Positions 1-64,000 of a stretch of DNA of 64,000 nt are shown piece by piece. The stretch comes from Sphaerotilus natans (GTDB lineage: Bacteria > Pseudomonadota > Gammaproteobacteria > Burkholderiales > Burkholderiaceae_C). A model generated the notes under the pieces. The model ran no database searches. It saw only the letters and a program-made list of their open reading frames with translations, and had not been told where the DNA came from. Each line of letters starts with the position of its first letter. The stretch's first letter is position 1. Where the stretch lies: positions 1 to 64,000 of the forward strand of contig NZ_FTMZ01000024.1 in assembly GCF_900156335.1 (NCBI RefSeq), in the 5' to 3' direction. Made by a program: the position numbers and the translations under genes.

Positions 1-204
1 TGGGTGCTGGACATGACCTTCTCCGAAGACGACTGTCGCATCCGCGTGGGCGACGGGGCCGAGAACTTCGCCATCCTCAGACGCATGAGCCTGAACCTGC
101 TCAAGCAGGAAAAATCCAGGAAGACCAGTCTCAACATCAAGCGCCAGAAGGCCGCCTGGAGCCCGAAGTATCTGGAGACCGTGCTCGGCATCAGCCCGAA
201 GTAG
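1..204 (+). CDS. ISAs1-family transposase, C-terminal fragment (cut by window edge)
   Basis: Open from the first base in the frame ending with TAG at 202-204, so the 5' part lies outside the window. The residues read like the C-terminus of an ISAs1-type DDE transposase: the acidic stretch FSEDDCRIR, then NFAILRRMSLNLLKQE, a Lys/Arg-rich segment and a final KYLETVLG-like helix. The catalytic DDE core is not visible, so completeness and activity cannot be judged. The downstream DUF2971 gene begins 42 bases later in the same frame. The family call is by recognition only. Confidence 0.75.
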   Translation, partial: WVLDMTFSEDDCRIRVGDGAENFAILRRMSLNLLKQEKSRKTSLNIKRQKAAWSPKYLETVLGISPK

Positions 205-213
205 GGGATCGGG

Positions 214-231
214 CTTCATGCAATCGCCCTG
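214..231 (+). mobile_element. Probable right end (terminal inverted repeat) of the ISAs1-type element
   Basis: Ten bases after the transposase stop the sequence reads CTTCATGCAATCGCCCTG. It ends in CCCTG, which is how ISAs1-type right ends commonly finish. The left end is outside the window, so pairing of the repeats cannot be verified. If correct, host DNA resumes at about base 232, inside what would have been the 5' part of the DUF2971 gene. Confidence 0.5.
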
Positions 232-246
232 ACCCTTGACGGAGCC

Positions 247-1038
247 ATGCTCCGATACACGCCTCTGGGAGGATTCAATGATCCGTTTGAAGGTCGCCCA
301 GAAATCACCGATCTAAACACACGAGAGGAAAAAATAGAAATAATATCAACCGTATTCCCTGAAGAAGCAAAAAAAATTTACGACCAAATTCCTGAGCAAG
401 ACAAGAAAAATCTGAGCTTCCAAGATTTCGTCTTTCTCACAGAAAAACTCATGGAGGCGAATGGCATTGACATCCTCAAAGAAACAGAAAAAGCCGTACC
501 TGCCATGAAAGACATGTTTCACAAAAAATTTGACGAACATGTTGGCACCCTATGTTTGTCTGAAGTTCCAGACAGCATATTGATGTGGTCACACTATGGA
601 TCCAGCCACACAGGATTTGTCATTGGTTTTAATGCACACCACCCCCATTTCCACGAAAGACGATCGCCCGACGATGAACTCAGACATCTCAGGCGTGTTC
701 TTTATCGGGATGCTCGACCAAGCGCTCGCCTCAGCGAAATGGATTGGACTGATCTTGTTTTAACGAAAAGTTCGCACTGGTCCTACGAGCGAGAATGGCG
801 AATAATGCGAGATCTCGCTGACGCAAAATCAGTAATACCATGCAAACCTTTCCCGGTTCATTTATTTAAATTCCCAAGAGACGCAATAACAAGCATCATA
901 TTAGGCGCACGAGCCACAGATGAGACTGAAAAATCCATAATATCGATCCTACAATCCAACGAACAATACAGATCAACAATATTGAAGCGTGCAATACCAA
1001 ATGACTCGCATTTCCTGCTAAATATAATGCCGACGTAA
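247..1038 (+). CDS. DUF2971 protein, probably N-terminally truncated by the adjacent IS
   Basis: The 263 residues show DUF2971 hallmarks: FNDPFEGRP close to the start, LCLSEVPDSILMWSHYG in the middle and the SYEREWRI motif near residue 185. Function is unknown; family members are scattered and often near mobile or defence genes. Complete members usually have 15 to 30 residues before FNDPFE, but here only nine remain, and the frame upstream runs through the IS end with TLDGA just before the ATG. No convincing ribosome-binding site precedes the ATG. The gene is AT-rich with AAA and ATA codons, unlike its surroundings, which suggests horizontal origin. It may be a non-functional remnant. Confidence 0.7.
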   Translation: MLRYTPLGGFNDPFEGRPEITDLNTREEKIEIISTVFPEEAKKIYDQIPEQDKKNLSFQDFVFLTEKLMEANGIDILKETEKAVPAMKDMFHKKFDEHVGTLCLSEVPDSILMWSHYGSSHTGFVIGFNAHHPHFHERRSPDDELRHLRRVLYRDARPSARLSEMDWTDLVLTKSSHWSYEREWRIMRDLADAKSVIPCKPFPVHLFKFPRDAITSIILGARATDETEKSIISILQSNEQYRSTILKRAIPNDSHFLLNIMPT

Positions 1039-1079
1039 ATAGAATTACGCACATCGAAAAATTTTCAACACGAGCTCCA

Positions 1080-1436
1080 TCACCTCTCCCTCGCATGATT
1101 CTTCGTATACCGCGGTAGCTCCACCGTCAGCGCCGGGCCCTTGACCTTGACGCAGCAGGACAGGCGCGACTGGGCGTCCAGGCCCCAGGCGTCGTCGAGC
1201 TGGTCTTCTTCCTCGTCGTCCGGCGGGGCGACGGATTCGGCGCCGGCGCGCAGGTGGACGTGGCAGGTCGCGCAGGCGCAGACCTTCTCGCAGGCGTGCT
1301 CGATGGCGATGCCGTGCTCGAGCATCACGTCGACGAGCTTGCGGCCGGACGGGGCGTCGAAGACGAGGCCGTCCGGGCACAGGTCGGGGTGCGGCAGCAC
1401 GGTGATCCGGGTCGGGGGCTTGGGCTGGGCGGACAT
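1080..1436 (-). CDS. fdx: ISC-type 2Fe-2S ferredoxin
   Basis: A 118-residue adrenodoxin-type ferredoxin of the ISC assembly system, likely supplying electrons for cluster assembly on IscU. Cluster ligands are visible as CEKVCACATC (CX5CX2C) followed by the distal Cys in RLSCCVKV. The acidic stretch DDEEEDQLDDAWGL before that last Cys is typical of ISC ferredoxins. The start was placed at the ATG giving MSAQPKPP; the frame is open further upstream, but that segment overlaps a repeat region. It is the last gene of the iscS-iscU-A-type-iscA-hscA-fdx run. No iscX follows; the next gene is convergent. Confidence 0.9.
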   Translation of the reverse strand: MSAQPKPPTRITVLPHPDLCPDGLVFDAPSGRKLVDVMLEHGIAIEHACEKVCACATCHVHLRAGAESVAPPDDEEEDQLDDAWGLDAQSRLSCCVKVKGPALTVELPRYTKNHARER

Positions 1437-1481
1437 GGTCAGGCTCCGGGGTGCGGGGGGAGGAAAGAGAAAACGAACGGC

Positions 1482-1593
1482 GTCATCCTCGCGAAGGCGA
1501 GGAGCCACGGGGGGATGGGGCGTGCGTGGGTGCCCGCCTGCGCGGGCATGACGGGGAGGCGTGGCGCGCGAGGGCCCCGTGCGCGGGCATGAC
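1482..1593. repeat. Cluster of GTCAT...CCCGC-type dispersed repeats between hscA and fdx
   Basis: Three related units: 1482-1507 on one strand, an inverted copy at 1525-1553 (GTGGGTGCCCGCCTGCGCGG followed by CATGACG), and a partial copy ending at 1593. Each has an internal hairpin such as CCTCGC-GAAG-GCGAGG. Such GTCAT-CCCGC-GGGCA elements are commonly dispersed between genes in high-GC betaproteobacteria. A degenerate relative appears near 53207-53246. Inverted copies in the transcript could form a strong hairpin that separates fdx expression from hscA. Confidence 0.7.
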
Positions 1594-1610
1594 GGAGAGG
1601 CGGCCTGGGG

Positions 1611-3512
<1,902 letters not shown>

Positions 3513-3603
3513 GTCGGGGCTCCTCGGAAGCGGGGGTCGGACGGACGAACAGGCGGGAATAAGCGAGGGGCGGCAGGCGGGCGCGGCCGACGCGCCCGCC
3601 CGC

Positions 3604-3927
3604 TCAGACGGCGAAGGACTCGCCGCAGCCGCAGGTCGCGGTCGCGTTCGGGTTGTGGAACTTGAAGCCCTCGTTCAGGCCCTCGCGGACCCAGTCGAGC
3701 TCGGTGCCGTCGAGCATCGGCAGGCTCTGCGCGTCGACCAGCAGCGTCACGCCCTCGCAGGGGAAGCTCAGGTCGTCGGGCAGCGCCGTGTCGGCGAACT
3801 CCAGCGCGTAGGCGTAGCCCGAGCAGCCGCTGGTGCGCACCGCCACGCGCAGGCCCACGCCGCCGCCGCGCTTGTCCAGCGCCTGGCGGATCTTGCCGGC
3901 GGCCTTCGGGGTCACGGTGATCGTCAT
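3604..3927 (-). CDS. iscA: A-type Fe-S carrier IscA
   Basis: The 107-residue HesB/IscA-family protein has the three conserved cysteines: the first in RTSGCSGY and the CGCGESFAV pair at the C-terminus. It is expected to bind iron or a Fe-S cluster and pass it from IscU to target proteins. It lies 13 bases downstream of another A-type gene with the same Cys pattern, so the operon carries two carriers in tandem. The compact size and the N-terminus [10 protein letters not shown] match classical IscA better than the neighbouring ErpA-like copy. Confidence 0.9.
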
Positions 3928-3940
3928 GCGCCTTCTCCCC

Positions 3941-4354
3941 TCAGACCGCGAAGCTGCTGCCGCAGCCGCAGGTGCTCGCGGCGTTGGGGTTGCGGATCAC
4001 GAAGCGCGCGCCGTCGAGCTTGTCCTCGAAGTCGATCTCGGCGCCCATCAGGTACTGCAGGCTCATCGCGTCGACCACCACGGTGACCGGGCCCTTCTCG
4101 ACGCGCACGTCGTCGGCCTTCTTCTCGTCGTCGAAGGCGAAGCCGTACTGGAAGCCCGAGCAGCCGCCACCGGTGACGAAGACACGCAGCTGCAGCGAGG
4201 GATCACCCTCCTCGGCCAGCATCTCGGCGACCTTGCCGACGACCGCGTCGGTCACGACGATCGGATCGACGCCTTCGGGCAGCACCGGCATGACCGGCGG
4301 GGCGCTCATCGACGGGGTGCTGCAGGACGAGCCCTGGGACTGGCATGCGGACAT
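3941..4354 (-). CDS. Second A-type Fe-S carrier (ErpA/IscA-like) with Cys-containing N-terminal extension
   Basis: The 137-residue protein has a HesB/IscA core ([10 protein letters not shown] and C-terminal CGCGSSFAV) preceded by a roughly 30-residue low-complexity leader containing two extra cysteines ([11 protein letters not shown]...). The core resembles ErpA more than IscA. The start was chosen because AAGGAG stands at a good distance before this ATG, and the upstream open frame is a shadow of iscU. It sits between iscU and iscA. Carriers of this kind receive clusters from IscU, and the leader may tune metal binding, which is inference. Confidence 0.85.
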
Positions 4355-4419
4355 GGTTCGCTCCTTGGGGGAAAGAAGGGAGAAGTCGGGAAAGAGACGG
4401 GGCGGGCTGGCGGGTCGGC

Positions 4420-4851
4420 TCAGTGCGCGGCCGGCACGACCGGCGCGCAGGCGACGCCCTCGGGCGTGGGCGTGGCGCGCTGGCGGTAGTCGCTGACCGC
4501 CGCCTTGATCGCGTCCTCGGCGAGGATCGAGCAGTGGATCTTGACCGGCGGCAGCGCCAGCTCCTCGGCGATCTGGGTGTTCTTGATCGACAGCGCCTGG
4601 TCGAGCGTCTTGCCCTTGACCCATTCGGTGACCAGCGAGCTCGACGCGATCGCCGAGCCGCAGCCGTAGGTCTTGAAGCGCGCGTCCTCGATGACGCCGG
4701 TGGCCGGATTGACCTTGATCTGCAGCTTCATCACGTCGCCGCAGGCCGGCGCGCCGACCATGCCGGTGCCGACGTCGCCGTCCGCCGCCTCGAAGCCGCC
4801 GACGTTGCGCGGGTTCTCGTAGTGGTCGATGACCTTGTCGCTGTATGCCAT
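4420..4851 (-). CDS. iscU: Fe-S cluster scaffold IscU
   Basis: The 143-residue IscU has its three ligand cysteines in [19 protein letters not shown] and [11 protein letters not shown], plus the HscA-recognition motif LPPVK immediately before the last one. The body is nearly standard, but the C-terminus is about 15 residues longer than usual and includes an additional Cys ([12 protein letters not shown]). CAGGAG precedes the chosen ATG. It is the second gene after iscS. Because no NifU is encoded in the window, this scaffold is the obvious local candidate for building nitrogenase clusters. Confidence 0.93.
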
Positions 4852-4921
4852 GACGAACTCCTGTGGCTCGGTGTGTCTTGTCTGTGCGGTGTCTGTGCGG
4901 TTGCGTGCGCGCGGCGCGGCC

Positions 4922-6142
4922 TCAGTGCTCGGCCCACTGCACCGTCGAGAGGTCGACACCGGCGACGTGCATGTCCCACAGCGGACTCAGCGCACGCAGC
5001 CGCTCGACGGTGTGGCGGGTCTTGGCGATGGCGGCGTCGATCTCGGCCTCGGTGGTGAAGCGCCCGACCGAGAAGCGGATCGAGCTGTGCGCGACCTCGT
5101 CGGGCAGGCCCAGCGCGCGCAGCACGTAGCTCGGCTCCAGGCTGGCCGAGGTGCAGGCCGAGCCGGAGGACACCGCGATGCCGCTCATGCCCATCAGCAG
5201 CGACTCGCCCTCGACGAAGGTGAAGCTGATGTTGAGGTTGTGCGGCACGCGCTGCTCGAGGCTGCCGTTGACGCGGATCTCCGGGATCTGGCCCAGGCCG
5301 GCGAGCAGCCGGTCGCGCAGCGCGCGGATGCGCTCGTTCTCGCGGCCCATGTGCTCGGCGGCGAGCCGGTAGGCCTCGCCCATGCCGACGATCTGGTGCG
5401 TGGCCAGCGTGCCCGAGCGCATGCCGCGCTCGTGGCCGCCGCCGTGCATCTGCGCCTCGATGCGGATGCGCGGCTTGCGGCGCACGTAGAGGGCCCCGAT
5501 GCCCTTCGGGCCGTAGGTCTTGTGCGCCGACAGGCTCATCAGGTCGATCGGCAGCTCGGCCAGGTCGATGGCGACCTTGCCGGTGGCCTGCGCCGCATCG
5601 ACGTGGAAGATCACGCCCTTCTCGCGGCAGATGCGGCCCAGCGTCGCCACGTCCTGGACGACGCCGATCTCGTTGTTGACGAACATCACCGACGCCAGGA
5701 TGGTGTCGGGCCGGATCGCCGCGCGGAAGGCCTCCACGTCGACCAGGCCGTCGTCGCGGACGTCCATGCAGGTGACCTCGAAGCCGTGGCGCTCGAGCTC
5801 GCGCATCGTGTCGAGCACCGCCTTGTGCTCGGTCTTCACGGTGATCAGGTGCTTGCCGCGGCCCTGGTAGAACTGCGCCGCGCCCTTGATCGCGAGGTTG
5901 TTCGACTCGGTCGCGCCCGAGGTCCAGACGATCTCGCGCGGGTCGGCGCCGATCAGCGCGGCCACCCGCTCCCGGGCGATCTCGACGGCCTCCTCCGCCG
6001 CCCAGCCGAAGGCGTGGCTGCGCGAGGCCGGGTTGCCGAACTGCTCGTACAGGTAAGGCACCATCGCCTGCACGACCCGGGGATCGACCGGCGTGGTCGC
6101 GGCGTAGTCGAGGTAGATCGGCTTGCTCAGGCTGGCGTCCAT
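4922..6142 (-). CDS. iscS: Cysteine desulfurase IscS
   Basis: A 406-residue class V aminotransferase-fold enzyme that takes sulfur from L-cysteine as a persulfide for IscU. The PLP lysine lies in [12 protein letters not shown] and the catalytic loop Cys in [17 protein letters not shown]. The C-terminal [18 protein letters not shown] is the classic IscS tail that binds IscU, which distinguishes it from the NifS-type enzyme at 40452-41645. It leads the isc operon. Instead of an iscR gene upstream there is a sigma-54 promoter, so expression is probably tied to nitrogen fixation. Confidence 0.94.
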
Positions 6143-6191
6143 CGTCGGGGCTCCGGAAGGTGCGGGGGTTCTCGGTTGACAGCCTCTGCGC

Positions 6192-6207
6192 TGCATGGAG
6201 CGTGCCA
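6192..6207 (-). promoter_or_regulatory. Sigma-54 (-24/-12) promoter of the isc operon
   Basis: Reading the minus strand, TGGCACGCTCCATGCA has the exact GG-N10-GC spacing of RpoN promoters and a perfect TGGCACG -24 box. The start of transcription would fall about 40 bases before the iscS ATG at 6142. An IHF-like site (6258-6270) and a degenerate NifA site (6330-6345) lie upstream in the right order. Confidence 0.75.
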
Positions 6208-6257
6208 GCCGGCCGGAGCCGCGCGGCCTGTCTGATCCAGCGCAAAAACTTCCGACG

Positions 6258-6270
6258 CATCAATCACTTG
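6258..6270 (+). promoter_or_regulatory. IHF-like site upstream of iscS
   Basis: CATCAATCACTTG matches the IHF consensus WATCAANNNNTTR at all but the first position. It overlaps a perfect inverted repeat, AATCAC-TTGC-GTGATT, at 6262-6277. Its position between the putative activator site and the -24/-12 element fits a DNA-bending role, as in nif promoters. Confidence 0.45.
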
Positions 6271-6329
6271 CGTGATTCCGCCGCACGGCGGGCGGGCGCT
6301 GTCGCGAAGCTGCCGGGGCATGTCGGCTT

Positions 6330-6345
6330 TGTCGTCAATGCGACG
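6330..6345 (-). promoter_or_regulatory. Degenerate NifA upstream activator sequence for the isc operon
   Basis: TGT-CGTCAATGCG-ACG differs by one base from the NifA consensus TGT-N10-ACA. It is centred about 130 bases upstream of the isc -24 element, within the usual range. The single mismatch makes this tentative. Confidence 0.35.
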
Positions 6346-6409
6346 CGCAGACATGGCCCTTCGCACCCGCGGCCTGTCCGCTGCGGCAGGAGGCCATCCA
6401 GTCAGCCGT

Positions 6410-6431
6410 GGCACGACACTAGACTCGTGCC
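6410..6431. promoter_or_regulatory. Perfect inverted repeat directly before the modE start codon
   Basis: GGCACGA-CACTAGAC-TCGTGCC has 7-base arms and an 8-base spacer, ending one base before the modE ATG. It could be an operator or an mRNA hairpin that masks initiation. It does not resemble the usual ModE box (compare 9862-9885), so autoregulation by ModE through it is not indicated. Confidence 0.5.
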
Positions 6432-6432
6432 C

Positions 6433-7278
6433 ATGAGCACACCGGATCTTCCCCCTGCCCCGTCGCTGACCGGCCGGCTGACGCTGCAGACGCCGCTGGG
6501 CGCGGTGCTGAGCGAATCGCGCATCCGGCTGCTGGAGGCGATCGACCGCTGCGGCTCGCTCAACCGCGCCGCGCGCGAGGTGCCGCTGTCGTACAAGGCC
6601 GCCTGGGAGGCGCTGGACACGATGAACCGGCTCGCGCCCGAGCCGCTGGTCGAGCGCTTCACCGGCGGGCGCGGCGGCGGCGGCACGCGGCTGACCGGCT
6701 ACGCGCGCCAGCTCATCCGGCTGCACCGCGCGATGGAGAGCTCGCAGCAGGACATTCTCGACCGCATCGGCCCGGTGCCGGACGACGCCGACGCGCCGAC
6801 GCTGCGCGCGCTGATCCGCCGCCTGGGCATGCGCACCAGCGCGCGCAACCAGTTCGCCACCCGGGTGACGGCGCTGAGCGACCGCGGCGGCCTGGTCGAC
6901 GTGCGGCTGCAGCTCGACGACCCGGAGGCCGGCCTCGGCGGCAGCACCGGCCCGACGCTGCTGGCGACGATCACGCCGGAATCGGCCGAGCTGCTCGGCC
7001 TGGCGCCGGGTCGCGAGGTCTGGGCGCTGGTCAAGGCGCCGGCGGTGAAGCTGGTCGCGCAGCCGGCGCGGCGCCCGCCGCCGGGCCGCAACCAGCTGGC
7101 CGGCCGCGTCGTGCAGCTGCGTCCCGGCACGACCCGCACCGCGGTCACGCTGGATCTCGGCGGCGGCGAGTCCCTCCACGCCGCGGTGGAGCCGGACGCC
7201 GCCACGGCGCTGCAGCCTGGCGATGCCGCCTGGGCGGCGTTCGACGGCGATCAGGTGGTGCTGCTGACCTTCGGCTGA
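6433..7278 (+). CDS. modE: Molybdate-responsive regulator ModE
   Basis: The 281-residue regulator has an N-terminal winged-helix domain (GSLNRAAREVPLSYKAAWEALDTMN, recognition helix near residues 40-60) and two C-terminal MOP/TOBE molybdate-binding domains, each ending in TPESAELLGLAPG-type or analogous segments. With molybdate bound, ModE usually represses modABC and adjusts molybdoenzyme genes. The ATG giving MSTPDLPP was chosen over the longer open frame because that extension runs through the iscS promoter region. The gene is convergent with modC, 28 bases away. No clear Shine-Dalgarno sequence is seen; a perfect inverted repeat occupies that place. Confidence 0.93.
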   Translation: MSTPDLPPAPSLTGRLTLQTPLGAVLSESRIRLLEAIDRCGSLNRAAREVPLSYKAAWEALDTMNRLAPEPLVERFTGGRGGGGTRLTGYARQLIRLHRAMESSQQDILDRIGPVPDDADAPTLRALIRRLGMRTSARNQFATRVTALSDRGGLVDVRLQLDDPEAGLGGSTGPTLLATITPESAELLGLAPGREVWALVKAPAVKLVAQPARRPPPGRNQLAGRVVQLRPGTTRTAVTLDLGGGESLHAAVEPDAATALQPGDAAWAAFDGDQVVLLTFG

Positions 7279-7306
7279 GGGGCGCGGCGGCCCGGCCAAC
7301 GGCGCC

Positions 7307-8389
7307 TCAGCGCGTTTCCAGCAGCGCCACCGACTTGACCTGGACCCACAGCCGCTGCCCCGGCACCACGCCGAGCTGGTCGGCCGAGCGCCGCGTCAGC
7401 CGCGCCAGCAGCAGCGCCGCGCCCACCCGCACCTGCACCAGCGCCAGCGCCGGATGATCGTCCGCGCCGACCGCCTCGACCACGCCGGGCAGCTGGTTCT
7501 GGATGCTGCTGGCCCCCGGCTGCGCGGCCAGGCTGACATCGCGCGCCAGCACCCGCACCCGCACCCGCTGGCCGAGGGGCAGGCCCGGATCACGGGCCCA
7601 GAGGCTGCCGCCGTCAAAGTCGGCGCGCGCCAGATGCCAGCGGGTGTCGACCTCACCGATCGTCGCGTCGAGCACCGCGCCGGCCTGCTCGCCCAGGCGC
7701 AGCGGCAGATCGAGCCGCACCAGCAGTTCCTGCAGCGGCCCGTGCGCCAGCACGCGCCCCGCCTCGAGCGCCACCAGGTGGTCGGCCAGCCGCGCCACCT
7801 CGTCCGGCGCATGGGTGACATAGAGCACCGGGATGTCGAGCTCCTCGCGCAGCCGCTCCAGGTAGGGCAGGATCTCCTGGCGGCGCGCCAGGTCCAGCGC
7901 CGACAGCGGCTCGTCCATCAGCAGCAGGCGTGGCCCCAGCGCCAGCGCCCGGGCGATGCCGACGCGCTGGCGCTCGCCGCCCGACAGCCGCTCCGGACGG
8001 CGCTCGAGCAGATGCCCGATGCCCAGCAGCGCGACCGCCTGCTCCAGCCGCGCCGGATCGGCGCCTGAGCCCAGCCGCTTCAGGCCATAGCGCAGATTGC
8101 CCAGCACGCTCAGGTGATCGAACAGGCTGGCCTCCTGGAAGACATAGCCGATCGGCCGACGGTGTACCGGCAGCCCCTGCGCCCCGTCTTGCCAGACCTC
8201 GCCGTCGACCACCAGTCGGCCCTGCGGCGCACGCTCCAGCCCTGCCACGCAGCGCAGCAGCGTGGTCTTGCCCGACCCGGAGGGGCCGGACAGCACCGTG
8301 AACCCGCGCCCAGGCAGCCGCAGGTCGACATCGAGCGAGAAACCCGGCCAGTCGACCCGGAAGCGGGCCTCGATCAGCGGGGGCGCCAT
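7307..8389 (-). CDS. modC: Molybdate ABC transporter ATP-binding protein ModC
   Basis: The 360-residue ABC ATPase powers molybdate uptake through ModB. Visible are Walker A (GPSGSGKTT), the signature LSGGERQRVGIARAL, Walker B (LLLMDEPLSALD) and a C-terminal MOP-type regulatory domain (about residues 285-355) that distinguishes ModC from sulfate or iron importers. The ATG at 8389 lies one base before the modB stop codon, so modB and modC are almost certainly translationally coupled. It is the third gene of modABC. Confidence 0.94.
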   Translation of the reverse strand: MAPPLIEARFRVDWPGFSLDVDLRLPGRGFTVLSGPSGSGKTTLLRCVAGLERAPQGRLVVDGEVWQDGAQGLPVHRRPIGYVFQEASLFDHLSVLGNLRYGLKRLGSGADPARLEQAVALLGIGHLLERRPERLSGGERQRVGIARALALGPRLLLMDEPLSALDLARRQEILPYLERLREELDIPVLYVTHAPDEVARLADHLVALEAGRVLAHGPLQELLVRLDLPLRLGEQAGAVLDATIGEVDTRWHLARADFDGGSLWARDPGLPLGQRVRVRVLARDVSLAAQPGASSIQNQLPGVVEAVGADDHPALALVQVRVGAALLLARLTRRSADQLGVVPGQRLWVQVKSVALLETR

Positions 8390-8390
8390 G

Positions 8391-9068
8391 TCAGCCTCTC
8401 CTCTTCGCGCCCGGGCGCCAGAGCTGCATCGCCAGCAGCACCAGGAAGGAAAACGCCACCATCGCCGCCGACAGGCGGTGCGCCTGGGCGTATTCCATCG
8501 CCTCGACATGGTCGTAGATCTGCACCGAAACCACCCGGGTCTCGCCCGGCAGGTTGCCGCCGATCATCAGCACCACGCCGAATTCGCCCACCGTGTGCGC
8601 GAAGGTCAGGACCGAGGCGGTCAGGAAGCCCGGCGCGGCCAGCGGCACGACCACGGTGAAGAAGGCATCCAGCGGCGAGGCCCGCAGCGTCGCGGCCACC
8701 TCCAGCGGGCGGTCGCCGATCGCCTCGAAGGCGCTCTGCAGCGGCTGCACCATGAAGGGCAGCGAATAGAACACCGACGCGATCACCAGCCCCTCGAAGG
8801 TGAAGGGCAGCGGCCCGAGGCCCAGCTCGCGCACGAACTGCCCCACCGGCCCGGCCGGCCCCATCGCCAGCAGCAGGTAGAAGCCCAGCACCGTCGGCGG
8901 CAGCACCAGCGGCAGCGCCACCAGCGCGGCGACCGGCCCCTTCCAGGCCGAGCGGGTGCGCGCCAGCCACCAGGCCAGCGGCGTGCCGAGCAGCAGCAGC
9001 AACGCCGTCACGATCGCGGCCAGGCGCAGCGTCAGCCCCAGCGCCTGCAGGTCATCAGCGCTCAGCAT
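8391..9068 (-). CDS. modB: Molybdate ABC transporter permease ModB
   Basis: The 225-residue inner-membrane permease has about five hydrophobic segments. The EAA loop that contacts ModC is visible as [25 protein letters not shown]. The shadow frame that extends much further upstream overlaps modA and was rejected; the ATG giving [14 protein letters not shown] lies 8 bases after modA ends. It forms the transmembrane channel of the high-affinity molybdate importer whose substrate feeds FeMo-cofactor synthesis. Confidence 0.94.
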
Positions 9069-9076
9069 GCCCGGCC

Positions 9077-9885
<809 letters not shown>

Positions 9886-9935
9886 ATTGAAGAAAAAAAC
9901 CGCCCGCCTTGAACATCGGCACGGAAGACAAGCAC

Positions 9936-10337
9936 TCACGCTTCAGGACCGAAACAGAGCGCATGGTCGCTGCAGACCGCGCAGCTCGGCGCGCGGCAGG
10001 CCTGGATCTCGGCGCGCTCGCACAGCTGCTTGTAGAAGAATTTCTTCCACTTCATGTCGCCGGTGTTCTTCGCTGCAAGCGCCGGGAACCAGCGCCGCAG
10101 CAGCGCACCAAGCTCAGCGCGGCTGGCCAGCTGCAGGTCCTGCCACAGGTGGTCGTCGCCCAGGCAGGCCAGCGCGACGATGCCGGCGACCTCGGCGCGG
10201 TCGGCGCTCGAGCCGACACCGGGATCGGCATGCTCGAGCAGCAGGCGGCTCACCTCCTCGATCTCGTCGGCGCGCAGCGCCTGGCGGCGCAGCAGCTCCG
10301 GCGTCGGCACGAACAGCAGCAGCGGTCGGTCACCCAT
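9936..10337 (-). CDS. nifQ: NifQ, molybdenum donor for FeMo-cofactor (short form)
   Basis: The 133-residue protein carries the NifQ C-terminal core: CLGDDHLWQDLQL, GDMKWKKFFYKQLCER and the cluster-binding motif C-X4-C-X2-C-X5-C in CRAPSCAVCSDHALC. NifQ binds a Mo-Fe-S cluster and supplies molybdenum to the NifEN/NifH system. Family members are commonly 165 to 200 residues; this one starts just before the helical core, so roughly 40 to 50 N-terminal residues are missing. The ATG lies three bases after fdxB ends. It is the last gene of the nifN operon and lies next to modA. A U-rich run at 9891-9897 may help end transcription. Confidence 0.88.
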   Translation of the reverse strand: MGDRPLLLFVPTPELLRRQALRADEIEEVSRLLLEHADPGVGSSADRAEVAGIVALACLGDDHLWQDLQLASRAELGALLRRWFPALAAKNTGDMKWKKFFYKQLCERAEIQACRAPSCAVCSDHALCFGPEA

Positions 10338-10340
10338 GGC

Positions 10341-10646
10341 TCAGACCTCGACCGCGCCGTGCGTGTAGCACTTCTTCGGGCAGATCTTCGAGCAGGCGGT
10401 GCAACCGATGCACAGCTCGCCCTTGGCGATGGTCATGACCTTCTTCTCGTACGCCTCGTCATCGTCGTCGTCGAGATCGACGCTGATGCGCTCGCCGTCC
10501 TCGGTCAGGCCGACAAGCTCGAGCACGCCGCGCGGACAGACCTTGAAGCAGCGCCCGCAGCCGATGCACTTGGCCTCGTCGAGCGACTGCACGAACTGCG
10601 GCGTCCAGGTGGCGCCGCTCGGAAGGGTGACGGAATAGGTGCTCAT
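10341..10646 (-). CDS. fdxB: Nif-specific ferredoxin III (2[4Fe-4S])
   Basis: The 101-residue ferredoxin has two 4Fe-4S motifs, CIGCGRCFKVCP (residues 27-38) and CIGCTACSKICP, separated by an acidic linker containing five consecutive Asp residues. This arrangement is characteristic of the nif-associated ferredoxin III family next to nifX/DUF269/DUF683. It likely donates electrons for cofactor assembly. Its ATG overlaps the stop of the DUF683 gene, indicating coupled translation. Confidence 0.92.
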   Translation of the reverse strand: MSTYSVTLPSGATWTPQFVQSLDEAKCIGCGRCFKVCPRGVLELVGLTEDGERISVDLDDDDDEAYEKKVMTIAKGELCIGCTACSKICPKKCYTHGAVEV

Positions 10647-10858
10647 GATGTGGCGGCCTGGGCGTCGGCCAGCGACTGGCGCGCCGCGATCAGCGCGGCG
10701 TGGGCGTCGTGGGCGGTTCGGGCGACATCGAGGATCCTTTCCCAGTTCGTGGGCAGCTCCTCGGACAGATCGTGCAGGTCCATCTTGGCCTGCGTGGCCT
10801 TGGCGTTGAGCTTCTTCACCTCGGCCTTCAGCGCGGTGACGGTGTCGATGTCAGCCAT
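10643..10858 (-). CDS. DUF683 / CCE_0567-family small nif protein
   Basis: The 71-residue helical protein reads [20 protein letters not shown] followed by an amphipathic hairpin with NWERILDVA. It fits the CCE_0567/DUF683 family, small helical proteins almost always encoded between the DUF269 gene and fdxB in nif clusters; one member binds metal. The exact role in nitrogen fixation is unknown. The start overlaps the preceding gene by 8 bases and the end overlaps fdxB. Confidence 0.88.
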
Positions 10859-11369
10859 AGGTGGCCACCTCGCGGTACTTCTCGACCATGCCGACGCCTT
10901 CGGCAACGAGCTTGTTGCCCGCCTCGGCCAGCTTGGCCAGCGACGCGTAGCCGAAGCGGTGCACGTCGCGCAGGTAGCGGTTGACGACGATGAGCCGGCC
11001 GGTGGTCAGCACGCAGCGGCCGAAGCCCTCGTGGCTCATCTTCATCATCGGGCTGACCATGCAGCCGGTGGCGCGCTCGATGCACAGGCCGATGGCGTTG
11101 TGGAACAGGTCAAGGCGCCAGAGCGTCTCAGGGTCCGGGTCGCCCATGATCGGCATGGCCTTGCGCTGCTCGGCGGTGATGACGTAGGGCGCCAGGATGG
11201 TCAGGTCGCTCTTGCCTTCCCAGGTGCCGTGGGTGTCCTGGGCGCGCAGCTGCTTGACTAGCTCGCGGATGAAGGTGTCCTGCAGCCAGTCCTCGTCGGG
11301 AATGGCGGCGGCAATGGCGGCGGGCTTGTCGGCCACCAGGGTGGTGGCGGTGGTGGTGCTCGTGCTCAT
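10851..11369 (-). CDS. NifX-associated protein (DUF269)
   Basis: The 172-residue protein belongs to the NifX-associated DUF269 family: [20 protein letters not shown] near the N-terminus, [19 protein letters not shown] in the middle and [20 protein letters not shown] towards the end. The Ala/Thr-rich start ([10 protein letters not shown]) overlaps the nifX stop by four bases. It is found in nearly all nifENX operons and is thought to help FeMo-cofactor maturation or handling. No enzymatic motif is visible. Confidence 0.92.
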
Positions 11370-11782
11370 GACTTGTTCACTTCCTCGTCGTCCTCGAAAT
11401 CGAAGCTGCGCGCCTGCCCCTTCATCAGCGCCTTGCGCAGCCACGGCGGCGGGGTGCCCTTGAGGACGTCCTGCAGCTTGTCGAGGATGTCCAGAATGGG
11501 CTCGGGCTGGGTGACCTTGACCGGGTGGATCTTCGAGGCGACGACCCGCGCCGCCGCCGAGCCGCCGATCGCGGCGACGTAGACGATCGCGCAGTCGTGG
11601 ATCGCGGCCAGCTTCGGCGCGAGCTTGTCCTCGTTGCCGTCCTCGGCGAGGTCCTCGCCGAAGCCGAAGTCCTCGACGAAGTGGTAGCCCCCGGGTCCGA
11701 TCTCGTAGACCGCGAGGTGCTTGGCCCAGCCGAAGTGCGCGTCGACGCGCTGCTGGTCCTGGGTGGCGAAGGCGATCTTCAT
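11366..11782 (-). CDS. nifX: FeMo-cofactor precursor carrier NifX
   Basis: The 138-residue NifX opens with [20 protein letters not shown], the typical start of NifX/NafY-type domains. It continues with [22 protein letters not shown] and a charged C-terminal tail ([12 protein letters not shown]). NifX binds NifB-co and the VK-cluster and shuttles them between NifB and NifEN. It follows nifN after 65 bases. A homologous domain is fused to the C-terminus of NifB at 35778-37364. Confidence 0.93.
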
Positions 11783-11847
11783 CGCGGGACTCCTTGCGTC
11801 AGGGTCAGGGGAAGGCGGACAAACCGGCGGAAAGGCTCCAGGCCCTC

Positions 11848-13302
11848 TCAGGCGCTGGCCTCGGCGACCGGGTCGGCGGCCGGCGACGTGCGCTGTCGCC
11901 GCGGGATGCGCGCTGGCAGGTGCGCCTCGGCCGGCGGGCCGCCGACCTGCGCCACCGCCGCCAGCGAGGCCGCCGGCAGCGGCCAATCGCCCGGGCCGTG
12001 ATGGGCGATCTGGTCCATCAGCAGGTTGCCGACCGCGTAGACGAAGCTGCGCGTGCCGCGGTAGCCGACATGCACGACATGCGCATTGCCGATGCGGTCG
12101 AACATCGGGATGCCGAGGCGGAACAGCGGCCGGCCCAGCCGCACGGCCGCCTGGCGGCCGTGCGAGTGCGTCATCAGCAGGTCGGCGTCGGCGGCCTGCG
12201 CCAGGCGCTCCAGGTCCTCCAGGTCGCCGATCAGCACCTCGCCGGCGGGCATCTTCGCCAGCAGCGGCGAATGCGTCGTCGTCACGCAGGCCACCAGCTC
12301 GGCGCCCATCTCGACCAGGAAGCTGCCGGCTGACCACAGCAGGTCCGGCTCGGCGCCGAGCGCGATGCGCACGTTGCCGAAGTGGAAATGGCCGTCGAGC
12401 ATCGCGTCGACCAGCTGGCTGCGCTGGCGGCGCAGCTTCGCCGGCACCGGCCGACCGGACAGGCGCGCCAGCTCGACGATCAGCGCGTCGGTCGCCGCCA
12501 GCCCGGTCAGGCGGTCGAACAGCGTGAACGGCACGCCGCACTGCGTCTGCAGCCGCTCGGCGGCCGGACGCATCTGCTCGCCGAAGGCCAGGCAGTGCTG
12601 CGCCGAGCCCAGCGCGCGCAGCTGCCGCAGCGGCGTGCCGCCCAGCGTGGTGCCGAGCCAGTCCTCGGGAATGTGGCCGTCGAGCGAGCCGGCCACGTCG
12701 GGCACGACCCAGGGCTCCAGCCCGAAGGACTCGACGATCTCGCGCAGCTCCTCGACGTCGCCGGGCGAGAGGTGGCAGCCTGGAAGCAGCGCGACACGCC
12801 CCGGCACGGTGGCCACGCCCGGCTCGGCCAGCGTGCGCACGATCGCCTCGACCGCGCGGGCCCAGCCGTCCTGGAAGGCGCCGACATAGTCGGGCGTGCC
12901 GACATAGACCAGCGCGGTGTCGCCGAGCGCCTCGGCGTGCTTCTGGCGGATCAGCCTCAGGTAGCCCTCGACGTCGTCGCCCTTGGTCTCGGTCAGGCCG
13001 GTCGAGCAGATCGCGATCACCTGCGGCTTCGTGCGGCTGCGGATGTTGAGCACCGCCTTCTCGACGTTGTCGAAGCCGCCCATGATGGTGGTGGCCTCGT
13101 TCATCGCGGTGGTCTGCAGCGGGATCGCCTCCTTGAAGTGGCGCACCAGCAGCACCAGGCCGAACGAGGTGCAGCCCTGCGAGCCGTGCATGACCGGCAT
13201 GCAGCTCTCCAGCCCCATGAAGGCGTAGCTGGCGCCGAGCGGCTGGCTCATCTTCAGCGGATTGACCGCGCAGGACTTCTTCGATTCGGTGACGAGGGCC
13301 AT
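11848..13302 (-). CDS. nifN: FeMo-cofactor scaffold subunit NifN
   Basis: The 484-residue NifN is the beta-like subunit of the NifEN scaffold where the Fe-S core is matured with molybdenum and homocitrate. The N-terminus CAVNPLKMSQPLGASYAFMG, the cluster-ligand region ESCMPVMHGSQGC and ICSTGLTETKGDD match the family. The C-terminal 25 residues are Ala/Pro/Arg-rich and look dispensable. It is not preceded by nifE, which lies 8 kb away with its own promoter; nifN has its own sigma-54 promoter at 13338-13353. It heads nifN-nifX-DUF269-DUF683-fdxB-nifQ. Confidence 0.94.
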   Translation of the reverse strand: MALVTESKKSCAVNPLKMSQPLGASYAFMGLESCMPVMHGSQGCTSFGLVLLVRHFKEAIPLQTTAMNEATTIMGGFDNVEKAVLNIRSRTKPQVIAICSTGLTETKGDDVEGYLRLIRQKHAEALGDTALVYVGTPDYVGAFQDGWARAVEAIVRTLAEPGVATVPGRVALLPGCHLSPGDVEELREIVESFGLEPWVVPDVAGSLDGHIPEDWLGTTLGGTPLRQLRALGSAQHCLAFGEQMRPAAERLQTQCGVPFTLFDRLTGLAATDALIVELARLSGRPVPAKLRRQRSQLVDAMLDGHFHFGNVRIALGAEPDLLWSAGSFLVEMGAELVACVTTTHSPLLAKMPAGEVLIGDLEDLERLAQAADADLLMTHSHGRQAAVRLGRPLFRLGIPMFDRIGNAHVVHVGYRGTRSFVYAVGNLLMDQIAHHGPGDWPLPAASLAAVAQVGGPPAEAHLPARIPRRQRTSPAADPVAEASA

Positions 13303-13337
13303 GAAGGACTCCGATCGCTGCGTTGCCCCCTCGTCAA

Positions 13338-13353
13338 CGCAGGATCGGTGCCA
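13338..13353 (-). promoter_or_regulatory. Sigma-54 promoter of the nifN operon
   Basis: On the minus strand TGGCACCGATCCTGCG has GG-N10-GC spacing and a near-perfect -24 box. The predicted transcript starts about 25 bases before nifN. No canonical TGT-N10-ACA lies upstream; the closest is TGT-N8-ACA at 13385-13398, too short and only about 40 bases away. NifA may act from a weak or distant site. Confidence 0.65.
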
Positions 13354-13411
13354 GCGCCTCCGCGCCCCCGGCGGACAGAAGAAATGTCTTTCCCGACAAG
13401 GACTTGGACGA

Positions 13412-14959
13412 TCAGAGCGGGATGTCCCGGCGCGCGGCGCCGATTGGCGGGTTTGGCACAAAAGCGCCGAAGCCGCTGACCGGGAAGGCCAGCGCCAGCC
13501 GCTCGACCGCGCCGTCGATCAGCGCGTCCGGCGTGGCGCCGTAGCCCAGCACCAGGCCCTGCTCCGGCGTCCCTGCGGCGGCGGCCGGCGCCAGCCGGAA
13601 GCGCCCCAGCGGCTGCGCGGCCACGCCCAGCGCCTGCGCGCGCGCCGCCACGCCGGCCTCGTCTGGCGCCCCCGTCCAGGCCAGCAGCAGGTGCAGGCCG
13701 GCGTCGCCGCCACGGACCGTCAGCCGCAGCGCTGGCGGCGCATGCGCCAGCAGATGGCGCTGCAGCGCCTCGCGCAGCCTGTCGCGGCGGCCGGCGTAGA
13801 GCGCGCGCATCCGGCGCAGGTGCACGGTGTGGCGCCCCCGCTCGATGAAGTCGGCCAGCGCGCGCTGCTCGATGCCCTGCCCGGGGCGGGTCAGCCGGCC
13901 GGCGGCGCGGGCGAAGTCGGCCGCCAGCGCCACCGGCACCACCAGCGCCCCCAGGCGCAGCGTCGGCAGCAGCGTCTTCGAGAAGGTCAGCGCATGCACC
14001 ACCGGCGCATCGGGCTGCAGCGCGGCCAGCGCCGGCACGGGCGCCCCGGCACGGCGGAACTCGCTCTCGTAGTCGTCCTCGACGATCCAGGCGCCGGCGG
14101 CGCGGGCGCGCTCAAGCAGCGCCAGCCGGCGCGCCAGCGGCATGACCGCGCCGGTCGGGAACTGGTGCGCGGGCGTCACGAAGATCAGCCGCGGCGGGTG
14201 CCGGACCCAGTCCGCCTCGGACGGCGCCAGCCCGTCGGCATCGACCGGCACCGGATGCACCCGCAGCCCGGCCAGCGCGAAGGCGGTGCGCGCGCCGCCG
14301 TAGCCGGGGTCCTCGACCCAGGCGGTGTCGCCCTCGTCGGCCAGCAGCCGCGCACACAGGTCCAGCGCGCCCTGCGTGCCGGAGGTGACCACCACCTGCT
14401 CCGGCGCCAGCGCCATGCCGCTGCGCCCGGACAGCCAGCCCGCCAGCGCCGTGCGCAGCGCCGGCTCGCCACCCGGCGGCGCGTAGCCGAGCTGGCGGGC
14501 GCCCGCCTGGCGCCAGGCGCGGTCCAGGCTGGCACGCCAGGCGCGCAGCGGAAAGGACGCCAGATCCGGCACGCCCAGCGCCAGCGGCAGCAGCGACAGG
14601 TCGGCCGCGCCGCGCCCGGCCTCGGCCAGCGCCTGCTCGGCCCGACGCGACAGGCCCGGACCGGCCGGCGCAGCCTCCAGCGCCACGCCAGCCACCGGCA
14701 GCGCCGCGACCCGGGTGCCGTGGCGGTCGGCCTGCAGATAGCCCTCGGCCTGCAGCTGCGCATAGGCATGCAGCACGGTGTTGCGCGCCACGCCGAGTGA
14801 GGCCGCCAGCGCCCGGCTGGCCGGCAGCCGCGCGCCCGCCCGCAACACACCGCGCAGGATCAGGCCGCGCAGGTGCTCGTGCAGCGCCTGCTGGCGTGGC
14901 AGGCCCAGCGGCCAGCGCAGATCGGACACGGTGGACACGTCGGACAGATCGATAGACAT
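13412..14959 (-). CDS. MocR/PdxR-type regulator (GntR HTH fused to aminotransferase fold)
   Basis: The 515-residue protein joins an N-terminal GntR winged helix (RGVLRAGARLPASRALAASL and NTVLHAYAQLQAEGYL, residues about 30-85) to a class I aminotransferase-like domain. The PLP lysine is visible in HALTFSKTLLPTLRLGAL. MocR proteins such as PdxR control vitamin B6 or amine metabolism in response to PLP. The start giving MSIDLSD follows GGAG at good spacing. The gene is divergent from an FMN-type oxidase gene across a region with a perfect 13-base inverted repeat. Nothing links it to nif. Confidence 0.9.
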   Translation of the reverse strand: MSIDLSDVSTVSDLRWPLGLPRQQALHEHLRGLILRGVLRAGARLPASRALAASLGVARNTVLHAYAQLQAEGYLQADRHGTRVAALPVAGVALEAAPAGPGLSRRAEQALAEAGRGAADLSLLPLALGVPDLASFPLRAWRASLDRAWRQAGARQLGYAPPGGEPALRTALAGWLSGRSGMALAPEQVVVTSGTQGALDLCARLLADEGDTAWVEDPGYGGARTAFALAGLRVHPVPVDADGLAPSEADWVRHPPRLIFVTPAHQFPTGAVMPLARRLALLERARAAGAWIVEDDYESEFRRAGAPVPALAALQPDAPVVHALTFSKTLLPTLRLGALVVPVALAADFARAAGRLTRPGQGIEQRALADFIERGRHTVHLRRMRALYAGRRDRLREALQRHLLAHAPPALRLTVRGGDAGLHLLLAWTGAPDEAGVAARAQALGVAAQPLGRFRLAPAAAAGTPEQGLVLGYGATPDALIDGAVERLALAFPVSGFGAFVPNPPIGAARRDIPL

Positions 14960-14960
14960 C

Positions 14961-15008
14961 GGTGGCTCCATGAATGCACGCCCCGGTGGATCTCGTCATG
15001 GAGCCACC
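14961..15008. promoter_or_regulatory. Perfect 13-bp inverted repeat in the MocR/oxidase divergent promoter
   Basis: GGTGGCTCCATGA (14961-14973) and TCATGGAGCCACC (14996-15008) are exact inverse complements separated by 22 bases. The left arm includes the Shine-Dalgarno sequence of the mocR gene. A dimeric MocR protein acting as autoregulator and activator of the divergent gene is the simplest explanation. Confidence 0.7.
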
Positions 15009-15076
15009 AGGCGCCTATCGTGCCATCGCGAACCGAATTGCGAACCCAAATCCGATCCTGCTGGAGTCTCCCGCCC

Positions 15077-15736
15077 ATGGCCACCCCGAATGCTGCCCCG
15101 TCCGAACGCACCCGCGTGCGCCGCCTGCCCGAGCGCGCCCGCTACGACGCCGAGACCCTCGCGGCGATCGTCGACGCGGCCTGGATCGCCCATGTCGCCT
15201 TCCCGCTCGACGGCGGCGTGCACAGCATCCCGACCGCCGTCTGGCGCGAGGGCGATCACCTCTACATCCACGGCGCCAAGGCCTCGCGCATGCTCAAGGC
15301 GCTGACCGAGACCGAGTGCTGCGTCAGCCTTGCCCTGCTCGACGGCCTGGTGCTGGCACGCTCGGCCTTCCACCACTCGATGAACTTCCGCTCGGTGGTG
15401 GTCTACGGCCGTTTCGAGCTCGTGACCGAGCCGGCGCACAAGGCCGCCGCGCTGGCGGCCTTCACCGATCGCGTCTCGCCGGGCCGCTGGGCCACGCTGC
15501 GGCCGATGACCGACAAGGAGATGGGCGCCACCACGGTGCTGCGGCTGTCGCTGGCCGAGGCCTCGGCCAAGGTGCGCACCGGCGGCCCCAAGGACGACGA
15601 CGAGGACCTCGCCTGGCCGACCTGGGCCGGCGTGCTGCCGCTGTCGCTGCAGGCCGGCGCGCCGCAGGCCGAGCCCGACAGCGCGGTCGCCCTGCCCCCG
15701 CCGCTGCCGACCAGCCTGGCGCCGTCGGCCGGCTGA
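15077..15736 (+). CDS. Pyridoxamine 5'-phosphate oxidase-family flavoprotein
   Basis: The 219-residue split-barrel flavin protein has an N-terminal conserved arginine-rich segment, then WIAHVAFPLDGGVHSIPTAV, YIHGAKASRMLKAL and SMNFRSVVVYGRFE, as in FMN-binding relatives of PNP oxidase. The last 30 residues are Pro/Ala-rich. It is divergent from the MocR gene, a frequent pairing. True PdxH activity is not established; the family also includes FMN reductases and heme-related proteins. CTGGAG lies about ten bases before the ATG. Confidence 0.8.
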   Translation: MATPNAAPSERTRVRRLPERARYDAETLAAIVDAAWIAHVAFPLDGGVHSIPTAVWREGDHLYIHGAKASRMLKALTETECCVSLALLDGLVLARSAFHHSMNFRSVVVYGRFELVTEPAHKAAALAAFTDRVSPGRWATLRPMTDKEMGATTVLRLSLAEASAKVRTGGPKDDDEDLAWPTWAGVLPLSLQAGAPQAEPDSAVALPPPLPTSLAPSAG

Positions 15737-15828
15737 CCCTCGCCACACGGCCAGCCGCCCCGCTGCCGACAGGGAGGTGCGGACCGGGCGATGATCCTTG
15801 CCTCGTCGTCCACCTGCCCTGCCCGACC

Positions 15829-16347
15829 ATGTCCGCCTCCCGCGCCTCCCTCGATCCCTCCGAACTCGACGCCGTGCCGCTGCAGCGGCTCGACGGCCGC
15901 GCCGCCACGCTGGGCGACTTCGCCGGCCAGGCGCTGCTGATCGTCAACGTCGCCAGCCGCTGCGGCTTCACGCCGCAGTACGACGGGCTGGAGGCGCTGC
16001 ACCGGCGCTGGCAGGCGCGCGGCTTCGCGGTGCTGGGCTTTCCGTGCAACCAGTTCGGCCAGCAGGAGCCGGGCGACGCCGCCGAGATCGCCTCGTTCTG
16101 CCGGCTCTCGCACGACGTGAGCTTTCCGATGTTCGCCAAGATCGAGGTCAACGGGCCGGGCACGCATCCGCTCTACCGCCATCTGAAGCAGGCTGCGCCC
16201 GGCCTGCTCGGCACCGAGGCGATCAAGTGGAACTTCACCAAGTTCCTGCTCGACGCCCGGCACCAGGTCGTGCGCCGCTTCGCGCCGACCGACACGCCGC
16301 AGTCGCTGCAGGCCCACATCGAGCCGCTGCTGCCGCGCCCGGCCTGA
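15829..16347 (+). CDS. Glutathione peroxidase (Cys type)
   Basis: The 172-residue thioredoxin-fold peroxidase has the peroxidatic Cys in VASRCGFTPQYDGLE, the second motif FPCNQFGQQEPG and IKWNFTKFLLD, supplying the Gln, Trp and Asn of the catalytic tetrad. It reduces peroxides with glutathione or thioredoxin. Cys replaces selenocysteine, as usual in bacteria. Its ATG lies 92 bases after the oxidase gene ends, in the same direction. No signal peptide is seen, so it is cytoplasmic. Confidence 0.92.
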   Translation: MSASRASLDPSELDAVPLQRLDGRAATLGDFAGQALLIVNVASRCGFTPQYDGLEALHRRWQARGFAVLGFPCNQFGQQEPGDAAEIASFCRLSHDVSFPMFAKIEVNGPGTHPLYRHLKQAAPGLLGTEAIKWNFTKFLLDARHQVVRRFAPTDTPQSLQAHIEPLLPRPA

Positions 16348-16413
16348 TGGCCGCCCGGGATGGGTGCAGAATGGGCAGGAAGTCACAGCCCATTTGCCTC
16401 AGGAGCCCCGCCC

Positions 16414-16824
16414 ATGAGTGTCATCATCGTCGACGACGACCCCGACGGCCTGCGCCGCACGCTGCACATCATCTACGCGCTGCATGCCTTCGGCCTCGGC
16501 CTGGGGGCCTTCGGTGCGGCCAGCGTGGTCGGCTCCTTCCTGTTCGGCTGGCCCTCGATCATCGCGGTGGTGCTGAGCTACATCCACCGCGACAAGGTGC
16601 GCGGCACCTGGATGGCCTCGCATGTCGACTGGGTGATCCGCACCTTCTGGATCGCGCTGGCCTGGACACTGGTGGTGCTGCTGCTGTCGGTGCCGCTGAT
16701 GCCGCTGCTGGTCGGCTTCGCGACGCTGCCGCTGGGCATGTTCCTGCTCGGCGTCTGGGCGATCTACCGCATCGCGCGCGGCTGGCTGCGCCTCAAGGAC
16801 GGCGAGGCGATGCCGCAGGAATGA
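16414..16824 (+). CDS. Small membrane protein (DUF4870-like)
   Basis: The 136-residue protein has three to four hydrophobic segments (about residues 25-55, 80-100 and 102-120) and a charged stretch, YIHRDKVRGTWMASHVDWVIRTF split across the middle, typical of DUF4870-like small membrane proteins. Function is unknown. AGGAG stands 8 bases before the ATG. Its 3' end overlaps the convergent APH-like gene by 32 bases. Confidence 0.75.
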   Translation: MSVIIVDDDPDGLRRTLHIIYALHAFGLGLGAFGAASVVGSFLFGWPSIIAVVLSYIHRDKVRGTWMASHVDWVIRTFWIALAWTLVVLLLSVPLMPLLVGFATLPLGMFLLGVWAIYRIARGWLRLKDGEAMPQE

Positions 16825-17761
16825 GCGCCGCAGCGGCGACGCCGGCCTGGCCGCGCTGCTGCAGCCAGGCGAGCCGGGCCGCCAGCCGCTCGCGCCGGCC
16901 AGGCCGGTCCGCCCCCATCCACCCGGTCCAGGCGACGACGAACAGCGCACGCGCCTCGATGCAGGCGTCCAGCAGCGCCGTGTCGATCGGCGGTCCCTGC
17001 TCGCACCAGCCGGCCAGCGCCGCTTCAGCCCAGGCCTGCTCCGGGCCACCAAAGATCCGGCCCGCACCGACCAGACCGGCCAGATCCCACTCGAGCGGGC
17101 CGCGGCAGGCGTCCTCCCAGTCGAGCCAGACGCTGGCCGCCGGATCAGCCCGCAGCGCACGCGCATTGTTGACCTGCGCATCGCCGTGCAGCCACTGCAG
17201 CGGCGCTGGGTGAGCTCGCAGCGCACGCGCCAGCGTGTCCAGCCGGGCCAGCAGGTCGGCGCGCGCCTCGTCCGGCGCGGCGGCCAGCAGGCGCCGGGCC
17301 TCGTCGAGCGGTGCCCAGGGTTCAGGCGCGGCCTGCCCCGGCACCAGCGCAGCCGGCAGGGTCGCCAGCACCGTGTGGCAGGCCGCCAGCGCACGCCCGG
17401 CCTGATGTGGATCAGGCGGCTGCAGCCCCAGGTCCAGCCCGCGCCACAGCGTGATGCGCCAGCCGGCCTCCTGGTGCGGCCCGGCCAGCTCGCCCGGCGC
17501 GGGCGCGCCGACCGGCGCCCCGCCCGCCTGCAGCGCCCGCGCCAGCGCGACCTCGCGCCGGGCCCAGGCCGGATCGGCGCGCGGCCCGGCGGTGCCGGTG
17601 GCCACCCGCGCGACCCAGGGCGTCGGCGCCAGCGCCAGCACGAGGTTCGAGAAGCGCCCGATCACCCGCGGCCGCACCTCGCCCAGCCCGAGACGCCGCG
17701 CCAGTGCCCGGCAGGCGGCCGAGACGTCGGCCTCGACCCCGGCGGCGCTCGCCTCAGTCAC
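16793..17761 (-). CDS. APH-family phosphotransferase (kinase-like)
   Basis: The 322-residue protein has the aminoglycoside phosphotransferase/choline kinase fold: catalytic loop [13 protein letters not shown] and metal-binding [17 protein letters not shown]. The substrate is unknown; most chromosomal members phosphorylate small alcohols or sugars rather than drugs. The GTG start overlaps the msrAB stop by 8 bases, so the two genes are probably cotranscribed. It lacks an obvious own ribosome-binding site, consistent with coupling. Confidence 0.8.
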
Positions 17762-18743
17762 CGGCCACGCCCCGCCCGTCCTTCTCCAGCGACAGCGCGT
17801 TGATGCAGTAGCGCAGCCCCGAGGGCGGCGGACCATCCGGGAAGACATGGCCGAGGTGCGCATCGCAGACCGCGCAGGTGACCTCGACGCGCACCATGCC
17901 GTGCGACTCGTCGACATGACTGGCCACCGCGCGGCCGTCGACCGGCTGGGTGAAGGACGGCCAGCCGGTGCCGCTGTCGAACTTCTCGCCGGCGTCGAAC
18001 AGCGGCGTGCCGCAGCAGGCGCAGTGGTAGCGCCCGGGCGTGAACAGGCCGCACATCGACGAGCTGAACGGCCGCTCGGTGCCCTTGCGGCGGGTGACGA
18101 AGTACTGCTCGGGCGTCAGCCGCGCCTGCCAGAAGGCCGGCTCGCGCTCGACGCGGCGCGGCGGCGCGACATTGCCCTCGCGGGCGCGGCGCAGCACCTC
18201 GCGCCAGTCGATCAGCGGCGCCGGCTCGGGCCGGCCCGGCTGCGGCAGGCGCCAGTTGGGCCGCACCCAGTGGCAGGTGTAGCCGTCCGGATAATGCTGC
18301 AGATAGTCCTGATGCTCCGGCTCGGCCTGCCAGAAGGGGCCGGCGGCCTTCAGCTCGGTCACCACCGGGCCGGGCCAGCGGCCCGACGCGTTCACCTCGG
18401 CGACGAGACGCTCGGCGGTCTGGCGCTGCGCCTCGCTCAGCCAGTAGATGCCGGAGCGGTAGGACGGGCCGCGGTCATTGCCCTGGCGATCCGGCGTCGT
18501 CGGATCGTGGATCTGGAAAAAGAACTCCAGCAGCGCGCGGTAGCTCAGGCGCGACGGGTCGAAGACGATCTCGATCGCCTCGGCATGCGTGCCGTGGCGG
18601 CGGTAGGTGGCGTGGGGCACGTCGCCGCCGCTGTAGCCCACGCGGGTCGAGACGACGCCGGGCAGATGGCGGATCAGCTCCTGCATGCCCCAGAAGCAGC
18701 CGCCGGCGAGGATGGCGGTTTCAGTGGAGGCGGGGGTGTTCAT
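17754..18743 (-). CDS. msrAB: Bifunctional methionine sulfoxide reductase MsrA-MsrB
   Basis: The 329-residue fusion: the MsrA domain (residues about 10-165) has the catalytic GGCFWGMQE and the GYSGG motif; the MsrB domain (about 195-325) has zinc-binding CACC and CAVC pairs, [11 protein letters not shown] and the catalytic Cys in [12 protein letters not shown]. It repairs both S- and R-methionine sulfoxide. No clear signal peptide, so cytoplasmic. The ATG giving MNTPAST was preferred over longer in-frame starts. A fitting neighbour for the glutathione peroxidase at 15829-16347. Confidence 0.93.
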
Positions 18744-18835
18744 CGGCGGGATTCCTTCGCGTGAGCGCATGACGGACAGGCCCCGAGCGTAGCCAAGGCC
18801 GCCCGCGCCTGCGGGGCACAAGGGTTCTTCCGGGC

Positions 18836-20419
18836 TTACAGCAAGGTCTCGACCTCAAATCCGACGATGTTGCGGTCGGTCTTGCTGAACTCCACGCCGA
18901 TCAGGTGGATCGGCTCGCCGCGCGCCCGGTACTTGTCGGCGTAGCCCCGTGATTGAATCTGCGCCAGGGCCCGGCCCTCGGGCACCAGCTCGACGACCTT
19001 GAACTCGAACAACCACACCGCGCAGGCGAACAGCACCGTCATGTCGATGCGGCCCTTGTTCGTCGCGTCCTCGACGACGATGTCGAGGCCCAGCGCGGCG
19101 AAGTGGCTGTAGAAGATGCTGGCCCAGTAGCCCTCGAACCGGGCAATCGGGCTGTTGCGGTACCAGTCGTTCGGGATGCTGGCGAAGAAGGCGTGGAACA
19201 GCTCGCGCAGCGCCGCCGTGTCGCCCTGGCGCAGCACCTCGACCAGCCGGATGCGCGCGTCGAACGAGGGCCGCTCCGGCACGCCGTGGCCGTACAGCAG
19301 CGCGGCGTTCAGGCTCGACTCGACCTCGCGGTTCGGGTAGCCGAGCGTGTAGACCTGCTGGCCCGGCAGCGGCTCGGTCACGCCGTGCAGCGTCAGGTAG
19401 CCGGCCTGGAACAGCAGCGCCTCGGGCTCGATGCGATCGATGTCGAAGCTCGACAGCAGCGTCAGGCTGCCATGCAGCCGGCTCAGGTCGGGCGTATGGA
19501 AGCCCCGTTCGGTCAGCAACCGGACCAGGAAGGTCGGCGTACCCGTCTCGAACCAGTACGGCTGGAACTGACGGTTCTGGAACAGCAGCAGCACGTCGAA
19601 CGGGTTGTAGACGCTCGTTCCGCCCCAGTTGTAGCCGTTGTACCAGCGGCGAATCTCCTCGCGATCGAGCCCCGGCAACTCGGGTGCGAAGACGGTGTCC
19701 ACGTCGTGCTCGGTGTAGCCGCACAGCGCGCTGTAGTGCGGATCGAGCGTGATGTCGCGCAGATTGTTCAGGCCCGAGAACAGGCTGACCTTGCTGAACT
19801 TGCTCACCCCGGTCAGGAACACGAATCGCAGGTGCGCATCCATCTCCTTCAGCACCGAATAGAGGTTGCGCAGGCCCTCGCGCATCAGGCGCGCCGTGGC
19901 CGGCTCGGTGATGTTGTCGAGGATCGGCTTGTCGTACTCGTCGACCAGGACCACGGCCTGCTGTCCGCTGGCGGCGTGGGCACGCTCGATCAGGTCGGCC
20001 AGATGGCCGGCCACGTCGTCGACGGGAATGTCATCGGCCCGCCCCAGCCCGAGCGCCCGGAAATTGCCGCGCAGGCCGTGCTGGATGCGCTGCACCAGCC
20101 CGGCCTCGCTGCTGACCACACCACCGCCGAAGCTGATGCGGATCACCGGATGCCGCCGCGACCAGTCCCAGCGCGTCTCGGCCGCCAGTCCCGTGAACAG
20201 CGCCTGCTCGCCCTCGAACAGCGCCTTCATCGTGTCCACCAGCAGGCTCTTGCCGAAGCGGCGCGGCCGGCTCAGGAAGAAGCACTTGCCAGAGTCCACC
20301 AGATCGATGATCTGCGCCGTCTTGTCCACGTAGTAGCAGCCGCCCGAGCGGATCTCGCTCAGGGTCTGGATGCCGATCGGCAGCTTGCGCCGGGGCGGGA
20401 CGGGGCGGGTGGCGTTCAT
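18836..20419 (-). CDS. AAA-ATPase-like protein with PD-(D/E)XK nuclease-type C-terminus
   Basis: The 527-residue protein has a Walker A-like [15 protein letters not shown] near residue 55 and Walker B in [12 protein letters not shown], followed by the conserved [20 protein letters not shown]. The C-terminus (from about residue 430) includes [17 protein letters not shown], a PD-(D/E)XK-like core. This two-domain family (AAA-ATPase_like plus PDDEXK_9) is widespread in patchily distributed, often duplicated copies. Its function is unknown; a selfish or defence role has been suspected. It follows fdx/nifE-linked genes only by position. Confidence 0.82.
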
Positions 20420-20464
20420 GAGGCCCAAGTGTAGTGAGCAGGCGCACGCATGCCACGGGATGAT

Positions 20465-21193
20465 TCACCCCTGCGCCCGCCCCTCCCGATGCCGCCGGAT
20501 CGCCTCCAGCGAGCCGCGCCCGCCGTGCTGGATCTGGCTGAGGTCGTAGCGGTGCTCGGCGCCGACCGGACAGGCCAGTCGCGCCGCGCAGCCCGACGCG
20601 CACGGCGAGCCCTCGGTCAGCCGCTCGCGCTGGCAGGCCTCGATCTCCATGCGGCCGCTGTCGAGCGCCCGGCCGGGGCAGGCCTCGATGCAGCGCCGGT
20701 GCAGGCAGGTCGGACAGGGGTGGCCAAGATCGACGGCCGGCGACGGCGGCAGCCTGGAATCGGTGACGATGGCCGCGCGATAGGCGAACCACGAGCCCCA
20801 CCGCGCATCGATGCCGACCATGAACGGCGACGCATGGTGCCAGCCGGCCAGGCTGCCCAGGCGCTGCAGCCCGACATGCCGGCCCGGCGGCAGCCCGACC
20901 GGATAGACGAAGCGCGCGCGCGTGCCCGGCAGCGCCTGGCGCAGCCAGCGCTCGACGGTGCGCACGCTGTGCTCATCGATGGGGTGCTCGGCGCCGAGCT
21001 GGCCGTCGGCCTGCTGCGCCTGCACGCAGTCCCACAATCGCCGCCCGGCATGCCCGAACAGCAGCAGCTGCGTCTCGCCAGGCGCCAGATCCAGCGGCGC
21101 GAGCAGATCGGCCGGCAGGTCGGCCAGGGCGAAGACATGCTGGCGGTTCAGGCCGGCGTCGTCGAGCAGGGCATGGAGAGGCAGGTTCGGCAT
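20465..21193 (-). CDS. 4Fe-4S protein related to epoxyqueuosine reductase C-terminal region
   Basis: The 242-residue protein starts 28 bases after nifE in the same direction, so it is likely cotranscribed with it. The C-terminal part holds two clustered Cys groups, CPTCLHRRCIEACPG and CASGCAARLACPVG, in the layout of QueG-like 4Fe-4S proteins. The N-terminal half lacks an obvious corrinoid-binding signature. It could be a redox protein serving NifE-dependent assembly, or an unrelated QueG-like protein; the sequence does not decide. Confidence 0.7.
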   Translation of the reverse strand: MPNLPLHALLDDAGLNRQHVFALADLPADLLAPLDLAPGETQLLLFGHAGRRLWDCVQAQQADGQLGAEHPIDEHSVRTVERWLRQALPGTRARFVYPVGLPPGRHVGLQRLGSLAGWHHASPFMVGIDARWGSWFAYRAAIVTDSRLPPSPAVDLGHPCPTCLHRRCIEACPGRALDSGRMEIEACQRERLTEGSPCASGCAARLACPVGAEHRYDLSQIQHGGRGSLEAIRRHREGRAQG

Positions 21194-21221
21194 GACGGGA
21201 TTGTCCCGTCACTGGCGCGTG

Positions 21222-22643
21222 TCAGGCCGGCGCCGCCTCCGCCCGAAGCAGCGGATCGACCGCCTCCCACGGCGCCGGCGCCCTCACCTGCTGCCACATC
21301 GGGTTGAAGAGCGCCTTGTCGATCTCGGCGATCATCGTGATCATGCCCTCGTAGCCGGCGAAGGCGTGGTGGCGCTCCTGGTTGATGTCCATCCAGGGCA
21401 TGCGCGCCTTCAGCGCGACGAACTGGCTGCGCCCGCCCGACAGCATGATGTCGGCCTTCGCGTCGCGCAGCATCGCGTACATCTGTCGCGGCGTCATGTC
21501 GTCGATCATGTGCGCGTCGTCGCCCATGATCTCCTTGATCTTCTCCTTGTCCTCCCGGGTCGACTTCTTCACCGAGGTGCCGACGACCTCCAGCCCGGCC
21601 TCCTGAAGCGCGCTGACGACCGACCAGCTCTTCACGCCGCCGGTGATCAGCAGCACGCGCTTGCCGGCCAGGCGCTCGCGGTAGGCGCGGATGCGCTCCC
21701 AGGCGCGCGCCTCCTCGGCGGCGATCAGCGCCTCGGTGCGGTCCTTCAGGTCGGCCGGCGCCCCCTGCTCGACCAGCAGCCGCGCGATCTCGCGCAGCGT
21801 CGTGCTCATGTCGCTGATGCCGTAGAACGAGCCCTCGAAGTACGGAATGCCCCAGCGCTGCTGCATCTTCGTGGCGATGTTGATCATCGACTTCGAGCAC
21901 ACCATCATGTTGGCGCGCGCGCGGTGCGCCGAGGCGACCTCGCGGTAGCGGCCGTCGCCCGAGATGCACGACAGGATGCGCACGCCCAGCGCATCGAGCA
22001 GCGGCTTGACCTGCCACAGCTCGCCCGACAGGTTGTACTCGCCGATGATGTTGATGTCGTACGGCGTGGTGCGCTCCGGCTCCATCGTGCCGACGACGTG
22101 GTCCAGCAGCGCCTCCGCGCCGAGCTTGTTGCCCAGGTTCTTCGGGCCGGCGAAGCCGGGCGCGTTGACCGGGATGACCGGCTTGCCGAACTTCTCGGCG
22201 GCGCGCCTGCACACCGCCTCGATGTCGTCGCCGATCAGGCCGGTCACGCAGGTCTGGTAGACGAAGATGGCCGGCGGGTCGACCTTGTCGACGATCTCGC
22301 GGATGGCCTTGAACAGGCGCTTCTCGGCGCCGTAGATGACGTCGAACTCGTTGATGTCGGTGGTGAAGCCGGTGCGGTAGGTCGTCGGACCGCTGCTGGC
22401 CGAATGCCGGTTGTCCCAGGAGTTGCCCTCGCAGGCGATCGGGCCGTGGACCAGGTGGGCGACGTCGACGATGGGCTGCAGCGCGATCTTGGCGCCGTCG
22501 AAGGCGCAGCCGCCGGCGGCGGCGCCCGGCGTGAGCTGCTTGGTGCAGCCCTTCTTGCGCTCCTTCTCGCTCTTGGTCTGGTTCTTGTCGCAGCCGGGCT
22601 CGTCGAAGACATCGGCGATCTTGGCCTTCAGCGAAGCGGACAT
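21222..22643 (-). CDS. nifE: FeMo-cofactor scaffold subunit NifE
   Basis: The 473-residue NifE is the NifD-like subunit of NifEN. Ligand regions are visible: GGCAFDGAKIALQP, HGPIACEGNSWDNRHS and [17 protein letters not shown] Lys/Cys-rich N-terminal segment (KSEKERKKGCTKQ) is typical. GGAGG lies 7 bases before the ATG. It has its own sigma-54 promoter and is followed by a 4Fe-4S protein gene rather than nifN, which is about 7.9 kb downstream. NifEN normally sit side by side, so this separation is unusual. Confidence 0.95.
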   Translation of the reverse strand: MSASLKAKIADVFDEPGCDKNQTKSEKERKKGCTKQLTPGAAAGGCAFDGAKIALQPIVDVAHLVHGPIACEGNSWDNRHSASSGPTTYRTGFTTDINEFDVIYGAEKRLFKAIREIVDKVDPPAIFVYQTCVTGLIGDDIEAVCRRAAEKFGKPVIPVNAPGFAGPKNLGNKLGAEALLDHVVGTMEPERTTPYDINIIGEYNLSGELWQVKPLLDALGVRILSCISGDGRYREVASAHRARANMMVCSKSMINIATKMQQRWGIPYFEGSFYGISDMSTTLREIARLLVEQGAPADLKDRTEALIAAEEARAWERIRAYRERLAGKRVLLITGGVKSWSVVSALQEAGLEVVGTSVKKSTREDKEKIKEIMGDDAHMIDDMTPRQMYAMLRDAKADIMLSGGRSQFVALKARMPWMDINQERHHAFAGYEGMITMIAEIDKALFNPMWQQVRAPAPWEAVDPLLRAEAAPA

Positions 22644-22677
22644 GGCAAACCTCCGTGGCGAATGACAGGGCAGATGC

Positions 22678-22693
22678 AGCAGGTTCCGGGCCA
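22678..22693 (-). promoter_or_regulatory. Sigma-54 promoter of nifE
   Basis: On the minus strand TGGCCCGGAACCTGCT has GG-N10-GC spacing. The predicted start lies about 24 bases before the ATG. No TGT-N10-ACA site was found between here and the divergent LysR gene start, so an activator site may lie inside the LysR coding region or be absent. Confidence 0.6.
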
Positions 22694-22765
22694 TGCACCG
22701 GCGTGTCGGGAATGGCGGGAACGCGCCAATGTCGCCCGGCGGCGCGGCGCGTCACAATCGGTTCC

Positions 22766-23656
22766 ATGTCGTCCTCGCCCGCCCGCATTCCACCGATCCA
22801 GTGCCTGCTGACCTTCGAGGCGGTGGCGCGCCTGCGCAGCGCCACGCTGGCGGCCGACGAGCTCAGCGTCACGCCCAGCGCGGTCAGCCACCGGCTGCGC
22901 CAGCTCGAAGCGCTGGTCGGGCTGAAGCTGTTCAGCCGCCAGGACTTCGGTCTGACCACCGAGGGCGCGCACTACCTCGCGCAGGTGCGCATCGGCCTGC
23001 AGGCGCTGCGCCAGCTGCCCGGCCACAGCGCGCAGGAAAAGCGCCTGACCCGGCTGCGGCTGGCGGTGCCGCCGACCTTCTCGCGCCAGATGCTGCTGCC
23101 GCGGCTGGCGCTGTTTCGCAGCCAGTTCCCGGACGTGGAGCTGTCGATGCAGGTGGCCATCCCGCTGCTGGACGTCACCGCCGAGGAGGCCGACCTGGAG
23201 ATCCGCTTCGGCGTCGGCGGCTATGCCGATGTCGAGGAGCTGCGCCTGCTCGACGACGAGATCACGCCGGTGTGCAGCCCGGACTACCTGCGTGAGAACG
23301 GCCCCTTCGACGGCTTCGACACGCTCGAGCAGGTGCAGGCCGCGCACCTGATCCGCAGCCCGCTCGAGCCCTGGGGCACCTGGTTCCGCCACTGCGGCAT
23401 CGCGCTGCCGGAGCCGGACGCGGGCGCGCAGTTCAACGACGCCGGCCTGATCTTCGACGCCGCGGCAAGCGGCTTCGGCGTGTCGCTGCAGCGCCTGAAG
23501 CTGGGTGCGGCCTGGCTGGAGAGCGGCCGCGTGGTGCGGCTGTCGCGGCTGTCGGTGCGCTCGCCCAACAGCCATTTCATCTGCTGGAAGCCCGGCACGC
23601 TCAAGCGCTGGGAATGCGCCGCCTTCGTCGAGTGGCTGCGCGAGGCGCTGCGCTGA
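22766..23656 (+). CDS. LysR-family regulator (GcvA-like)
   Basis: The 296-residue protein has an N-terminal HTH (LRSATLAADELSVTPSAVSH, recognition helix residues about 35-55) and a LysR substrate-binding domain. The opening IPPIQCLLTFEAVARL resembles the GcvA/AmpR group. It is divergent from nifE and upstream of the lactate permease. Regulation of lctP is plausible from position but unproven. A 10-base C run follows the stop at 23667-23676. Confidence 0.88.
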   Translation: MSSSPARIPPIQCLLTFEAVARLRSATLAADELSVTPSAVSHRLRQLEALVGLKLFSRQDFGLTTEGAHYLAQVRIGLQALRQLPGHSAQEKRLTRLRLAVPPTFSRQMLLPRLALFRSQFPDVELSMQVAIPLLDVTAEEADLEIRFGVGGYADVEELRLLDDEITPVCSPDYLRENGPFDGFDTLEQVQAAHLIRSPLEPWGTWFRHCGIALPEPDAGAQFNDAGLIFDAAASGFGVSLQRLKLGAAWLESGRVVRLSRLSVRSPNSHFICWKPGTLKRWECAAFVEWLREALR

Positions 23657-23859
23657 CGGGCGCGCCCCCCCCCCGGCGCCTCCCGAACTTCACGTAGACA
23701 GCACCACTTAGGGGCCAACCCTGTGACCGTCACCGGGCTGAAATTTCCTCAATCCACCGGACAACAACCCTCAGCCCCGCCCAGTCGCCACGTCGATAGA
23801 TTCCGCGCCAGCCCGAATTTCCAACATTCCCACCGCTCGCGCGTCAAGGACACAACGAC

Positions 23860-25521
23860 ATGGTCTGGCAACAGGTCTACGACCCCTTCCACAACATGGT
23901 TCTCTCCACGCTGGTCGCCATCATTCCGGTGGCGGTCATGCTCGTGGGGCTGGGCTTTCTTCATCTGAAGGCGCACGTCGCCGCCGCCGCCGGTCTGGCC
24001 GCCTCGATCATCGTGGCCATCTTCGGCTTCGGGATGCCGGCAGGCCTGGCCGGCAACGCCGCCTTCTACGGCGGCCTGGTCGGCCTGCTGCCGATCGGCT
24101 GGATCGTGCTCAACATCATCTTCCTGCACCGCCTGACGGAGCTGAACGGCTCGTTCAAGGTGCTGCAGGACTCGATCGCCGGCATCACGCAGGACCGCCG
24201 CCTGCAGCTGCTGCTGATCTCCTTCAGCTTCGGCGCCTTCTTCGAGGGCGCCGCGGGCTTCGGCACGCCGGTGGCGGTGACGGCCTCGATCCTGATCGGC
24301 CTGGGCTTCTCGCCGCTGGCCGCCTCGGGCCTGTCGCTGATCGCCAACACCGCACCGGTCGCCTACGGCGCGCTGGGCACGCCGGTCATCACGCTGGCCA
24401 AGGTGCACGGCTACGACCTGATGGAGGTCTCCGGCATGATCGGCCGCCAGCTGCCGCTGTTCTCGATGCTGGTGCCGTTCTGGCTGATCTGGGCCTTCGC
24501 CGGCCGCAAGGCGATGTGGGAGATCTGGCCGGCACTGCTGGTCACCGGCCTGAGCTTCGCCATCCCGCAGTTCCTGGTGTCGAACTACATCGGCCCGGAG
24601 CTGGTGGACGTGATCGCCGCGGTCAGCTCGATGGTCTGCCTGGTGCTGTTCCTGCGCGTGTGGAAGCCCAGGACCATCTGGACCTCGGTCTCGCTGAAGG
24701 GCCATGACCACGACGCGGGCGAAACCAAGGCGCCGGTCGCGCCGAAGAAGCACCCGATCGACGCCGTGCTGCGCGCCTGGCTGCCGTGGGCGATCCTGAC
24801 GGTCTTCGTGTTCGTCTGGGGCCTGCCGGAAGTCAAGAAGTTCTGGAACGGCATCTGGGCGCCGGCCTTCCCGATCGAGGGTCTGCACAACCTGATCGAG
24901 AAGATGCCGCCGGTGGTGCGCGAGCCGCACAAGGAGACCGCGGTCTACACGCTGGCGCTGCTGTCGACGACCGGCACCGGCATCCTGCTGTCGGCGCTGA
25001 TCGGCGGCCTGGTGATGGGCTTCGGTCCGATCGAGCTGGTGCGCACCTTCTTCAAGACCGTCTGGATGGTGCGCTACTCGCTGCTGACCATCGTGCTGAT
25101 GCTCGGCCTGGGCAACGTCACCCGCTACTCGGGCACCGACACGACGCTGGGCCTGGCGTTTGCCAACACCGGCGTGCTCTACCCCTTCTTCGGCACGCTG
25201 ATGGGCTGGATGGGCGTGGCGCTGACCGGCTCGGACACCGCCTCCAACGTGCTGTTCGGCGGCATGCAGAAGGTCGCGGCCGAGCAGCTGGGCCTGTCGC
25301 CCAACCTGATGGGCGCGGCCAACTCCTCGGGCGGCGTGATGGGCAAGATGATCGACGCGCAGTCCATCGTCGTGGCCTCGACCGCGACGCGCTGGTTCAA
25401 CCACGAAGGCGACATCCTGCGCTATGTCTTCTTCCACTCGGTCGCGCTGGCCTGCCTGGTGGGCATCTTCGTGACGATGCAGGCGTATGTCTGGCCCTTC
25501 ACGCTGATGGTCATCCACTGA
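23860..25521 (+). CDS. lctP: L-lactate permease
   Basis: The 553-residue integral membrane protein has about 12 to 13 hydrophobic segments and family motifs [34 protein letters not shown] and [15 protein letters not shown]. LctP-type carriers import lactate and glycolate with protons. Lactate would be a carbon and electron source for nitrogen fixation. AAGGAC stands a few bases before the ATG. No lactate dehydrogenase gene is adjacent. The preceding 200 bases contain a short GTGAC-C-GTCAC palindrome at 23723-23733, perhaps an operator. Confidence 0.93.
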
Positions 25522-27052
25522 CCCGGAAGCGCTCGACCCGCGCGTGCAGCCGCACCGCCTCGTCCTGCAGGCTCTCGGCGGCGGCCGCGCTCTGCTCGAC
25601 CAGCGCGGCGTTCTGCTGCGTCATCTGGTCGAGCTGCGACACCGACAGATTGATCTGGTCGATGCCGCTGCTCTGCTCGCCGGAGGCGACCTTGATGCTG
25701 CCGATCAGCGTCGAGACGCTCTCGACGCTGGCGACGATCTCGCGCATCGTCTGACCGGCGCTGCCCACCGAGGCGCTGCCCTGGCCGACCTTGTCGACCG
25801 AGGCGCCGATCAGCGACTTGACCTCGCGCGCGGCCGCAGCCGAGCGCTGCGCCAGATTGCGCACCTCGCCGGCCACCACCGCGAAACCGCGGCCCTGCTC
25901 TCCCGCCCGCGCAGCTTCCACCGCCGCATTCAGCGCCAGGATGTTGGTCTGGAAGGCGATGCCGTCGATCACGCCGATGATGTCGGCGATCTTGGCCGAG
26001 GCCTGGCGAATCTCGCCCATGGTGTGCTCGACCTCCTGCATCAGCTCGCCGCCGCGCTCGGCCACCCTGCGGGCGCTGCCGGCCAGCGCATCGGCCTGGG
26101 TGGCGACCTCGGCGCTCTGGCGCACCGTGCCGGCAATCTGCTCCATCGACGAGGCGGTGGCCTGCAGGCTGCTGGCGGCCTGTTCGGTGCGGTGACTCAG
26201 GTCGGTGTTGCCGGCGGCGACCTCCTGGCTGGACATCCGGATCGTGTCGCTGGCCTGGCGAACCTGCCCGACCAGCGCCCGCAGCTCGTCCTGCATCGCC
26301 TTCACCGCCTGGGCCAGATCTGCCACCTCCGAGCGCCCGCTCACCGGCACCGGCGAGGCCAGATCGCCCTCGGCGATGCGGCCGGCCACCTCGCGCAGCG
26401 CGCGCAGCGGCTGCACGATGCTGCGATGCAGCGCCCAGCCCAGCAGCACCGCCACCACGATGTTGAACACGGTGATGCCGACGAAGATCAGGTGCGCCTG
26501 CGCGATGCGGCGCTCCACCTCGGCCCCCAACGCCTTCTGGCGCTCGAGCTGCCAGGCCACCATCGCGTCGGCGACGGCGATGTACTCGGACGCCATCTTC
26601 TGGAAGGCATCGGCGCGCTCACGCACCAGCGTGTCGTCGCTGCGGGCCTCCAGCAGCGCATCACGGCCTGACAGATAGCGCTTGCGCACCTCGGCCAGAC
26701 GCGCACCGATCTGCCGCCCCTGCTCGGTGGTCTCGATCTCCTCGTAGCGCTTCTGGATGACCGTGGTCCGCGCCGTGACCGCCTTGGCGGTCGCGGCGAA
26801 ATAGCCGGAAATCACCCCGCTGGTGTCGAGCGCCATCGCCATCGCGCGCGAAGAGTTGGCAACGATGTTCTCGCGCCACTCGCGCGCCAGCGCCAGGCGC
26901 TCGCTCTGCTCCCCCTGCAGCTGCGCATTGGCCTGCTCGACGCCACGCAGATTGATCCAGGTGACGGCAGAGGCGACCACCATCAGCACGATCATCACCG
27001 CATAGCCCAGCGCCAGCCGGGCGCCAAGGCGCCAGTTGTCGAGGAATCCCAT
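25511..27052 (-). CDS. Methyl-accepting chemotaxis protein
   Basis: The 513-residue chemoreceptor has two membrane segments (about 11-31 and 190-210) flanking a periplasmic four-helix-type sensor, a HAMP domain ([20 protein letters not shown]) and the conserved signalling hairpin [20 protein letters not shown]. The ligand cannot be deduced. It overlaps the convergent lctP end by 11 bases. A 160-base non-coding region lies upstream. It is related in its signalling part to the second receptor at 33573-35489. Confidence 0.92.
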
Positions 27053-27213
27053 CGTGTCTCGCTCCGTGTGCGGCCAGCTGGCCAGATCCGGAGCGAGTGT
27101 CGGTCCTGCCCAGTATTGCGAATACGTGAACAGCGCCAGAAAAACGACTGCCAGCCCGTGTCAGCCAAGCGACATTGACGCTTGACGGTTTCCAGAGATT
27201 CAGAGCCGACGCT

Positions 27214-27705
27214 TCACATGTCGTCGGCCAGCGCCTCGGTGGCAATGAGCTGCTCGCGCAGCGCGCGGCGGGCACGCCAGCCGCCGGGCGCATCGAAGAG
27301 TGGATCGGCCGCGTCGACCGCCGCCATCGCGACCTCCTCGCTGCCGTAGACACGCCACTGGCCGCCGCGCGCCTGCAGCGCCGCCAGCCCGGCCTGCAGC
27401 GGACTCACCTTCTGCGCCTGGAAATGGCCGGCGCCGAGCAGGTGGTCGGCGCGGTAGAGCGGCGTGTCCCAGCCGTGCGCGTCGGCCAGGCCGCACACCG
27501 CCGGGCAGGCCTGACGCGCATCGGGCGACTCCGGCACCCGGTCGACCAGGTCGAGCAGCTCGCGCGGCGTGGCCATGTCGAACACCGCCCATTCCGGCAG
27601 CGCGTCACCGGCACAGACCTTGCGCAGGAAATCCAGCTCGCCGTAGGCGAACCAGGCGCGGGACTGTGCCAGCCCGGCCTCGGGCACCTCGACCACGAAG
27701 ATCAT
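27214..27705 (-). CDS. Conserved protein of unknown function, last gene of the nifHDK transcript
   Basis: The 163-residue acidic protein begins MIFVVEVPEAGLAQSRAWFA. I do not recognise a characterised domain. It has several cysteines (KVCAGD, QACPAVCGLADAHG), no signal peptide and no membrane segment. It begins 22 bases after the preceding small gene and shares its direction with nifHDK, so a nitrogenase-related accessory role is likely from position only. GGGAGA lies before the ATG. Longer in-frame starts overlap the neighbour and were rejected. Confidence 0.75.
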   Translation of the reverse strand: MIFVVEVPEAGLAQSRAWFAYGELDFLRKVCAGDALPEWAVFDMATPRELLDLVDRVPESPDARQACPAVCGLADAHGWDTPLYRADHLLGAGHFQAQKVSPLQAGLAALQARGGQWRVYGSEEVAMAAVDAADPLFDAPGGWRARRALREQLIATEALADDM

Positions 27706-27727
27706 CGCGTCTCTCCCGAAGCGGACG

Positions 27728-28048
27728 TCACTCGACGCCGTCGTGCAGCGCACGCTGCCAGACGGTGCGGCGCAGCCGCTCCGACACCGCCAGCGGCGAG
27801 CCGTCGAAGCGGTCGTGATGGCGGCGCAGCGCTGCCTGCGCCACCGAAGCCTCCGCCAGCGTCAGCGGCAGCCGCCCAGCCATGTGCGAGGCCAGCGGCA
27901 CCTGCTGCAGGATCGCCTGGCGATTCGGATGCTCTTCGAGCGCGATGATCTCGTCGGTCTCTGGCCGACCGCCCAGACAGACCCAGCCGTCGATGACCTC
28001 GACCTGGCGACCATCGCGGGTGATCCTGACGAAAGTGGGGGCATCCAT
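27728..28048 (-). CDS. Small conserved protein of unknown function downstream of nifK
   Basis: The 106-residue protein begins 16 bases after nifK. It has a beta-rich start (FVRITRDGRQVEVIDGWVCL) followed by a helical, Arg-rich second half. No metal motif or catalytic signature is visible. Position in the nifHDK operon, where nifT or nifY genes often sit, suggests a role in nitrogenase maturation or stability. It is not NifT, which is encoded at 41688-41900. Confidence 0.75.
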   Translation of the reverse strand: MDAPTFVRITRDGRQVEVIDGWVCLGGRPETDEIIALEEHPNRQAILQQVPLASHMAGRLPLTLAEASVAQAALRRHHDRFDGSPLAVSERLRRTVWQRALHDGVE

Positions 28049-28064
28049 GCTGGCGGTCCCGACG

Positions 28065-29621
28065 TCAGCGGATGATGTCGTACGAGTAGTCGGTCTTGCC
28101 CGGGACGATGGTGTTGGCATCGAGCGTCTCGAAGAACTCGTCCAGGAACATCGTCAGCAGGCGCAGGCCGCCCTCGTAGCCCCAGGTGGGGAAGCGGTGG
28201 TAGTGGTGGCGGTCGAAGATCGGGAACACCAGGCGGATCAGCGGCGTGCCGGTGTCGCGCTCAAGGTACTTGCCGTAGGTGTTGCCGATCAGGAAGTCGA
28301 CCGGCTCGGTGAACAGCAGCGAGCGCAGGTGCCAGAGGTCGCGCTTCGGGTAGACCTTGCCGCTGGCGCCGAACGGCGAGGCATCGAGCACGGCCTGGAC
28401 CTTGGCCGCCCAGTCGTCGTTGCCATTGGTGGCCAGCACATGTGTCGGCTCGGCGCCGAGTTCCAGCAGGAAGCGGGTGTAGCCGACCATCTGGTCCGGA
28501 TCGCCGTACAGCGCGTACTTCTTGCCATGCAGATGCGACTGGCTGTCGGCCATCGCATCGACGAGCTGACCGCGTTCGCGCTCGAGCTGCGCCGGCACCG
28601 GCGTGGCCGTCAAATGGCTGATCGCCATGATGAACTCGTCGGTGCCGGCCACACCCACCGGCGCATTCAGCACGACGACCTCCTGACCCTTCTCCTTCAG
28701 GTACTTGATCGTCTTCTCGCAGCAGAACTCCTGGAAGACGATCGTCGCCTTGGCGTTGAGCGCCTTCTCGACGTCGGCCTTGGTGGTGCCACCCTCGTAC
28801 ATGCGGAACTCGCCGTCGGTCGGGGTGTTCCAGACCTCCGACGGGTCGCACAGCACGGTGACGTCCGCGCCGAACAGGTCGAAGATGCGGCGCACTTCCT
28901 TCATGTTGCCGACGACGAAGCCGTCGAAGCCGCCGATGAAGTTGATCGATTCGGTCGGCACGCGGGTCAGCGGCTCGGCGGTGCCGGCCTTGCCGTCCCA
29001 GAAGTGCTTGAGCACGCCCAGCAGCGCGTTGTCGTAGCCGGTGATGTGGCTGCCGACGAAGGCCGGGGTGTGCGCGAACGGCACGTCGAAGTCGGCCGGC
29101 ACCGAGCCCTTCTGCTTCGAGTTCTTGATGAAGGCGTCCAGGTCGTCGCCGATCACCTCGGCCATGCAGGTCGTCGAGACCGCGATCATGTCCGGCTTGT
29201 AGAGGCTGTAGGTGTTGGCCAGGCCGTCGATCATGTTGTTCAGGCCGCCGAACACCGCCGCGTCTTCCGTCATCGACGAGGACACGCAGCTGGTGGGCTC
29301 CTTGAAGTGGCGGCTGAAATGCGAGCGGTAGTAGGCCACGCAGCCCTGCGAGCCGTGCACGAAGCTCATCGTCCTGGCGAAGCCGTTGGCGACATAGACG
29401 GCGCCCAGCGGCTGGCAGGCCTTGGCCGGGTTGATCGTCAGCGCCTCGCGGGCGAAGTTCTTCTCCTGGTACTCCTTCGTCTTGGTCCAGTTGCGGACCT
29501 CGTCGATGCGGACCGCCGCATGGTTGAACTCGAAGGCGGTCTTGTCGGCGAACAGTTTCTGGTACTCGGGCTCACGGAACAGCAGTTCGTGGTCGAGGAC
29601 CTTGGCGGCGTCTTGAGGCAT
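28065..29621 (-). CDS. nifK: Nitrogenase MoFe protein beta chain NifK
   Basis: The 518-residue beta subunit of dinitrogenase. P-cluster cysteines are visible in [19 protein letters not shown] and [12 protein letters not shown]. The N-terminus with [13 protein letters not shown] and the C-terminus YSYDIIR are typical full-length NifK. It follows nifD after 60 bases that contain a 12-base direct repeat (29634-29645 and 29649-29660). Together with NifD it forms the alpha2beta2 protein that reduces N2. Confidence 0.97.
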
Positions 29622-29681
29622 GGTGGCTCTCCGGGCGATGCGTGGCGTGGCGATGCGTGGTGGGCAGTGAGGACGGCGCGC

Positions 29682-31145
29682 TCAGGCAGCCTGTTTCCAG
29701 GGGGCTGACTTCGCCAGGCCCCAGATCGGCGAGCTGATCGCCATGTCCATGTCGCGGGCAAAGATCGCGAAGCCGTCGTAGCCGTGGTACGGGCCCGAGT
29801 AGTCCCAGGAGTGCATCTGGCGGAAGGGCACACCCATCTTCTGGAAGACGTACTTTTCCTTGATGCCCGAGCCGATCAGGTCGGGCTGGATCTTCTCGAC
29901 GAACTTCTCGAACTCATGGCCGGTCACGTCGTCGTAGATCAGCGTCGAGTCCTTGATGTAGTGGGTGGTGCGCTGGTAGTCGTCGTTGTGGCCGAACTCG
30001 TAGCCGGTGCCGACCACCTCCATGCCCAGATCCTCGTAGGCGCCGATGACATGGCGCGGGCGCAGCCCACCCACATACAGCATCACCTTCTTGCCTTCCA
30101 GGCGTGGCTTGTAGCGAGCGATCACCGCGTCGACCATCGGACGGTAGCGGGCGATGACCTCTTCGGCCTTGGCCTTGATGGTGTCGTCGAAATGGCTGGC
30201 GATCTCGCGCAGGCTCTTCTCGATCTGGGTCGGGCCGAAGAAGTTGTACTCGACCCAGGGAATGCCGTACTTCTCCTCCATGTGCCGCGAGATGTAGTTC
30301 ATCGAGCGGTAGCAGTGCAGGACGTTGAGCTTGGCCTTCGGCGTGTTCTCCAGCTCGGCGAGGGTGCCGTCGCCCGACCACTGGGCGATCACGCGCAGGC
30401 CGATCTCCTCGAGCAGGATGCGGCTCGACCAGGCATCGCCGCCGATGTTGTAGTCACCGATGATGGCCACGTCGTACGGGGTCGACTCGAACTCGTGTTC
30501 CTTCCTGGTCTTGCCGTCGAAGACCCAGTCGCGGATCGCGTCGTTGGCGATGTGGTGGCCCAGCGACTGCGACACGCCGCGGAAGCCCTCGCAGCGCACC
30601 GGCACGATGGTGTGGCCGCCATGCTCCTTGGACTTCTTCTTCGACACCGCCTCGATGTCGTCGCCGATCAGGCCGATCGGGCATTCCGACTGGATCGAGA
30701 TGCCCTTGTTCAGCGGGAACAGGTCCTGGATCTCGTCGATGATCTTGTCGAGCTTCTTGTCGCCACCGAAGACGATGTCCTTCTCCTGGAAATCGGAGGT
30801 GAACTGCATCGTCACGAAGGTGTCGATGCCGGTGACGCCGATGTAGTAGTTGCGGCGCGCCGCCCACGAGTACTGGCCGCAGCCGACCGGGCCGTGCGAG
30901 ATGTGGATCATGTCCTTGATCGGGCCCCACACCACGCCCTTCGAGCCGGCGTAGGCGCAGCCGCGGATCGTCATCACGCCGGGCAGCGACTTGATGTTGG
31001 ACTTGACGCCGCAGTCCGGCTTGCCTTCCTCGAAGGAGCCGAGGTGCTTGGCGCGGCGCTTGGCCATCTTTTCCGGATAGGCCTTCAGGACTTCATCGAT
31101 CAAGGCCTTGTTGGCGGCCTTGCGGTCTTCAACCGTCATGGTCAT
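29682..31145 (-). CDS. nifD: Nitrogenase MoFe protein alpha chain NifD
   Basis: The 487-residue alpha subunit. P-cluster ligands appear in [21 protein letters not shown] and [11 protein letters not shown]; the FeMo-cofactor Cys in [11 protein letters not shown] and His in [15 protein letters not shown]. Two ATGs six bases apart could start the gene (MTMTVEDRK or MTVEDRK); the first was taken because GGAG is upstream at workable spacing. It lies 89 bases after nifH with a strong hairpin between. All catalytic residues are present. Confidence 0.97.
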
Positions 31146-31177
31146 GGTGTGGGTGCTCCAGACAGGGTGGGCGGGGC

Positions 31178-31198
31178 GGGTGGCGCGCCGCGCCACCC
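31178..31198 (-). promoter_or_regulatory. Strong hairpin in the nifH-nifD spacer
   Basis: GGGTGGCGC and GCGCCACCC form a perfect 9-base-pair stem with a 3-base loop. No U-run follows, so it is not a classic terminator. Hairpins at this place in nif operons are thought to protect the nifH mRNA 3' end and give more NifH than NifDK. That role here is inferred. Confidence 0.7.
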
Positions 31199-31234
31199 TG
31201 AACGGTTCGGGGTCTGTTCGAAATCAGCCCGTGA

Positions 31235-32245
<1,011 letters not shown>

Positions 32246-32249
32246 TCAT

Positions 32250-32265
32250 CGCAACCGCCATGCCA
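32250..32265 (-). promoter_or_regulatory. Sigma-54 promoter of nifHDK
   Basis: On the minus strand TGGCATGGCGGTTGCG has GG-N10-GC spacing and an excellent TTGC -12 box. The NifA site centred 99 bases upstream and the IHF-like site between complete a classical nif promoter. Its 14-base core recurs exactly in the divergent promoter at 32401-32416. Confidence 0.88.
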
Positions 32266-32292
32266 GCCCGGAAGAGCGCCCAATAATCGTCG

Positions 32293-32305
32293 CAAGTCAT
32301 TGTTT
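32293..32305 (-). promoter_or_regulatory. IHF-like site in the nifH control region
   Basis: AAACAATGACTTG on the minus strand matches the IHF consensus at all but one position and lies in an AT-rich stretch between the NifA site and the nifH promoter. The 13 bases TCGCAAGTCATTG (32290-32302) recur exactly at the equivalent site before nifB (35666-35678). Confidence 0.6.
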
Positions 32306-32355
32306 TTGAAAGACTTTTTTCACCAGACAGGTTTGCGTCTCGCCGCGGTGGGGAA

Positions 32356-32371
32356 TGTGCGGAATCCGACA
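32356..32371. promoter_or_regulatory. NifA upstream activator sequence for nifH
   Basis: TGTGCGGAATCCGACA is an exact TGT-N10-ACA. It is centred 99 bases from the nifH -24 box and only about 38 bases from the divergent promoter at 32401-32416. Confidence 0.85.
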
Positions 32372-32400
32372 ATCGCCGGCGCGCGCAGCCATGGACCGGC

Positions 32401-32416
32401 GGGCATGGCGGTTGCT
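32401..32416 (+). promoter_or_regulatory. Divergent sigma-54 promoter for the 32566-35489 genes
   Basis: GGGCATGGCGGTTGCT has GG-N10-GC spacing, and its core GGCATGGCGGTTGC is identical to the nifH promoter core read on the other strand. The start codon of the first gene is about 140 bases downstream of the predicted start. Shared activator use with nifH is likely, although the NifA site is unusually close. Confidence 0.65.
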
Positions 32417-32565
32417 GAGGAAGGCCTCATGCAGCCGAGCCCGACAAACCCCACACACGCAGCACACGCCCCCGCGCTGACACCGGCAAGGACATCACGC
32501 GGTGCGCCGACCTCGCCGTCGGCGCCCGCCCCTTCCCCTTCCCCTTCACCCACCTGGAGCCTCCG

Positions 32566-33162
32566 ATGAGCCCCCTCTCGATCACCGACACCGCATTCGC
32601 CCGCCTCGACGCCGAGGGCCGGCTCGTCAACAGCGTGCTGAAGGCGCCGACGAAGAAGGCCGACCGCTACGGCTTCCGCGGCGACATCGCGCTGAAGTTC
32701 CCGGCCAGGCTGGCCGACGAGGCCCGTCCGCCCGAGATCAGCAGCGACCAGATCATCGCCACCGCCAAGGCCGGCGAGCCGACCATCGAGTTCCTGGCCG
32801 GCTTCCTGCTGAGCTTCGACTACCTCAAGCTCGTCGCCGAGGTGCTCGGCGACCTGCTCTCGCCGACCGGCAAATACTTCTTCTTCGTCGACAACATCGA
32901 CATCAGCAAGAAGTACGTCTGCGAGTACGGCGGCGCGACCTTCCACATCCTGCCGATCGACGAGGCGACGGTCTACAACGAGCTGCTCGAGCTGCTCTAC
33001 CTCGAGAAGGGCGCCCTGAAGAAGCTCGACACCGCCGGCAAGACCGACGCGATCGCCGACAAGGCCGCCGGCTTCAGCGCCAGCTTCCCGAAGATCAGCT
33101 TCGAGGACGGCGTGGCGACGATGGGCCCGGTGCGCAATCTGTACGAGAACCGTCCGGTCTGA
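32566..33162 (+). CDS. Nif-linked protein of unknown function, divergent from nifH
   Basis: The 198-residue soluble protein has a mixed alpha/beta pattern with a Lys/Asp-rich composition. Conserved-looking stretches include KADRYGFRGDIALKFPA, LLSPTGKYFFFVDNIDISKK and PIDEATVYNELLELLYLE. I recognise no named domain, metal motif or catalytic signature. The sigma-54 promoter and NifA site upstream tie it to nitrogen fixation. CTGGAG stands about ten bases before the ATG. It is followed after 49 bases by an FmdB-type zinc ribbon gene. Confidence 0.8.
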   Translation: MSPLSITDTAFARLDAEGRLVNSVLKAPTKKADRYGFRGDIALKFPARLADEARPPEISSDQIIATAKAGEPTIEFLAGFLLSFDYLKLVAEVLGDLLSPTGKYFFFVDNIDISKKYVCEYGGATFHILPIDEATVYNELLELLYLEKGALKKLDTAGKTDAIADKAAGFSASFPKISFEDGVATMGPVRNLYENRPV

Positions 33163-33211
33163 GCCGATCAGGCCGGCATCTGACACCCACCAGGCAGGAA
33201 AGGAGATCTTC

Positions 33212-33445
33212 ATGCCGATCCACGACTACCACTGCCCCGCCTGCGGCGCCGACTTCGAGCGACTGGTACGTTTAAGAACCGTGCCGAGCTGCCCGGGCTG
33301 CGGCTCGACCGCGCTGGAAAAGGCAGTCTCGCGCATCGCGCCGCATGCGCGCGTTCCCGGCCTGATCGCCGAGAACCGCCGCCAGGCAAAGAGGGAAGGC
33401 CACTTCAGCCACTACAGCGCCGCAGAGCGGGCCAAGGTCGGATAG
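33212..33445 (+). CDS. FmdB-family zinc-ribbon protein
   Basis: The 77-residue protein has an N-terminal zinc ribbon with CPAC and CPGC pairs (residues about 8-31) and a basic tail. It belongs to the FmdB/CxxC_CxxC_SSSS family of putative regulatory or chaperone-like proteins, often near metal and nitrogen metabolism genes. AAGGAG lies seven bases before the ATG. Its role in this operon is unknown. Confidence 0.85.
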   Translation: MPIHDYHCPACGADFERLVRLRTVPSCPGCGSTALEKAVSRIAPHARVPGLIAENRRQAKREGHFSHYSAAERAKVG

Positions 33446-33572
33446 GGCAAGCCATGCAGGACGGGCCGTGCTTATCGGCGGACTGGATCCGGCAGATCGG
33501 CCGATCATCCTTGTCGCGCCGGAGACATGCGGTCAGGCCGGCGCCCCCCTGTCCCGCAAGGAGCTCTCCCAG

Positions 33573-35489
33573 ATGTCAGCCACTCCCCGCGGAGGCTCGG
33601 CAGTATCGGCCTCGTCCTTCCCGTCGTCCGGCTTCTTTGCCCACCACGGCCCCTGGGCACCCGGCGTGCGCCTGTTCCGCCGGCTGGGCTTTCGCAGCAA
33701 GGCGCTGATCGTCAGCACCTGCTTCGTGGTGCCGCTGGCCGTGGTCTCGGCCTCCTGGTTCAGCAACGAGATGGCCGACCTCGAGTTCACCCGGCGCGAG
33801 GCCGACGGCACCCGCTTCCTGAAGACGGCGCTCGCCGCGCAGGCCCAGGCGCTGGAGCTGCGGGCCCTGGCCGCCAGCGGCCAGCCGGGTGCGCTGCTGC
33901 TGGAACGCCTGGGGGCCTCGATCGAGACACTCCGGAGCGCACAGCCGGCTGACCATCCTTTTGTCGACACCCCCACGCTGGACGCGCTGCGCCAGCAGCT
34001 CGATGCGCTGCGCGGTCGCACCGACATGGCCGTGCACGATGCGCTGGTCGAGAAGATCGACACGATGATCGGCCATGTGCTCGACACCTCGAACCTGGCG
34101 CTGGACCCGCAGGCCGCGAGCTACTACCTGATGGACGCCACCCTGGTTCACTTGCCCGACCTGAGTGACCAGATCCAGCGGCTGGGCCTGCGTGCCCAGC
34201 ATGACGGCATCGCGGCGCTGGCCACCCGGGACGCGGCACTGCTGGCCAAGCACCATCTGGAAGACCTTCGCCTGACCCTCGAGAAGGTGATGCCGCTGAT
34301 GCCCCAGATCAAGGCCGACGCACGCATCGACGAGATGCTGGCCGCGCTGGAGCGCAGCCATGCCTCAGCCACCCAGCCGGGCCAGGAGGCGAATGCGCTG
34401 GCCGCCTCACGCGAGGCCATCACGCAAATGCAGAAATCTCAGGCGCTGATGCTGGCCGAGCTCGAGCGCATGCTCGACCAGCGTGCTGACAACAAGCTGC
34501 GCACGGAAGTCGCGGTCGGCCTGGCGATGCTGATCAGCCTGAGCGCCGCGCTCTACCTGTTCCACTGCTTCTTCCTGGTCATGAACGGCGGCCTGCGCGA
34601 GACGCGCCGGCACCTGAAGGCGATGACCGAAGGCGACTTGACCACCGCGCCCTCGCCCTGGGGCCGGGACGAGGCGGCCGCGCTGATGCTGGACCTGCGC
34701 GACATGCAGCATGCGCTGCGTCACATGGTCAGCAGCGTGCGTGCGGCCAGCCAGGACATCGTGCACTCCAGCGCCGAGATCGCCGATGGCATGCATGACC
34801 TGTCGAGCCGCAGCGAGCAGTCGGCCAACAGCCTGCAGCAGTCGGCTGCGGCGATGGAACAGATCTCGGTGACGGTGAAGAACACCTCGGCCCACACCGA
34901 GGAGGTGTCGAAGCTGGCCCGGGACAATGCGGCCGCGGCCAACGAGGGCGGCCGGGTGATGGGCACGGTGGTGGAGACGATGGAGGGCATTCGCAGCTCG
35001 TCGGCGCGCATCAGCGACATCATCGGCACCATCGACGGCATCGCCTTCCAGACCAACATCCTGGCGCTGAACGCGGCGGTGGAAGCGGCACGCGCCGGCG
35101 AGCAGGGCCGCGGCTTCGCGGTCGTCGCCGGCGAGGTGCGCACGCTGGCCCAGCGCAGCGCGCAGGCGGCGCAGGAGATCAAGCGCATCATCGGCACCAG
35201 CGTCTCTCAGGTCGAGACCGGCACCGCGGTCGTGCGCCAGGCCGGCGACTCGATCCGCCACATCGTCGACGCCTCGCGGCGGGTCAACGAGCTGCTGGAG
35301 GACATCGCCACCGGTGCACGCGAGCAGAGCCTGGGCATCGAGCAGATCGGCGAGTCGGTGCATGCGCTCGACAGCGCGACCCAGCAGAACTCGGCCCTGG
35401 TCGAACAGACCGCCGCCGCCTCGTCGGCGATGCGCTCGCAGGCCGACGCGCTGGCGCAGGAGGTCGAACGATTCAAGCTGCCGACCTGA
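33573..35489 (+). CDS. Methyl-accepting chemotaxis protein inside the nif island
   Basis: The 638-residue receptor has one membrane segment near residues 45-65, a helical periplasmic part of about 250 residues, a second segment near 315-335 (MLISLSAALYLFHCFFLVM), HAMP, and the signalling hairpin [20 protein letters not shown]. The ATG with AAGGAG nine bases upstream was preferred to the longer open start at 33468. It lies between the FmdB gene and nifB in the nif direction, possibly transcribed from the sigma-54 promoter at 32401. A sensor guiding cells to oxygen or redox conditions suitable for nitrogenase is an attractive but unproven idea. Confidence 0.9.
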   Translation: MSATPRGGSAVSASSFPSSGFFAHHGPWAPGVRLFRRLGFRSKALIVSTCFVVPLAVVSASWFSNEMADLEFTRREADGTRFLKTALAAQAQALELRALAASGQPGALLLERLGASIETLRSAQPADHPFVDTPTLDALRQQLDALRGRTDMAVHDALVEKIDTMIGHVLDTSNLALDPQAASYYLMDATLVHLPDLSDQIQRLGLRAQHDGIAALATRDAALLAKHHLEDLRLTLEKVMPLMPQIKADARIDEMLAALERSHASATQPGQEANALAASREAITQMQKSQALMLAELERMLDQRADNKLRTEVAVGLAMLISLSAALYLFHCFFLVMNGGLRETRRHLKAMTEGDLTTAPSPWGRDEAAALMLDLRDMQHALRHMVSSVRAASQDIVHSSAEIADGMHDLSSRSEQSANSLQQSAAAMEQISVTVKNTSAHTEEVSKLARDNAAAANEGGRVMGTVVETMEGIRSSSARISDIIGTIDGIAFQTNILALNAAVEAARAGEQGRGFAVVAGEVRTLAQRSAQAAQEIKRIIGTSVSQVETGTAVVRQAGDSIRHIVDASRRVNELLEDIATGAREQSLGIEQIGESVHALDSATQQNSALVEQTAAASSAMRSQADALAQEVERFKLPT

Positions 35490-35616
35490 TCCGGTCGCCC
35501 GCGCAGGCTCCATACTGGATCTCGAACGCGTCCGGCTCGCACTCCATCCTTCAGGCAGGACGAGAAGCGCAAGCAGCCCGCGTGCGCGCCACCCGGGGTG
35601 TCAGGGCTGTCGGGAA

Positions 35617-35632
35617 TGTCGCCATCCGCACA
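35617..35632. promoter_or_regulatory. NifA upstream activator sequence for nifB
   Basis: TGTCGCCATCCGCACA is an exact TGT-N10-ACA, centred 98 bases upstream of the nifB -24 box, almost the same distance as at nifH. Confidence 0.85.
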
Positions 35633-35668
35633 AGCGCCCCCGGCGCCGACAGACCGCGACATTTCTCG

Positions 35669-35681
35669 CAAGTCATTGATT
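35669..35681 (-). promoter_or_regulatory. IHF site in the nifB control region
   Basis: AATCAATGACTTG on the minus strand is a perfect match to WATCAANNNNTTR. It lies between the NifA site and the sigma-54 promoter. Confidence 0.75.
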
Positions 35682-35720
35682 CGTAAAAGGAAAAATCCGT
35701 AGGCAACGCGGCAGGCAGGC

Positions 35721-35736
35721 TGGCACGGCTCTCGCA
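35721..35736 (+). promoter_or_regulatory. Sigma-54 promoter of the nifB operon
   Basis: TGGCACGGCTCTCGCA carries a perfect TGGCACG -24 box and a GC at the right spacing. The predicted start is about 30 bases before the nifB ATG. The NifA and IHF sites upstream complete the arrangement. Confidence 0.88.
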
Positions 35737-35777
35737 CTGACGACGACAACATTCACCGTCGTCACGAGGCTCTCCCC

Positions 35778-37364
35778 ATGTCCAGCACCACGACGTTCGT
35801 TTCGATCGGCGACCTCCGCAAGGGCCGCCAGGCCATCAGCGAGCTCATCGAGACCGCCAGCGGCGGTTGCAGCACCACCGGCGGCGCCGGCAAGTCGAGC
35901 TGCGGCTCCTCCGCCGGCCCTGACGACATGCCCGCCGAGATCTGGGACAAGGTCAAGAACCACCCCTGCTACTCGGAGGAGGCCCACCATCACTTCGCCC
36001 GCATGCACGTGGCGGTGGCCCCGGCCTGCAACATCCAGTGCAACTACTGCAATCGCAAGTACGACTGCAGCAACGAGTCGCGCCCGGGCGTGGTCAGCCA
36101 GAAGCTCACGCCCGACCAGGCGGTGAAGAAGGTGCTGGCGGTGGCCAGCGAGATCCCGCAGATGACGGTGCTGGGCATCGCCGGCCCCGGCGACAGCCTG
36201 GCCAACCCGAAGAAGACCTTCGACACCATGCGCCAGCTCGCCGAGAAGGCGCCCGACATCAAGCTGTGCCTGTCGACCAATGGCCTGGCGCTGCCCGACC
36301 AGGTCGACGAGATCTGCAAGTACAACATCGACCACGTCACCATCACCATCAACATGGTGGACCCGGCGGTGGGCGAGAAGATCTATCCCTGGATCTTCTA
36401 CAACCACAAGCGCTACACCGGCTATGAAGCCGCCAGGATCCTGCACGAGCGCCAGATGCTGGGCCTGGAGATGCTGACCGCGCGCGGCGTGCTCACCAAG
36501 ATCAACTCGGTGCTGATCCCGGGCATCAACGACGAGCACCTGATCGAGGTGAACCGCGAGGTCAAGAAGCGCGGCGCCTTCCTGCACAACATCATGCCGC
36601 TGATCAGCGAGCCCGAGCACGGCACCGTGTTCGGCCTGACCGGCCAGCGCGGCCCCACCGCGCAGGAGCTCAAGGCGGTGCAGGACGCCTGCATGGGCGG
36701 CGCCAACCTGATGCGCCACTGCCGCCAGTGCCGCGCCGACGCGGTCGGCCTGCTCGGCGAGGACCGCTCCGAGGAGTTCACGCTCGACAAGATCGAGGCG
36801 ATGGAGATCATCTACGACCTCGACAAGCGCCGCGCCTACCAGGAGAAGGTGGAGGAGGAGCGCCAGGCCCAGCACCAGGCCAAGGTCAACGCCCTGTCCA
36901 ACGCCTTCGACGCCAGCCTGCTGGCCGGCACCGAGGAGCTGAAGGTGCTGGTCGCGGTGGCCACCGAGGGCCACGGCCGCGTCAACCAGCACTTCGGCCA
37001 CGCCACCGAGTTCCAGATCTTCGAGGTGGACCGCAGGCAGGCACTCTTCGTCGGCCACCGCCGCGTGGACCTGTACTGCCAGGGCGGCTATGGCGAGGAC
37101 GAGCAGCTGCCCTCGATCGTCAGCGCGATCAACGACTGCCACGCGGTGCTGGTGTCGAAGATCGGGGCCTGCCCGCGCGACGAGCTGAAGGCCGCCGGCA
37201 TCGAGCCGGTCGACCAGTACGCCCACGAGTTCATCGAGAAGGCCGCGCTGCAGTGGTTCGCCGACTACTGCGAGCGCGTGGCCAGCGGCGCCCTCCAGCA
37301 CCACGAGCGCGGCGACGCGCGCATCCGCCAGGGCGCCTTCACCGGCGGCCAGGCCGTCGCATGA
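35778..37364 (+). CDS. nifB: NifB, radical SAM FeMo-cofactor core synthase
   Basis: The 528-residue NifB joins a radical-SAM domain (residues about 70-330; cluster motif [17 protein letters not shown]) to a NifX-like C-terminal domain (about 395-500; [18 protein letters not shown]). Additional cysteines in [17 protein letters not shown] bind the auxiliary clusters. NifB fuses two 4Fe-4S clusters and inserts carbide to make NifB-co. It heads a long operon with fdxN. No Shine-Dalgarno of note; the ATG giving [11 protein letters not shown] is the first in frame after the promoter. Confidence 0.97.
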
Positions 37365-37424
37365 GCGACACCCTTGCCTCCCGCTTTCCCACCCTCCCCA
37401 GCCCATCCCGCCCAGGAGATCACC

Positions 37425-37619
37425 ATGGCCCTGAAGATCATTGCTTCCACCTGCACCGGCTGCTCCGCCTGCGAGGCCGAATGCCCGAACGTCGCCATCA
37501 GCGAGAAGGGCGGCACCTTCAAGATCGACCCGAAGAAGTGCACCGAGTGCGAAGGCCAGTTCGACTCGCCGCAGTGCGTCGCGGTCTGTCCGGTCGATGG
37601 CTGCATCGTGCAGGCCTGA
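37425..37619 (+). CDS. fdxN: 2[4Fe-4S] ferredoxin FdxN
   Basis: The 64-residue ferredoxin has [12 protein letters not shown] and [18 protein letters not shown], the second motif carrying the extra loop typical of nif-linked FdxN. It most likely supplies electrons to NifB or nitrogenase reductase. The ATG after CAGGAG, 60 bases beyond nifB, was preferred to the longer frame that begins in the spacer. Confidence 0.93.
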
Positions 37620-37635
37620 GCCCCAGGAGCCCGAC

Positions 37636-38028
37636 ATGATCCTGCCCAACGTCACCGTGCTGCCGGCCGCGGAGAAGTTCATCCGCCGCATGGTGCGCTT
37701 CTCGGACCACCCGACCGGGGGCATGCGCCTGACGGTCACGCCGGGCGGCTGCTCAGGCTACAGCAGCGAGTTCACCATCGAGCCGGCCCCACGCGCCGGC
37801 GACGCGGAGCTCTCGCTCGCCGGCACGCGGGTCTTCCTGCCGGCCGAGAGCCGGCTGGTGCTCGACGGCATCGTCGTCGACTTCGTCGACTCGCCGACCA
37901 GGAGCGGCCTGACCTTCACCCACCCGGGCCAGGCGCCGTGCGCCTGCTCCAGCTCCGGTGACGCCAGCGCGATGCCCGCCGAGAGCGGCGTCACGCTGGA
38001 CTCGATCCGGCGCATCGTGCGCGGCTGA
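37636..38028 (+). CDS. Nif-linked A-type Fe-S carrier (HesB/IscA family)
   Basis: The 130-residue protein has the A-type Cys set GGCSGYSSEF and CACSSSG, with a longer tail (MPAESGVTLDSIRRIVRG) than IscA. It is the third A-type carrier in the window and sits between fdxN and an unknown gene. Family members in nifB operons (nifIscA type) can transfer 4Fe-4S clusters to NifU or NifH. CCAGGAG lies 8 bases before the ATG. Confidence 0.9.
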   Translation: MILPNVTVLPAAEKFIRRMVRFSDHPTGGMRLTVTPGGCSGYSSEFTIEPAPRAGDAELSLAGTRVFLPAESRLVLDGIVVDFVDSPTRSGLTFTHPGQAPCACSSSGDASAMPAESGVTLDSIRRIVRG

Positions 38029-38050
38029 CGGCCCGCCCCGGAACCCGGCC

Positions 38051-38566
38051 ATGGACCCGACCGGAATCGACTTCTACGACGCGGTGCTCGGCGCCGGCCT
38101 GCCGCCGGCAGCCGAGAAGGCCCTGGCCGAGGCCGGCACGCTGCGTGGCAGCGACGCGGTGCTGACGATGGCCCGCCTGATGACCGCCCAGGCGCTGGCG
38201 CCGGGCCATCCGGCGGTGCTGATCGCCTTCTACCGCCACCATTTCTACGGCCATCGGCTGGCCGCCGCGCGGGATGTCGCGCGCCGGGCGCTGGCGGTCG
38301 GGGCCGAGGCGCTGGGGCTGCCGACGGTGTGGCGCGAAGTGCGCCCCGCTCCGCTGCCCGACGCGATGACCAACGCGCGCACGCGCTTCTACCTCTTCGC
38401 GCTCAAGGGCTATGCATACCTGAGCCTGCGCCTGGACGATCCGGTCGAGGCGCGCGACGCGCTGGCACTGCTGCAGGCGCTCGACCCGGACGACCGCGTC
38501 GGTGGCCGGGTGCTCGAGACGGTGCGGGTGCGCGCGCTGGTCGGCGACCCGGAGGACGAGGCATGA
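38051..38566 (+). CDS. Nif-linked helical protein of unknown function
   Basis: The 171-residue protein is predicted to be all-helical, with Ala/Leu-rich repeats resembling tetratricopeptide or armadillo-type helices (YRHHFYGHRLAAARDVARRAL; LFALKGYAYLSLRLDDPVEA). I do not recognise a named family. Its stop overlaps the LRV start (ATGA), so the two are coupled, suggesting a partner role. Confidence 0.75.
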   Translation: MDPTGIDFYDAVLGAGLPPAAEKALAEAGTLRGSDAVLTMARLMTAQALAPGHPAVLIAFYRHHFYGHRLAAARDVARRALAVGAEALGLPTVWREVRPAPLPDAMTNARTRFYLFALKGYAYLSLRLDDPVEARDALALLQALDPDDRVGGRVLETVRVRALVGDPEDEA

Positions 38567-39405
38567 CCACGACCGCGCCCGGATGGCACGACATCCCGGT
38601 GCGCGACTGGGAGGGGCGGCCGCTCGACTGCGCCGCCTGCGCACATGCCGGGCTGCACGCGGCCGGCGGCTGCGAGCCGGGCCGCTCGTGCATGCAGGAC
38701 GCCTACGCGCGCCGCATCGACCGCTTCTTCCGCGAGCACCGCGAGCTCGCCGCGCAGCACCTGGACCATCCCTATTTCGAGGTGCGCGCGATCGCTGCGC
38801 GCCACACCGATGTCTTCCGGCTGCCGGCGCTGCTCGACGACCCGGACGAGACGGTGCGGCTGCAGGTGGCGCTGCGCGTGCCCCAGCGCCTGCTCGAGCG
38901 GCTGCGCGAGGACCCGCACCGCGAGGTGCGCATCCGCGTGGCGCAGCGCCTGGACGGGAGCCTGCTCGGCTCGATGCTGCGCGACCCGGACTACGAGGTG
39001 CGCCGGATCGTCGCACGCCGCCTGCCCGAGGCGCTGCTGCCGCTGCTGATCGACGACAGCGACCTGCAGGTGCGCCTGGAGGTGGCCTCGCGCGTGCCGA
39101 TGCCGGCGCTGTGGCGCATGGTCGAGGACGGTGCGCCCGAGGTGCGCCGCCGCGTCGCCGAGCGGCTGCCCGCCGCCCTGCTGACCGTGCCGGCCACCGA
39201 CGAGGACTGGCTGGTGCGCTGGAGCGCGGCCGCGCGCGCCGAGTCGCCCGCGCTGCTGGAGCGGCTCCAGGACGACGCCGAATCCGAGGTGCGCGAACGC
39301 GCGACCGAACGCCTGGCCGAACTGCGCGCCGCCCGCGCCCTGCCGCCGACGACCCTGACCCTGATCCCGATCGAAGGAGGCCGAGATGGTCGACATCGCC
39401 CGTGA
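38563..39405 (+). CDS. 4Fe-4S leucine-rich repeat variant (LRV) protein
   Basis: The 280-residue protein starts with a Cys-rich domain (LDCAACAHAG, GGCEPGRSCM: four Cys for a 4Fe-4S cluster) followed by about ten tandem helical repeats of about 24 residues with the pattern DPxxEVRxxVAxRL. This is the LRV protein first described from an Azotobacter nif region. Function is unknown; an interaction surface for nitrogenase or its maturation proteins is suspected. It is coupled to the preceding gene and overlaps nifZ by 20 bases. Confidence 0.9.
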   Translation: MTTTAPGWHDIPVRDWEGRPLDCAACAHAGLHAAGGCEPGRSCMQDAYARRIDRFFREHRELAAQHLDHPYFEVRAIAARHTDVFRLPALLDDPDETVRLQVALRVPQRLLERLREDPHREVRIRVAQRLDGSLLGSMLRDPDYEVRRIVARRLPEALLPLLIDDSDLQVRLEVASRVPMPALWRMVEDGAPEVRRRVAERLPAALLTVPATDEDWLVRWSAAARAESPALLERLQDDAESEVRERATERLAELRAARALPPTTLTLIPIEGGRDGRHRP

Positions 39406-39721
39406 CGACGACAACGTCGAGATCGCCCTGCCCCCGCGCTTCGCGATGGGCGAGCGCGTCCTCAGCCGCAGCGTGATCCGCAACGACGGCACCTACAACG
39501 GCCGCGACATCGGCGAAGTGCTGGTGCACAAGGGCGAGATCGGCTACGTGCGCTCGATCGGCACCTTCCTGCAGCAGTTCTACATCTACGCGGTCGAGTT
39601 CATCGACTCCGGTCACCGGGTCGGCATGCGCGCCAAGGAGCTGTGCACGCTCGACCACCTGCCGCCGGAGGTGCTCGAGCGGCTGGGCGAGCGCGCGCAG
39701 GCGCTCGACGACCTGCGCTGA
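39386..39721 (+). CDS. nifZ: NifZ, first copy
   Basis: The 111-residue NifZ has the family core RFAMGERVLSRSVIRNDGTY, then VLVHKGEIGYVRSIGTFLQQ and YIYAVEFIDSGHRVGMRAKELC. NifZ helps form the second P-cluster of NifDK. GGAGG sits six bases before the ATG, inside the end of the LRV gene, so the overlap is genuine. A diverged second NifZ gene follows. Confidence 0.92.
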   Translation: MVDIARDDDNVEIALPPRFAMGERVLSRSVIRNDGTYNGRDIGEVLVHKGEIGYVRSIGTFLQQFYIYAVEFIDSGHRVGMRAKELCTLDHLPPEVLERLGERAQALDDLR

Positions 39722-39766
39722 TCGCCCGCATCCATCCCCTCATCCCCGCCACGAGGACCCGACGCC

Positions 39767-40066
39767 ATGCTGATCGAACCCCGCCAGCCGAAGTACCCCT
39801 GGGGCCTGGAGGTGCGCGCCGCCATCGACCTGTACAACGACGGCAGCCTGCCCGACATCGACGAGGACCAGCTGCTGATCGCCGCCGGCGGCCCCGGCGA
39901 GATCGTCCAGATCGGCCACCACACCGAGGCCGACCTGCCGCTGTACATGGTCGACTTCGGCCTGTGCGTGCTGGGCTGCCTGGAGGAGGAGATCGTGCCG
40001 TCCGACCTGCCGCTGCCCGCGCCGGCCCCCGAGCCCGAGCCGGTCGGCGAGGACAGCGCACGATGA
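39767..40066 (+). CDS. NifZ-like protein, second copy
   Basis: The 99-residue protein repeats the NifZ layout: PKYPWGLEVRAAIDLYNDGS, then GGPGEIVQIGHHTEADLPLYMVDF and LGCLEEEI, with a Pro/Glu-rich tail. It is shorter and much diverged from the first copy. Tandem nifZ genes are known in several diazotrophs. Its stop overlaps the next ATG. Whether it has the same role is unclear. Confidence 0.8.
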   Translation: MLIEPRQPKYPWGLEVRAAIDLYNDGSLPDIDEDQLLIAAGGPGEIVQIGHHTEADLPLYMVDFGLCVLGCLEEEIVPSDLPLPAPAPEPEPVGEDSAR

Positions 40067-40455
40067 GCGCGCGGGCGGCTGCGGGACGCGGCGGCCGCTC
40101 CGGGCCGCCGGCCGGCCACGCCGGCTCCGGTGCGGTCGTCGACCTGGACCGGCAGCGCATCGAGCGCGCCCTGCCCCGGCGCAGCCGCTACCGCTACGTG
40201 CAGCCCCGCGTCGAGCCCGGGCCCGACGGCGCGGGCTGGCGCATCGTCAGCCCGAACTGCTCGCGCAACGTCGACCGCGATGGCGGCGAGATCGACATCG
40301 CCTGGCTGGAGCCCGAACCGGACGGTCGCGGGCGCTGGCGGCTGCACCGGCGCGACCACAGCTGCGCGCTGTGGACGCTGCACTCCGAGGGCCTGACGCT
40401 GCCCGAGGCCCTGACCCTGCTCTGCGAGGACAGCTCGCGGGAGTTCTGGACATGA
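40063..40455 (+). CDS. Nif-linked protein of unknown function
   Basis: The 130-residue protein has a Gly/Ala-rich start and a conserved second half: RRSRYRYVQPRVEP, GWRIVSPNCSRNVDRDGGEI and RRDHSCALWTLHSEGLTL. Two cysteines may be functional. No known domain was recognised. Start and stop overlap nifZ2 and nifS (ATGA at both ends), so it belongs to a tightly coupled run. Confidence 0.75.
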   Translation: MSARAAAGRGGRSGPPAGHAGSGAVVDLDRQRIERALPRRSRYRYVQPRVEPGPDGAGWRIVSPNCSRNVDRDGGEIDIAWLEPEPDGRGRWRLHRRDHSCALWTLHSEGLTLPEALTLLCEDSSREFWT

Positions 40456-41645
40456 ACGACATCGTCTACCTCGACCACAACGCCACGACCGCGCCGGCGC
40501 CCGAAGTCGTCGACGAGATGCTCGATGCGCTGCAGCGCGCCTGGGCCAACCCCTCGTCCACCCACGAGCCGGGCCAGATGGCGCGCCGGCTGCTGGCCGA
40601 CGCGCGCACCCGCATCGCCTCCTTTCTCGGCTGCCAGGGCGCCGAGCTGGTCTTCACCAGCGGCGCGACCGAGGCCAACCACCAGGCGATCCTCGGCGCG
40701 CTGGCGCTGGCCCGTGCGGAGAGCGCCGGCGCGCGCCGGCGGCTGCTGGTGTCGGCGGTCGAGCACCCGGGCCTGCTCGCGCTGGCCGAGCGGCTCGCCG
40801 GCGAGGGCGTGCCGGTCGAGCGCATCGCGGTCGACGCCCGCGGGCAGCTCGATCTGGCCGACCTCGATCGCCAGCTCGCGCAGGGCGATGTCGCGCTGGT
40901 CAGCGTGATGGGCGCCAACAACGAGACCGGCGTCGTCATGCCGGTCGAGGCGGTCGCCGCGCGGGTGCGTGCGGCGGGCGCGCGGCTGCATGTCGACGCG
41001 ACCCAGCTCGCCGGCAAGGCGCGGCTGCACTTCGGCCGCAGCGGCGCCGACCTGATGAGCGTGTCCGCCCACAAGCTGCACGGCCCGAAGGGCATCGGCG
41101 CGCTGCTGGTGCGCAAGGGTCTGGCGCTGCCGGCGCTGCTGGCGGGCCGCCAGGAGCGCCACCGCCGCGGCGGCACCGAGAACCTGCCAGGCATCGCCGG
41201 CTTCGCCGCCGCCTGCGACCGCGCCGCGCGCACGCTCGACGAGGACCTGGCACGCATGGCGCGCCTGCGCGAGGCGCTCGAGGACGGGCTGCGCGCGGTG
41301 CTGCCGCCCGGACTGGCGGTGCTGGGCGAAGGCGCGGAGCGCCTGCCCAACACGCTGTGCGTGCGCTTTCACGAGATCGACAGCGAACGGGTGCTGGGCC
41401 GGCTCGAGCGCGCCGGCATCGTCGCCGCGTCGGGCGCAGCCTGCACCGCCAGCGGCACCCAGCCCTCGCATGTGCTGCTGGCCATGGGCTGCAGCGCGGC
41501 GCAGGCGCGTGCCGGCGTGCGCTTCTCGCTCGGCCGCGACACCACGCCGGCGCAGATCCGCCGCACCGTCGAGGCCGCCGCGCGCGTCGTGCACCCGCTG
41601 ATGCAGGCCGAGCAGCCTGCGCCTGCGCTGGCGCAGGCCGCCTGA
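40452..41645 (+). CDS. nifS: Cysteine desulfurase NifS
   Basis: The 397-residue enzyme opens with MNDIVYLDHNATTAPAPEV, has the PLP lysine in SVSAHKLHGPKGIG and the active-site Cys in ASGAACTASGTQPSHVLLAM. The loop around this Cys is NifS-type and the C-terminus lacks the IscS tail seen in the 4922-6142 protein. It provides sulfur for nitrogenase Fe-S clusters, normally to NifU, which is absent here; IscU is the likely acceptor. It overlaps the preceding gene by four bases. Confidence 0.93.
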   Translation: MNDIVYLDHNATTAPAPEVVDEMLDALQRAWANPSSTHEPGQMARRLLADARTRIASFLGCQGAELVFTSGATEANHQAILGALALARAESAGARRRLLVSAVEHPGLLALAERLAGEGVPVERIAVDARGQLDLADLDRQLAQGDVALVSVMGANNETGVVMPVEAVAARVRAAGARLHVDATQLAGKARLHFGRSGADLMSVSAHKLHGPKGIGALLVRKGLALPALLAGRQERHRRGGTENLPGIAGFAAACDRAARTLDEDLARMARLREALEDGLRAVLPPGLAVLGEGAERLPNTLCVRFHEIDSERVLGRLERAGIVAASGAACTASGTQPSHVLLAMGCSAAQARAGVRFSLGRDTTPAQIRRTVEAAARVVHPLMQAEQPAPALAQAA

Positions 41646-41687
41646 ATTCCCCGCACACACCGCCCCCCAGCAGAAAGGCCACCTCCC

Positions 41688-41900
41688 ATGAAAGTCATGA
41701 TGCGTCGCAACGCCGCCGGCGTGCTCTCGGTCTACGTGCCCAAGAAGGACCTGGAGGAGCCGGTGGTGGCGCAGGAGAAGCCGGACCTGTGGGGCGGCAC
41801 CGTCACGCTGGCCAACGGCTGGCTGCTGTCGCTGCCCGAGATGGCCGTCGACACCCGGCTGCCGATCACCGTCGAGGCCCGCAAGGTCGGCAGCGACTGA
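41688..41900 (+). CDS. nifT: NifT/FixU
   Basis: The 70-residue NifT reads MKVMMRRNAAGVLSVYVPKK then DLEEPVV and LWGGTVTLANGW. This short protein of unclear function is usually found after nifK, but here it follows nifS in the nifB operon. It is not essential in tested organisms and may influence FeMo-cofactor insertion. Confidence 0.93.
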   Translation: MKVMMRRNAAGVLSVYVPKKDLEEPVVAQEKPDLWGGTVTLANGWLLSLPEMAVDTRLPITVEARKVGSD

Positions 41901-41930
41901 GACCGACTCCCCCCTCGCCCGGAGCACGCC

Positions 41931-42212
41931 ATGAGCCAGCCCCTGTCCCTGCCCCCCTTGAGCGAGATCGCCGCGCTGGCCGACACGGCCGGCACGGTGC
42001 GCGAGGCCGCCGCGCTGCTGCGCCAGCGTCTGGCGCCGCTGCGCGTGGTGGTCGTCGACGCCTTCGACATGCGCGCCGAGACGCCGGCCGCGCGCGGCAG
42101 CCGCCGGCTGCTGTGGTTCGGTGCCAGCGACGGCCACTGCTGGCAGGTCACGCAGGACATGGCGCAGGCCGCCGGCCTGTTCCTCGCCGACGCGCCCGGA
42201 GCGGCCGCATGA
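41931..42212 (+). CDS. Small nif-linked protein (DUF6129-like)
   Basis: The 93-residue protein has a helical start and a C-terminal segment DGHCWQVTQDMAQAAGLFLAD resembling DUF6129 proteins from nif regions. Function is unknown. Its stop overlaps the start of the DegT-like gene. The family assignment is tentative. Confidence 0.65.
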   Translation: MSQPLSLPPLSEIAALADTAGTVREAAALLRQRLAPLRVVVVDAFDMRAETPAARGSRRLLWFGASDGHCWQVTQDMAQAAGLFLADAPGAAA

Positions 42213-43402
42213 ACGCCCCCACCGAACTGTCCGGCACCGCCGAGGACTTCGAGCTGCCCGAGGACTGGCTGCAGCTCAGCGACCCCGACGTCACCGAGGT
42301 CGAGGTCGAGCTCGTCACCCGCGCGCTGCACGGCGCACGGCTGTCGGGCGGCCCGCTGGTCGAGGCCTTCGAGCAGCGCTTCGCCGCACTGCTGGGACGC
42401 CGGCACGCGGTCGCGGTGGCCAGCGGCACGATCGGCACCTGGCTGGCGCTGCGCGCGCTGGGCATCGGCCCCGGCGACGAGGTCGTCGCCTCGCCCTACG
42501 GCTGGCACCAGGTGATGCATGCGGTCACGCTGGCCGGCGCACGGCTGGTCTTCGCCGACATCGACTACTGGACCGGCTGCCTGGACGCCACCCGCGCGGC
42601 CGCGCAGGTCACGCCGGCGACGAAGGCGATCCTGGCGGGCAACGTCAACGGCCACCCGGCCGCCTGGGAGGCTCTGCGCGCCGTGGCCGACGGCCACGGC
42701 CTGAAGCTGATCGAGGACTCGACCGAGGCGATCGGCTCGCGCTACCTCGGCCGCCCGGTCGGCAGCTTCGGCGACCTGTCGGTGTTCGACTTCTCGCAGC
42801 CCTCGGCGCTGTGCTGCGGCGAGGGCGGCATGGTCGTCACCGACGACGACGCGCTCGCCGCCGAGCTGCGCTACCTGCGATCGCGTGCGCTGGCCGACCG
42901 GCGCTCGGTGTCGGTGGGCTCGCGGGTGCCGCTGCAGTGCGGCGTCAGCGAGCTGACCGCCTCACTCGGACTGGCGCAGCTCGCGCGCCTGCCGCAGCTG
43001 CTGGACAAGCGCAAGGCGGTCGAGGCGCTGTACCTGGAGCAGGTGCAGACCTTCGAGGGCATCAAGCCGCCCTACATCCGTCCCGGCGTCGACGAGGTGC
43101 ACTGGATGCTCTACGTCGTGCACCTGGGCAAGCGCTTCACCGCCAGCGCCTGCGACCAGATCGTCGAGGACCTCGCCGAGGCAATGATCGAGTCGGCGCT
43201 GTACTGCCAGCCGCTGCACCAGCAGTTCCACTACCAGCGGCAGGGCTGGCGCCGCGGCCAGCTGCCGCTGGTCGAGCGCATCGCCGACCGCGCGATCGCC
43301 CTGCCCTTCCACGCGCACCTGACGTCCGACCACGTCCGCTTCATCGTCAAGACGATGAAGGACTCGACCGTCAACGTCGGCGCCGGCGCGGCCATCTACT
43401 GA
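42209..43402 (+). CDS. DegT/DnrJ/EryC1-like protein lacking the PLP lysine
   Basis: The 397-residue protein has the DegT sugar-aminotransferase fold signature: VASGTIGTWLALRALGIGPGD, LIEDSTEAIGS (Asp170 for PLP nitrogen), GSFGDLSVFDFSQPS and ALCCGEGGMVVTDDD. In active DegT aminotransferases a lysine occupies the position filled here by Ser199. No other lysine in that loop could substitute, so ordinary transamination is unlikely, although related dehydratases use His there. It is coupled to the preceding gene and followed by a SIR2-like gene. A regulatory or binding function within nitrogen fixation is possible. Confidence 0.85.
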   Translation: MNAPTELSGTAEDFELPEDWLQLSDPDVTEVEVELVTRALHGARLSGGPLVEAFEQRFAALLGRRHAVAVASGTIGTWLALRALGIGPGDEVVASPYGWHQVMHAVTLAGARLVFADIDYWTGCLDATRAAAQVTPATKAILAGNVNGHPAAWEALRAVADGHGLKLIEDSTEAIGSRYLGRPVGSFGDLSVFDFSQPSALCCGEGGMVVTDDDALAAELRYLRSRALADRRSVSVGSRVPLQCGVSELTASLGLAQLARLPQLLDKRKAVEALYLEQVQTFEGIKPPYIRPGVDEVHWMLYVVHLGKRFTASACDQIVEDLAEAMIESALYCQPLHQQFHYQRQGWRRGQLPLVERIADRAIALPFHAHLTSDHVRFIVKTMKDSTVNVGAGAAIY

Positions 43403-43435
43403 AGACCGAAGAGATCGAAGACCGAAGGACCGGAC

Positions 43436-44284
43436 ATGAGCCACTCCACCGTCACCGAACTGCCCGACGCCGTCGTCGCGGGCCTGACCGCCGGCACGCT
43501 GGCGCCCTACCTCGGCCCGGGCCTGCTCTCGCTGTGCGAGGGCGTCGTGCCGCCGGCCGACGCGCTGGCGCTGGCCGGCGTGCTGACCACCAAGGTCTCG
43601 GTGCCGGGCAAGATCCGCAACCGCCTGACCGCGGCGGCGCAGTTCATCGAGAACTTCAAGCACCGCAAGAGCCTGGTCAAGGCGATGGACGAGGCCTTCG
43701 CGCTGTCGGCCGAGCCCTCGCCGCTGCACCGCTGGCTGGCGACGCTGCCCAGCCCGCTGGTGGTCGACTGCTGGTACGACGACACGCTGCGCCTGGCGCT
43801 GGCGCAGGTCGGCCGCACCGGCTGGACCGAGGTGCAGGGCCTGAGCCAGAGCGAGCACTTCGGCACCTGGACCGGCGGCTACGACGCCAGCGGCACGCCC
43901 AGCCCCGACCCGGTCGAGGCGCCGCTGCTGTACTACAAGCCCTGGGGCGGCCGCGCGCCGGCGAGCAACTACCTGGTCTCGGACTCCGACTTCGTCGAGG
44001 TGCTGACCGAGATCGACATCCAGACGCCGATCCCGGCGCAGGTGCAGCAGCGCCGCGCCACGCTGGGCTTCGTCTTCCTGGGCTGCCGCTTCAACGACCA
44101 GCTGCCGCGTGCCTTCGCGCGCCAGATCCTCAAGCGCAGCGGCGGCCCGCACTACGCGGTGATGGCTGACGAGCCCACGCGCATGGAGGCGCGCTTCCTC
44201 GACGAGCTGGGCATCACCCGCATCGCGCTGCCGCTGGCCGAGGTCGCCGCGAAGCTCGTCGCCGCGCAGCCGGTGGCCGCCTGA
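43436..44284 (+). CDS. SIR2-like protein of the nif cluster
   Basis: The 282-residue protein begins with a Rossmann-type GTLAPYLGPGLLSL and has FIENFKHRKSLVKAMDEAF, VDCWYDDTLRL and YLVSDSDFVEVLTEIDIQTP, as seen in SIR2-family proteins of nif regions. In classical SIR2 enzymes a NYD-like motif and a K-x-HG motif are present; here they read WYDD and KPWG, so the catalytic His is not evident. It may bind NAD or ADP-ribose. Given that nitrogenase reductase is controlled by ADP-ribosylation in some bacteria, a link is tempting but unproven. Confidence 0.75.
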   Translation: MSHSTVTELPDAVVAGLTAGTLAPYLGPGLLSLCEGVVPPADALALAGVLTTKVSVPGKIRNRLTAAAQFIENFKHRKSLVKAMDEAFALSAEPSPLHRWLATLPSPLVVDCWYDDTLRLALAQVGRTGWTEVQGLSQSEHFGTWTGGYDASGTPSPDPVEAPLLYYKPWGGRAPASNYLVSDSDFVEVLTEIDIQTPIPAQVQQRRATLGFVFLGCRFNDQLPRAFARQILKRSGGPHYAVMADEPTRMEARFLDELGITRIALPLAEVAAKLVAAQPVAA

Positions 44285-44323
44285 GCCCTTCCCCGCCCTC
44301 CACATCCTTCCAGGAGAACTCCG

Positions 44324-44629
44324 ATGACCACGCTCACCCTCCAGCCCTCCGGCCTGTCCGGCGAAGTCGCCGACGGCACCAACCTGCTGCAGGCCATTCT
44401 CGCGCTCGGCGGCCAGATCGCCAGCAAGTGCGGCGGCAAGGCCAGCTGCGGCGCCTGCCACGTCTTCGTCACCGGTGGCCGCAAGGGCGTCTCGAAGCTG
44501 ACCCCGGCCGAGAACGCCAAGCTCGACACGCTGGTGGGCATCGGCAGCAAGTCGCGCCTGGCCTGCCAGGCGACGATCCTCGGCACCGAGCCGGTGACCG
44601 TCGAGCTGCTGGGCGCGCTGTCGGGCTGA
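44324..44629 (+). CDS. 2Fe-2S ferredoxin at the end of the nifB operon
   Basis: The 101-residue plant/adrenodoxin-like ferredoxin has CGGKASCGACHV and the distal Cys in SRLACQATILG. Such ferredoxins in nif operons may transfer electrons or, like Shethna protein II, protect nitrogenase, but the sequence does not single out one. AGGAG lies before the ATG. It is the last gene of the nif-direction run; a convergent remnant follows after eight bases. Confidence 0.85.
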   Translation: MTTLTLQPSGLSGEVADGTNLLQAILALGGQIASKCGGKASCGACHVFVTGGRKGVSKLTPAENAKLDTLVGIGSKSRLACQATILGTEPVTVELLGALSG

Positions 44630-44637
44630 GCCCGGCT

Positions 44638-44865
44638 TCAGTCCTCGGCCAAGTAGCCGCGCTCGATGGCGCCGACCAGCCGGCCGGCGGCATCACGCAC
44701 CAGGCAGCAGTGCAGGCTGTTCGAGAACACCGTGCGCAGCGCCTGCGGCGGCTTGTCGCCCAGGGGCGCGGCACGATAGAGTGCCGAAAGCTCGTCCCAG
44801 TCGACCGCATCGATCGCGTCGGACCACTGCAGCGCGTCGAGACCGGTCCCGGCGCATGCGCTCAT
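44638..44865 (-). pseudogene. N-terminal remnant of a GNAT acetyltransferase
   Basis: The 75-residue reading frame resembles only the start of a GNAT acetyltransferase: VDWDELSALYRAAPLGDKPP and FSNSLHCCLVRDAAGRLVGA. It stops where the acetyl-CoA-binding region should begin (AIERGYLAED). No continuation was seen downstream; the 3' part appears replaced by the end of the nif operon. It ends eight bases from the 2Fe-2S ferredoxin stop. Likely a deletion remnant at the island boundary. Confidence 0.6.
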
Positions 44866-44867
44866 GC

Positions 44868-45539
44868 TCAGCGCAGCTCGGAGACGAACTGCTCGAGCGG
44901 GCGGCGCACCTTGGGCAGATTCACCAGCCAGTCGCCGTCGGTCTGGCGGTAGCCCAGCGGCACGATGACGGCGCTGCGCAGGCCGCGCGCGCGCAGGCCC
45001 AGGATCTCGTCGAGCTGGGCCGGGTCGAAGCCCTCCATCGGCGTGGCATCCACGCCCTCGAAGGCCGCGGCCAGCAGCGCGGCCGACATCGCGATGTAGG
45101 CCTGGCGCGCGGCGTGCTGGAAGTTGACCTCCGCATCGCGCTGTGGGTAGCTCGACAGCAGCATCTGGCGGTAGTTCTCCCAGCCTTCGTTGGTGAAGCC
45201 GCGCACCTGGTTGGTCAGATCGAACATCGTGTTGATGCGCTCGGCGGTGTAGGTGTCCCAGGCGGCGAAGACCAGCAGGTGCGAGCCGTCGGTGATCTGC
45301 GCCTGGTTCCAGGCGATCTCGCGGATGCGCGCACGCACCTCGGGGTTCGTCACCACGATCAGCTCGAAGGGCTGCAGGCCGCTGGAGGTCGGCGCCAGGC
45401 GCGCGGCCTCGACGATGCGCGCCACCTTGTCCTCGGGCACCGGCTGCGCCGGGTCCATCTTCTTGGCGGCGTAGCGCCAGTTCATGCGCTCGATCAGGGC
45501 GTCGGAGGACGGGGTCGGAGCGGTCACGGTCGTGCTCAT
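44868..45539 (-). CDS. NAD(P)H nitroreductase (NfsB-like)
   Basis: The 223-residue flavoprotein has the nitroreductase-family start (RYAAKKMDPAQPVPEDK), FMN-binding SSGLQPFELIVV and GLRSAVIVPLGYRQTDGDW. It likely reduces nitroaromatics or quinones with NAD(P)H. A GNAT remnant lies two bases downstream. It is divergent in function from the nif genes and probably marks the start of non-nif sequence. Confidence 0.9.
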   Translation of the reverse strand: MSTTVTAPTPSSDALIERMNWRYAAKKMDPAQPVPEDKVARIVEAARLAPTSSGLQPFELIVVTNPEVRARIREIAWNQAQITDGSHLLVFAAWDTYTAERINTMFDLTNQVRGFTNEGWENYRQMLLSSYPQRDAEVNFQHAARQAYIAMSAALLAAAFEGVDATPMEGFDPAQLDEILGLRARGLRSAVIVPLGYRQTDGDWLVNLPKVRRPLEQFVSELR

Positions 45540-45645
45540 CGGGAAATCCTTGTCATGTCAATGAATCGGTTCCCAGTCTAGGCCGTTCCGTGACGACAGC
45601 GTCGCCGCTGCGGTCTTGGCAGATGTGATAGCGCCAGCAAGCCGT

Positions 45646-46707
45646 TCAGCGCGGCACGCCGCGGACCTCCAGCTCGACGCGGCGATTGGGCGCCAGGCAG
45701 GTCCGCAGCTCGGCGGCCGACTTCTGCGCGCACTGCACCAGCGGCGCCTTGCTGCCCAGGCCGACACGCTCCATCGATGCCTTCAGCCCGCGCTCGCTCA
45801 GGGCGCGCTGCACCGCCTCGGCACGCTCCAGCGACAGGCGCTCGTTGTAGGCCTCACGCCCCAGCCGATCGGTGTGACCGGTCAGCGTGATCTGGTCGAT
45901 GCGGGCATAGTCGCGCTCAAGCCGCTGGACGATGCGGTCCAGATAGCCGCGCGCCGCGGCGGGCATGTCGCCCAGGGTGCGGCCGTTGAAGCCGAACAGC
46001 AGGCTGCCGTCGATCGAGATGCGCTCGGTCAGGACCGGCGCGGGAGCCGCTGCAGGCTCGGGCGCAGCGCCGATCGGCGCGTCAGCCACCGCCGCTGCCG
46101 GCGCCGCTGCGGGCGCGACCGCCCCCGGACACACCTCGGCTGCGCGGGCCGCGGCACCCATCTGGTCCTCGGCGATCTGGATGTAGGGCTTGGCGTGGCG
46201 CCAGCCGAGCTGCATGTGCTCGTTGCCGGCATGCACCAGCTCGACCTCGGCGCAGGCCACGAGCGCCTCGGCGCAGGCGCGGCCCGGCTGCGCCAGCAGC
46301 GCGCCGGCCTGCGTCCACAGGTCCTCGCGCAGCCGCGCCGCGCCGTTGACCAGTGGCGTCTGCCGCGACGGGTCGGCCTCGGCGCCGGGCACGCCGCCCT
46401 CGGCCAGGTAGGCGGTGATGCGCCGCGACTCGCGCAGCGCCTCGGCCGGGAAGGCCGAGCGGTCGTTGCGGGTGTACTCGTGGAAGCTCACGTCGAGCCA
46501 GCACTGCGCCTTGGCCATCGCATGGCTGCGCAGCGGGTGGCGGCCGCTGGCGTTCAGCTCGGCGATGGCCTGCTGCTGCGCGCGGTAGGCGGCGTGGTCG
46601 GCGGCGAGCTGGCCGTCGGTGACCGCATCGGCGCGCGCCGCCACGGGCGCGAGCACCAGCAGCGACGCCGCCGCCAGCAGGGAGAGGGATACGCGGAGGT
46701 TCTTCAT
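45646..46707 (-). CDS. OmpA-family outer-membrane/peptidoglycan-binding protein
   Basis: The 353-residue protein has a signal peptide (LSLLAAASLLVLAPVAARA), an extended central region with an Ala/Pro-rich linker (about residues 190-230) and a C-terminal OmpA domain, with ITLTGHTDRLGREAYNERLS and APNRRVELEV marking peptidoglycan binding. It is eight bases downstream of the large outer-membrane protein gene and probably works with it. Confidence 0.88.
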   Translation of the reverse strand: MKNLRVSLSLLAAASLLVLAPVAARADAVTDGQLAADHAAYRAQQQAIAELNASGRHPLRSHAMAKAQCWLDVSFHEYTRNDRSAFPAEALRESRRITAYLAEGGVPGAEADPSRQTPLVNGAARLREDLWTQAGALLAQPGRACAEALVACAEVELVHAGNEHMQLGWRHAKPYIQIAEDQMGAAARAAEVCPGAVAPAAAPAAAVADAPIGAAPEPAAAPAPVLTERISIDGSLLFGFNGRTLGDMPAAARGYLDRIVQRLERDYARIDQITLTGHTDRLGREAYNERLSLERAEAVQRALSERGLKASMERVGLGSKAPLVQCAQKSAAELRTCLAPNRRVELEVRGVPR

Positions 46708-46715
46708 GATGGGGG

Positions 46716-49700
46716 TCAGCGCGGCAGCGCGCGGTTGACGACCGGGTCAGCCCCGGCAAACAGGTCAGCGTCGAACTTGAAGCGCAGCCGCAGGTAGGCG
46801 CCGCGCGCGGTGTAGTCGCTGGAGAGGTCGCGGTCGGTGAAGCCGCTGGCGTTGTACCCGGCCGACAGCCACAGGTTGGACTGCACCAGGTAGCCCACCT
46901 CCACGCCCACCGAGCGCTGCCAGGACGCGCCCGTCTGCCCGGCCGCGTGGCCGCGCATCAGGCTCATCTGCAGGCCCAGGTCCCAGCGCTCGGTCAGGTC
47001 GCGGATGAGCCGCCCGCCCACCAGCCAGGCGCGGTAGCTGTCCTGCACCCCGCCCTCGGTCGAGGGGAAGCGCTCGACCACCGTCTTGCCCGCCAGCCGC
47101 CCCGACGCCCACCAGGCCCGCTCGGGATGCACATTGGCCTGCACCGCCCCGACGTGCACCCGGCGCCACTCGTCGGTGGCGTTGATGTTGTCCTCGACCT
47201 TGTATTCGTACTTGGCCAGCACGTCGATGCGGTTGTGGTCCGCCGGCCGCCAGGCCAGACCGACCTGGAAGCGGTCCTGCCAGCCGTTGGCGCGCGCGCC
47301 GTGGTTGTCCGTCGCCAGGTAGTAGTTGCGCGCCAGCGCCGTCCAGTCGCGGTCGAGCCGGCGCACCGCCGTCAGCGTCGACAGCCAGCTGTCCTGCGCC
47401 GTCAGCGTGCTCGCCGTCGTGCTGCTGCTCGTGCTGCTGGCCACCGACTCCAGCCGGCGCCACTCCAGCCGGCCCGAGAGCTTCCACCACTCGCTGGCCG
47501 TCCAGTCGGCGCCCACGGTGGCGGCGGTGGCGTTCTGGCCGGTGCCGTCGAGGATGCGCAGCCGCTCCAGCCCGGTCGTCATCGCCAGGCCTTCCTTCAG
47601 CTGCCAGATGTTGCGCAGGCCGGTGGCCAGCTGCGAGGCGCGCCCGTCGCTGGCGTCGCGCAGGCGGTATTCGCTGAAGGCGTCGCCGCCCTCCATGTAG
47701 CGCCCGTCGATGCCCAGCGCGATCGCCTGCCCGCGGCTGCTGCCGCTGTCGAGCGCATACCGCGACGACAGCCCCGCCTGGTGCTCGGCCCGGGCGTACA
47801 GCCGCGCGCGCTCGGCCAGCTGGTAGCTCGCCCCCAGCTCGACGCGGTGGCGGTCCTCGCCATCGACCGAGGCCTCGGCCAGGGCCTTGAGGGTCCAGCG
47901 CTCGCTGGCCTGCCAGCGCAGGTCGGCGAACGCCGTGGTCGTGTCGAGGTCATCGACGCTGCCCGGCGCGGCTCCCGTGGAGGCCAGGGCGCTGTTGGCG
48001 TTCAGCAGCGTGCTGCTGTCGCTGGCGTAGTAGCTGCCGGCCGTCGGGTTGGCCGACAGGCTCGAGAGCGTGCCGCTGAGCCGCCCGCGCTCCTCGATGC
48101 GCCGCAGGCCGCCACCCACGGTGAGGGTGCGCGCCAGCCGATGGTCGGCCCCGAGGCTGGCGCCGCGCACGCTGGCGCCGTTGCCGGTGTCCAGGGTGCG
48201 CGAGAGCTCGGCCTTGAGCGTCCAGTCGTCATCGGCCTTCCAGGCCGCGCTGGCCCCGAGCTGCTCGCTGCCCGGCTGCGCGCCGGCGGCGGTGTTGGCG
48301 AAGGACGCGCCGGTGCGCGAGGCGCGCAGCTGCACGCCCAGCCGGTCGTCGTGGTGATCGATCACCACGCGGGCCGCGCGGCCGCGCGCCGTGCCGCTCT
48401 CGGGCAGCACCGGCGTGCCCGAGAGCGTGCTGCCGACCGAGGCCAGGGACGCATCGGTCTGCGCCACCTCGGCGATCAGCTCGGTGTGCTCGGTCAGCTT
48501 CACGCCGGCGTGGGCGCTGGCCAGCCGGAACGGCGCCTGCGGGTTGCGGTCCTCGACGAGGGCACCGCCGACGCTGGCGCGGCCGTCCAGATTGATCTGG
48601 CCATCGGCACCGACCAGCCAGAAGGCCTCGCCGGCCTGGTCCAGCTCGTAGCTGATGCGCAGGTGCACCGGGTTGCCGTTGGCGTCCTGGCTGGCCATCG
48701 GGCGCGTGAGCAGGATGCGCCCGCTGAAGGGCTCGAAGCTGTAGTCCACCAGCCGCACCAGCGTCGTCACCGACAGCACGGTGTTGAGATTGTTGCGGTC
48801 GCGCACCACCAGCTGCACCTGCTCGCTGTTCTCCAGCACCTGCGTGCTGCGGGTGGCGAAGGGGCCGCTGGTGCCGTTGGCGGCGATCTCCTCGGTGACA
48901 TGGCGCAGCGTGTCGCGGCTGGCGAAGACGTTGAGGAAGCCGTCGGCGCTCTCGCGGTGCAGCTTGGCGCCCGTCATCGTGCGCTGGTAGCTGCCGAGCT
49001 GGCGCAGCCGCGTGCCAGCGGTGACCCCGCCGCCGGCCGCCGCGCTGGTGCCCTCGCCGGTGGAGAAGTCGCCGTACATCGCGAAATGGCGCCCCTCATC
49101 AACGCGCACGTACAGCCGCGAGCTGCTCGGCGCGCCGTGGGTGCGCACGCTGGCGTCGCCGTAGACGGGGTAATAGGCCTCAGGGAGAACGTCCTTGAGC
49201 AGCCGCGCGCTGGTGTCCTTGTCGGAGTCGTAGGCCAGCGTGAGCAGGCGGTCGCCGCGGATCTTGCCCTTGAGGAACAGCGCGGTGCGCGCCGCCACCT
49301 GGCCACGCCCGTGGTCGAAGCCCCGGCTCCAGCTGCGCAGCTCGGTCTCGAAGCCGTCGTCGGTGCGCGCCGGCGAGATCGCGCCCTCATAGCGCCGCGA
49401 GGTGCGGCCGATGACGCCCTCGATCAGGCCGGCGGCCACCATCTCGCGCACGTCCGGCTCGAAGCCGATGGTGCCGGCCACCTCGACCTCGCCGGCGCTC
49501 AGGCGCAGCGCCACGTCCTCGGGCTGGCTGGGCGCGATCAGGCTGAAGCGCGCCTGGCCACCGGTGACGCGCAGCTGCGTGCCCGGCACGGCGCGGTCGG
49601 CGTCCCGGCGGTCGGCGCCGCCCTCGTCGGTGCGCGCGCCCGGCAGCCGCACCCGCGCACCGCCCCGCACTTCGATGGTCAGCAGCACCGGCGCCTCCAG

Positions 49701-50024
49701 CGGCCGGTTGTCGCGGTCGAACACCCGCACGACGATCTCGACCGGCGTGACGCCATCGGCCGGCGCGCCGTCGCCGTGCACCTCGACGGCCAGACGCCCG
49801 ACCTGCGCATTGGCCGCATACGCGCCATCGAGCACGATGCGGGGCGCGCCCGCCGGCGCCGGCGGGGTGAACAGCGGCCGGTAGCGCTGCGGGGCCTCGC
49901 CCAGCGGCGTCACCGGATCGACATCGACCTGGGCCTGGGCAGCGGCGCCGCCCAGTGCCAGGCCCGCGGCCAGCCAACGCACCGCGCGCCGCGGACGGCC
50001 AGAGAAGAAAGGACGGCGGCTCAT
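46716..50024 (-). CDS. Large outer-membrane protein with Ig-like and beta-barrel regions
   Basis: The 1102-residue protein has a signal peptide (WLAAGLALGGAAAQAQ), N-terminal Ig-like segments with VEIVVRVFDRDNRPLEAPVL, and a long C-terminal part rich in alternating polar and aromatic residues that looks like an outer-membrane beta barrel. Its start overlaps the stop of the DUF11 protein gene (ATGA). Function is unknown; secretion or anchoring of the upstream protein at the cell surface is likely from gene order. Confidence 0.75.
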   Translation of the reverse strand: MSRRPFFSGRPRRAVRWLAAGLALGGAAAQAQVDVDPVTPLGEAPQRYRPLFTPPAPAGAPRIVLDGAYAANAQVGRLAVEVHGDGAPADGVTPVEIVVRVFDRDNRPLEAPVLLTIEVRGGARVRLPGARTDEGGADRRDADRAVPGTQLRVTGGQARFSLIAPSQPEDVALRLSAGEVEVAGTIGFEPDVREMVAAGLIEGVIGRTSRRYEGAISPARTDDGFETELRSWSRGFDHGRGQVAARTALFLKGKIRGDRLLTLAYDSDKDTSARLLKDVLPEAYYPVYGDASVRTHGAPSSSRLYVRVDEGRHFAMYGDFSTGEGTSAAAGGGVTAGTRLRQLGSYQRTMTGAKLHRESADGFLNVFASRDTLRHVTEEIAANGTSGPFATRSTQVLENSEQVQLVVRDRNNLNTVLSVTTLVRLVDYSFEPFSGRILLTRPMASQDANGNPVHLRISYELDQAGEAFWLVGADGQINLDGRASVGGALVEDRNPQAPFRLASAHAGVKLTEHTELIAEVAQTDASLASVGSTLSGTPVLPESGTARGRAARVVIDHHDDRLGVQLRASRTGASFANTAAGAQPGSEQLGASAAWKADDDWTLKAELSRTLDTGNGASVRGASLGADHRLARTLTVGGGLRRIEERGRLSGTLSSLSANPTAGSYYASDSSTLLNANSALASTGAAPGSVDDLDTTTAFADLRWQASERWTLKALAEASVDGEDRHRVELGASYQLAERARLYARAEHQAGLSSRYALDSGSSRGQAIALGIDGRYMEGGDAFSEYRLRDASDGRASQLATGLRNIWQLKEGLAMTTGLERLRILDGTGQNATAATVGADWTASEWWKLSGRLEWRRLESVASSTSSSTTASTLTAQDSWLSTLTAVRRLDRDWTALARNYYLATDNHGARANGWQDRFQVGLAWRPADHNRIDVLAKYEYKVEDNINATDEWRRVHVGAVQANVHPERAWWASGRLAGKTVVERFPSTEGGVQDSYRAWLVGGRLIRDLTERWDLGLQMSLMRGHAAGQTGASWQRSVGVEVGYLVQSNLWLSAGYNASGFTDRDLSSDYTARGAYLRLRFKFDADLFAGADPVVNRALPR

Positions 50025-53014
50025 CGCGCGGCTCCTGCAGGGGTCGCCTGGATTTCGGAACGGGGGGTCGGTGCGTCGGTCGTGCCGCGCTGGTCGGCGC
50101 TGTCGGTGGCCTGCGCCGGCATCGACGGGTGTCGGGCGTCGAACTTCAGCACCCGACCGCCCGGGCGCTCGGTCTCCGCCGACGGGATGTCTCCGCGTGC
50201 GCGGCGGGCCTTGACCTGCTCCAGCACGGTGTTGGAGCAGCTGCCCTCGATGAAGTCGGCACGGTGCAGCTCGCCGTTCTTCAGGTCCAGGAACAGGCTG
50301 GAGGCATCCCCCGCGTTGCGGTTGGAGCTGCTCATCAGCCGGCTGCCGCGCGGCAGCGTCGTGCCGTCGACCGTCATCACGGTGGTGTGCGGCGTCAGGC
50401 CGCAGGCGCTGTACTTGCCCTCCACGTCGCTGATGAGGGTGGTGGCGTCGCTCATCACCAGCCGCACGCCCGGAATGCCCAGCTCCTCCGGGCCCTGCAC
50501 ATGGTCGCCGTTGCAATCGACGAAGATGCGCCCGACCACGCAGGCCTCGGTGCTGAACACGCCCCCGGTGACCCGCACCCGGAACTGGCTGACGTTGGAG
50601 CACAGCGCGGTGCTGCCGCTGCCGCAGGCCTGCGCCCGGTTGATGCCCGTGCCCTGCTGCGCGCCCACGCCCAGGCGCACCCGGTAGCTCAGCGTGCGCG
50701 ACTCGCCCGCCGCCAGCGCCCCCACCTGGAAGCGCAGCACCGGCCCCGGCACGCCGCTCGGATCGGCGATCGTCACGCCCCCCACCATCGCGGTGCCGGC
50801 GATGTAGCGAAAGCCCGCCGGCAGCGTGTCGATGATCTCGACGGCCGGCAGCGTCGCGCCCGCCGTGTCGGTGCGGCGCACCGTGATGGTGTAGCGCACC
50901 GAGTCGCCCAGCTCCGCCTGCGTGCGGTCGCCCGTCTTCACGATCAGCAGGCCCGACGTGCCCGACGGATCGAGCGGAATGTGGTTGTTGAGGACGTCCG
51001 GGCCCTGCAGCGGGTCCAGGCGGATCGAGAGGTAATGCGTCGTCGGCGCGCTGCCAGTGGGCGCGGTGGACTGGGCCTGCACCAGGCACTGCGCCGAGGT
51101 CGAGCCCGTGGCGCAACCGGTCGGCGGCGTCAGCGTGGTGGTCTGCGCTGGGAGGCTCGTGCTGGCGGTGTAGCCCGTGCTCGGGGTGATGCGCAGCTGA
51201 TAGACGCCCGCGCCCGGGCAGCCCGAGGGCACCGGGTTGTTCAGCAGGAAGCTGTAGTAGCCCGCCAGCGCGCCGCTGGCGGCGGTGGTGACCCGGTTGG
51301 AGCCGCCGACCAGGCAGGAGCCGGCCACCGCCTGACCGCTCGCATCGAGCAGCTCGACGCCGACCCCGCCCAGCACGCTGCGGCTGACGCTGTCATAGAC
51401 CAGCCCCGAGGGGTCCAGCGGCAGGCTCTGGTTGATCCGGGTGACTCCAGCCGTCACGCTCACGCCACTGAGCACGCGCGCCGCCACCTGTCCCGTGGAA
51501 GCGGCCGCGCTCGGATCGTTGCCACCGGCCGGATCGCGCGACACCGGGCGGCCATAGTAGGCACCGCTCACCGCATCGCTGAAGCGCACCGTGTAGCTGC
51601 CCACCGGCAGGGCATTCACGACATAGTCGCCATTGGCGTCGGTCGTCGCAGCACCGGCCACCGCGCCGCTGCCGTCGAGCACCTCGACCTTCACGCCCGG
51701 CAGGTTCGGCTCGCCGCTGCCCTGCTGCAGGTCATGATCGAGATCGATCCAGACCCGGCCACTCAGGGCGCCCACGGCCGCAGCATCCTCCTCGCCCATC
51801 GGCACGGAGGCGATGACCGTGTTGTTGTCCGTCCGGCTCTCCCGCGTGGCGCGGGTCTTGCCAGTGAACTCGACCTTGTCGGTCTGTCCCTTCGCGTCAG
51901 GGGCGGTGTAGTCGAAGGTGCACTGGATCTCGCCCTGCGCCGCCAGCGTCGTCGGCAGCGTCGAGGCGCAGCGGAAGGCGCTGACCTTGCCCGCCGAGAC
52001 GCTGGGCTCGAGGCAGGTGGCGCCCTGCGCATCGCTGGTGCCATTGCGGTTGTGGCAGGTGAGCTTCAGGCCGACATAGGTCTTTTTCGGCTTCACCTGC
52101 GTCGGCAGGCCGGAAAACTCCGGAATCATGTCGACCCAGCCGTCGGGAATCTCCAGCCCGATGCCGTAGATGCGACTGGATTCCCAGCCGTTCGACTGCG
52201 AATGCGCGAAGACTCCGAACGAGAATCTCAGGACAGAGGCATCGTGCGCATAGCGGGCCAGGACCTGCGCCTCGGCCCGGTCACCGTTGAAGTACGGGAA
52301 GAACGCATACTGCCCGGCCACGTTGTAGCGAAGCCCGTCCGCCCCGGGCGCCACCTCACCGGAACAGCCCACATCCGAATAGCCCGAGACGCCGCAGGTC
52401 TTCGGCATGAACGTCGCGCCACTGCCGGTGCTCGTCAGGGCGGCACCGATGTCCTGCGGCAGGACAGGCTCCGCGCCGATGAACGAGAACTGCTCGTACA
52501 GCCCCCCGCCTGCCGTCGACGGAATTTCCGGGAAACTGCCGAGCCCGCCATCGGTATCGTAGTTGCGCATGGACACCGCGGTCGGGAAGACCTTCAGGGT
52601 CGTGGTGCCCGGCTCGACGAAATCGACCCGGAAAATGACGGAGCCCAGGCCCTGGGAAGGTGTCGTGATCTCGCCCACCATCTTGTTCGAGAAGTTGCCC
52701 TGGGCATTGGCGCGCAAGTTCGCGACCGATGTGCCGCTCTCGACCTCGGGATAGATCAGGATGTCGTATTTCAGGTGCGGATGCGTGGGCGGAGAGACGT
52801 TGCTGTATCGCCATTTCCTGCAGGCCACGCCGGACTGCCCCGGAATGCCGGCACCGGGCCACGTGGAGCCGTGACCCGCTTCGCAGATCGCCGAACTGGA
52901 CAGCAACTGGAAGGGTGCCGCGGCCGCATGCCCCGCGCTCGGGCCGAGGACGGCGCCCAGCACCAGCAGACCGGCCGACCACCTTCGATCAGGTCGAGGA
53001 AAGAGGCTTTTCAT
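50021..53014 (-). CDS. Secreted DUF11/SdrD-B-type surface protein
   Basis: The 997-residue protein has a signal peptide (AGLLVLGAVLGPSAGHA), a large N-terminal region with several Cys, then SdrD B-like repeats (GRVWIDLDHDLQQGSGEPNL; GRIFVDCNGDHVQGPEELGI) and a DUF11 repeat (VEIIDTLPAGFRYIAGTA). Such proteins are cell-surface or sheath components. Just upstream of the ATG are three copies of a CTTWTATCC-like unit and no clear Shine-Dalgarno, which is unusual. It is followed by the barrel and OmpA genes in one apparent operon. Confidence 0.8.
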   Translation of the reverse strand: MKSLFPRPDRRWSAGLLVLGAVLGPSAGHAAAAPFQLLSSSAICEAGHGSTWPGAGIPGQSGVACRKWRYSNVSPPTHPHLKYDILIYPEVESGTSVANLRANAQGNFSNKMVGEITTPSQGLGSVIFRVDFVEPGTTTLKVFPTAVSMRNYDTDGGLGSFPEIPSTAGGGLYEQFSFIGAEPVLPQDIGAALTSTGSGATFMPKTCGVSGYSDVGCSGEVAPGADGLRYNVAGQYAFFPYFNGDRAEAQVLARYAHDASVLRFSFGVFAHSQSNGWESSRIYGIGLEIPDGWVDMIPEFSGLPTQVKPKKTYVGLKLTCHNRNGTSDAQGATCLEPSVSAGKVSAFRCASTLPTTLAAQGEIQCTFDYTAPDAKGQTDKVEFTGKTRATRESRTDNNTVIASVPMGEEDAAAVGALSGRVWIDLDHDLQQGSGEPNLPGVKVEVLDGSGAVAGAATTDANGDYVVNALPVGSYTVRFSDAVSGAYYGRPVSRDPAGGNDPSAAASTGQVAARVLSGVSVTAGVTRINQSLPLDPSGLVYDSVSRSVLGGVGVELLDASGQAVAGSCLVGGSNRVTTAASGALAGYYSFLLNNPVPSGCPGAGVYQLRITPSTGYTASTSLPAQTTTLTPPTGCATGSTSAQCLVQAQSTAPTGSAPTTHYLSIRLDPLQGPDVLNNHIPLDPSGTSGLLIVKTGDRTQAELGDSVRYTITVRRTDTAGATLPAVEIIDTLPAGFRYIAGTAMVGGVTIADPSGVPGPVLRFQVGALAAGESRTLSYRVRLGVGAQQGTGINRAQACGSGSTALCSNVSQFRVRVTGGVFSTEACVVGRIFVDCNGDHVQGPEELGIPGVRLVMSDATTLISDVEGKYSACGLTPHTTVMTVDGTTLPRGSRLMSSSNRNAGDASSLFLDLKNGELHRADFIEGSCSNTVLEQVKARRARGDIPSAETERPGGRVLKFDARHPSMPAQATDSADQRGTTDAPTPRSEIQATPAGAAR

Positions 53015-53020
53015 ATGATC

Positions 53021-53047
53021 GGATAAAAGCGGATAAGCGGATAAAAG
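53021..53047 (-). repeat. Triple GGATAA(AA)GC repeat before the surface-protein gene
   Basis: GGATAAAAGC, GGATAAGC and GGATAAAAG stand in tandem immediately upstream of the start codon of the 50021-53014 gene (on its strand, CTTTTATCC-type units). They replace the usual Shine-Dalgarno. They could be an operator, a slipped-strand repeat or an RNA target. Confidence 0.5.
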
Positions 53048-53142
53048 ATCCGACAAAGGTCGTACAAGAGACGAGAAAGAGACGAGAGCTCCTGTGGGGC
53101 TCCGTCGAGACGGCCCCGTGCTGCGCTGGAAACGAAGCGGTA

Positions 53143-53613
53143 TCAGCCGAGCGTGCGTGTCACCCGGCTCAGCCGGCGCCAGCACAGACTCAGGAGCGGC
53201 CGGGAACCCGCCTGCAGGCACCCCACCACCCACAGGCATGACGGGCCGACGGCCGCGGGCGCCAATGCGCCCGCGGCATGCCAAGCCCCCCCCCAACGCA
53301 CATCCCTGTCCAGACACGGCCCCTGCCCCGAGCGCCGGCCGATCATGCGCAGGGGCGCTGCGCGGCGATCTCGGGCTGCGGCCACATTCAGCTGACGCTG
53401 CAGCACCTGTGCCACCTGCTGGCCGACGCGCAGCAGCTGGGGTCCGTCGGCCTGGCCAGACAGCCCGAGCACCTGGCACCAGCTCCCGCCTGCCGCCGGC
53501 AGACGGTCACGCTGCGCGCCCCTGGCATCAGGCTCACGGCGCCGAACCCGCACGACCGGCAAATGGCGTGGTGGTGTCGTCGTCCATCGCGGAGCCTGTA
53601 CCGGCTGTGTCAT
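53143..53613 (-). CDS. Possible small protein of unknown function
   Basis: The only supported coding candidate in the 53015-53800 spacer. The 156-residue frame has a strong GGGAGG five bases before its ATG and a stretch with high third-position GC (GLSGQADGPQLLRVGQQVAQ). Its first 40 and last 40 residues look non-coding, and a degenerate dispersed repeat lies in the 3' part near 53207-53246. The remaining spacer shows only an AT-richer probable promoter zone at 53640-53800 for the response regulator. No family was recognised. Confidence 0.3.
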   Translation of the reverse strand: MTQPVQAPRWTTTPPRHLPVVRVRRREPDARGAQRDRLPAAGGSWCQVLGLSGQADGPQLLRVGQQVAQVLQRQLNVAAARDRRAAPLRMIGRRSGQGPCLDRDVRWGGAWHAAGALAPAAVGPSCLWVVGCLQAGSRPLLSLCWRRLSRVTRTLG

Positions 53614-53800
53614 GGGAACCTCCCTGGCTTTGCTTGTGATGGACGTGTTATCCCGCCAGCACGGATCGGGCGGCTTTGCCAGAACGGACAGTTCCTTTGA
53701 CAAAAGGAAGCTCAGATCACACATCACGAAACAGTGTGCATTTGTGCGTGTCGGGCGCCCACATATTGCGGGGGAAGGCCTGTTGCACAATCGGAGCGCC

Positions 53801-54613
53801 ATGTCAGAACACGACAGCCTCTCTCACGCCCGAGACATCGCGCCCCTGATCCTGCTGATCGACGATGTGCCCGATGACCTGCGCTGGCTCACCGCGCTGC
53901 TGCGGCCGGACTACCGGATGGCCTTCGCTCACAACGGCCATGCTGGCCTGCACAAGGCCCAGGCGCTGCGCCCGGACCTGATCCTGCTCGATGTCAGGCT
54001 GCCGGACATGGATGGCTTCTCGGTGTGCCGACTGCTCAAGGCCGACCCCCTGACCCAGGCCGCACCGGTGCTCTTTCTCAGTGCCTGCAGCCAGCCTCAG
54101 GAGCGGGTCGACGGGCTGGCCGTGGGTGCGGTGGACTTCATCAGCAAGCCCTTCTACCCGGAGGAGGCCCGGGCACGGGTGCGCGTCCATCTGGAACTGG
54201 CCGCGCAGCGGGCCGCGTCCGAGGCGACCACCGTGGCCGCCCGGGCCGAGGGCGCCGAGCGCCACCCCGACCGCCTGCTGGTGCAGGAAGCGACACGCTA
54301 CATCCGCGCCCATCTGGCCGAGCTGCCGCCGGTGCCGGAGCTGGCGCGCCGGCTCGGCCTGCACGAGAAACGCCTGCTGGCCCTGTTCCGCGACCATCTG
54401 GGCCAGACAGTCTCCGGCTTCATCAGCGAGGAGCGCCTGGGCCACGGCGCCCGGTTGCTGAGCGAGACGACGATGTCGGTGCAGGACATCGCGCAGACCG
54501 TGGGCTTCACCAACCCCGGCAACTTCGCCACCGCCTTCCGCCACAGGCACGGCCAGAGTCCGCTGGCCTATCGTACGGCCGCCCGAGAGCAGCTCCCGCC
54601 CTGCACGGCATGA
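53801..54613 (+). CDS. Response regulator with AraC-type DNA-binding domain
   Basis: The 270-residue protein has a receiver domain (LILLIDDVPDDLRWLT, phosphoacceptor Asp in LILLDVRLPDMDGF, Lys in FISKPFYP) and a C-terminal AraC HTH (LARRLGLHEKRLLALFRDHL; MSVQDIAQTVGFTNPGNFAT). It is coupled to the histidine kinase gene by an ATGA overlap. Targets are unknown; the divergent surface-protein genes are candidates. Confidence 0.92.
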   Translation: MSEHDSLSHARDIAPLILLIDDVPDDLRWLTALLRPDYRMAFAHNGHAGLHKAQALRPDLILLDVRLPDMDGFSVCRLLKADPLTQAAPVLFLSACSQPQERVDGLAVGAVDFISKPFYPEEARARVRVHLELAAQRAASEATTVAARAEGAERHPDRLLVQEATRYIRAHLAELPPVPELARRLGLHEKRLLALFRDHLGQTVSGFISEERLGHGARLLSETTMSVQDIAQTVGFTNPGNFATAFRHRHGQSPLAYRTAAREQLPPCTA

Positions 54614-57052
54614 ACGTGGCACGACGAACCGCCGTCGCCTGCCTGCTGACCGACATCGTCCGGGCCGGGCTGCTTCTGCTCGGCCTCCTGATCGGCCTGA
54701 TGCGGGCAGCGCCGGCCCTGGCGCAGACCCTCCCGTCCACGCAGGCGCATCCCGCCATGCAGGTGCCGGTGATCGCGCTGCATGCGGGTCAGTCGGAGAT
54801 CGGCCTGAGCGACAGGGTGCTGCTGCGGGTGGATCCCGAGGGGCTCGCGCAGCCGCAGGACATCCTGGCCCGGGGCGGCTTCATGTCGCCCGGACCGGCC
54901 GACCTTCAGCCGGGCTACAGCCGCGCGACCTACTGGCTGCGGGCGGATCTGGTCAACCGCTCACCAGAGATCCAGCGCCGCGCGCTGCAGGTGCCTCCGA
55001 CCCGTCTCGAGCAGGTCAGTCTCTTCACCCGCATCGATGGCGGCCCCTGGCGGCTCTCGTCGGCGGGCACCTCGGTGCCTTTTGCCGCTCGGGAGCTGCC
55101 TTGGCGCGTCAGCACCTTCGCGCTGACGCTGGCGCCCGGCCAGCGCATGGAGCTGATGCTGCGGGTGGCCAGCCGCAGCGCCATCCTGCTGCAGCCCCGG
55201 CTGTGGGAGCCATCGGCCCTGGTGGCCCGGCAGCAGCGGATCCTGCTGCTCGACGGCCTGCTCCTGGGCATGATGCTGCTGGTGACCGCACTGGCCGCGA
55301 CGCTGGCGCTCGTGCTGCGAGACCGCGCCTATGCCTACACGGCCTTGTGCATGGCCAGCTTCGTGCTGTACGACCAGAGCATCCGGGGCACCAGCTTCAT
55401 GCTGCTGTGGCCGCAGGCCACCGACTGGGCGGTGCGGGCGCTGGGCACCTTCGGCGCACTGGGGCCGCTGATGCAGCTGATGGCGATCGGACACATGCTC
55501 GATCTGCCGCGCCGCCAGCCGCGTGTGCACCTGGTCCTGAGCCTCCTCGCGCTGGCCAGCCTGCTGGCCATGACGCTGATGCTGTGGGGCGACTACCGGC
55601 AGGGCACGCAGATCGCGGTCGTGCTCAACAACATGCTGCTGGCTGGAACGATCGCAGCGGTCTGGCGGGCACGGCGCCAGCCTCTGGCCGGTGCCTGGCT
55701 GGCGATGACGCTGGCGGGCCTGGTCGGCGTGACCCCGCGCCATGTCGAGCTCCTGGGACTGCACGCGCCCGATCTGCTGAGCGACTATGCCCTGCCCGTG
55801 ACCGGTCTGCTGGGCATCATGGTGGTGCTGGGCAATCTGCTGCACAAGCTCCACCAGGAACGCCGCCGGTACGAACAACGCCTGGAGCAGGCAGTGAAGA
55901 TGCGCACCCAGGACCTGACCGAGGCCCGCGAACGGGCCGAGCGCAGCGACCAGGTCAAGGGCCGGCTGCTGGGCTACCTGGGGCACGACCTGCGCGCGCC
56001 CCTGGCCTCGATGGTGCAGGTGGCGCGCCAGCTCCGGCCCGACACCGACTTCGAGACCGGCCGCCAGGCCATCGAGCACAGCAGCCTGCTGGCGCTGGAG
56101 ATGATCGACGAGATGCACCACTTCGCGCGCGATCCGCAGTCGGAGGCGCGGCTGGAGATCGTGCCCGCGCCGCTGTACCTGCACGCGCTGCTGCACGACA
56201 TCGTCAACCAGAGCCAGGCCCTGGCCCGCGCCGGCGGCAACCGCCTGACGCTCGATCTGGCCGGGCACCTGCCCGAGGTGGTGGAGCTCGATGCGCGGCG
56301 CCTGCGTCAGGTGCTGGTCAACCTGCTGGCCAACGCGGCCAAGTTCACCCGCGCCGGGCACATCCGGCTGGGCGCGCGCATCGACATGAGCGGCCAGCTG
56401 GAGCTGACGGTCAGCGACAACGGCCCCGGCCTGACGCAGACCGACCTGACGCGGGTCTTCGAGCCCTTCGTGCGCGGCCAGTCCACCGAGGACCGCCCCG
56501 GCATCGGCCTGGGCCTGAGCATCGTGCAGCAGATGGTCGAGGCGATGGGCGGGGCGGTCGGCGTCAGCAGCCAGACCGGGCAAGGCGCCAGCTTCCGCGT
56601 GCAGCTGCCCTGGACGCCCGCGGCCGAAGAGGACGTGATGTGGCCGCCGGCCAAGCCCTGGCTGGCGCGGTGCATCGGCCTGGACCGCATCGTGCTGCTG
56701 CTCGACCCCTGCGCGAGCGTGCGCGAGGCCCTGCGCGAGCGCCTGGCCCTGGCGGAATTCCAGTGCATCGAGGCGCAGGACCTGCTCGAGGCCAAGGCGC
56801 TGCTGAACGCGCAGCCGGTGAGCCTGCTCGTGGCCGAGCCGGAGATCACCCCCTACATGCTCGACTGGATCGAGGGCTGCCGACGCCTGCAGCCCGCGCT
56901 GGCCGTGCTGCTGTGCAGCCGCCGCCTGAGCCCGGTGGAGCGGCGCTGGCCGGGTCTGCTCAAGCCCGCCGCCGAGAGCGAATGGTGGGCCGCGGTGGAG
57001 CAGGCCATGGCCCCGCCGCCGCCCCTCCCGTCACGCCGAGGCGGGGCTCAGC

Positions 57053-57072
<20 letters not shown>
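54610..57072 (+). CDS. 7TMR-DISM hybrid sensor histidine kinase
   Basis: The 820-residue kinase has a signal segment, an extracellular 7TMR-DISMED2-type domain (about 45-185), seven membrane helices (about 205-405), a coiled coil, HisKA with [14 protein letters not shown], and an ATPase domain ([33 protein letters not shown]). The C-terminal receiver-like domain (about 690-800) has Glu where the phosphorylated Asp should be (LLVAEPEI), so it is probably not a phosphoacceptor. Its end overlaps mmsA by 20 bases. The extracellular domain may bind carbohydrate. Confidence 0.9.
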
Positions 57073-58576
<1,504 letters not shown>

Positions 58577-58705
58577 GGCGTGCTCTCCTGAAGGAATGGA
58601 GCGCAGTCTAGGCAGGCGACTTCGGGCTGAACAGCCATCGGCGACGGATACACTGTTCATCACAGCGAACAATCATTCGAGAAAACCCGGAACAAAGGAG
58701 CCTGC

Positions 58706-59704
58706 ATGGCGCGTCAGGATGACCCGGAGGCCCGTCGCCTCGACACGCTGTGGTCGCCGATCCATGCGCTGACGGTGCTGGGCGATCTCGGCAGCTTCAC
58801 CGCCGCCGCGCAGCGCCTCGGGCTGAGCAAGGCCGGCATGAGCCAGCGCATCGCCGATCTGGAACGCAGCGCCGGCGTGCCGCTGGTGCAGCGCACCACC
58901 CGCAGCGTGCGCCTGACCGAGGCCGGCCAGCAGCTGGTCGACAGCACCCGCGACGCCTACGCGCAGATCGAGCGCGGCTTCGCGCAGGTCAAGGACCTCG
59001 CCGCGGTACCGCGCGGACGCCTGCGTCTGACGATGCCGGTCGCGCTGGGCCGGCAGATCATCGTGCCGCACCTGCCGGCCTTCCTGCGCGAGCATCCCGA
59101 GGTGCGGCTGGAGCTCGACCTGTCGGACCGGCTGGTCTCGCTGGCGCAGGAGGGCTTCGACCTGGCCATCCGCCACACCGCCCATCCGCCCGAGACCCAT
59201 GTGGCCTGGCCACTGCGCCCGACCCGGGCGGTGCTGCTGGCGACCCCCGGCTACCTGGCGCGGCGCGGCACGCCTGAGCATCCCTCGGATCTGGCCGGGC
59301 ACGACTGCCTGCATTACCTGCGCCCCGGCGAGACACCGACCTGGCAATTCCGGCCCCTGGACGCAGCCGGGACGGCCGAGCGCCGGACCCCGCACGTGAC
59401 CGTCGCAGTCCGCGGCGCCTTCTGTGCCAACAACAGCGAGGTGCTGCGCGAGGCCGCGCTGAGCGGTCTGGGCATCGCTCTGCTGCCGGACTTCAGCGCC
59501 GGCCCTGCGCTGGCGCAAGGTGAACTGGTGGAAGTGCTGCCACGCTGGCAGAACGTCGGCGCCTTCGGCGAGCAGCTCTGGGCCATCCGGCCCTACAGCC
59601 CCCATGTGCCGCGTGCGGTCCATGCGCTGGTGGCGTATCTGCGCGAGGTGCTCGGGCAAAAAAAAACCCACCAACGAGGGTGGGTTGATGGACGCTCCGG
59701 ATGA
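58706..59704 (+). CDS. LysR-family regulator next to mmsA
   Basis: The 332-residue protein has the HTH GSFTAAAQRLGLSKAGMSQR and a typical LysR effector domain. AAAGGAG stands before the ATG. The last 15 residues (QKKTHQRGWVDGRSG) are encoded by the terminator hairpin on the other strand, so the reading frame runs through it. It probably regulates mmsA. Confidence 0.9.
   Translation: MARQDDPEARRLDTLWSPIHALTVLGDLGSFTAAAQRLGLSKAGMSQRIADLERSAGVPLVQRTTRSVRLTEAGQQLVDSTRDAYAQIERGFAQVKDLAAVPRGRLRLTMPVALGRQIIVPHLPAFLREHPEVRLELDLSDRLVSLAQEGFDLAIRHTAHPPETHVAWPLRPTRAVLLATPGYLARRGTPEHPSDLAGHDCLHYLRPGETPTWQFRPLDAAGTAERRTPHVTVAVRGAFCANNSEVLREAALSGLGIALLPDFSAGPALAQGELVEVLPRWQNVGAFGEQLWAIRPYSPHVPRAVHALVAYLREVLGQKKTHQRGWVDGRSG
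59658..59686 (-). terminator. Intrinsic terminator on the minus strand
   Basis: On the minus strand AACCCACC-CTCGTT-GGTGGGTT forms an 8-base-pair stem followed by a run of T (nine A on the plus strand at 59658-59666). It would stop transcripts coming from dadA, about 250 bases upstream. The 59705-59940 stretch between has lower GC, no gene, and short runs of T and G. Confidence 0.75.
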
Positions 59705-59940
59705 GCGCCGTTGGGAAATCCTGAGTCCCGACCACGGAATCCTGTATGTTTTTTTGCGGATTCTCGCGTGTCAGGGGCGGATTTTCGTGGTACCGCGTGA
59801 CAGCTGATGAAGTGACTTTATGGGGGGGGTCTGATAGCGCACATCCCCACAAAGGATGAACTGAAAAAGGTCGAAATTCATCTCTTCTGTGTTAACAGTC
59901 AGTCACCTTTCCAGCCCATTCAAGCTGTCATCACCACGAA

Positions 59941-61248
59941 TCAGGCGGTAACCGCCTTGAAATTTCCATGAACCTCGCGGTACCCAGTAAAACCGAAGGC
60001 CAGCGCCGGCTGACGACCGCTGATCAGCTCGGCCAGCGCACGGCCTGAGCCCGCGCCGTGCGTCCAGCCCAGCGTGCCGTGACCGGCGTTGACCCACAGG
60101 CCCTCGACCTTCGTGCGGCCGATGTAGGGAATGTTGGTGGGCGTGCTCGGGCGCAGGCCGGTCCAGTAGTTCGGCTCGCTGGTGTCGGCCACGCCGGGGA
60201 ACAGCTGCTCGAAGCGCCGGCGCAGCGACTCGCAGCGCGTGCGCGCCACCCGGCCGTCCAGGCTGGTGTCGTAGCCGGCCAGCTCGGCGGTGCCGGCCAC
60301 GCGGATGTGGTCGCCCAGGCGCGAGATGGCGATCTTGCGGGTGTCGTCGAGCAGGCTGACGACGCTGGCGCGCTGCGGGTCGCGCAGCCGGAAGGTGGCC
60401 GAGTAGCCCTTGGCCGGATAGATGTTCAGGTCGATGCCGACGCCGCGCAGCAAGGGCGCCGTGTACGAGCCCATGGCCGCGACCACCGCGTCGCCCGAGA
60501 TCGTGCGGACCTGCGGATGGCCGACGCGGCGCACCCGCACCTGCTTGACCGCGCCGCCGATGCGCTCGAGCGGCAGCACCTCGTGCTCGTACAGGAAGGT
60601 CGCGCCCCGCTCGATGCAGCGCCGCGCGAGCTGCTGGGTGAAGACGCAGGCGTCACCCGACTCGTCCGACGGCGTGAAGGTGCCGCCGGCGATGTTCGGC
60701 GCCCACGAGGCCAGCGCCGGCTCGACGCGCAGCACCTCCTCGCGGCTGAGCACGCGGCGGTCCACGCCGTAGCGGCGCATCAGCTCGGCGCCGGCCGCGC
60801 CCGACTCGAAGTCGGCCTGGGTCGAGAAGAAGTGCAGGATGCCGCGCTCCAGGCGCTGGTACTCGATGCCGGTGGCCGCGACCATCGACTTCAGCGTCTC
60901 GTGGCTGTAGCTGCCCAGCGCGACGAGCTGGCGCACGTTGCGCTCGAAGGCCGCGTCGCTGCACTGGCCCAGGAAGGACAGGCCCCAGCGCCACTGGTGC
61001 GGGTCGAGCTTGGGGCGGAACAGCAGCGGCGACTCGTCGCTCATCAGCCATTTCATGACCTTCAGCGGCGCGCCGGCGTTGGCCCAGGGCTCGCAGAAGC
61101 TGACCGAGATCTGCGCGCCGTTGGCGAAGCTGGTCTCCAGCGCGGCGTCGGGCTGGCGCTCGATGACGGTGACTTCATGGCCGAGCTCCAGCAGGTGCCA
61201 GGCGGTGCTGACGCCGATGATGCCGGCGCCGAGGATGGTGACTTTCAT
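59941..61248 (-). CDS. dadA: D-amino acid dehydrogenase small subunit-type
   Basis: The 435-residue FAD enzyme opens with MKVTILGAGIIGVSTAWHLL (GXGXXG nucleotide-binding) and has the DadA-typical NGAQISVSFCEPWANAG and GTLGWTHGAGSGRALAELIS. It oxidises D-amino acids such as D-alanine to keto acids for the respiratory chain. AAGGAG lies before the ATG. It is divergent from an ArgP-type LysR gene. No racemase gene is next to it. Confidence 0.92.
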   Translation of the reverse strand: MKVTILGAGIIGVSTAWHLLELGHEVTVIERQPDAALETSFANGAQISVSFCEPWANAGAPLKVMKWLMSDESPLLFRPKLDPHQWRWGLSFLGQCSDAAFERNVRQLVALGSYSHETLKSMVAATGIEYQRLERGILHFFSTQADFESGAAGAELMRRYGVDRRVLSREEVLRVEPALASWAPNIAGGTFTPSDESGDACVFTQQLARRCIERGATFLYEHEVLPLERIGGAVKQVRVRRVGHPQVRTISGDAVVAAMGSYTAPLLRGVGIDLNIYPAKGYSATFRLRDPQRASVVSLLDDTRKIAISRLGDHIRVAGTAELAGYDTSLDGRVARTRCESLRRRFEQLFPGVADTSEPNYWTGLRPSTPTNIPYIGRTKVEGLWVNAGHGTLGWTHGAGSGRALAELISGRQPALAFGFTGYREVHGNFKAVTA

Positions 61249-61383
61249 CGTGATCTCCTTGCCGGTCAGGCGCGGTGCGGCAGCGACGCTGCGCCCCGGC
61301 TCCGGGCGATGACGCGATGGTGACAGCGGCCGCGCCCGCTCAAAAGAGACATGAATTAGTTTCAGGTTTGATAATCAGCACTT

Positions 61384-62313
61384 ATGAAGCTGCTCGACCC
61401 CGCTGCCCTCGACTGCCTGGCCGCCCTCGTGGACGAGGGCAGCTTCGAGCGCGCCGCACACCGGCTGGCGATCACGCAGAGCGCGGTGTCGCAGCGGCTG
61501 CGCGCGCTGGAGATGCAGATGGGCCAGCCGCTGGTGGTGCGCTCGCGGCCGCTGCGGCTCACCGGCCCGGGTCAGGTGCTGCTGCGCTACGCGCGCCAGC
61601 TGCAGGCGCTGCGCAGCGACGTGGCGCGCGATCTGGGCGAGCACATCGACATCGAGGACCGGGTGCCGATCGCGGTCAATGCCGACAGTCTGGCGACCTG
61701 GGTGCTGCCGGCGCTGCAGCCGCTTGTGGACGACGGCATCTCTCTGGAGCTGATCGTCGACGACCAGGACTTCACCCACGACTGGCTGCGCGAGGGCCGG
61801 GTGCTGGGCTGCGTGTCGACGCTGGCCGAGGCGCTGCGCGGCTGCCGGGTCACACCGCTGTGCACCATGCGCTATGTCGCGGTGGCCAGCCCGGCCTTCG
61901 TCGAGCGCATGATCGGCCCGCGCGGGCTGAGCCACCGCCATCTGGCGCAGGTGCCCTTCGTCGTCTTCAACCGCAAGGACGACGCGCAGGCGCAGTGGGT
62001 GGAGCGGGCGCTTGATCTGAGCTCGCCCCGGCTGCTGCAGCGCTATGTGCCGTCGTCGGAGGCCTATGTCCAGGCGGTGGAACGCGGCTGGGGCATCGGC
62101 GTGGCGGCCTGGCCGCTGGTGCGCTCGCGGGTCGAGAGCGGTCGCCTGCAGCTGCTGCGCCCCGACGTGCATGTGCCGGTGGACCTGCACTGGCACCAGT
62201 GGAAGCTGGCCGATGCGGTCTCGGCCGGCACCGCACGCCCGGGCCTGCTCGACCGCATCGGCGCGGCACTGGCGGCAGGTGTTCCGCAGGAAGGCCCGAT
62301 CAGCATGGCCTGA
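61384..62313 (+). CDS. ArgP/LysG-type LysR regulator
   Basis: The 309-residue LysR-type regulator has an ArgP-like start (LLDPAALDCLAALVDEGSFE) and HTH (AAHRLAITQSAVSQRLRALE). ArgP proteins sense lysine or arginine and usually control a LysE-type exporter; here the neighbour is dadA, divergent across 135 bases. Regulation of dadA is plausible. Confidence 0.88.
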   Translation: MKLLDPAALDCLAALVDEGSFERAAHRLAITQSAVSQRLRALEMQMGQPLVVRSRPLRLTGPGQVLLRYARQLQALRSDVARDLGEHIDIEDRVPIAVNADSLATWVLPALQPLVDDGISLELIVDDQDFTHDWLREGRVLGCVSTLAEALRGCRVTPLCTMRYVAVASPAFVERMIGPRGLSHRHLAQVPFVVFNRKDDAQAQWVERALDLSSPRLLQRYVPSSEAYVQAVERGWGIGVAAWPLVRSRVESGRLQLLRPDVHVPVDLHWHQWKLADAVSAGTARPGLLDRIGAALAAGVPQEGPISMA

Positions 62314-62356
62314 GCCAGCCGGCTCGGCCGGCGCCTGACTATTATTGCGGCGCACC

Positions 62357-63964
62357 ATGATGTCACCTTCTCTTTCGCGCCGCGCGACCCTGCGGGAACT
62401 GTCGCGCTGGGCCGCCCTCCTGGCCGCCCAGCGGGTCGCGGCCGCACCGGATGCCTCGCTGCCGCGCCAGGAGCGCCCGCACTTCGCCACCGATCCGTTC
62501 ACGCTCGGCGTGGCCAGCGGCCAGCCGCGGCCGGACTCGGTGATCCTGTGGACCCGGCTGGCACCGCAGCCGATGGCGCCGCGCGGCGGCATGCCACGCG
62601 CGCTGGTGGCACTGCAGTGGCAGGTGGCCGAGGACGAGGGCTTCTCGCGCATCCGGCGCAGCGGCACCGTCTGGGCTGATCCGGCGCAGGCCCACAGCGT
62701 GCGGGTGCACGCCGACGGGCTGACACCGGGGCGGATCTGGTTCTACCGCTTCATCGCCGGCGATGCACTCAGCCCGACTGGCCGCACTCGCACCGCGCCG
62801 GCCGAGGATGCGCCCGTCGATCGGCTGCGCCTGGTGCTGGCCTCCTGCCAGCACTACGAGCAGGGCTGGTTCATCGCGCAGCGCGAGATCGCCGGGCTGG
62901 ACATCGACTTCGTGCTGTTCACCGGCGACTACATCTACGACAACCCCTGCGCACGCCGGCTGCGGGTGCGAAGCCACGAGACCGGCCAGCATCCGTCGGG
63001 CCAGGCCTTCTCGCTGCCGCAGTTCCGCAGCCGCCACGCCCACTACAAGCTCGACCCGGACCTGCAGGCCGCGCACCGCGCGCATCCCTGGATCCTGGCC
63101 TGGGATGATCATGAGGTCCGCAACGACTACGCCGGCCTGCGCGGCGACGACGACTTCGACCTCCCCCCGGCGGAATTCGTGCGGGTGCGCGCCCATGCCT
63201 ATCAGGCCTATTTCGAGCATCTGCCGCTGGCGCTCGACCAGCAGCCCGGCCCGGGCGGCATGCGCATGCATGACCGCTTCACCTGGGGCCGACTGGCCGA
63301 GCTGTGGACGCTGGACGGCCGCCAGTACCGCGACGTGCAGGCCTGCAACGATCAGGGGCGCTACAACGGCCACCTGCGCTGGAACTGTGCCGAGGTGAAT
63401 GCGCCGCACCGGTCGATGCTCGGCCCGACCCAGCGCCAGTGGCTGCAGCAGGGTCTGGCCGGATCGCGGCGGCGCTGGAAGCTGATCGGCCAGTCGACGC
63501 AGATGAGCCCCTGGGGCCTGCCCGCGCCTGACGGACGCCGGCTGGTCTTCACCGACGGCTGGGATGGCTATGCCCAGGAGCGCGCCGGGCTGCTGGGCTT
63601 CATCGGTGCACGGCGCATCGACGATGTCGTCATGCTCGGCGGCGACGTGCATCGCCATGTCGCCGCGCAGCTGCGCGCGCGCCCCGGGGATCGGCGCGCG
63701 CCGGTGGTCGCCAGCGAGTTCGTCGCCACCTCGCTGACCTCGGCAGGCATGCCGCAGTCGACGATGTCGCTGATCCGCCGCGCCAACCCGGACATCCTGC
63801 ACGCCCGCAGCGATGTCAGGGGTTACATGCAACTGGAAGTGACGGCGCGCTCGCTAAACTGCATCGCCAGGGCGACGGATTTTCCGGTACTGCCGCATTC
63901 ACGGATGCGCACGTTGGCCAGCTTCCATGTCGAAGCCGGCCGACCCGGACCGCAGGTCGGCTGA
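62357..63964 (+). CDS. PhoD-type alkaline phosphatase/phosphodiesterase
   Basis: The 535-residue protein begins with a twin-arginine-type signal (LSRRATLRELSRWAALLAAQ), pointing to Tat export. Motifs of the PhoD metallophosphatase fold are visible: ASCQHYEQGWFIA, FVLFTGDYIYDN, ILAWDDHEVRNDYAG and VVMLGGDVHRHVAAQ. The enzyme frees phosphate from organic phosphates. The ATG giving MMSPSL was chosen over an upstream TTG. The window ends 36 bases after it. Confidence 0.92.
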   Translation: MMSPSLSRRATLRELSRWAALLAAQRVAAAPDASLPRQERPHFATDPFTLGVASGQPRPDSVILWTRLAPQPMAPRGGMPRALVALQWQVAEDEGFSRIRRSGTVWADPAQAHSVRVHADGLTPGRIWFYRFIAGDALSPTGRTRTAPAEDAPVDRLRLVLASCQHYEQGWFIAQREIAGLDIDFVLFTGDYIYDNPCARRLRVRSHETGQHPSGQAFSLPQFRSRHAHYKLDPDLQAAHRAHPWILAWDDHEVRNDYAGLRGDDDFDLPPAEFVRVRAHAYQAYFEHLPLALDQQPGPGGMRMHDRFTWGRLAELWTLDGRQYRDVQACNDQGRYNGHLRWNCAEVNAPHRSMLGPTQRQWLQQGLAGSRRRWKLIGQSTQMSPWGLPAPDGRRLVFTDGWDGYAQERAGLLGFIGARRIDDVVMLGGDVHRHVAAQLRARPGDRRAPVVASEFVATSLTSAGMPQSTMSLIRRANPDILHARSDVRGYMQLEVTARSLNCIARATDFPVLPHSRMRTLASFHVEAGRPGPQVG

Positions 63965-64000
63965 CGCCCTGAAGACCGGTCCGTCGGTGCAGTCGACGGG

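Follow-up and report, generated by a model that had tools for sequence, protein, structure and literature searches.

The window, by which we mean the whole analysed stretch of 64,000 nucleotides, carries on its plus strand a run of genes that opens with nifB (35778-37364; TIGR01290, E 8.6e-207). It continues with a 4Fe-4S ferredoxin gene, fdxN (37425-37619), a HesB/IscA-like gene (37636-38028), a gene for a 171-aa protein (38051-38566), a gene for a 4Fe-4S leucine-rich-repeat-variant protein (38563-39405; PF05484, E 2.8e-22, and PF01816, E 2.4e-20), two nifZ-type genes (39386-39721 and 39767-40066), a DUF3024 gene (40063-40455; PF11225, E 1.3e-14), a nifS-type cysteine desulfurase gene (40452-41645), nifT/fixU (41688-41900; TIGR02934, E 7.9e-33), h93, encoding a 93-aa protein (41931-42212), a gene for a 397-aa protein of the DegT/DnrJ/EryC1/StrS fold (42209-43402; PF01041, E 3.1e-87), the SIR2-like gene studied here (43436-44284) and a 2Fe-2S ferredoxin gene (44324-44629; PF00111, E 3.6e-10). 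The second nifZ copy matched PF04319 (E 7.9e-21); the first, a gene call with no NCBIfam match, is termed nifZ-like after the "nitrogen fixation protein NifZ" of similar operons. The names of fdxN ("4Fe-4S binding protein"), of the HesB/IscA-like gene and of the nifS-type gene ("cysteine desulfurase family protein" at the same place) were likewise given to gene calls by similar operons. Neither the 171-aa protein, also a gene call, nor the h93 protein had a match in Pfam or NCBIfam; relatives of both were frequent among the named loci (the best 80 of 270 relatives), h93 being found in 65 of the 80. An earlier note had put the SIR2-like gene at the end of the nifB operon. Its SIR2 likeness and its place in the nifB run stood, but the gene is next to last, with the 2Fe-2S ferredoxin gene following on the same strand.

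A consensus scan of positions 35400 to 45000 revealed no promoter- or terminator-like site on the plus strand between nifT and the ferredoxin gene. Upstream of nifB lie a putative sigma54 -24/-12 site (35721-35735, plus strand, one mismatch to TGGCACG-N4-TTGC) and, by pattern scan, a putative NifA upstream activator site, TGT-N10-ACA (35617-35632, plus strand). Since both patterns occurred at chance frequency across the window (31 observed versus 34.7 expected for the sigma54-like pattern with one mismatch, and 5 versus 4.2 for TGT-N10-ACA), it is only the placement of the sites that argues for NifA-sigma54 control of the nifB run. A similar pair precedes nifH, with a sigma54-like site at 32251-32265 (minus strand, one mismatch) and TGT-N10-ACA at 32356-32371.

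The SIR2-like open reading frame, chosen by a gene call based on GC content by codon position, starts with ATG and encodes 282 aa. Its product matched PF13289 (SIR2_2) with E 5.6e-15 and 56.1 bits (curated cut-off, 24.5); no further SIR2_2 match of the genome reached E <= 0.001, and NCBIfam gave no match. Among the best 80 of 270 relatives, the closest named one was a 98% identical protein from Leptothrix sp. C29; comparison of the window gene with locus L010 gave dN 0.009 and dS 0.025, too few changes to lean on. An AlphaFold2 model, built from the window protein and 56 relatives, reached a mean pLDDT of 87.6 and a pTM of 0.89, with pLDDT below 50 at residues 139-143 and 187-194. The best Foldseek match of this model was ThsA (E 6.1e-11), and VIA-align likewise ranked SeThsA (7uxt) highest with Z 19.3 (255 residues aligned at 3.6 A), followed by DSR2 and SPARSA (both 18.9), KomC (18.3) and the classical Sir2 1ici (14.1). 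On the basis of this Z ranking, the modelled product resembles SIR2_2-type NADases more than it does classical sirtuins. The predicted SIR2 fold extends over its full length, residues 1-282 aligning with residues 3-283 of the ThsA SIR2 domain, which leaves no room for a second domain; the SLOG domain that lies C-terminal to the SIR2 domain in Thoeris ThsA is absent from this protein of 282 aa in all. The SIR2-like identity proposed in the earlier note is therefore borne out by the profile match and by the predicted structure, and a structure unrelated to SIR2 was not obtained.

The same note had read the motifs as WYDD and KPWG, and these were indeed found at residues 113-116 and 168-171, both differing from the Asn and His motifs of sirtuins. 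In the family profile, TTNYD of ThsA pairs with the DCWYD/CWYDD region of the window protein, and KMHG of ThsA with KPWG. In the window protein, the loop PYLGPGLL (residues 24-31; 43505-43528, plus strand) stands where the non-nif relative L187 reads FLGAGAS, DCWYD (residues 111-115; 43766-43780, plus strand) places Trp113 at the position of the catalytic Asn, and KPWG (residues 168-171; 43937-43948, plus strand) places Trp170 at that of the catalytic His. As an internal control, L187 in a similar alignment showed GAGAS, TTNYD and KMHG at these places. We aligned 93 homologs, minus two with internal stops (L058 and L068) and three duplicates, together with the window protein, giving 89 rows, of which one, a fragment, was gapped at the catalytic positions. 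In the remaining 88 rows, the Asn position was occupied by Trp in 87 and by Asn in one (L009), and the His position by Trp in 47, Ile in 28, Leu in 7, Met in 3, His in 2 and Tyr in 1. Both residues were gone in 85 of 88 rows, the exceptions being L009, which keeps Asn, and the rhizobial L092 and L094, which keep His. Gly27 was present in 89/89 rows and Pro28 in 83/89, and Gly27, Asp115, Pro169 and Gly171 were conserved across both subfamilies described below. The N112A and H152A mutants of ThsA were reported neither to cleave nor to bind NAD+, although according to the authors the effect of H152A may act through oligomerization (PMC7272460). Judged by this loss of residues, the window protein is probably without catalysis, although it may carry out another chemistry; since L092 and L094 keep the His and subfamily I keeps the Asn, the loss is partial in some members.

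The adjacent DegT protein gave a model with pLDDT 87.5 and pTM 0.87 that matched GDP-perosamine synthase 3dr4 with Z 49.7. Its PLP-lysine position is taken by Ser199 (codon 42803-42805, plus strand), as determined from an alignment of 82 homologs, minus three with internal stops (L050, L086 and L094) and three duplicates, plus the window protein, that is, 77 rows, one of them gapped. Among the 76 nif-type DegT rows with a residue at this position we counted 65 Ser, 3 Ala, 3 Gly, 3 Leu, 2 Cys and no Lys. When control DegT proteins, that is, other DegT proteins from the searched genomes, were aligned with the window neighbour, Lys was present in 5/5, while six nif-type DegT proteins and that of the window together gave two Ser, one Leu, three Gly and one Gln at this position. 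A nif-type DegT protein (473 to 744 bits, the next best match scoring 240) was found in 7 of 44 genomes with a NifB match above the cut-off, all 7 of which carry the SIR2 gene. In Rubrivivax, four of six loci (L013, L021, L029 and L038) keep SIR2 and nifT, with no nif-type DegT found in the stretch examined, and a partnership with DegT is therefore not obligatory. In the beta- and gammaproteobacterial clusters examined here the SIR2 gene usually adjoins this lysine-free DegT gene, whose product may be a partner in contact with the SIR2 protein. Among the papers listed by our literature searches, none describes a DegT gene in a nif cluster, the one that mentions DegT being a B. subtilis survey.

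The SIR2 gene belongs to a nif-specific family that occurs almost only in nitrogen-fixing bacteria. Among 397 genomes of Pseudomonadota, including the source genome, the family was found in 19, namely, in 19 of the 44 genomes above the NifB cut-off and in none of the other 353 (Fisher 1e-20, which, as these genomes are akin to one another, is not an independent-sample probability); these 353, which were counted as lacking NifB, include 61 with a NifB match below the cut-off. Conversely, 25 of the 44 NifB-positive genomes were without the SIR2 family. The genome profile search scored the best few candidates per genome, and its profile A3 included one member of subfamily I (L009), which helps to reach that clade. 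Of 60 relatives, 8 carried the SIR2 gene, and NifB was present in 8/8 (it was tested in part of the other 52). A class sample of 369 genomes gave 32 matches to the family, 30 of them strong (> 215 bits). Two of these 30, G172 and the source genome, were already known to be NifB positive, and 27 of the other 28 had NifB above the cut-off; G690, with a strong SIR2 match, had a NifX-type match only and no full NifB. The two weak matches (G593 and G602; 84 and 27 bits) had no NifB match. Of 72,556 plasmid records, 74 matched, spread over seven genera from Rhizobium (55) to Microvirga (1), and nif context was seen in 4/4 SIR2-matching plasmid records examined. These genera are known to hold diazotrophs.

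The earlier note had also raised the co-occurrence of the DegT-like and SIR2-like genes in other nif clusters, and this was confirmed at the named loci: among the best 80 of 270 relatives, 75 loci contained at least one other nif gene, 75 contained nifT and 73 contained DegT within the stretch examined. In the five loci without another nif gene (L010, L047, L070, L072 and L079), the match lay close to a contig end. In our reading, an internal stop in the SIR2 gene was present in 2 of the 80 loci, and the copy in genome G244 has an in-frame TGA. Besides a full-length copy, genomes G294 and G102 carry short SIR2 fragments (L115, L116, L118 and L119), three of the four with internal stops, which are decaying extra copies. 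On plasmid pl2WSM5005 of Paraburkholderia sprentiae (L095:9166-9495), a root-nodule isolate, we found only a 110-aa SIR2 piece behind DegT, which fits dispensability in nodules.

The family falls into two subfamilies, compared here with 20 and 21 chosen sequences plus L187 and L188; mean identity was 61% within subfamily I, 53% within subfamily II and 24% between them. In subfamily II, to which the window gene belongs, the SIR2 gene comes after nifT, and h93, DegT and ferredoxin genes may be present or absent. nifT lay upstream on the same strand in 11/11 stretches, and in the phylum sample nifT or DegT lay within about 1.5 kb in 14/14 members. Two rhizobial plasmids showed the order nifA-(nifB)-fdxN-nifZ-nifT-SIR2, nifB being missing from the table of the second record. 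Subfamily I, represented by 20 of 23 candidates (G127, G587 and G690 were left out), was 22 to 26.5% identical to the window protein and displayed the motifs NRD (20/20, Asn kept) and KP[M/L]G (20/20, His gone). Twelve of the 20 stretches showed it transcribed divergently from nifH; of the other eight, three had nifB, one had nifE/nifN/nifX and four had none of the searched nif genes within the piece. No genome of the 397-genome and class samples, where the best few candidates per genome were scored, held full-length members of both subfamilies.

Relatives of both types appear in print. The pnfA gene (PST1325) of P. stutzeri A1501 was described as NifA-sigma54 dependent, divergent from nifHDK and with homologs in diazotrophs only, and ten proteins at 20% identity were described as forming a second subfamily (PMC2820453). 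A non-polar pnfA mutant retained 23% of nitrogenase activity under microaerobic conditions (0.5% O2), with nifH transcription and mRNA unchanged and with activity restored by complementation (data not shown there). Anaerobically, it behaved like the wild type without nitrate and lost activity with nitrate (PMC2820453). Its authors pointed out a region about 31% identical to UspA or ETF-alpha-like proteins; the function that they suggested, in electron transfer or in protection from oxygen, makes no reference to SIR2 (PMC2820453). PST_1325 is labelled a SIR2 family protein elsewhere (PMC11332353), and statements on PST1325 expression (PMC6053447) and on the bounds of the A. vinelandii cluster (PMC10581106) assign no function; an Azoarcus BH72 paper (PMC3916325) does not mention pnfA, sir2, sirtuin or DegT. 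Because subfamily I is divergent from nifH in most stretches and its identity to the window protein is close to the 20% of the PnfA paper, and given its size and the SIR2 label, it looks like the PnfA subfamily. In M. loti R7A, the sirtuin-like msi351 is the last gene of the NifA-regulated operon nifB-fdxN-nifZ-fixU-msi351, and its inactivation left the symbiosis fully effective (PMC3538637); by this description, msi351 looks like a member of subfamily II. Rcc03262 of R. capsulatus, from the operon nifB1-rcc03265-nifZT-rcc03262, was detected in the wild type and not found without nifA (PMC6925177). Z. mobilis ZMO1821, between nifA and nifHDK, is upregulated under N2 fixation and was called a likely deacetylase by its authors (PMC8600466); it is also treated in PMC8594446, and Rhodovulum provides a further printed instance of the kind (PMC9412634). 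Since mutants have been published for pnfA, which appears to represent a sister subfamily, and for msi351, which appears to belong to the same one, the term "uncharacterised" used in the earlier note was too strong.

That note had further linked the gene to the switching off of NifH by ADP-ribosylation. NifH (31235-32116, minus strand) does have the target arginine, Arg101 in GRGV. In the source genome, a draft assembly of 57 contigs, we found no match to DRAT (draT), with the same search matching in 30/50 and 13/28 genomes, and none to ADP_ribosyl_GH (the DraG family), which matched in 5/14 control genomes. draT was present in 10/25 and 13/28, that is, 23/53, SIR2-bearing genomes and absent from 30/53. 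Among the 44 NifB-positive genomes, which are akin to one another, draT was rarer with SIR2 (6/19) than without it (20/25). The proposed link was not supported by these results, and a coupling to DraT/DraG as the general role of the family was rejected; an ADP-ribosylation link may exist in some genomes, but it cannot be the general role. Gene distances were taken from the 17 genomes in which a single contig carries draT as well as SIR2. Five subfamily I genomes (G756, G557, G521, G612 and G474) have draT immediately before SIR2 and in the same orientation, with gaps of 170 to 254 bp in four and 1127 bp in one, making a draT-pnfA operon possible there, and in G790 (subfamily II) draT is convergent with SIR2 at 199 bp. 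The near relative G001, with a 98% identical SIR2 protein, has draT while the source genome does not; the gene may therefore come and go within the genus, or an assembly gap may be possible.

Taken together, the loss of the catalytic residues and the occurrence almost only in nitrogen fixers indicate that the protein is probably a non-enzymatic helper of nitrogenase rather than an ADP-ribosylation switch. The explanation that we consider likely is that of a nif-specific accessory protein with a SIR2 fold devoid of the sirtuin/NADase catalytic residues, which supports nitrogenase after transcription under respiration. The protein would be made together with NifB, NifZ and NifT, would most likely be a non-enzymatic binding, scaffold or sensor protein and, acting after transcription, would keep nitrogenase, or the maturation of nitrogenase, fully active in the respiring cell. 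It would form one broad family with P. stutzeri PnfA, the window gene standing in the second subfamily (II), behind nifT; by analogy, the role of PnfA may carry over to this subfamily, and the window protein may have a ligand. Findings that count against this explanation include the fully effective msi351 mutant, which suggests that a PnfA-like role would be limited to conditions other than the nodule, the 25 of 44 NifB-positive genomes that do without SIR2, the merely partial loss of residues in some members, the Rubrivivax loci without a nif-type DegT and the account of PnfA by its own authors, who did not relate it to SIR2. A more specific and rather doubtful proposal is that the nifB operon acquired two pseudo-enzymes together, a sirtuin and a sugar-type aminotransferase that are both dead, and that their complex would sense a respiratory cue, nucleotide or redox in nature (NAD(H) or a related ligand), and tune nitrogenase or cofactor maturation independently of DraT/DraG.

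Four other readings were weighed against the nif-specific helper. It seems unlikely that the protein is an active enzyme whose catalytic site has been remodelled, such as an NAD-dependent deacylase with nitrogenase proteins as substrates, the role suggested for ZMO1821. The position and induction of ZMO1821 speak for it (PMC8600466), as do the Gly27, Asp115, Pro169 and Gly171 common to both subfamilies. Against it stand the joint loss of Asn and His in 85/88 rows and the loss of His in 20/20 subfamily I rows, the ThsA mutants at these positions that neither cleave nor bind NAD+, with the reservation that H152A also disturbs oligomerization (PMC7272460), and the rank of classical sirtuins below the SIR2_2-type NADases in VIA. 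That the gene might be a dispensable passenger, kept because it sits in a co-transferred operon, appears improbable: the conserved blocks across alpha-, beta- and gammaproteobacteria, the two positions in the nif cluster, the internal stop in just 2 of the 80 named loci (the best 80 of 270) and the phenotype of the pnfA mutant (PMC2820453) all speak against it, even though the msi351 mutant has no nodule phenotype (PMC3538637), only a 110-aa piece was detected in P. sprentiae and the G244 copy contains a TGA in frame. The remodelled enzyme and the passenger were both retained as rival readings.

The original proposal, in which the SIR2-like and DegT-like proteins make up a module that targets ADP-ribosylated NifH or ADP-ribose, could invoke Arg101 of NifH and the five subfamily I genomes with draT directly upstream of SIR2, but it is very unlikely in view of the missing draT and draG here, the 30/53 SIR2-bearing genomes without draT, the rarity of draT alongside SIR2 among NifB-positive genomes and the lost residues for NAD chemistry. 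A phage-defence SIR2 NADase riding by chance in the nif operon is hardly credible. The closest folds do come from ThsA, DSR2, SPARSA and KomC, and PADLOC gave a weak ThsA match (E 0.0016, 15.2 bits); the strict co-occurrence with nif, the NifA-dependent expression of a relative (PMC6925177), the loss of the catalytic residues and a model that corresponds as a whole to the ThsA SIR2 domain, with no second domain, speak against it. With so weak a PADLOC match and a nif-only context, this candidate was rejected.

Many nif clusters carry accessory genes of unknown function, and the SIR2 gene is a widespread one that is NifA dependent in at least one relative. One phenotype tied to respiration (pnfA) and one non-phenotype in nodules (msi351) are in print. 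The loss of the sirtuin residues turns attention from deacetylase or NADase activity to binding partners and ligands, with the lysine-free DegT protein as a concrete candidate partner, and efforts to transfer nitrogenase to new hosts would benefit from a factor that sustains its activity during microaerobic respiration.

Compared with known systems, the window protein resembles PnfA in size (282 aa versus 31.7 kDa for PnfA), in the SIR2 family label, in its restriction to diazotrophs and in its nif linkage. It differs in that pnfA is divergent from nifH while the window gene lies behind nifT-h93-DegT, more than 11 kb from nifH, and in its motifs, WYD and KPWG as against NRD and KP[M/L]G, a comparison made via subfamily I proxies and not with PST1325 itself. 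Like the window gene, msi351 and the gene for R. etli WP_008536543.1, a protein about 50% identical to the window protein, belong to nifB-fdxN-nifZ-nifT/fixU-SIR2 runs, in which they come last; R. etli has no DegT beside SIR2, and the M. loti mutant has no nodule phenotype. Rcc03262 and ZMO1821 are, by description only, similar SIR2 family genes in nif clusters, NifA dependent or raised under N2 fixation; the printed statements on them go no further than a label or a putative function as deacetylase. The SIR2 domains of ThsA and DSR2 share the fold over the full length of the window protein, but ThsA keeps Asn and His and carries a further domain, whereas the window protein has lost both residues. 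The DegT neighbour has the same fold as GDP-perosamine synthase and ArnB (Z 46.6 to 49.7) but lacks the PLP lysine and has another sequence in place of the element that precedes the next helix (FNYRM, FKYNL). The SIR2 gene is of a known kind; new here are the two subfamilies, the lost catalytic residues and the lysine-free DegT neighbour.
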